Shown: positions 1-23,124 of the stretch, one piece after another
Layout of the letters: every line of letters begins with the position of its first letter
Numbering within the stretch: position 1 is the first letter of the stretch
Origin: a virus
Strand: one strand, 5' to 3'
Virus record (IMG/VR): IMGVR_UViG_3300013127_000033
Location: 1 to 23,124 of that record
DNA: 23,124 nucleotides
Position numbers and translations under genes: made by a program
Notes under the pieces: model-generated
Databases searched by the model: none
Told to the model about the DNA's origin: nothing
The model's input: the letters and a program-made list of their open reading frames with translations, nothing else

Positions 1-1
1 A

Positions 2-722
<721 letters not shown>

Positions 723-724
723 AA

Positions 725-750
725 GGGGGTCTTCGGACCCCCATTTTTTT
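725..750 (+). terminator. Rho-independent terminator of psbA
   Basis: GGGGGTC at 725-731 pairs perfectly with GACCCCC at 736-742 across a TTCG tetraloop, and is followed by A and seven T. A seven-pair GC-rich stem with a stable C(UUCG)G loop and a T-run is a textbook intrinsic terminator, 28 bases after the psbA stop. Confidence 0.93.
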
Positions 751-773
751 CCTTTCTAATGTAAAGTTTTATT

Positions 774-959
774 ATGGATCACACAATCGTTGAAATTCTT
801 GTCGGTTATGTTTTTGCAGGAGCACTGATTCTCGGAGCACCAGCGATCTTCTTTTTGATTGTATTCATGCCGTCTCTAATGAACACCAAAGGCGCTGTCG
901 TCGGATACAAACTTCACCGTGACTATGGTGACACCTCAATCTATGCAAAGGTAAAGTAA
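774..959 (+). CDS. Small membrane protein of unknown function downstream of psbA
   Basis: A 61-residue protein that I cannot assign to a family. Residues about 6-35 are strongly hydrophobic and could form one long or two short membrane helices. The C-terminal 25 residues are polar with several Lys and Tyr, ending YAKVK. The composition resembles small photosystem or thylakoid subunits, but I do not recognise PsbZ, PsbK, PsbN, PetG or Hli motifs. It lies between the psbA terminator and a strong promoter, so it is probably a single-gene transcript from the promoter at 694-722. Location next to psbA suggests, without proving, a role in the host thylakoid membrane. Confidence 0.7.
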   Translation: MDHTIVEILVGYVFAGALILGAPAIFFLIVFMPSLMNTKGAVVGYKLHRDYGDTSIYAKVK

Positions 960-972
960 TGTTCGCTCACAC

Positions 973-1007
973 TTGACTAAATATTATACAAGGTCTATAA
1001 TGACCTT
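973..1007 (+). promoter_or_regulatory. Strong promoter TTGACT-17-TATAAT with the -10 box as the loop of an inverted repeat
   Basis: TTGACT at 973-978 and TATAAT at 996-1001 are 17 bases apart. The -10 hexamer is exactly flanked by AAGGTC (990-995) and GACCTT (1002-1007), a perfect 6-bp inverted repeat. The decamer GGTCTATAAT recurs at the promoter at 6452-6461. No gene precedes it within the intergenic region, so it should drive the genes at 1064 and 1287. Confidence 0.8.
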
Positions 1008-1063
1008 ACGTTCATCTGGGAAACTAGACGGAAGTAAGCCGACTCGGAACGGATCGTTCATCT
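1008..1063 (+). other. Transcribed leader with a 9-base direct repeat
   Basis: The 56 bases between the promoter and the ATG at 1064 contain CGTTCATCT twice, at 1009-1017 and at 1055-1063, the second copy directly abutting the start codon. Between them are related GGAA-containing segments (GACGGAAG, CTCGGAACGG). GGAACG returns at 1248-1253 after the next gene. No Shine-Dalgarno is evident before 1064. It may be a structured leader or a regulatory site; I cannot assign an RNA family. Confidence 0.35.
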
Positions 1064-1246
1064 ATGGAAATCATTCTCTGGTCGTGTGTAGAAGCTCAGA
1101 AACTTATTAATAATGTTCGCATTTCAAAAGTGCCGAACAATGTAAAGGAAGAGCTCGTTCAAATTTATATAGAACACTCACCAAAGACATGTACGTTTAT
1201 GAAGTCGTACATGTATGACTTTACCATAGACGCAAAAGCCGACTGA
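1064..1246 (+). CDS. Hypothetical small protein (60 aa)
   Basis: A 60-residue frame beginning MEIILWSCVEAQKLINNVRI and continuing with a short amphipathic, Lys/Glu-rich middle (VPNNVKEELVQIYIEH). It has no membrane segment and no domain I recognise. It is the first frame after the strong promoter at 973-1007. The start lacks a clear ribosome-binding site. The 3' part contains a perfect 9-bp inverted repeat (ACATGTACG at 1187-1195, CGTACATGT at 1206-1214, 10-base loop), which could instead mean that this stretch acts as RNA. I think it is coding because its composition looks protein-like, but confidence is moderate. Confidence 0.5.
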   Translation: MEIILWSCVEAQKLINNVRISKVPNNVKEELVQIYIEHSPKTCTFMKSYMYDFTIDAKAD

Positions 1247-1286
1247 AGGAACGCTCTTTAACCTAAACAACTAAGGAGAAAACCTA

Positions 1287-1475
1287 ATGTCACCTAAAGC
1301 AACCTACCGTGGTGTCGCATATGACACCAATAACAAAGGACAAACTCAAATTCATCACTCAGGTAATCAAGTTTATCGTGGTGTAGAAGTTAATTACAGT
1401 GTTTATCAACAACAGCAACAACAATCCGAACAGCAACCTTACATCTATCGTGGTGTTGAGTATGTTAAGGAATGA
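1287..1475 (+). CDS. YRGV-repeat protein, DUF4278-like (62 aa)
   Basis: A 62-residue protein with three spaced copies of a YRGV(A/E) motif, at residues 7-11, 30-34 and 54-58, separated by Gln-rich linkers including a run of five Gln. A (Y)RG(V)xY motif with a tyrosine nearby is the signature of the small cyanobacterial DUF4278 family, whose function is unknown. The start is well supported by AAGGAG at 1273-1278. It lies in the transcript from the promoter at 973-1007 and is followed by a very short overlapping frame and a terminator at 1622-1644. Confidence 0.75.
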   Translation: MSPKATYRGVAYDTNNKGQTQIHHSGNQVYRGVEVNYSVYQQQQQQSEQQPYIYRGVEYVKE

Positions 1476-1630
1476 GATACCTAATACCTTTACTGGTAAT
1501 CTTTCGTGTTTTGACTAATGATGGTATGTTCTCTACGCAGAGAAAAATGCCAGCAAAAAGAATGCCCCCCGAAATTCGGGTGGTTCAGAGACGAAGAGGT
1601 AAGAGACAATTTAATTTCAACGGGGGATAA
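1472..1630 (+). CDS. Possible very small protein overlapping the YRGV gene stop (52 aa)
   Basis: A 52-residue frame whose ATG overlaps the preceding stop in an ATGA arrangement and whose TAA lies in the loop region of the terminator at 1622-1644. The N-terminus (MRYLIPLLVIFRVL) is hydrophobic, like a short signal or membrane segment. The rest is strongly basic (QRRRGKR). AAGGA lies immediately before the ATG, too close for normal use, so reinitiation by coupling would be needed. The frame contains an inverted repeat CCCGAA-A-TTCGGG at 1568-1580. It may be a real gene or untranslated 3' RNA. Confidence 0.3.
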   Translation: MRYLIPLLVIFRVLTNDGMFSTQRKMPAKRMPPEIRVVQRRRGKRQFNFNGG

Positions 1631-1644
1631 CACCCCCTTTTTAT
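1622..1644 (+). terminator. Rho-independent terminator
   Basis: GGGGG at 1622-1626 pairs with CCCCC at 1633-1637 across a six-base loop (ATAACA), followed by five T, A and three T. It ends the transcript of the small genes at 1064-1475. Between here and 1767 I see only a weak 42-codon frame and a promoter. Confidence 0.8.
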
Positions 1645-1657
1645 TTACTACTACTCA

Positions 1658-1786
1658 ATGATATCCTCCACAACTCCAGACAAACTTGCAGAGATCATCA
1701 GAGACACCTGGCCTGGTCTTTACAGAATCCCACAAGTGTCCTATAATAAACAAAACACTAAACCAAATGAACAAGTACAACAGTGA
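1658..1786 (+). CDS. Weak candidate for a 42-aa protein
   Basis: The frame begins MISSTTPDKLAEIIRDTWPG and ends in a Gln/Asn-rich tail. The sequence reads like a folded N-terminal helix, but there is no ribosome-binding site, a terminator lies just upstream, and the promoter for the next gene lies inside it. I list it because it fills the gap; it could be a remnant or chance. Confidence 0.2.
   Translation: MISSTTPDKLAEIIRDTWPGLYRIPQVSYNKQNTKPNEQVQQ
1719..1747 (+). promoter_or_regulatory. Sigma70-type promoter TTTACA-17-TATAAT
   Basis: TTTACA at 1719-1724 and TATAAT at 1742-1747 have a 17-base spacer. The -10 box ends 19 bases before the ATG at 1767, leaving a leader of only about 13 bases and no evident ribosome-binding site. 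Confidence 0.65.
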
Positions 1787-2075
1787 AGAATATTTTTCAG
1801 TTCTTGATAAAAAGACTGGAAGAAAACTATTAGATTGTGGTGATGAACTTGATGCTCTGGCGATGGTTGCTATGGATCCACAGAACCGCACATATACTCG
1901 CAATCAGTTTCTGATGGGTCAGGTGGTGGATGTTCAGATGCCTAAGGCACTACCAACCAGTGAGATTGTCGTGAATATGGACGGTGGTGTTGGTGGTTCC
2001 TGGGAAGTTCGTGAACCAGAACCACTTCCTCAAATCAAACTTCCAGAAAGTCAACTTGAGATATTTAACCCATAA
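1767..2075 (+). CDS. Hypothetical protein (102 aa)
   Basis: A soluble 102-residue protein that I do not recognise. Its first half (EEYFSVLDKKTGRKLLDCGDELDALAMVAMD) looks like a small alpha/beta domain, and its second half is Pro/Glu-rich (EPEPLPQIKLPESQ). The frame stays open upstream to 1686, but I start at 1767 because the promoter -10 box ends at 1747 and earlier starts would lie upstream of the transcript start. The stop codon is shared with the late box in front of speD. Confidence 0.65.
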   Translation: MNKYNSEEYFSVLDKKTGRKLLDCGDELDALAMVAMDPQNRTYTRNQFLMGQVVDVQMPKALPTSEIVVNMDGGVGGSWEVREPEPLPQIKLPESQLEIFNP

Positions 2076-2078
2076 ATA
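2071..2078 (+). promoter_or_regulatory. T4-type late promoter box CATAAATA before speD
   Basis: CATAAATA matches the NATAAATA -10 element used by the gp55 sigma factor in T4-like cyanophages. It ends 26 bases before the TTG at 2105, close to the 22-30 base spacing seen at the other late boxes in this window. Confidence 0.6.
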
Positions 2079-2104
2079 AAATTTCAGTTTTGGTAATACA
2101 TGCA

Positions 2105-2449
2105 TTGGAAAAATTAGGAAATCATTATATATTAGAACTTTGCAATGCAAATGAAAGTTACCTAAATTGTAAACAACATATTATGACTTCTTTAAGAGAA
2201 GCAATTGTAATATCTGGGGCAACTTTATTGGAGGAAATTTCAATGGAGTTTACCCCACAAGGAATCACCGCAGTTTGTCTACTCTCAGAATCACATTTAA
2301 GTATACATACTTGGCCTGAAAAAAACTATGCTGCTGTAGATGTATTTACTTGTGGGTCACATACAAATCCAAAACTTGCTTGTGAATTTTTAATAAATGC
2401 ATTTCAATCCAAACAATATCGAATGAGAATTATAGAGAGAGGTATTTAA
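2105..2449 (+). CDS. speD: S-adenosylmethionine decarboxylase proenzyme
   Basis: Makes decarboxylated S-adenosylmethionine, the aminopropyl donor for spermidine synthesis; a common auxiliary gene of cyanomyoviruses. It is the short prokaryotic, self-cleaving pyruvoyl type. The motif SESHLSIHTWPE contains the Glu-Ser cleavage pair, and YAAVDVFTCG contains the catalytic Cys. I choose TTG at 2105, reading MEKLGNHYILEL, because it matches the usual MKxLGxH N-terminus, gives the canonical Ser63, His68 and Cys83 numbering, and sits at the expected distance from the late box. A TTG at 2090 would add five residues. No clear ribosome-binding site precedes either. At 114 residues the protein is slightly shorter than typical homologues at the C-terminus. 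Its stop overlaps the glutaredoxin start by one base. Confidence 0.93.
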   Translation: MEKLGNHYILELCNANESYLNCKQHIMTSLREAIVISGATLLEEISMEFTPQGITAVCLLSESHLSIHTWPEKNYAAVDVFTCGSHTNPKLACEFLINAFQSKQYRMRIIERGI

Positions 2450-2691
2450 TGAAAAACTTTGTAGTGTATTCTAAGGATGGGTGTCCTTATTGTGATAAGG
2501 TACAACAAGTTCTAGAACTGACTCATCAAATCTTTGTCACCTATAAATTGGGGGTTGACTTTGAGAAGGAAGAGTTCTATAATGAGTTCGGTCAAGGTTC
2601 GACTTTCCCTCGGGTAATTTGTAATGATGAAATTTTAGGCGGATGCAACGAAACAATTCAGTGGTTACGAGAACAAAAAGTAATTCAGTGA
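2449..2691 (+). CDS. grx: Glutaredoxin
   Basis: Small thiol-disulfide oxidoreductase (80 residues) of the thioredoxin fold, probably keeping phage or host enzymes such as ribonucleotide reductase reduced with glutathione. The dithiol active site CPYC is at residues 12-15, the cis-proline motif TFP at 52-54 and the glutathione-binding GGCNE at 64-68. The ATG overlaps the speD stop (TAATG), so translation is probably coupled. The stop overlaps the GTG of the next gene. The 3' half of the gene contains a perfect-spacing sigma70-like promoter at 2555-2583. Confidence 0.92.
   Translation: MKNFVVYSKDGCPYCDKVQQVLELTHQIFVTYKLGVDFEKEEFYNEFGQGSTFPRVICNDEILGGCNETIQWLREQKVIQ
2555..2583 (+). promoter_or_regulatory. 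Candidate promoter TTGACT-17-TATAAT inside the glutaredoxin gene
   Basis: TTGACT at 2555-2560 and TATAAT at 2578-2583, with a 17-base spacer, lie within codons of the glutaredoxin gene. If used, it would start transcription near 2590 and serve the unknown genes at 2688 onward without speD or grx. The match is as good as the intergenic promoters in this window, but the bases also encode conserved protein sequence. Confidence 0.45.
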
Positions 2692-3047
2692 CAACTTCTA
2701 CAGAAATCTGTTATCTTCTCAATGATGTAATGGATGATGTAATTCTTCGTAAAAACTTTAACTTTAATTTTTATCGATATTTAGAAACTGAAAATATTTC
2801 AAGAAATGAAATTGAAGTATTTAACCACAGTAAATTTATTAATGTCATTGAATTTCAAATAGAAGAATTTGAAGATTTTTTGAAGGGGGGTAATTCTTTT
2901 TTACGAGAAGCATATCCAAACTTTAATAAACCTGATGTGCGAAAGATGAAAGATTATTTGGAAGAACTTATTGAGTCGGCAAGAAAGTATGAGCAATTCA
3001 AACGAAAACGAAAACCCTATAAGAAAAGAAAAACTTCGAATAAATAG
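2688..3047 (+). CDS. Hypothetical protein, basic C-terminus (119 aa)
   Basis: Unknown soluble protein. Residues about 10-100 are mixed charged and aromatic with predicted helices (NEIEVFNHSKFINVIEFQIE), and the last 20 residues are extremely basic (KRKRKPYKKRKTSNK), suggesting nucleic-acid binding or nuclear-like charge. I choose GTG at 2688 because it overlaps the glutaredoxin stop as GTGA, the usual coupled arrangement here; ATG at 2730 is the alternative. An upstream ATG at 2643 would overlap glutaredoxin by 49 bases and is less likely. It may also be transcribed from the promoter inside grx. Confidence 0.6.
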   Translation: MTTSTEICYLLNDVMDDVILRKNFNFNFYRYLETENISRNEIEVFNHSKFINVIEFQIEEFEDFLKGGNSFLREAYPNFNKPDVRKMKDYLEELIESARKYEQFKRKRKPYKKRKTSNK

Positions 3048-3204
3048 AGGTGTAGAACTCATACTTAGTAAGAGAAGTATTCAAAAACCAAAACCAAATA
3101 TCATAATCTTTCAATTTGAAAAACTAATTTCTTTTTTTAAAAGAGAAATCAATGTCTACTTTGAATTTTCTTTGAATATAAACAAATTACAACCAGAGGA
3201 ATAA
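2989..3204 (+). CDS. Doubtful small basic protein (71 aa)
   Basis: The frame begins MSNSNENENPIRKEKL and contains a hydrophobic/aromatic stretch around residues 43-65. It overlaps the preceding gene by 59 bases in another frame, which is more than neighbours do. It is nevertheless the only frame filling 3048-3204 before the next ribosome-binding site. No ribosome-binding site of its own is visible. Confidence 0.35.
   Translation: MSNSNENENPIRKEKLRINRGVELILSKRSIQKPKPNIIIFQFEKLISFFKREINVYFEFSLNINKLQPEE
3039..3046 (+). promoter_or_regulatory. Possible late promoter box AATAAATA
   Basis: AATAAATA overlaps the stop of the gene ending at 3047. It is 161 bases upstream of the next well-supported start (3208), farther than other late boxes, so it may be chance in AT-rich DNA. 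Confidence 0.3.
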
Positions 3205-3207
3205 CAT

Positions 3208-3447
3208 ATGGAACTCATAGCTATTACACTCACGTTTTCTGTTTTATTTTCACTTTTGTTTTTTGTTGTAGGCGCATTGGTGGTATGGGTTGCTAGAGAT
3301 TACATCAAGAAAAGAATTGATGCAACTCTTTCTATGCACCCAGAGATGTATGATGAGGATGGTAACTTACTCACTGATGGGTTAATCTCTTTTCATTATG
3401 ATGGATTCGAGGATTTTAGTCCAGAACCAGAACTTGAAGAACCTTAA
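3208..3447 (+). CDS. Single-pass membrane protein of unknown function (79 aa)
   Basis: Residues 3-30 form one long hydrophobic membrane segment (LIAITLTFSVLFSLLFFVVG), followed by a short basic patch (RDYIKKR) and an acidic C-terminal tail ending in a Pro/Glu-rich stretch. By the positive-inside rule the tail should face the cytoplasm. The start is strongly supported by AGAGGA at 3196-3201. It is followed by a T-run at 3448-3456 without a convincing hairpin. The length and topology are holin- or spanin-like only in a general sense; I would not assign either. Confidence 0.75.
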   Translation: MELIAITLTFSVLFSLLFFVVGALVVWVARDYIKKRIDATLSMHPEMYDEDGNLLTDGLISFHYDGFEDFSPEPELEEP

Positions 3448-3462
3448 TTTTTTTTAACTGAT

Positions 3463-3909
3463 ATGATTAGACTTTTAATTTCTGAAATTTTACAAAAGGC
3501 TCACAACGCAAAAACAAAACAAGAGAAGATAAAAATTCTTCGGGATAATGAAACTGCTGCTCTTAAAAAACTTTTGATTTGGAACTTTGATCCAAATGTT
3601 AAGAGTTGCATTCCAGAGGGAGAAGTTCCATATACAAAAAATGATGCTCCCATGGGCACCGAACATACACGATTAGAACAACAGGAGCGTTTGTTTCATA
3701 ATTTTGTAGAGGGAGGAAATAACGATATCTCAAATACAAAAAAGGAACTTATGTTTATTCAAATTCTTGAAGGTGTTCATGAGTCCGAAGCAGAAGTACT
3801 ATGTTTAGTAAAGGATAAAGAACTTGGAAAAAAATACAGAATCACGCAAAACGTTGTTGCAGAAGCCTTCCCGACCATCGTCTGGGGAGTCAACCGATCA
3901 ACCAATTGA
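3463..3909 (+). CDS. Conserved cyanophage protein of unknown function (148 aa; possibly DUF6433)
   Basis: A soluble protein with a helical N-terminus (ISEILQKAHNAKTKQEKIKIL) followed by NETAALKKLLIWNFDPNVKS, then a central EHTRLEQQERLFHNFVEGG and a C-terminus FPTIVWG. I recall this pattern from T4-like cyanophages, where it is annotated as a domain of unknown function (DUF6433), but cannot confirm it. No catalytic motif is obvious. The start has no strong ribosome-binding site. The next gene begins four bases after the stop. Confidence 0.75.
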   Translation: MIRLLISEILQKAHNAKTKQEKIKILRDNETAALKKLLIWNFDPNVKSCIPEGEVPYTKNDAPMGTEHTRLEQQERLFHNFVEGGNNDISNTKKELMFIQILEGVHESEAEVLCLVKDKELGKKYRITQNVVAEAFPTIVWGVNRSTN

Positions 3910-3913
3910 AACT

Positions 3914-4219
3914 ATGATTTGGTCTGATTCGGATAAAGAAACGAACAAAAAAAATGGTGTCACCATTCTGATAGAAAATTGTGATTGTACTGCAGGTAAA
4001 GATAAATCTTTGCCCTCAAATTCTTATATTGTTAAGTACACATTCAATGACTCTCTGAGATATGATATAGTTCAGTCTCATTCAAAAGTAAAAATCTTTG
4101 ACGCTTATTATGACAAACTTGGAAACGCAATTAACTCCATTGACTGGACTGACGGAAGATCCAATCCCTCAACCTATGGATATGAACCAACAAAATCCGA
4201 AAACAAAAGACGAAGGTGA
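3914..4219 (+). CDS. Hypothetical protein (101 aa)
   Basis: Soluble protein with beta-rich character (GVTILIENCD, NSYIVKYTFND, HSKVKIFDAYYDKLGNAI) and a basic, Asn-rich C-terminus ending KRRR. I start at ATG 3914, four bases after the previous stop, rather than at ATG 3824, which would overlap the upstream gene by 86 bases. I do not recognise the family. It overlaps the next start by 44 bases. Confidence 0.6.
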   Translation: MIWSDSDKETNKKNGVTILIENCDCTAGKDKSLPSNSYIVKYTFNDSLRYDIVQSHSKVKIFDAYYDKLGNAINSIDWTDGRSNPSTYGYEPTKSENKRRR

Positions 4220-4382
4220 ACTTAAGGTTGAGTTAAATACAGATCATATTGCGGTTATCAAAAAGCAATATAAAAAAGTTAAAAAGTATATGAGATCCCC
4301 CATCTATCAAATTCGTGTTATGGATGGGACAGAGAAAGTTGTAAATGAACTCCTTGATAAATATTATAAAGAAGAAACGTAG
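4176..4382 (+). CDS. Hypothetical small basic protein (68 aa)
   Basis: The protein begins MDMNQQNPKTKDEGELKVEL and continues with a Lys/Tyr-rich helix (VIKKQYKKVKKYM) and a C-terminal helix (EKVVNELLDKYYKEE). ATG 4176 or 4182 keeps the overlap with the upstream gene short. An ATG at 4098 is possible but gives a larger overlap. It carries the late promoter of the next gene near its 3' end. Function is unknown. Confidence 0.55.
   Translation: MDMNQQNPKTKDEGELKVELNTDHIAVIKKQYKKVKKYMRSPIYQIRVMDGTEKVVNELLDKYYKEET
4356..4363 (+). promoter_or_regulatory. T4-type late promoter box GATAAATA
   Basis: GATAAATA lies 27 bases upstream of the ATG at 4391. A late promoter is expected for a virion protein. 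Confidence 0.6.
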
Positions 4383-4390
4383 TTGTTGGA

Positions 4391-5566
4391 ATGAAAACGT
4401 TTAAAGAATTTATTTCCGAAGAGAACGCAAATAAAATTGTACAGTTTAAAAGAAAACTTGCTGGGGCAACTGACCCTGCTGAAATAAAAAGATTGAGACA
4501 AGCAATTGCTGATGCTCAAAAAATTTATGACGCAAAAAACAATCCACTTTCAGGTCAACAATACAAAGCACCAGAGGTTCCAAAAAAAGCAGGACCAGGA
4601 ACTCGCGCTGGTGGTTCTAACCAAGTAATTCCTGGTCAACCAAACGCATCTAGAATCTCCAAACCGACTTTAGGACAAGTTGGGGCAGGTGCTATGGGTG
4701 CTCTTTCTGTTGCAGGTGTAGGATATGATATTTACGACAAAACAAAACAACGCCAGGCACAGGGTGAAAGATTGAGAACTGCTGTTCCAAAAGCAGCATT
4801 AGAGGCAGGGGGTGGAGTTGCAGGGGCTCAGGCAGCAGCAACACTTGCAGCAAGAGTTCTTCCAAAAAATCCATATATTGCTATTCCAGGTAGTATAGCA
4901 GCAGGCATCGTCGGTTACTACGGAGGAGTGAAGGGTGCTGAAGGTATCGTTAAAAAAATAGAATCTCCTTTTGGTGGTGATAAAGAATTAGAAAAAGCAA
5001 ATCAGAAACGTGGTGTACAACAATCAAGATCAGGTATGAGAACAGCAAATGTTTATGGTGCCACAAAAGGTTCTGCATTAACTGGACTTGGTGGACCTGT
5101 AAAAGTTGATACTAAAGCAGGAACTTTGACTACTAAAGGTAAAACTGTTAAACTTCCATCAACTCAACTAGTTCGTGATCCTAAAACTGGGCAACAACGT
5201 GTAGGAGATCTTGCATATAAAGGTGGTAAGGCAACTTATATCGCTAGAGCATCTACTGCATCTAGAGATTCTTATGCTTCTCCCGCTGGTGCTTGGAGAA
5301 ATCTTCAGAGAGGTTTAAATATTGGTGGTCAAAGAGAAAGAGATCAAGCAGCAGCACAAACTGAATATAGAACAGCATTGAAAAACACTCAAGCATATAC
5401 GAAAGATTTAGGCATTTCAACTAAATCTGCAACTGCTCAAAAACTTCCTGGATATGGTACTGCTCCTGCAGCAAAACCAAAACCAGCAGTAAAACCAGCA
5501 GTTGCTGGTGGCGGAATGGGTGGAAGGAGAGGAGGTGGATCTAGTCCAGGATCCATAAAAAAATAA
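4391..5566 (+). CDS. Probable capsid-packaged structural protein with a T4-type capsid-targeting peptide (391 aa)
   Basis: The N-terminus MKTFKEFISE closely matches the ten-residue capsid-targeting peptide of T4 internal proteins (MKTYQEFIAE), which the prohead protease gp21 removes after an IxE motif. Here the predicted cut is after Glu10. The rest is Ala/Gly/Lys-rich: a charged helix at 11-50, two Gly/Ala-rich hydrophobic segments at about 94-112 and 136-187 that could insert into a membrane, a central beta-like basic region, and a Lys/Pro/Gly-rich C-terminus ending in an Arg/Gly stretch. The basic, low-complexity composition fits a DNA-associated or ejected protein. A late box lies 27 bases upstream. 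The inference of packaging rests on the N-terminal ten residues; the biochemical function is unknown. Confidence 0.7.
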   Translation: MKTFKEFISEENANKIVQFKRKLAGATDPAEIKRLRQAIADAQKIYDAKNNPLSGQQYKAPEVPKKAGPGTRAGGSNQVIPGQPNASRISKPTLGQVGAGAMGALSVAGVGYDIYDKTKQRQAQGERLRTAVPKAALEAGGGVAGAQAAATLAARVLPKNPYIAIPGSIAAGIVGYYGGVKGAEGIVKKIESPFGGDKELEKANQKRGVQQSRSGMRTANVYGATKGSALTGLGGPVKVDTKAGTLTTKGKTVKLPSTQLVRDPKTGQQRVGDLAYKGGKATYIARASTASRDSYASPAGAWRNLQRGLNIGGQRERDQAAAQTEYRTALKNTQAYTKDLGISTKSATAQKLPGYGTAPAAKPKPAVKPAVAGGGMGGRRGGGSSPGSIKK

Positions 5567-5573
5567 ATAAATA
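5562..5573 (+). promoter_or_regulatory. Tandem late promoter box AATAAATAAATA
   Basis: Two overlapping NATAAATA matches (5562-5569 and 5566-5573) straddle the stop of the previous gene. The second ends 22 bases before the ATG at 5596. Confidence 0.55.
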
Positions 5574-5595
5574 ATAACAATAAACAAAAAATAAA

Positions 5596-6411
5596 ATGAG
5601 TAATCCTTGGACACAACCATATAAAGATCTTAGAGAAATGGATGCTTTTGCAGCAGGTGGCGGCGCTGCAAAAATTGCAAAGACTGGTATGACTCGTGAT
5701 CAAGTAATTGCACTTGGTAATAAAAATCTTAAAGCAAAACCAGCAGCACCAGTGCTGCCACCATCAACAACATCACAACCTACCACCACTAGCACTCCAA
5801 CACTAAAACCAAAACCAGAAAGACCACCAGCAGTCGGTACATTAGGTAAAACTTCTTTTGAGAGAAGACTTCCAACCTCTGCTGAACTAAGAGCAGCACA
5901 AGCAGAACGAGCAAGGCAAAAAGCAGCAGGAGAAGACACTAGTACTGTAGCAAATGCAGAGAAGGCACTTCAAGCAGCACAAAAAACTAATCTGCCAACG
6001 ACTGGACCAACTCCTGCAATTCCTGATCTAAAGAGTGTAAATACGGATCTTAAAAAAGCAAATACTCCAGAAGCATTGAACAAACCAGCACCAGCAGGGT
6101 CTGCCCTTGCTGCTGAGCAAGAAAAAAGAAAAAAGGAAATGGCAGCAAAAGGCAATCCATCATTACTAAGTCAAACAACAAAAGAAGAAACTGTAATCAA
6201 AAAATATTTGGTTCGTGAAGGTTACATATCAGAGAAGAAGGATCTTCCTGGCAATCAAGAAAAAATTGATGCCAACAAAAATGGCAAAATTGATGCCAAT
6301 GATTTTGCACTTCTCCGTGCTGGCAAAAAAGTAGCAAAAACTGCCGGGAAAATACTGAAAGGTACTCTGAGCAGTGAACCTGGAAACGAAGGAAAGATGA
6401 CAAAAGTCTGA
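5596..6411 (+). CDS. Pro/Ala-rich protein with a C-terminal EF-hand-like loop (271 aa)
   Basis: Probable virion-associated protein. It has a short conserved-looking N-terminus (MSNPWTQPYKDLREMDAF), a long low-complexity Pro/Thr/Ala/Lys region (about 48-190), and a C-terminal module. That module holds an EF-hand-like calcium loop DANKNGKIDANDF at residues 225-237, with Asp, Asn, Asn, Gly, Ile and Asp at the expected loop positions, preceded by DLPGNQEKI. The segment just before it (EGYISE, 208-213) resembles the IxE cleavage motif of the prohead protease, as in the preceding gene. Only one loop is visible, as in half a dockerin. It has a tandem late box upstream and a hairpin terminator downstream. 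No ribosome-binding site is evident; the leader is A-rich. Confidence 0.65.
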   Translation: MSNPWTQPYKDLREMDAFAAGGGAAKIAKTGMTRDQVIALGNKNLKAKPAAPVLPPSTTSQPTTTSTPTLKPKPERPPAVGTLGKTSFERRLPTSAELRAAQAERARQKAAGEDTSTVANAEKALQAAQKTNLPTTGPTPAIPDLKSVNTDLKKANTPEALNKPAPAGSALAAEQEKRKKEMAAKGNPSLLSQTTKEETVIKKYLVREGYISEKKDLPGNQEKIDANKNGKIDANDFALLRAGKKVAKTAGKILKGTLSSEPGNEGKMTKV

Positions 6412-6432
6412 TAGAATAATACTCAGAGATGA

Positions 6433-6461
6433 TTGACAAATCGTAATCCCTGGTCTATAAT
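6433..6461 (+). promoter_or_regulatory. Consensus promoter TTGACA-17-TATAAT embedded in a terminator hairpin
   Basis: TTGACA at 6433-6438 and TATAAT at 6456-6461 are both perfect consensus hexamers with a 17-base spacer. The -10 box lies at the top of the terminator hairpin 6445-6474. The start point, near 6468, falls in the right arm, so transcripts from this promoter lack the left arm and cannot form the terminator. It drives thyX, whose ATG is 37 bases downstream of the -10. Confidence 0.88.
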
Positions 6462-6481
6462 AAGACCAGGGATTTTGTTTT
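6445..6481 (+). terminator. Rho-independent terminator overlapping the thyX promoter
   Basis: AATCCCTGGTCT (6445-6456) and AGACCAGGGATT (6463-6474) form a perfect 12-bp stem with a six-base loop, followed by TTGTTTT. It would end transcripts coming from the late genes at 4391-6411. The loop is the core of the -10 box of the thyX promoter. Confidence 0.85.
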
Positions 6482-6498
6482 ACCCAAAATTACTAAGT

Positions 6499-7191
6499 AT
6501 GAATACAAAAGTTAAACTCATTTCGGTTACACCTGATGCAGAAAAGACAATGGCATATGTTGCTAGAGTGTCTAACCCTGCAAATCAAAATTCAGAAAAG
6601 TATTCCAAGTTACTTGCTTATTGTATTAAGCATAATCATTGGTCTGTTTTTGAGCAGGCACATATGACTCTTGAGATTAATACAACCCGTGGTCTGGCAG
6701 CTCAAATTCTGCGGCACAGATCTTTCACGTATCAAGAATTCTCACAGCGTTATGCTGATGTTGGTTGGTTGGAAGAAGAGATTCCTATTCCAGAATTGCG
6801 TCGTCAAGATACAAAGAATCGTCAGAATTCTACAGATGACCTTGAAGAAGAAAAAGTATTTGTGATGAATAAAATGATTCAAGATTTGTTTCGTGATGCT
6901 CAAGACACCTATAATTTTCTTCTGGATCAAGGTGTTGCTAAAGAGTGTGCTCGTTTTGTGCTGCCCCTAGCGACCCCTACACGCCTCTACATGACGGGTT
7001 CAGTGCGTTCTTGGATACATTATATCAACTTGCGTAGTGAAAATGGAACTCAGAAAGAACACATGGATATTGCAGAAGCAGTTCGCTGTATTTTTATCTG
7101 CCAGTTTCCTGTTGTATCTGAGGCACTAGGATGGGTGGCGAGTGATGAGTGTCCAGAATGTTCTGATGCACCATCGATTATTATTCCATAA
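6499..7191 (+). CDS. thyX: Flavin-dependent thymidylate synthase ThyX
   Basis: Converts dUMP to dTMP using methylenetetrahydrofolate and FAD/NADPH, supplying dTTP for phage replication. The protein is 230 residues long, and the diagnostic RHRx7S motif is present as RHRSFTYQEFS (residues 72-82) followed by QRY. The C-terminal half holds the conserved RFVLPLATPTRLYMTGSVRS, in which the substrate-binding Arg residues lie. I start at 6499; an upstream in-frame ATG at 6433 would lie on the promoter itself. Expression should come from the embedded promoter, which suggests early or middle timing together with the nucleotide and replication genes downstream. Confidence 0.96.
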   Translation: MNTKVKLISVTPDAEKTMAYVARVSNPANQNSEKYSKLLAYCIKHNHWSVFEQAHMTLEINTTRGLAAQILRHRSFTYQEFSQRYADVGWLEEEIPIPELRRQDTKNRQNSTDDLEEEKVFVMNKMIQDLFRDAQDTYNFLLDQGVAKECARFVLPLATPTRLYMTGSVRSWIHYINLRSENGTQKEHMDIAEAVRCIFICQFPVVSEALGWVASDECPECSDAPSIIIP

Positions 7192-7194
7192 ATA
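7187..7194 (+). promoter_or_regulatory. T4-type late promoter box CATAAATA
   Basis: CATAAATA overlaps the thyX stop codon and ends 23 bases before the TTG at 7218. It could add late transcription of the 7218 gene and phoH. Confidence 0.5.
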
Positions 7195-7217
7195 TCTTAT
7201 AGAAAAGGAGATTAACA

Positions 7218-7460
7218 TTGCCCATATATCCTGTTATTAATAAAGAAACTGGTGAAGTAAAAGAACTTGATATGTCCATATCAAAATATGAAGAATGGAG
7301 AAAAGAAAATCCTACCTGGGATAAAGATTGGAGTCGAGGTTGTGCTGGTGTTGGAGAAGTCGGAGACTGGCAAAACAAATTGAAGAAGTCACATCCTGGA
7401 TGGAATGATGTTCTACATCGTGCCAAAAAAATGCCAGGTTCAACCATCAAAACTTTATAA
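7218..7460 (+). CDS. Conserved small cyanophage protein (80 aa), FmdB-like N-terminus without cysteines
   Basis: Starts at TTG 7218, supported by AAGGAG at 7205-7210, and begins MPIYPVINKETGEVKEL. The N-terminus recalls FmdB-type zinc-ribbon proteins, but the Cys pairs are missing, so metal binding is unlikely; only one Cys is present. The C-terminal half (WDKDWSRGCAGVGEVGDW and HPGWNDVLHRAKKMPGS) is a pattern I associate with a conserved protein next to phoH in T4-like cyanophages. Function is unknown. It is six bases upstream of phoH and probably co-transcribed with it. Confidence 0.75.
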   Translation: MPIYPVINKETGEVKELDMSISKYEEWRKENPTWDKDWSRGCAGVGEVGDWQNKLKKSHPGWNDVLHRAKKMPGSTIKTL

Positions 7461-7466
7461 ATTTTT

Positions 7467-8222
7467 ATGACAACAAGAAGAAGGAAGGATTCAGGACCAG
7501 TTGGAATTGGTATGAGTGCTAAGCAAATGAGAAGAAAGAAGCCGATTAATTCGGATTTTCTTATTGATGTTAAACCTTTAACTGAAAATCAAAAAGTATT
7601 ATTTGATGCATACGATGATGGCAAAATGCTTTTTGCCTACGGTGCAGCAGGAACAGGTAAAACTTTCATCACTCTTTATAATGCACTACGAGAAGTACTT
7701 GACGAAACAACTCCATATGAAAAGATCTACATCGTAAGATCTCTTGTCGCCACCAGAGAGATTGGTTTTCTTCCAGGTGATCATGATGATAAATCAGCAC
7801 TTTACCAAATACCATACAAAAATATGGTAAAGTATATGTTTGAGATGCCATCTGATGCAGACTTTGAGATGCTGTATGGCAATCTTAAGGCACAAGAAAC
7901 AATTAGTTTCTGGTCAACATCCTTTATTCGTGGAACAACTTTTAATCGATCAATTATTCTCGTAGATGAATGCCAGAATCTAAATTTTCATGAATTGGAT
8001 TCTATCATTACCAGAGTTGGTGAAGATTGTAAAATTATGTTCTGTGGTGATATCATGCAAAGTGATTTAATTAAAACTTCTGAACGAAGTGGTATCCATG
8101 ACTTCATGAAAATCCTACAGGCCATGCCTGAGTTTGAAAGCATTGAGTTTGGGGTGGATGATATTGTTCGCTCTGGATTGGTCAAATCTTATCTTGTAAA
8201 CAAAATAAATCTTGGATACTAA
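7467..8222 (+). CDS. phoH: PhoH-like ATPase
   Basis: P-loop NTPase of the PhoH family (251 residues). Walker A GAAGTGKT is at residues 59-66, Walker B IILVDECQ at 163-170, and a sensor-like region CGDIMQSD follows. The fold is that of superfamily 1-type helicase motor domains. It is widespread in marine phages and used as a marker gene; host phoH responds to phosphate stress in some bacteria, but the phage role is not established. The N-terminus has a basic tail (TTRRRK). It overlaps the exonuclease start by one base. Confidence 0.95.
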   Translation: MTTRRRKDSGPVGIGMSAKQMRRKKPINSDFLIDVKPLTENQKVLFDAYDDGKMLFAYGAAGTGKTFITLYNALREVLDETTPYEKIYIVRSLVATREIGFLPGDHDDKSALYQIPYKNMVKYMFEMPSDADFEMLYGNLKAQETISFWSTSFIRGTTFNRSIILVDECQNLNFHELDSIITRVGEDCKIMFCGDIMQSDLIKTSERSGIHDFMKILQAMPEFESIEFGVDDIVRSGLVKSYLVNKINLGY

Positions 8223-8893
8223 TGTTTAATCATGTAAATCATTTGGGTGATATTGATCTCAAATCTAGAGAAGTAGATGGAACTCGTTTTTATACGACAC
8301 CATCTGGAGATTCTTTCCCATCAATCACTTCAGTCACATCTCATAAAAATAAAGAATTTTTTGCTGAATGGCGTGAACGAGTTGGTGAGAAGGAAGCAAA
8401 TAAAATTTGTAAACTTGCAACTACTCGTGGAACAAAATTTCATGAGGTATGTCAAGATTACTTAGAGAATAACTTGAAAGAAAGTTATGATGAACAATCC
8501 ATGATTATGTTTGATGCTGCAAAACCATATCTAGACAAGATTGGTTTGGTTCATGCAATTGAAAGATCGATGTTCAGTGAAGTTCTTGGCATTGCTGGAC
8601 GAGTAGATTGTATCGCTGAGTATGATGGTGAACTTGCTGTCATTGACTTCAAAACATCAGCCAAAATCAAAAAGGAAGAATGGATTGAACAATACTTTGT
8701 TCAAGAAGTTGCGTATGCATGTATGTACTTTGAATTAACTGGAATTCCTGTTAAAAAACTGATTACAATCATGGTAACTCCTGCTGGAGTTGTTAAGGTA
8801 TTTGACAAAAGAGATAAAATGTGTTATATTAAACTCTTAACAGGTTATATTAAAGAATTTGTCTCTGATAAATTAAAAACCTATGGAAAATGA
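8222..8893 (+). CDS. PD-(D/E)XK (RecB/Cas4-like) exonuclease
   Basis: Predicted DNA exonuclease of 223 residues. The motifs in order are TTRGTKFHE (67-75, with His74), GRVDCIAEYDG (126-136, with Asp129), AVIDFKTS (139-146, with the Asp142 and Lys144 catalytic pair), and QEVAYACMY (161-169). This order is that of the RecB-type nuclease superfamily. No iron-sulfur Cys cluster of the Cas4 type is evident. A role in host DNA degradation or in processing recombination and replication intermediates is an inference from the neighbouring replication genes. Its start overlaps the phoH stop by one base, and gp33 begins inside its 3' end. A promoter-like sequence lies at 8802-8830. Confidence 0.88.
   Translation: MFNHVNHLGDIDLKSREVDGTRFYTTPSGDSFPSITSVTSHKNKEFFAEWRERVGEKEANKICKLATTRGTKFHEVCQDYLENNLKESYDEQSMIMFDAAKPYLDKIGLVHAIERSMFSEVLGIAGRVDCIAEYDGELAVIDFKTSAKIKKEEWIEQYFVQEVAYACMYFELTGIPVKKLITIMVTPAGVVKVFDKRDKMCYIKLLTGYIKEFVSDKLKTYGK
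8802..8830 (+). promoter_or_regulatory. Candidate promoter TTGACA-17-TATATT inside the exonuclease gene
   Basis: TTGACA at 8802-8807 and TATATT at 8825-8830 with a 17-base spacer end 52 bases before the gp33 start. It could give separate expression of gp33 and gp59. Confidence 0.5.
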
Positions 8894-9137
8894 AATTGAA
8901 AATGCTTTAAATGATAAATTTATGAGTCAGGCAAAATTCTCTTCGGACATCGAAACTCTTGTGGAGTCAAGTGCATTAAGTTACATTGAATCTATAGTTC
9001 ATTACTGCAATGAAAATAGTATTGAAATAGATACGGTTTCTAAGTTGATTTCTAAACCATTAAAAGAAAGAATTCGGTGTGAAGCAATCACATTGAATTA
9101 TTTGAAAAAAACTACTAAAGCAAAACTACCGATATGA
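8883..9137 (+). CDS. 33: Late promoter transcription coactivator gp33
   Basis: An 84-residue protein resembling T4 gp33, which bridges RNA polymerase and the sliding clamp gp45 to activate late transcription with sigma factor gp55. The core segment LSYIESIVHYCNENSIEI followed by LISKPLKERIRCEAI aligns with the T4 segment MSYLEATTAFLEENSIPE and its GIIEKIQSEAI. The acidic N-terminus and the short length also fit. The T4 C-terminal hydrophobic clamp-binding tail is replaced here by KLPI, so clamp contact may differ. It overlaps the exonuclease by 11 bases and the gp59 start by four (ATGA). It logically matches the NATAAATA boxes seen in the window. Confidence 0.88.
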   Translation: MENEIENALNDKFMSQAKFSSDIETLVESSALSYIESIVHYCNENSIEIDTVSKLISKPLKERIRCEAITLNYLKKTTKAKLPI

Positions 9138-9736
9138 CACCGTTTGAGGTGTATTGTTGTTACTTATCTCTCAAAAATCATTTCACAAAAAAATCATACG
9201 ATTATTTTAAATATAGTGGAAAGACTAGAACCACAATAAAGTCCTTTAATAAAAGAAAGGATAAGTATTTTTTTGAAAAAACTTCTAGACAAAAAAATGA
9301 TAATGAGATATTAGAATATCTTGTTTCTAACTTTATTGAATGCTCTGATCCTCAAAGATTGTGGATTGGAGAAATTATACATTCGGGAGAAACAAATTAC
9401 ACCAATTGGAAAAAAAGAAATCAAAGTTTAACTTACACATTTAAAAATGAAACTGAAGAATTACTTTCTGAAAATTCTTTAGATGCAATTTTTGAGTGTA
9501 AGAATGGATCTCATCCTATCATACTTAAAAAGTTCCTGAGCGGGAAGATTAGTATCGAAACACTGGTTATATACCATAGCATATTCCTGTTCGGGAACAC
9601 TTTTGATACCAAACTACTAGACCCAGTATGGGAATCAGTCAGTCTTAAAATTCAAAAATATTCACCTTTTCTAAATATTTCAACAGGTGAATACAAAAAA
9701 ATTATTCGTGATCAGGTCTTGACACCTGAGCAGTAA
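9134..9736 (+). CDS. 59: Helicase loader gp59
   Basis: A 200-residue homologue of T4 gp59, the all-helical fork-binding protein that loads helicase gp41 onto gp32-coated DNA. The supporting segments are the N-terminal MTPFEVYCCYLSLKNHF, the KRKDKYFFEKTSR segment matching T4 KRRDKYFFQKLSE, LVSNFI followed by RLWIGEI, and the C-terminal helix region with SGKISIETLVI matching T4 QSNIISFETFI. It is basic overall. It is coupled to gp33 by an ATGA overlap and lies directly upstream of its partner gp32. Its last codons contain the -35 region of the gp32 promoter. Confidence 0.92.
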   Translation: MTPFEVYCCYLSLKNHFTKKSYDYFKYSGKTRTTIKSFNKRKDKYFFEKTSRQKNDNEILEYLVSNFIECSDPQRLWIGEIIHSGETNYTNWKKRNQSLTYTFKNETEELLSENSLDAIFECKNGSHPIILKKFLSGKISIETLVIYHSIFLFGNTFDTKLLDPVWESVSLKIQKYSPFLNISTGEYKKIIRDQVLTPEQ

Positions 9737-9747
9737 CCTGTTAAAAT
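9719..9747 (+). promoter_or_regulatory. gp32 promoter TTGACA-17-TAAAAT, -35 box inside an inverted repeat
   Basis: TTGACA at 9719-9724 and TAAAAT at 9742-9747 have a 17-base spacer, and the gp32 ATG is at 9791 with GGAG at 9780-9783. The -35 box is flanked by TCAGGT (9712-9717) and ACCTGA (9724-9729), a perfect 6-bp inverted repeat. The leader has a short tandem repeat, CATCGTACA then CATCGTATA. Confidence 0.75.
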
Positions 9748-9790
9748 AAACAAGTAAACACATCGTACACATCGTATACGGAGAACACAC

Positions 9791-10657
9791 ATGTCTTTTG
9801 CTGAACTTAAAAAGCAATCTCGTCTAGGCAATCTCACCGCCAAACTGGTCAAAGAAGTTGAAAAAATGAACAAGACCAGTTCAATGGGGGATGATCGTTT
9901 CTGGAAGATTGAACGCGATAAATCTGGTAATGGTTATGCAGTTATTCGCTTTCTTCCTTCCCCTCAAGGTGAAGATGATCCTTACGTGCAAGTTTGGAGT
10001 CATGCATTTCAAGGGCCTGGAGGATGGTATATTGAAAACTCTTTGACAACTCTTGGGCGTAAAGATCCTCTGGGAGAACTTAACACACAACTATGGGCAA
10101 CAGGAAATAAGTCTGATCAAGAAGTTGTTCGCCAACGTAAGCGTAAACTGTCTTACTACTCAAACATTTACGTTGTAAAGGATCCTGCTCACCCCGAGAA
10201 TGAGGGAAAAGTATTTCTATTCAAATACGGTAAGAAAATCTTTGAGAAGATCTCAAGTGCCCTAAAACCTGAATTTGAGGATGAATCTCCTACTGATGCA
10301 TTTGATCTTTGGACTGGTGCAAACTTCAAACTGAAAGTTCGCATGGCAGATGGTTATCCAAACTATGACAAGTCTGAATTTGAAAAACCATCTGTCCTAG
10401 GTGGGTTTGAGGATGAAGATCTTGAAGAACTTTGGAAGAAGTGCAATTCTCTCAAGGAGTTTGTAAGTCCAGAAAACTTTAAGTCTTATGATCAATTGAA
10501 GACCCGTCTTGATACTGTTCTAGGAACCAAGAGAACACCAGTTGTCAAATCTGATGAATCTTTTGAAAGTGAAGAGGTGCAAAGTGCCCCTACAAACACA
10601 TCCGAGGATGATGAGGATGATACTCTCTCATATTTCCAGAAACTTGCTGAGGAGTGA
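9791..10657 (+). CDS. 32: Single-stranded DNA-binding protein gp32
   Basis: A 288-residue protein that coats ssDNA at the replication fork and organises recombination and replication proteins. It has a basic N-terminal cooperativity region (LKKQSRLGNLTAKLVKEVEK), a central OB-fold core (FWKIERDKSGNGYAVIRFLP onward) and a strongly acidic C-terminal tail (TSEDDEDDTLSYFQ), which in T4 is the protein-interaction tail. The zinc ligands of T4 gp32 are mostly absent: only the His of WSHAF remains, and the single Cys lies elsewhere (KKCNS). The start is supported by GGAG seven bases upstream. It has its own promoter and terminator. Confidence 0.95.
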   Translation: MSFAELKKQSRLGNLTAKLVKEVEKMNKTSSMGDDRFWKIERDKSGNGYAVIRFLPSPQGEDDPYVQVWSHAFQGPGGWYIENSLTTLGRKDPLGELNTQLWATGNKSDQEVVRQRKRKLSYYSNIYVVKDPAHPENEGKVFLFKYGKKIFEKISSALKPEFEDESPTDAFDLWTGANFKLKVRMADGYPNYDKSEFEKPSVLGGFEDEDLEELWKKCNSLKEFVSPENFKSYDQLKTRLDTVLGTKRTPVVKSDESFESEEVQSAPTNTSEDDEDDTLSYFQKLAEE

Positions 10658-10680
10658 TTTCAAAATAAGTTTTTAAAACC

Positions 10681-10717
10681 AAAAATGGCGGGAAAAAAAT
10701 TTCGGCCATTTTTTTGT
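10681..10717. terminator. Bidirectional terminator between gp32 and gp53
   Basis: AAAAATGGC (10681-10689) pairs with GCCATTTTT (10705-10713), with a further inner GAAA/TTTC pairing. The A-run on the left and T-run on the right allow termination of gp32 from the left and of the minus-strand gp53 transcript from the right. The gp53 stop is 12 bases away. Confidence 0.85.
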
Positions 10718-10728
10718 CTGTAGGTTTT

Positions 10729-11373
10729 TTAGGAAATCCTAGGATTATAAGTCTTAATAGTTCTTTGATCTACAAATTCAGAAGATTGTTCATATTTAAA
10801 TATTCTCTTAAGATCTTTCTCTACAACTCTTACAAACTCTGGTCTTAAAATAAAAATATTTCTTTTCTCTTCATTCAAGTAATTTTCATATTCAAAATTA
10901 CTTACAGATACTAATGACGAGTAGGTTGTTGTTGCCCCAGCGTCAGCATATTTGAAAGTGAAATTTGAATCTACTACTAAGTTTCCAGGTAACACTAATT
11001 CACCCAAAGAATTTCTCACCTCTCTAGTTTCATAATGATGAATTTCTACTAATTGCTGATCTGTATATTTTTCGCTTAGAAACTTACTTAAATCTGACTG
11101 AGACATGGGCCAATCTGTTCTCACATTCTGAATATTGTTGATTATAAGAACTAACCAATCATACTGGGAATCCTTGTATATCTTTTCGGATACACTATCG
11201 GGTCTTTCATCACCCACAATTGAATATTTCTCAAATGCACTGAATACATTTAAAAAATCATCACGCAACTTTGCTCGTTTGAACAAATTTTTAATTTTTA
11301 TGTAATCAAAAGAGGATACATCCTTTTTTAATGATGGGTATAATACATCGGGTAATCTTTTGAAGTATGCCAT
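10729..11373 (-). CDS. 53: Baseplate wedge subunit gp53
   Basis: Homologue of T4 gp53, the wedge component that clamps neighbouring wedges around the central hub (214 residues, near the T4 length). Supporting segments are the N-terminal YFKRLPDVLYPSLKK, then VSEKIYKDSQYDWLVLIINNI and MSQSDLSKFLSEKYT, which are typical of the family, and a C-terminal RNIFILRPEFVRVVEKDLKRI. It begins one base after the gp48 stop, so the two are co-transcribed on the minus strand. It ends at the shared terminator with gp32. Confidence 0.9.
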   Translation of the reverse strand: MAYFKRLPDVLYPSLKKDVSSFDYIKIKNLFKRAKLRDDFLNVFSAFEKYSIVGDERPDSVSEKIYKDSQYDWLVLIINNIQNVRTDWPMSQSDLSKFLSEKYTDQQLVEIHHYETREVRNSLGELVLPGNLVVDSNFTFKYADAGATTTYSSLVSVSNFEYENYLNEEKRNIFILRPEFVRVVEKDLKRIFKYEQSSEFVDQRTIKTYNPRIS

Positions 11374-11374
11374 A

Positions 11375-12682
11375 TTAGTATCCTACGTCGTCCTCTTCTG
11401 GGAATGCTTCTTCCATCTCATTTCTAAAGAGTGGAGTAAGTTCTGCAAATTGCATAACCATTGCCGTTGAAACTGGATGAGAATCCTCATATGCTGCCCA
11501 CCCCATTGCATCTGGAGTGTGATCAATTCCAAAGTTTACTAAGGCACAAATTTTTGGTTGTGGTAATGATTTAATTCTTGTATCACCATTCATGTATCGA
11601 ATGAAGAATACATTGGGACTGTTAATTAGATTGGCATTTTCTCCTACTGTTGGTAAACATTGCAACTTCATAAATTTTATAATTTGTCGAATTCTTTTTG
11701 CATCATCAGCACTACGGCAAGCAAATTTCCATGCAAATTCAAATTCTCTCATGTTTGGACCTCTAAAGAGGAGTTCCATATTAGGGTTTGAAACTTTACC
11801 TGTTGTTCTTGCTAAGATATCACTAGGTTCCAGTCCTGTCAAACCAACTGATCCAAGAAGAGAAGATGACAAGGATGCTGCTAATACTTCACGATAAGCA
11901 GAACCCTCTGCTCCGAAAAAAGTACCAGACTTTGTTAATTGATCCATAAGTTGTTTAAATGCGTCCCCTATGTCCCCTCTCGCCGCTGTTACCGCTGGGG
12001 CTGCTACAGTACCAACTGCTGCTGCCATAATAGGACTCATTTTTGTCATACTCCAACTCGCGGATGAACTATCTTTTACTGCCGTTGGAATTGGAAGAAT
12101 TACCTCACCCTCATACTCGTAGTTTGGTGGTGGTAAACTTGCATTTGCAGATTTAATGCCGTTTTGCACAACAGAAGTAAATCCTCCTTGATCTCCTCCT
12201 TGAGGTGGTTTATATTTTAATGCTCTTATACGAATATGATCTTGAGAACCTACTCCACTATATTGCATATCAACTGGGAATGGATAAACTTTCCCAGTAT
12301 TAGATCCAGACCCGTTATTTAAAGTTTTTGGATCAAATGCAGCATTTGCTGCAGGAATTTCATTGGTTGTAGATGTGGGAGTTCCTGTTGGTGTTGATTT
12401 TGTATTCTGATTATACGCCTGTTCTGCAACAACACCTTGAAGAGTTTTTGTAGATTTTGATGCTGCAAGTGCTGCATTAATTTTTGCTGCACTTGTTGGA
12501 TTCTGAGAAACCGTAACTGCCTGAGCGTGTGTTAGAAAAGTTCCATCTGAGTTTTGTGCAGTTGTAATGAAACCAACATCAGATCCAGATTTTGAAACGT
12601 TTACCTTGCCACCAGTTCCCTTAGGAGTGGTTATCCCCCCAACATTTATGGTATTATTTTTAATTTGAGTCTGACTTGCCAT
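11375..12682 (-). CDS. 48: Baseplate tail tube cap gp48
   Basis: A 435-residue tail protein. The C-terminal region, with PNMELLFRGPNMREFEFAWK then RSADDAKRIRQIIKFMKLQ, is the characteristic segment of gp48, the layer on which the T4 tail tube starts. The middle (YPFPVDMQYSGVGSQDHIRI; VILPIPTAV) is also typical. The first about 130 residues are Ser/Thr/Asn-rich low complexity. A central Ala-rich segment follows the SWSMTKMS motif. It has a minus-strand late box 23 bases upstream. T4 gp48 is shorter, the extra length being in the N-terminal region. Confidence 0.88.
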   Translation of the reverse strand: MASQTQIKNNTINVGGITTPKGTGGKVNVSKSGSDVGFITTAQNSDGTFLTHAQAVTVSQNPTSAAKINAALAASKSTKTLQGVVAEQAYNQNTKSTPTGTPTSTTNEIPAANAAFDPKTLNNGSGSNTGKVYPFPVDMQYSGVGSQDHIRIRALKYKPPQGGDQGGFTSVVQNGIKSANASLPPPNYEYEGEVILPIPTAVKDSSSASWSMTKMSPIMAAAVGTVAAPAVTAARGDIGDAFKQLMDQLTKSGTFFGAEGSAYREVLAASLSSSLLGSVGLTGLEPSDILARTTGKVSNPNMELLFRGPNMREFEFAWKFACRSADDAKRIRQIIKFMKLQCLPTVGENANLINSPNVFFIRYMNGDTRIKSLPQPKICALVNFGIDHTPDAMGWAAYEDSHPVSTAMVMQFAELTPLFRNEMEEAFPEEDDVGY

Positions 12683-12705
12683 TATTTAGACATATCTGTC
12701 ACTTT

Positions 12706-12713
12706 TATTTATC
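12706..12713 (-). promoter_or_regulatory. Minus-strand late promoter box GATAAATA before gp48
   Basis: The plus strand reads TATTTATC, so the minus strand has GATAAATA, 23 bases upstream of the gp48 ATG. It overlaps the stop of the preceding minus-strand gene. Confidence 0.65.
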
Positions 12714-13230
12714 ACCCTACCCACACTTTGTTTGGTGATATTCTTTGTCCAATTTTGTTCACAAAAGATTCAACAATGAATTCTTTACCAGATAATCCAA
12801 CTATATCATTATCAGGAACTCTTACCACATTACTCATATTAGTTATAATGTAAGTATGCAAACAAACTTCTGGTACAACATTTGTACTATTTAACCAACT
12901 CTTAACAATAGTTTGACGATATGATGGATTTAAATAATGAATATTAGCACCTAAAACACTGCCATCACTTTTAACTTCTAATATTTGTGCGAATGGATAT
13001 CTATCCCAATATGGATATCTATTTGGAAATTTTGCTGAATATGAAAAGAAATAAAATTTTCCAACTTGTAATCCAAAAGTGTCTATTAAATCTGTAGTAT
13101 CTTCTTGTGGTTGATTATTCAAAGCCTCAAACATGGCATTTCGATACCATTCTTGTGAAACAAATCTACCCCCAAATTCTTTATATTTTCTTGCCAGTAT
13201 TTCATCAGAAGCTTTAAGTGCATCACTCAT
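12712..13230 (-). CDS. Conserved protein of unknown function between gp4 and gp48 (172 aa)
   Basis: Soluble, aromatic-rich protein. Residues about 1-40 are helical (KASDEILARKYKEFGGRFVS). The centre reads GLQVGKFYFFSYSAKF then PFAQILEVKSDGSVLGANIH, a beta-barrel-like pattern, and the C-terminus ends SPNKVWVG. I recall the family beside gp4 in cyanophages but cannot name it; a head or tail role is suggested only by the neighbours. The start overlaps the gp4 stop by four bases. Confidence 0.75.
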   Translation of the reverse strand: MSDALKASDEILARKYKEFGGRFVSQEWYRNAMFEALNNQPQEDTTDLIDTFGLQVGKFYFFSYSAKFPNRYPYWDRYPFAQILEVKSDGSVLGANIHYLNPSYRQTIVKSWLNSTNVVPEVCLHTYIITNMSNVVRVPDNDIVGLSGKEFIVESFVNKIGQRISPNKVWVG

Positions 13231-13670
13231 ATTCCTAAATCCTCTTCTGTAAGTATTTTAAATTCAAGTAATCTATTTGCACAATACTCCTCTGCTGCTT
13301 TCCATTTTGCTTGATTTTTAGCATATTCCTTAACTTCATTCACCCAACTTTTAGTTTTTCTTTTAGGAGTTGTTGTTGGACCTATAACTTGTTTTTTAGG
13401 TTTAATTTCAATTAAATATTTTTTTATACCTCCAGTTTTTTCTTTAACCTTTATATAAAAATCTGGAAAATATCTATGAATTTTTCCATCAAGTGGGGAT
13501 ATATAAGGAACAATTATTTCTTCACTACCAAATTCTAAAACATTATCATTATCGTCGCAATATTTTAAAAATTTTAATTCCCAAGAAGAACGATAAATGA
13601 CATTTGTGGGATCACCTTTGTACTTTTGATAGTTTTTTACCTTATACTTTCCTTGATAATATTGCCTCAT
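13227..13670 (-). CDS. 4: Head completion protein gp4 (PD-(D/E)XK nuclease fold)
   Basis: Homologue of T4 gp4 (also called gp50/65), needed to complete DNA-filled heads before tail joining (147 residues; T4 150). The conserved segments are YYQGKYKVKNYQKYKGDP, then IYRSSWELKFLKYCDDN, YFPDFYIKVK (Asp70) and KYLIEIKPKKQ (Glu88 and Lys90). These give a D-ExK nuclease-type site. The C-terminal AKWKAAEEYC also matches. It opens the minus-strand block and has a late box 30 bases upstream. Confidence 0.93.
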   Translation of the reverse strand: MRQYYQGKYKVKNYQKYKGDPTNVIYRSSWELKFLKYCDDNDNVLEFGSEEIIVPYISPLDGKIHRYFPDFYIKVKEKTGGIKKYLIEIKPKKQVIGPTTTPKRKTKSWVNEVKEYAKNQAKWKAAEEYCANRLLEFKILTEEDLGI

Positions 13671-13700
13671 AAATCATATACATATTATGGTTGTATTACC

Positions 13701-13708
13701 TATTTATT
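13701..13708 (-). promoter_or_regulatory. Minus-strand late promoter box AATAAATA before gp4
   Basis: The plus strand TATTTATT corresponds to AATAAATA on the minus strand, 30 bases from the gp4 ATG, in the 43-base divergent gap between gp4 and the gp54-like gene. I find no equivalent box for the plus-strand gene. Confidence 0.6.
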
Positions 13709-13713
13709 GTTAG

Positions 13714-14487
13714 ATGCCTTTCTTTACAGAACCCGATCCAAAAAAATTAACCCGAACAATAGAAAGCGTAAAAAATACTTTTTCTAAGGTATCTACAACC
13801 ACATTTTTTAATGTCACATTCCCGTTAAATCAAACACTGCGTACTTGGTTGAGTGGAACTGGTATTTTTGATGCTTCAGAAACTGATGGTTTGGATGGAA
13901 TGGAGAAAATTGAACTTTTATGTTCTGAGGCACTCTTACCAGGGCCTGCATTTAAAAAAACTGAAGTTATGGGAAATAGGCAGGGTGTTAGGGAGAGTTA
14001 TCCTATTTTAAGAGCACTTCCTCAATTGTCTTTAACTTTTTATGTTGATAAGGATCATGCTATAATTAGATTTTTTGAAGGATGGTGTAATTATATAAAT
14101 CCTCTCTCATATAATGGAAAAATTATTGAATCCACTCGAAGAGAGCAAAATAATAGTAATGCTTTTGATAATGCTGCTATCTACAAATTCAAATATCCAA
14201 ATGACTATTGCCAACATATTCTTGTAACGAAATTTGAAAAAGATTTAGAAGCGGTATCTTCAGCATCCGTTGCCAATTCATCTTATTTAACATATGAATT
14301 TATTCAAGCCTATCCCTCAGATCTCATCGCATCCCCTGTATCATATCAAGGGTCTCAAGTATTAAAATATACTGTCGTTTTTGATTATATGAGATATATC
14401 ACAAGAAGAACTCCAGCAGGATTTCTTACGGAAAGAACTAGTCCAAATAGTGGTCAAGCATCTGGATTACTCGCAGGTATACTATAA
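13714..14487 (+). CDS. 54: Baseplate tail tube initiator, gp54-like (tube-protein fold)
   Basis: A 257-residue protein with the tail-tube (gp19/gp54) pattern. Early residues read TTFFNVTFPLNQ. The centre has LCSEALLPGPAFKKTEVMG then ILRALPQLSLTFYVDKDHAI and FFEGWCNYINPLS. The C-terminal part has IQAYPSDLIASPVSYQGSQV and LKYTVVFDYMRYIT. The order matches T4 gp54, which has an analogous LDPLVISFRMD / VNSVQDP / FDVTFAYR series. gp19 itself is a less likely alternative because of the position beside gp26 and the divergence. It is shorter than T4 gp54 (320). No promoter of its own is obvious. Confidence 0.7.
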   Translation: MPFFTEPDPKKLTRTIESVKNTFSKVSTTTFFNVTFPLNQTLRTWLSGTGIFDASETDGLDGMEKIELLCSEALLPGPAFKKTEVMGNRQGVRESYPILRALPQLSLTFYVDKDHAIIRFFEGWCNYINPLSYNGKIIESTRREQNNSNAFDNAAIYKFKYPNDYCQHILVTKFEKDLEAVSSASVANSSYLTYEFIQAYPSDLIASPVSYQGSQVLKYTVVFDYMRYITRRTPAGFLTERTSPNSGQASGLLAGIL

Positions 14488-14493
14488 TAAATA
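14486..14493 (+). promoter_or_regulatory. T4-type late promoter box AATAAATA before gp26
   Basis: AATAAATA overlaps the stop of the gp54-like gene and ends 22 bases before the gp26 ATG at 14516. Confidence 0.6.
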
Positions 14494-14515
14494 ATATTAT
14501 TGAAATTGATTTTAT

Positions 14516-15241
14516 ATGCCATTACCTACAATTGCGACTCCAACTTACGAACTTATTCTTCCCTCCAACGAAAAAAAAATTAAGTTCAGACCATTTTTAG
14601 TCAAAGAAGAAAAAATACTAATCATTGCTTTAGAATCAAAAGATGTTGGACAAATTACATCTGCAGTTAAACAAGTTATTTCGGATTGTATTTTAACAAA
14701 AGATATCAAAGTTCAGGAATTGCCAATCTTTGATATTGAATACCTGTTTTTAAATATTCGAGCAAAGGCAATCGGGGAATCAATTGACCTTATAATTACA
14801 TGTGGTGATGATGGTGTTACTCAAGTACCAGTAACTATCTACGTTGATGAGATTAAAGTTAATCGAGACGATGATCATACTAATAAGATTGAGATTCAAG
14901 ATGGATATACAATTCAACTTAAGTACCCATCTTTAGAACAGTTCATCAATAACAATTTTGATTTAACTACCAAATCATCAGAAAATCTAGAGAAATCTTC
15001 TAAACTCATTGCCATGTGTATAGACATGGTTTATAACAAGGATGACTGTTGGGTGGGGTCTGATTGTACTGAAAAAGAAATTATGACTTGGATTGATACT
15101 CTAAGTCCAAAGGATTATAAGAAGATTGAGAAATTCTTCAAGACAATGCCAAAATTAAGTCATGAACTTAAAGTAATTAATCCAGAAACAAAGGTTGAAA
15201 ATACTCTTGTTCTAGAGGGGTTATCTGATTTTTTCGCTTAG
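14516..15241 (+). CDS. 26: Baseplate hub subunit / hub assembly protein gp26
   Basis: A 241-residue member of the T4 gp26 family (Pfam T4_baseplate). Typical segments are the N-terminal YELILPSNEKKIKFRPFLVK then EEKILIIALES, and the middle FDIEYLFLNIRAKAIGESI. It ends with a helical region, including MTWIDTLSPKDYKKIEKFFK and its continuation to LEGLSDFFA. This family resembles tail assembly chaperones of other phages. The last codons GAT TTT TTC GCT TAG include a slippery heptamer exactly phased for -1 slippage, which would replace the last residue by a 59-residue extension carrying the gp51 domain. Confidence 0.9.
   Translation: MPLPTIATPTYELILPSNEKKIKFRPFLVKEEKILIIALESKDVGQITSAVKQVISDCILTKDIKVQELPIFDIEYLFLNIRAKAIGESIDLIITCGDDGVTQVPVTIYVDEIKVNRDDDHTNKIEIQDGYTIQLKYPSLEQFINNNFDLTTKSSENLEKSSKLIAMCIDMVYNKDDCWVGSDCTEKEIMTWIDTLSPKDYKKIEKFFKTMPKLSHELKVINPETKVENTLVLEGLSDFFA
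15229..15235 (+). other. Probable -1 ribosomal frameshift site T TTT TTC joining gp26 and gp51
   Basis: The gp26 zero frame reads GAT TTT TTC GCT TAG. The T of GAT plus TTT TTC gives the X XXY YYZ heptamer T TTT TTC in the correct phase, six bases before the stop. The -1 frame is closed by TGA at 15226-15228, just before the site, then open to 15412-15414. A downstream 7-bp hairpin with one G-T pair (15258-15264 with 15270-15276) is about 22 bases away, farther than usual, so a stimulator is not certain. Confidence 0.75.
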
Positions 15242-15414
15242 GCCTGGCAAAGGAGGATCTGGAGACATACTTCAGAATCAATTTTGCTTTGATGCAACAC
15301 CATAAATATTCTTTGACTGAAATAGAAAATATGATTCCTTGGGAAAGAGAAATCTATCTTGAACTTTTAAAACAGCACATAGAGGAATTAGAAGAGAAGA
15401 AACAAAATGGCTGA
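15229..15414 (+). CDS. 51: gp51-like hub assembly domain, probably made as a gp26-gp51 frameshift fusion
   Basis: The -1 frame downstream of gp26 encodes LETYFRINFALMQHHKYS then LTEIENMIPWEREIYLELLK. That is the gp51 (baseplate hub assembly catalyst) signature, in which E(I/L)xxMxPWEREIY is typical. In this frame no ATG precedes the conserved LETYF motif; the first is at 15292, inside it. A strong SD-like AAAGGAGGA at 15249-15257 has no suitable in-frame start after it and simply encodes Lys-Glu-Asp. The best explanation is -1 slippage at 15229-15235, giving a fusion of 240 + 59 residues. Independent translation from 15292 (40 residues) is the alternative. The 3' end overlaps the next gene by eight bases. 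Confidence 0.8.
   Translation, partial: FFRLGLAKEDLETYFRINFALMQHHKYSLTEIENMIPWEREIYLELLKQHIEELEEKKQNG
15301..15308 (+). promoter_or_regulatory. Possible late promoter box CATAAATA
   Basis: CATAAATA lies inside the gp51 frame, 98 bases before the next gene at 15407. The spacing is longer than for other late boxes and the bases encode His-His-Lys-Tyr, so it may be chance. Confidence 0.35.
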
Positions 15415-16804
15415 GGTTCAGCAGCAAGAAGAACAACAAGAAAAACCAAATGTCATTGACATTTCAAAATTTTTTGGTGGAAAGACTTTATTATCTGCTG
15501 ATATAAGAGTTAATAAAAATCAAACATTAAAAACTAAACCATCATTTATTGCTGCTCCTGAGTTAGCATCTTTACTTGATGTTGTTGCCACAAGTGTTGA
15601 AGATAAAAATAATACTATTGAGAGAATAAAATCTGTAGAAAGAATTCGTGAACGAGAAATTGTAGAAAGATCTACTTCGGATTCTATATTTCAAAGAGTC
15701 CTTAATGGATTAAGATTTGATGTTGATTCAATTTCAAAATCTTATACCAATTTAATTAAAAGTTTAGAAAGCGATAGAAAATTCAGAGAACAAGAGAAGC
15801 GTCTTGCTGAGGACTTACAAAAACAAAACGAAACTAGATTAAGTAAAGAAAGAGTTGGCGCATCTTTAGTAAAACCCACACAAACTATTGCTGGGGAAGA
15901 AGAGACAGCACAAGAACAACCGCAAGAGGGATTTGACATAAAGAAATTTCTTGGTGCCGCTGCTGGTGCTGCTGGTCTTGCTGGTCTTGGTATGTTTGGT
16001 GGTGATGAAGATGGTGGTGATCCTGGACAGGTAGATCCAAATTACAAACCACCATCAGGAAAAAAGTTTACTGTGGGGCAATTAAAAGAATTAGCATTAG
16101 GTGTTGGGTTTAATGAAAAAAATGCTTCAATTGCTGCTGCTGTTGCAATGGCTGAGTCTGGTGGAGATTCCTCTAATGATACTATAAAATCTGGGTTGTA
16201 TGCCAGAAATGGTGAAACCTCATATGGACTGTGGCAAATTAATATGACTGGTGCTTTAGGTCCAGAAAGAATAAAGCAATTGGGGTTATCATCATATAAA
16301 GATTTATATGATCCAGTAACAAATGCAAGGGCAGCATTTAAACTTTCGGGGGGATCTAATTGGTCTCCTTGGTCAGCTTACAACAATGGTAAACACTTAC
16401 CATTTTTAAAAGACGCACAGGCGCATAAAAAACCAGCAGCACCAGCAGCACCAGTTCTGCCACCACCAACCCAAACTTCAACTTCAACTGCAACGCCAGC
16501 ATCCTCAACTGTAGCAGCAGCACCACAAAAACCACAAACGCCACAACAAATAGCACAAGAAGAAAGTTCTATGAACCCTGCTGTTGCTTCTGCTGCAATA
16601 GACAAGATTAAAGTATCCGAAATAACTCCAACAGAAACTGGTTCTCAATCACCACCAATTATGATATCTCAGTCCCCACCACCAAGATCTTCTGGCGGAT
16701 CATACGATGATGGAGAAACTGTAGGTAGTGTACCAGGATTCTCATCAACAAATCCAGATAATTTGTATACGGCATATGCTTTAAAAGAATTAAACATAGT
16801 GTAA
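15407..16804 (+). CDS. Baseplate/tail protein with lytic transglycosylase (SLT-like) domain (465 aa)
   Basis: Modular virion protein likely to cut peptidoglycan during DNA entry. Residues 60-150 are a charged, coiled-coil-like helix. Residues about 180-200 are a Gly/Ala-rich hydrophobic segment (KKFLGAAAGAAGLAGLGMFG). Residues 221-330 are a lysozyme-fold domain: AVAMAESGG with probable catalytic Glu250, then SYGLWQIN (272-279), NARAAFKLS (306-314) and WSAYNNGKH (322-330). A long Pro/Ala/Gln/Thr linker follows, ending LYTAYALKELNIV. In T4 the lysozyme is part of gp5; here it is a separate gene between gp51 and gp27, the place of T4 gp28/gp29. It could therefore also contribute tape-measure-like functions, but the length is far too short for the usual gp29. 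Confidence 0.85.
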   Translation: MAEVQQQEEQQEKPNVIDISKFFGGKTLLSADIRVNKNQTLKTKPSFIAAPELASLLDVVATSVEDKNNTIERIKSVERIREREIVERSTSDSIFQRVLNGLRFDVDSISKSYTNLIKSLESDRKFREQEKRLAEDLQKQNETRLSKERVGASLVKPTQTIAGEEETAQEQPQEGFDIKKFLGAAAGAAGLAGLGMFGGDEDGGDPGQVDPNYKPPSGKKFTVGQLKELALGVGFNEKNASIAAAVAMAESGGDSSNDTIKSGLYARNGETSYGLWQINMTGALGPERIKQLGLSSYKDLYDPVTNARAAFKLSGGSNWSPWSAYNNGKHLPFLKDAQAHKKPAAPAAPVLPPPTQTSTSTATPASSTVAAAPQKPQTPQQIAQEESSMNPAVASAAIDKIKVSEITPTETGSQSPPIMISQSPPPRSSGGSYDDGETVGSVPGFSSTNPDNLYTAYALKELNIV

Positions 16805-16805
16805 T

Positions 16806-17804
16806 ATGGCAAAAACACTAGTTCAAGTTAATACTGATACTGCTCTAGATTTGTCAAATCAGATAGAACAGTTTAATTCAAGATTTAATAGTTTCATAAA
16901 CTCTCTTCAATCTGAAGATAGAGAAAATCATTTAGAAACAATTAGTTTAATAAAAAGGAACAGTCGTATTACATATGATTTAGCACTTGGTTTTATTAAT
17001 GAACAAAAACAAATTGATCAACCAGAACCATCTGTAGAAGCACCACCATTAACACAACCAAAAGCAGAACCAATTACACCGAAAAAAGAAGAACCTAATA
17101 TCTTTGAACAAATGGCAACCGCAGCGGCAGGTGGTGCAGTTGCAACAGGTGGTTTAATGGGAGGTGGCATTTTTGGTGGTAGTGAACAACCTCAGGGTTT
17201 GCCTCTTACTGGCGAAAACGGTAGAATGAAACCTGAACAATTAGTGTCTGTTGGTACTTTAAGTGGTTCGCCATCAGGTGGCCCATATTGGTATGGTAGG
17301 ACCGCATATTTAAGAAAGAGTGATGCTGGACCAGCATTTTTGAGAGCAAAGCAAGATGCTAATAAAGCAGGTATTACTGTTATAATTAATAGTGCTTATA
17401 GAAGTTTAGAACATCAAAAAGCACTTCAAGGACAGTACGCTGTAGTTGCTGCTCCTGGAGCATCTCCTCATGGAGATGGGATTGCGTTAGATATAGAACG
17501 TGGCCCAGGATGGGATTGGATGGCAAAAAATGGACCAAAATATGGTTGGAAGTGGATGCAAATTCCAAATGATGATGTTCACTTTGAATATGTTGGTGGT
17601 GGACAAAGCACAGCACAAACTGCAAAACCAAAACCGAAACCAATAACTCCACCTGCACCAAATAAACAATCTCCCATGGTTTCCACATCACAACAAAAAC
17701 CACAATCACAAACAACTCAGGTTGCAAGTAGTTCATCTCCTGGTATGTTAAATACTAATAGTTCTGGTCTCACTAGAGAACAACTTTTCTTTGCTACAGT
17801 ATAA
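16806..17804 (+). CDS. Tail protein with D-Ala-D-Ala carboxypeptidase (VanY/M15) domain (332 aa)
   Basis: Probable virion-associated peptidoglycan peptidase. N-terminal residues 1-70 are helical. Residues 101-125 are a Gly/Ala-rich hydrophobic stretch like that of the preceding protein. Residues about 140-265 are an M15 peptidase domain with the zinc motif SPHGDGIALDI (His222, Asp229), the upstream SAYRS (196-200) and the C-terminal DDVHFEY (His259). The remaining 60 residues are Pro/Gln/Ser-rich and end LTREQLFFATV. It is one base after the SLT gene. The two share the layout helix, Gly/Ala segment, enzyme domain, linker and short tail. Substrate cross-link specificity is not visible. Confidence 0.88.
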   Translation: MAKTLVQVNTDTALDLSNQIEQFNSRFNSFINSLQSEDRENHLETISLIKRNSRITYDLALGFINEQKQIDQPEPSVEAPPLTQPKAEPITPKKEEPNIFEQMATAAAGGAVATGGLMGGGIFGGSEQPQGLPLTGENGRMKPEQLVSVGTLSGSPSGGPYWYGRTAYLRKSDAGPAFLRAKQDANKAGITVIINSAYRSLEHQKALQGQYAVVAAPGASPHGDGIALDIERGPGWDWMAKNGPKYGWKWMQIPNDDVHFEYVGGGQSTAQTAKPKPKPITPPAPNKQSPMVSTSQQKPQSQTTQVASSSSPGMLNTNSSGLTREQLFFATV

Positions 17805-17808
17805 TTAA

Positions 17809-19062
17809 ATGGCAGAAAATAAATACGCTATTCAAGAATTTATTGCAACTCCAGTTGATCCTAATTCCGAATTAAAAAGTATTAATCTTAAACCAGGAAT
17901 TATTGGACTCGATTATTATGAGGATATTCTTTCGCCAACAATTACTGCTAAGGTGTTATTTTCTGCGACAGAAATTGTAACTCAAAATGGGTCCGAGGAA
18001 GTTAAATTAGTTGGAGGTGAAACTATATCTTTTGATATAACTGTTCCAGATTTTGAGAATTTAAATATTGAAAATATGGTCATCAGAAGTATATCTGGTG
18101 ATAAGACTGGACGACAAGGATTATATGTTCTAGAGTTAGTTTCCAAAGAATCTGTGGTAAATGAAACTACAAGAATAGTTAAAAAATTTAATAAACCAAT
18201 TAGTGATATTGTAAAAGAAATTATTGAAACTTTAAAGACGACTAAGGAAATTAAAATTGATCAAACCTTTAATCAATATAATTTTGTTGCTACCACTAAA
18301 AGACCATTTGAAACCATAATTTGGTTATGCCCAAAATCTGTACCACAAGATAAGGGAACTTCAGGATTTTTCTTTTATGAAACTCAGGATGGGTATAATT
18401 TTTTAAGTGCAAATAATTTATTGACTGGTGGTGGTGGAGAGTATAAACAAATATATTCACAAAAAGAAAATAGAAACAACCCTGGAGATGAAAAAAATAA
18501 TTTTAAAATTCTGAGTTCGGCTATACAAAAAAATAATGATATTATGACTTCATTAAGAAGTGGAATGTATTCCAATGAGTCCTTATTCTACAATGCATTT
18601 ACTCAAGAGTTCACTCCAATCAAATTCACTCTCAAAGAAAAATTTGGAAAAGAAACTCAAAATACTGCTAACGACTTATCTTCACCAAAACTGCAAGATA
18701 AATTAGAAGACACTATTTCTAGAATTTCATTAAAAATGTTAGATCCTGGAGCATTAACCGAAGCAAATAAATTTGATAATGACCAAGATTTACCTAAATA
18801 TCAAGCGGAGTCTGCTGTAAGATATAGTTTATTATACTCTCAAGTATTAAATATTATCATACCGTGTAATACTGATTTGAGAGCAGGACAATTAATTGAA
18901 TGTGAAATACCTAGACCATCATCAAGCAAAAATAAAGATATGGAGTCCACCGCAAGTGGTAAATATGTTATAGCATCTCTATGTCATAGATTCGATCCAA
19001 ATCGAAAAGCATTCACGAGTTTATCCCTCATTAAAGATTCCTACGAATTCATAACTACCTAA
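17809..19062 (+). CDS. 27: Baseplate hub subunit gp27-like
   Basis: A 417-residue protein fitting T4 gp27 (391 residues), which forms the trimeric ring on which the gp5 spike sits. N-terminal features are KSINLKPGIIGLDYYEDILS then PTITAKVLFSAT, a tube-domain pattern, and VGGETISFDITVP. Others are FETIIWLCPKSV with FFFYETQDGYNFLS, and a C-terminal LNIIIPCNTDLRAGQLIECE then GKYVIASLCHRFD. The order is that of late-control-D/gp27 hub proteins. It is 4 bases after the VanY gene and 1 base before the CP12-like gene, with gp5-like next, as expected for a hub-spike pair. Confidence 0.85.
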   Translation: MAENKYAIQEFIATPVDPNSELKSINLKPGIIGLDYYEDILSPTITAKVLFSATEIVTQNGSEEVKLVGGETISFDITVPDFENLNIENMVIRSISGDKTGRQGLYVLELVSKESVVNETTRIVKKFNKPISDIVKEIIETLKTTKEIKIDQTFNQYNFVATTKRPFETIIWLCPKSVPQDKGTSGFFFYETQDGYNFLSANNLLTGGGGEYKQIYSQKENRNNPGDEKNNFKILSSAIQKNNDIMTSLRSGMYSNESLFYNAFTQEFTPIKFTLKEKFGKETQNTANDLSSPKLQDKLEDTISRISLKMLDPGALTEANKFDNDQDLPKYQAESAVRYSLLYSQVLNIIIPCNTDLRAGQLIECEIPRPSSSKNKDMESTASGKYVIASLCHRFDPNRKAFTSLSLIKDSYEFITT

Positions 19063-19063
19063 A

Positions 19064-19276
19064 ATGGAAAATATTCAAAAACATATTGAAGAAGATAGTA
19101 AGAAAATAAATGATCCTATGATTAGTTCACAAAGTCGTAGGCATTATGAAGAAGAATTGTTAGCATTGCAAAAATATCAAGAACGTCATCCAAATAATGA
19201 CTACGATCCATCTAATTTAGAATTGTTTTGTGATGAAAATCCAGGTGCAATAGAATGTAGAATTTACGAGAATTAA
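19064..19276 (+). CDS. cp12: CP12-like protein (C-terminal GAPDH-binding motif)
   Basis: A 70-residue charged protein. The C-terminus LELFCDENPGAIECRIYEN (residues 52-70, Cys56 and Cys65) matches the CP12 tail consensus FCxxNPxxxECRxYDD. In plants and cyanobacteria that tail closes redox-dependently and inserts in the GAPDH active site, tying it to phosphoribulokinase. The N-terminal 48 residues are a helix-rich, Glu/Lys-rich segment, HIEEDSKKINDPMI then RRHYEEELLALQKY, and contain no Cys, so the second CP12 disulfide is missing. Calvin-cycle inhibition is known for phage CP12; here the gene is an isolated insertion between gp27 and the gp5-like gene. Confidence 0.75.
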   Translation: MENIQKHIEEDSKKINDPMISSQSRRHYEEELLALQKYQERHPNNDYDPSNLELFCDENPGAIECRIYEN

Positions 19277-19278
19277 AA

Positions 19279-21291
19279 ATGTCACTTCTTGATCAATCCT
19301 CCACCGATATTAGATTACAATTAAACAAAGCAAACTTCTTAGGAAGAGATGGGTTTTCTTGGTGGATTGGTCAAATTGCAGATTTAAAATCTAGCACTGC
19401 AGATGAAGTTCAACTGCAAGCAAATGAATCTGGCGATCCTCTCTACTATAATAGAGTAAAAGTTCGAATTATGGGAAACCATACTGGAGAGGGAAATCAA
19501 CTCGAAGATAAGAATCTTCCATGGGCACATATTATGATTCCTTCAGGAGAACCAAATGGTACTCTTGGAAGTGGAAAGTCACATCAATATAAAGGTGGTG
19601 AAACTGTAATCGGATTTTATCTTGATGATGATTCTGGGCAACAACCTGTGATTATAGGATCACTTTATAAGCACTCTGGAGTTGTTACAAAAACTAATCC
19701 AAGTAAAATTAAAAATTCTAAAAGTTCTGGGTATAAACCATTTGAACCTACAAGAATAGATAATCCCCAATTACAAAATACGAAAACACCAGATGCTGCT
19801 GGTGGTAAAAACGTTTCAACTAAAGTAGAAACACCAATTAGTAACCCAGAAGCACAAAAACCAGGTTTAGAAACAACTGTAGTTGGAAGTAAAACTGGAG
19901 ATTCAAAAGATGTTAGTAGAGCAGCAGATATATTCTCTCAGAAAAGTAATGATTGTACAAAACCTGTAGAGAAGTGTGAGCAGGATGAAATTAGTCGAAT
20001 TACGAAAGAAATATCAGAACTACAAAAAACTTTATCAAAAGTTCAAGAGTATGAAGGTAAATTTGTAAATTATGTAAGTGGTAAAATTATAGATCTTGAT
20101 AACAAAATAGATAATCTTGCGACAAAAATTACCGAAACTATTTCTGGTCAAGTTAAAGATGCACAGACAGCATTGTATAGAGAAATATCAAAAAGAATGA
20201 ATGACCAGATTGATAATTTATTTCCAAAAAACAAACAAGCGGAAGCAGGTAAAGAACTTAGAACTTTAAATAGCGCAATATATTGTCTGTTTAAAAATTT
20301 AGTCAAATCTTTATTTGGATTAGTATCAAAAATTGTTAAGGAATTACTAGATCAATTGTTTGGGAATTTATTATGCAATATCAATAAATTCATCAGCACA
20401 GTTTTTAATACTATATTTGAAATTATTTCTAATTTACTTAATCCAGTAATTACCGCCATTAATGTATTTTTGGGTGGAACTTTAGGTTCGATAAATGCAA
20501 TTATAAACAAAGTATTAGGAATTGCGAATGTTATTAAATCTCTCCTGAATTGTGAGGAGTCTCCTTGTAAAACAAATAACGAACAGTTTTGTATGAGTAA
20601 TGGACCAACAACTTCATCAATTCCATTGTTCAGTAGTGTTTTTGCAGATTCTCCTGATTGCCCTACTTCTTTCGAATGTGGACCTCCTTCGATTCAATTC
20701 CTTGGCGGTGGTGGATTTGGAGCAGTTGCAAACGCAGTTATTAATGATCTTGGGCAAATTCTTGGATTTGATATTATTGATGGTGGATCTGGATATACTG
20801 AACCTCCAATCGTAAGTTTAAATGATCCTTGCAATAATGGATCTGGATCTGTGCTTGGCCCTGCAATTATAGAAAACGGAATAGTTGTTGCAGTTCCTAC
20901 AATTAATCCTGGGTCTGGTTACTTGAATACTATTGTTACTGTAGTTCCTGGGGAAGAACCAATTTCACAACCAAATCCAATTACCGAAAATCTAGTTCCA
21001 GAAATTGATATCATTCATATTGACAGTGGGGGAATTGGGTATGATCCTAATGATACTGTTGAATCTGGTAATGGTGAATGGCAAGTTGTTACTGGACCAA
21101 ATGGAATTATTATAGGATTAAATTCAATTAAACCACCAATTCCAACAGGAACAAGAGTTCCTGATGTGACAATAAATACATCTACTGGAGTAGGCGCTAT
21201 TTTAGTTCCAATAATTAAGTTTAGCAGACTTAAAGATACTCAAGTCGATCCTACTAAGGTCATTCAAGTCATTGATTGTGTGCAAAGATGA
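19279..21291 (+). CDS. 5: gp5-like baseplate spike protein: OB-fold, coiled coil, Gly-rich repeat; no lysozyme (670 aa)
   Basis: Central puncturing-device protein. Residues 24-130 are the gp5/VgrG OB-fold: FSWWIGQIADL, YYNRVKVRIMGNH, LPWAHIMIPSG, GGETVIGFYLDDDSGQQPVI and GSLYKHSG. T4 gp5 next carries lysozyme; here residues 130-225 are a Thr/Pro-rich linker. Residues 236-425 are a long helical coiled-coil region with hydrophobic helices (around 335-425). From about 475 comes a repeat of GSGY-type units (DGGSGYTEPPIVSL, NPGSGYLNTIVTV, DSGGIGYDPNDTV), seen in phage tail adhesins. Cys pairs in 225-234 and 425-467 are unusual for a phage spike. The beta-helix needle that closes T4 gp5 is in the next gene. 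Confidence 0.85.
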   Translation: MSLLDQSSTDIRLQLNKANFLGRDGFSWWIGQIADLKSSTADEVQLQANESGDPLYYNRVKVRIMGNHTGEGNQLEDKNLPWAHIMIPSGEPNGTLGSGKSHQYKGGETVIGFYLDDDSGQQPVIIGSLYKHSGVVTKTNPSKIKNSKSSGYKPFEPTRIDNPQLQNTKTPDAAGGKNVSTKVETPISNPEAQKPGLETTVVGSKTGDSKDVSRAADIFSQKSNDCTKPVEKCEQDEISRITKEISELQKTLSKVQEYEGKFVNYVSGKIIDLDNKIDNLATKITETISGQVKDAQTALYREISKRMNDQIDNLFPKNKQAEAGKELRTLNSAIYCLFKNLVKSLFGLVSKIVKELLDQLFGNLLCNINKFISTVFNTIFEIISNLLNPVITAINVFLGGTLGSINAIINKVLGIANVIKSLLNCEESPCKTNNEQFCMSNGPTTSSIPLFSSVFADSPDCPTSFECGPPSIQFLGGGGFGAVANAVINDLGQILGFDIIDGGSGYTEPPIVSLNDPCNNGSGSVLGPAIIENGIVVAVPTINPGSGYLNTIVTVVPGEEPISQPNPITENLVPEIDIIHIDSGGIGYDPNDTVESGNGEWQVVTGPNGIIIGLNSIKPPIPTGTRVPDVTINTSTGVGAILVPIIKFSRLKDTQVDPTKVIQVIDCVQR

Positions 21292-21866
21292 GTAATCAAA
21301 AGAAAGAACCAAATGTAGAGATAACCGATTATTATAGAGTGGTGTCTGGAACTTCAGTTCCAGTTCATGGTAAATCTGATTATGCAGTTTTTACGAACAA
21401 AGGTCAGGGGTTTGGTTTTTTTGAAGACGGGGATCATGTAATTGTTTGTGATAAAACATCATATGAATCTGTTGGTAATGAAATGCCATCAAATAATGAT
21501 GGTAGTAATCCACTCAATCTTGCAAAATGGATTCATGCAAAAAATGGTGATATTAAAATAGAAGCACCAAATGGAACAATACATTTAGAAGCAAAAAATA
21601 TTCACATCAGTGCAGTTGGAGGAGATCCTGACGGAAATATTATTATTAAGGCAAAGAATCAAATCGAAGTAAATTCCAAGGATGGAATAAGATTTAAATG
21701 TGTAAGTATGGTAATTGATTCTTCTTTAGCTCTAGATTTGAATACTCAATTTTTTAACACTGTAGCGCAGTTTGCAACCTCTGGAACCTCCATCGATGCT
21801 GCTGCTGGAACATTATCTGCTTCCAGTGCTGCAATCAAAGGTATTTCTGATTTACAACTTGGTTAA
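21288..21866 (+). CDS. Spike needle-like protein with gp5C-type beta-helix repeats (192 aa)
   Basis: Probable structural tip protein. Residues about 85-155 contain strand repeats typical of gp5C and VgrG beta-helices: GDIKIEAPNGTIHLEAKN then IHISAVGGDPDGNIIIKAKN and IEVNSKDGIRFK. The start is ATG 21288, overlapping the gp5-like stop as ATGA; a TTG at 21276 is an alternative. The N-terminus (YYRVVSGTSVPVHGKSDYAVFT) is a small separate domain. In T4 the needle is the C-terminal part of gp5 itself, so the split OB-fold and needle would have to associate in trans. Confidence 0.75.
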   Translation: MSNQKKEPNVEITDYYRVVSGTSVPVHGKSDYAVFTNKGQGFGFFEDGDHVIVCDKTSYESVGNEMPSNNDGSNPLNLAKWIHAKNGDIKIEAPNGTIHLEAKNIHISAVGGDPDGNIIIKAKNQIEVNSKDGIRFKCVSMVIDSSLALDLNTQFFNTVAQFATSGTSIDAAAGTLSASSAAIKGISDLQLG

Positions 21867-21868
21867 TT

Positions 21869-22834
21869 ATGTCAAATTCTCCTAAACTATCAGCAGAAAA
21901 ATCTTTACTTGTTGGACCTACAGATCCTGCACATAAAATTCCTGGGCCATCCCCCGATTTGCCTGGAATTGCTGCGATTAATGGTCCATTGATTGTTGGT
22001 GGAATATCTGATGGATATGTTTCGGAAAGATATACCAGGTCAATGATAAGTGTTCTTCCTGCTAGTGGGGAGGTTAATGATAATCCTTTAAGCACTAGTG
22101 GTGAATTTTTTGGACCTCTAGCAGACGCCATTACAATTAGTAAACAAGGAAATCCTGGTGCTGGATCTGGGAATAGGTATGATGGAGTAGGAATACGAGT
22201 AAATGCAAATGCTCATAAAATTGAAGCGGGTGAATACATTCAAATTTTATCTGATAAAAATACTGAGATTGAATCTAAAGTTAAAACACTTATTTTAGGT
22301 CCATCACTTGAAGTGGATTCTGAATCACAGTTTAATAAAAATGTTAGAGTAACTAAAAATGTTATAGCAAAAGGTGAAGTTGTATCAAACAATGGATCTC
22401 ATGTACTTTCAGTAAAGAAGAACTTTGATATTCCTCACCCAACAAAAGAAGGTTGGAGATTAACTCACAGTTGTATTGAGGGCCCAGAAGCAGCAGTATA
22501 TGTTCGTGGAAAATTAATAAATACGAATATAATTAAACTTCCCGAATACTGGGAAAAACTTGTAGACCCGAATACGATTACTGTTTCAATCACACCTATT
22601 GGTGCAGAACAATCTCTTTTTATAAAATCCATTGAAAATAATACTATAACTATAGGTGGGTCTGATACACAATTTAGCCCACTACCAATACATTGTTTTT
22701 ATCATGTATTTGGTGAGCGGATAGATACTGAAAAATTAATACCTGAATATGAAGGTAGTATAGAGAATTATCCTGGAGACAATTCTGGAAGGTCAATTGC
22801 TGGATATCATTACGATAAAAAACAATTAAATTAA
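21869..22834 (+). CDS. Structural/tail protein with cyanophage fibre-like C-terminal domain (321 aa)
   Basis: Residues 1-110 are Gly/Pro/Ser-rich (GPTDPAHKIPGPSPDLPGIA). Residues 115-185 carry beta-helix-like segments (GEYIQILSDKNTEIESKVKT), continuing through LILGPSLEVDSE and NKNVRVTKNVIAKGEV. Residues 186-260 hold a module KNFDIPHPTKEGWRLTHSCI then EGPEAAVYVRGKLINTNIIK and LPEYWEKLVDPNTITV. I recall it from the C-termini of marine-phage structural and fibre proteins, where it may act as a chaperone-like or maturation domain. No enzymatic motif is seen. It has a two-base gap to the previous gene and one base to the next. Confidence 0.7.
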   Translation: MSNSPKLSAEKSLLVGPTDPAHKIPGPSPDLPGIAAINGPLIVGGISDGYVSERYTRSMISVLPASGEVNDNPLSTSGEFFGPLADAITISKQGNPGAGSGNRYDGVGIRVNANAHKIEAGEYIQILSDKNTEIESKVKTLILGPSLEVDSESQFNKNVRVTKNVIAKGEVVSNNGSHVLSVKKNFDIPHPTKEGWRLTHSCIEGPEAAVYVRGKLINTNIIKLPEYWEKLVDPNTITVSITPIGAEQSLFIKSIENNTITIGGSDTQFSPLPIHCFYHVFGERIDTEKLIPEYEGSIENYPGDNSGRSIAGYHYDKKQLN

Positions 22835-22835
22835 A

Positions 22836-23124
22836 ATGTCACTAACTACCTTTTTTTACGCTAAAAAATACTATGTTTCAGATGAATTAGAATTTGATGA
22901 TAGTGTAAACATAGTAACTGGAGAGAGTTATAAGATACCCGATGATTTAATAAATTTACTTTCTGATAATTTAATTGTTAAAAATGTTGGGGTATTTGGC
23001 ACCAAAGTTGGAGTTGGAACTACCGACATTTCTTCTCCAAGAGAAGAACTTGATGTAATTGGAACCGCAATAATTAGTGAAAATGTTGGAATAGGAAGTA
23101 CTCAACCAGAACAAAAACTTGATG
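22836..23124 (+). CDS. N-terminal part of a fibre-like structural protein (3' end outside window)
   Basis: An open frame of 96 codons running off the window without a stop. It begins MSLTTFFYAKKYYVSDELEF. From residue about 55 it has VGVGTT and then LDVIGTAIISENVGIGSTQP, the VGIGTTxPxxKLDV repeat pattern common in phage tail-fibre and collar proteins. The start codon follows the previous stop by one base. Confidence 0.7.
   Translation, partial: MSLTTFFYAKKYYVSDELEFDDSVNIVTGESYKIPDDLINLLSDNLIVKNVGVFGTKVGVGTTDISSPREELDVIGTAIISENVGIGSTQPEQKLD

Follow-up and report, generated by a model that had tools for sequence, protein, structure and literature searches.

The gp26 locus and its two reading frames

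We analysed a cyanophage window of 23,124 bases, a virus record that carries T4-like genes (gp32, a helicase loader, a gp48-type tube cap, gp2/gp4 and tail genes) and whose nearest annotated relatives are Kyanoviridae cyanophages, at about 60% identity or less. On the plus strand, gp26 occupies the zero frame at 14516..15241 (241 aa, stop TAG at 15239-15241) and matched the families PF12322 (T4_baseplate, E=4.7e-67) and phrog_150 (E=3.6e-70). The end of the gene reads GAT (from 15227) TTT TTC GCT TAG, and it contains the heptamer T TTT TTC at 15229..15235, in the phase X XXY YYZ expected of a slippery site, with TTT in the P site and TTC in the A site. Just ahead of the heptamer the -1 frame is closed by a TGA (15226..15228, plus strand). 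From 15229 it is open to 15414 (stop TGA at 15412-15414) and encodes, on the same strand, a gp51-type domain (TAC-C) with 59 residues past the shift. This domain matched phrog_634 (E=1.5e-27) as well as the C-terminal part of phrog_150 (E=4.5e-9), and three helices were predicted in it. A shift on the heptamer would yield a gp26-gp51 fusion of 240 + 59 residues (299 in total), as the initial annotation had proposed; the in-phase heptamer, the TGA, the frame open to 15414 and the length of the fusion were all found as given there. The same annotation had remarked that no start codon precedes the gp51 domain, and indeed the first start in the -1 frame of the window is the ATG at 15292, with no ATG, GTG or TTG earlier. 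The predicted tryptic junction peptides are VENTLVLEGLSDFFR for the shifted product and VENTLVLEGLSDFFA for the C-terminus of unshifted gp26. We also found a second viral contig (IMGVR_UViG_3300020603_000596, our L011/L091) whose gp26 and gp51 are identical to those of the window (100% protein identity).

Conservation of the junction among relatives

Loci were gathered from viral contigs and phage records, and their gp26 and gp51 domains were placed by profiles. The comparison covered 241 distinct junctions; in 235 of them a gp51-type domain could be recognised, in each case in the -1 frame. This bears on the possibility that the locus once was a single frame in which a base has been lost or gained, either by a frameshift error or by decay of the gene. 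One genome alone could look so, but the second contig carries identical gp26 and gp51 and the same frame relation is kept in 235 junctions of very different phages, and on these sequences the explanation is already refuted.

The initial annotation had suggested comparing the heptamer between related junctions. Results showed an in-phase run of six U in 234 of the 235 recognised junctions (UUUUUUC in 219, UUUUUUU in 14 and UUUUUUG in 1), with the zero-frame stop of these 234 mostly one codon past the heptamer. The codon ahead of the heptamer ends in T in 234/234, though it encodes Ser (from both serine boxes), Asp, Asn, Ala or Gly; elsewhere in the gp26 gene, 41% of the Ser codons do not end in T. 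The first Phe codon is TTT in 234/234 and the second is TTC in 219/234 (94%), while a control Phe-Phe pair in the same gene, that of the FFxTMP motif, reads TTT TTC in only 6/201. We then considered clusters below 70% identity: NNT TTT was present in 63 of 63, against 27 predicted from each phage's own codon usage, and the chance of finding it in all 63 by that codon usage is about 10^-26.6, a value that ignores residual relatedness and is therefore overstated. In the sequences compared, the in-phase slippery heptamer is thus conserved beyond codon usage. The heptamer is not rare per se, the window having 20 copies where 20.3 would be expected; as this frequency equals chance, rarity was dropped as evidence, and the significance of the site comes from its phase, place and conservation and not from its count.

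The single UUUUUUG site belongs to L207 (TTTTTTG at 2196-2202), where the second codon becomes Leu and the frame relation is kept. The junctions that lack the U6 run were those of two T4-type phages with separate genes (L175 and L179) and two of the Ackermannviridae type (L174 and L178).

We also looked for start codons that could serve the gp51-type domain in the relatives. In 172/234 the -1 frame has an ATG among its first 14 codons, most often at codon 5 (139/234), while 61/234 junctions have no ATG and 44/234 have no ATG, GTG or TTG on either side. The lack of starts therefore holds for the window and for these 44 junctions but is not general. The ATGs raise the question of whether gp51 is a separate short protein whose translation begins near the gp26 stop, either de novo or by termination-reinitiation. 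Public records of several phages annotate it in this way, placing its start at the gp26 stop or past it, some of the ATGs could indeed (re)initiate, and several distant Ackermannviridae-type phages show a stop/ATG overlap, TAATG. On the contrary, the 44 junctions mentioned above offer none of the three start codons on either side, nor does the -1 frame of the window before 15292, and at the common ATG position the encoded residue is variously Met, Leu, Phe or Ile, like an internal residue. Moreover, a strong SD (anti-SD energy of -6 or lower) was found before none of the 151 junction ATGs at codons 4-6. By the same threshold only 15% of gp26 starts have a strong SD, and as SD use is generally weak in these genes, its absence alone does not exclude initiation. 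A separate gp51 would also leave unexplained both the invariant heptamer and the presence of the two domains in one T4 gp51 chain, and we consider it very unlikely. The initial annotation had regarded a clear ATG with a ribosome-binding site before the LETYF motif as the pattern contradicting a frameshift: the ATG half of it is present in many relatives, and the strong SD half is not seen at the junction ATGs. In the public records of L003, L004, L006 and L007, the gp51 start falls within the conserved domain, 3' of the heptamer; these starts are probably annotation artefacts.

Elements flanking the heptamer and the sites of distant phages

We asked what surrounds the heptamer. In the window, an SD-like sequence, AGAGGGG, lies at 15214..15220 on the plus strand, its GAGG ending 10 nt 5' of the heptamer, which makes it a putative upstream stimulator. 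Its anti-SD duplex was calculated at -7.5 kcal/mol, and the window's own gp26 start has no SD. Among the relatives, GGAGG/GAGG is conserved at this spacing; an SD-like match ends 8-10 nt ahead of the heptamer in 222/234 (10 nt in 168 and 8-9 nt in 54), and the median anti-SD pairing at this element is -8.65 kcal/mol, compared to medians of -2.7 to +1.0 for stretches further upstream. Pairing of -6 kcal/mol or lower was reached in two thirds of the 63 clusters vs 8% of background stretches, and the element also exceeded a null of synonymous codons across these clusters (mean z -1.16, t -7.6). The Glu of the LEG motif is encoded by GAG in 78% of cases and in 29% elsewhere. An SD-like element upstream of the heptamer is thus well supported by sequence comparison and, by analogy with E. 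coli dnaX, it probably raises the slippage rate; the SD-like spacing in dnaX is 10 nt as well.

The initial annotation had put the emphasis on a different sequence, AAAGGAGGA at 15249-15257, downstream of the heptamer. This sequence derives from the Lys-Glu-Asp codons of the window phage, with Lys where His is usual (185/234), and it is not conserved in relatives. We consequently rejected it as a stimulator or ribosome-binding site: it is peculiar to the window, and the relevant SD-like sequence is the upstream one at 15214-15220.

The flanking element also bears on whether the fusion could arise by transcriptional slippage on the T run and not by ribosomal frameshifting. In favour of slippage by the polymerase, a run of six T is found in every case, and of seven in a minority, but the seventh base is C in 94% even though a T would lengthen the run, and the X XXY YYZ phase is kept. 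An SD-like element spaced near 10 nt would make sense only for a translating ribosome, and six T is a short run for polymerase slippage. We consider slippage by the polymerase extremely unlikely, even less probable than a separately initiated gp51, and favour ribosomal frameshifting.

Downstream of the heptamer, an extended stem-loop was predicted in the window at 15246..15288 (plus strand), beginning 10 nt after the heptamer, as a possible but weakly supported stimulator. It has an MFE of -16.7 kcal/mol, with a z of -1.8 for 15236-15300 and of -0.6 to -0.9 at other window lengths. Across the 63 clusters, the structure just 3' of the heptamer was on average stabler than shuffled sequences (mean z -1.3 to -1.4). 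An unbiased scan returned one hairpin register, with a stem from 12 nt past the heptamer start (i+j=54), as its top four hits and seven of its top eight, and this register had at least 9 of 12 pairs in 40/154 sequences vs 0-8 in the neighbouring registers tested. Counting pairs over 105 sequences gave 64.2% paired for this hairpin and 62.3% after shuffling, a modest difference with weak covariation, and a second hairpin in other lineages had weaker pair-count support still. Both lineage hairpins are absent from the window, whose predicted stem-loop is a different one. A universal downstream hairpin was rejected, as the family-wide consensus fold by RNAalifold was empty; the downstream structure is thus lineage-specific at best. 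Taken together, the sequences are suggestive of lineage-specific downstream hairpins in relatives, and the modelled stem-loop of the window may perhaps stimulate slippage.

Among the relatives, one distant group keeps the frame with another kind of site. These are the Ackermannviridae-type loci (L330 at 1690-1890, L331, L332, L333-L350, L351, L352, L354, L356, L174 and L178), in which the TAC-C domain stays in the -1 frame and the canonical heptamer is replaced by a T7-like N NTT TTY. In particular, we observed A/G ATT TTC, A/G CTT TTY, G GTT TTC, C GTT TTT and G GCT TTC, sites at which full re-pairing is possible only by the A-site Phe; G GUU UUC is of the T7 gene 10 type. Several of these phages have the TAATG overlap between stop and ATG. 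The initial annotation had held that loss of the heptamer with the gp51 frame retained would speak against its reading, and this combination was seen only here, in distant phages that have the T7-like site and, in some, the overlap. In the Kuttervirus PS5, no start codon precedes the conserved part of the TAC-C domain, and the domain is unannotated. Single-protein scans with Vibrio phages for further relatives of this type returned none or one.

The probable chaperone pair, its proposed synthesis and known systems

We asked to which proteins gp26 and its fusion correspond. T4 gp26 and T4 gp51 both match PF12322 (5.2e-63 and 3.9e-52, respectively) and, by this sequence criterion, T4 genes 26 and 51 belong to a single family as paralogues. 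A one-sequence profile comparison of T4 gp51 with gp26 gave no alignment, the relation becoming visible through the Pfam model instead. T4 gp51 is a natural in-frame fusion: its chain extends beyond the same point, with the TAC-C domain following, and the window's gp51-type domain aligns with its residues 200-244. Such a fusion points to the joined protein as the long form. Cyanophage gp51 has been described without its first ~200 residues (Sullivan et al. 2010, PMC3037559). A frameshifted fusion would explain this apparent loss, the missing part being gp26, and the public annotation of the gp51 start is probably wrong.

Structural evidence points in the same direction. The AlphaFold2 model of gp26 has a pLDDT of 87, and its N-domain (residues 1-95) aligns with solved tail assembly chaperones. 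Among the top-ranked solved chains from Foldseek, the best were 3fgx (Z 7.9), HK97 2ob9 (Z 7.9) and YqbN 3klu (Z 7.2), followed by the PICI protein 5ir0 in fourth place (Z 4.9) and the next at 2.9; the match is limited to residues 1-95, with Z just under 8, slightly short of a value that would be clear on its own, and Foldseek E-values near 1. The entry titles of 3fgx and 3klu read uncharacterised and yqbn, and we take both to be tail chaperones. Comparing the gp26 and gp51 profiles to the sequences of solved structures yielded nothing useful. A chaperone fold like that of HK97 gp13 thus has some support from the predicted model of gp26.

Considering the comparison of relatives, the paralogy and fusion in T4 and the predicted fold, we infer with high confidence that gp26 and gp26-gp51 are a tail assembly chaperone pair, TAC-N and TAC-NC, made by -1 frameshifting. 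This upholds the reading of the initial annotation as a programmed frameshift in a chaperone gene. Its designation of the pair as T4-type should be read with caution, as T4 itself has two separate genes for the short and the long form and does not use the frameshift proposed here.

In the mechanism that we propose, ribosomes at the end of gp26 would meet U UUU UUC and a minority would slip, the two Phe-tRNAs re-pairing one base back on UUU UUU. Shifted translation would continue in the -1 frame and yield the TAC-NC fusion, while most ribosomes would read one more codon, stop at UAG and release gp26 as TAC-N. The AGAGGGG about 10 nt upstream, and perhaps the downstream stem-loop, would probably increase slippage, much like the stimulators in dnaX of E. 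coli. Together, the short and long forms may then cover the tape measure protein and bring in tail tube subunits, in the manner of lambda gpG and gpGT, whose slippery sequence differs from that of the window. As tail assembly chaperones they would be expected to bind the tape measure protein and to be missing from the finished virion.

Vladimirov, Gautam and Davidson (Virology 2022, 566:9-15) reportedly identified the tail assembly chaperones of T4-like phages and found frameshifting kept in several T4-like groups, with T4 having genes 26 and 51 separately. Papers citing that work state that the TAC-N genes of T4-like phages are known to have poly-T slippery sites (PMC12846349, citing Vladimirov et al. 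2022) and that some T4-like phages use separate chaperone genes (PMC10885494, citing Vladimirov et al. 2022). As far as these citing passages go, our locus is alike in the gene pair 26/51, the TAC-N/TAC-NC reading and the poly-T slippery site, and the core of the arrangement has essentially been reported before for the T4-like phages (Vladimirov et al. 2022). The citing passages make no mention of an SD-like element or of lineage-specific hairpins, and our literature searches turned up no account of such an element in these genes. The SD-like element about 10 nt upstream and the lineage-specific hairpins, in a dnaX-like layout, are thus probably an undescribed detail.

With lambda gpG/gpGT, the conserved tail-gene frameshift of dsDNA phages (Xu, Hendrix & Duda 2004), the locus shares a chaperone domain followed by a C-terminal domain, but gp26 is about 240 aa long and has extra domains. 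The E. coli dnaX cassette is alike in its upstream SD-like sequence, X XXY YYZ heptamer and downstream hairpin (PMC3711429, PMC5600365); it differs in that the gene is unrelated, the site is A6G and not U6C, and the shifted frame leads to a shorter product. On balance, we lean towards the view that a complete dnaX-like cassette is present in the tail chaperone genes of cyanophages, in which an internal SD-like site, stronger than those genes' own start sites, drives the -1 shift, downstream hairpins are swapped between lineages, and the heptamer gives way to the T7-like N NUU UUY in the Ackermannviridae type with the frame kept. The junctions would provide many naturally occurring frameshift signals that carry an SD-like stimulator, and the gp26 starts of the phages concerned mostly lack a strong SD.

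Finally, the gene that follows (15407..16804, plus strand, 465 aa) has an SLT/lysozyme-like domain and, from its ATG on, shares 8 nt with the end of the -1 frame. A tail assembly chaperone would be expected directly upstream of the tape measure gene. The Pfam/PHROG-type family scan gave it no tape-measure match, and phrog_1283, the family of T4 gp29, was absent among the window proteins scanned. The length of this gene differs greatly between relatives, and it may be the tape measure protein.
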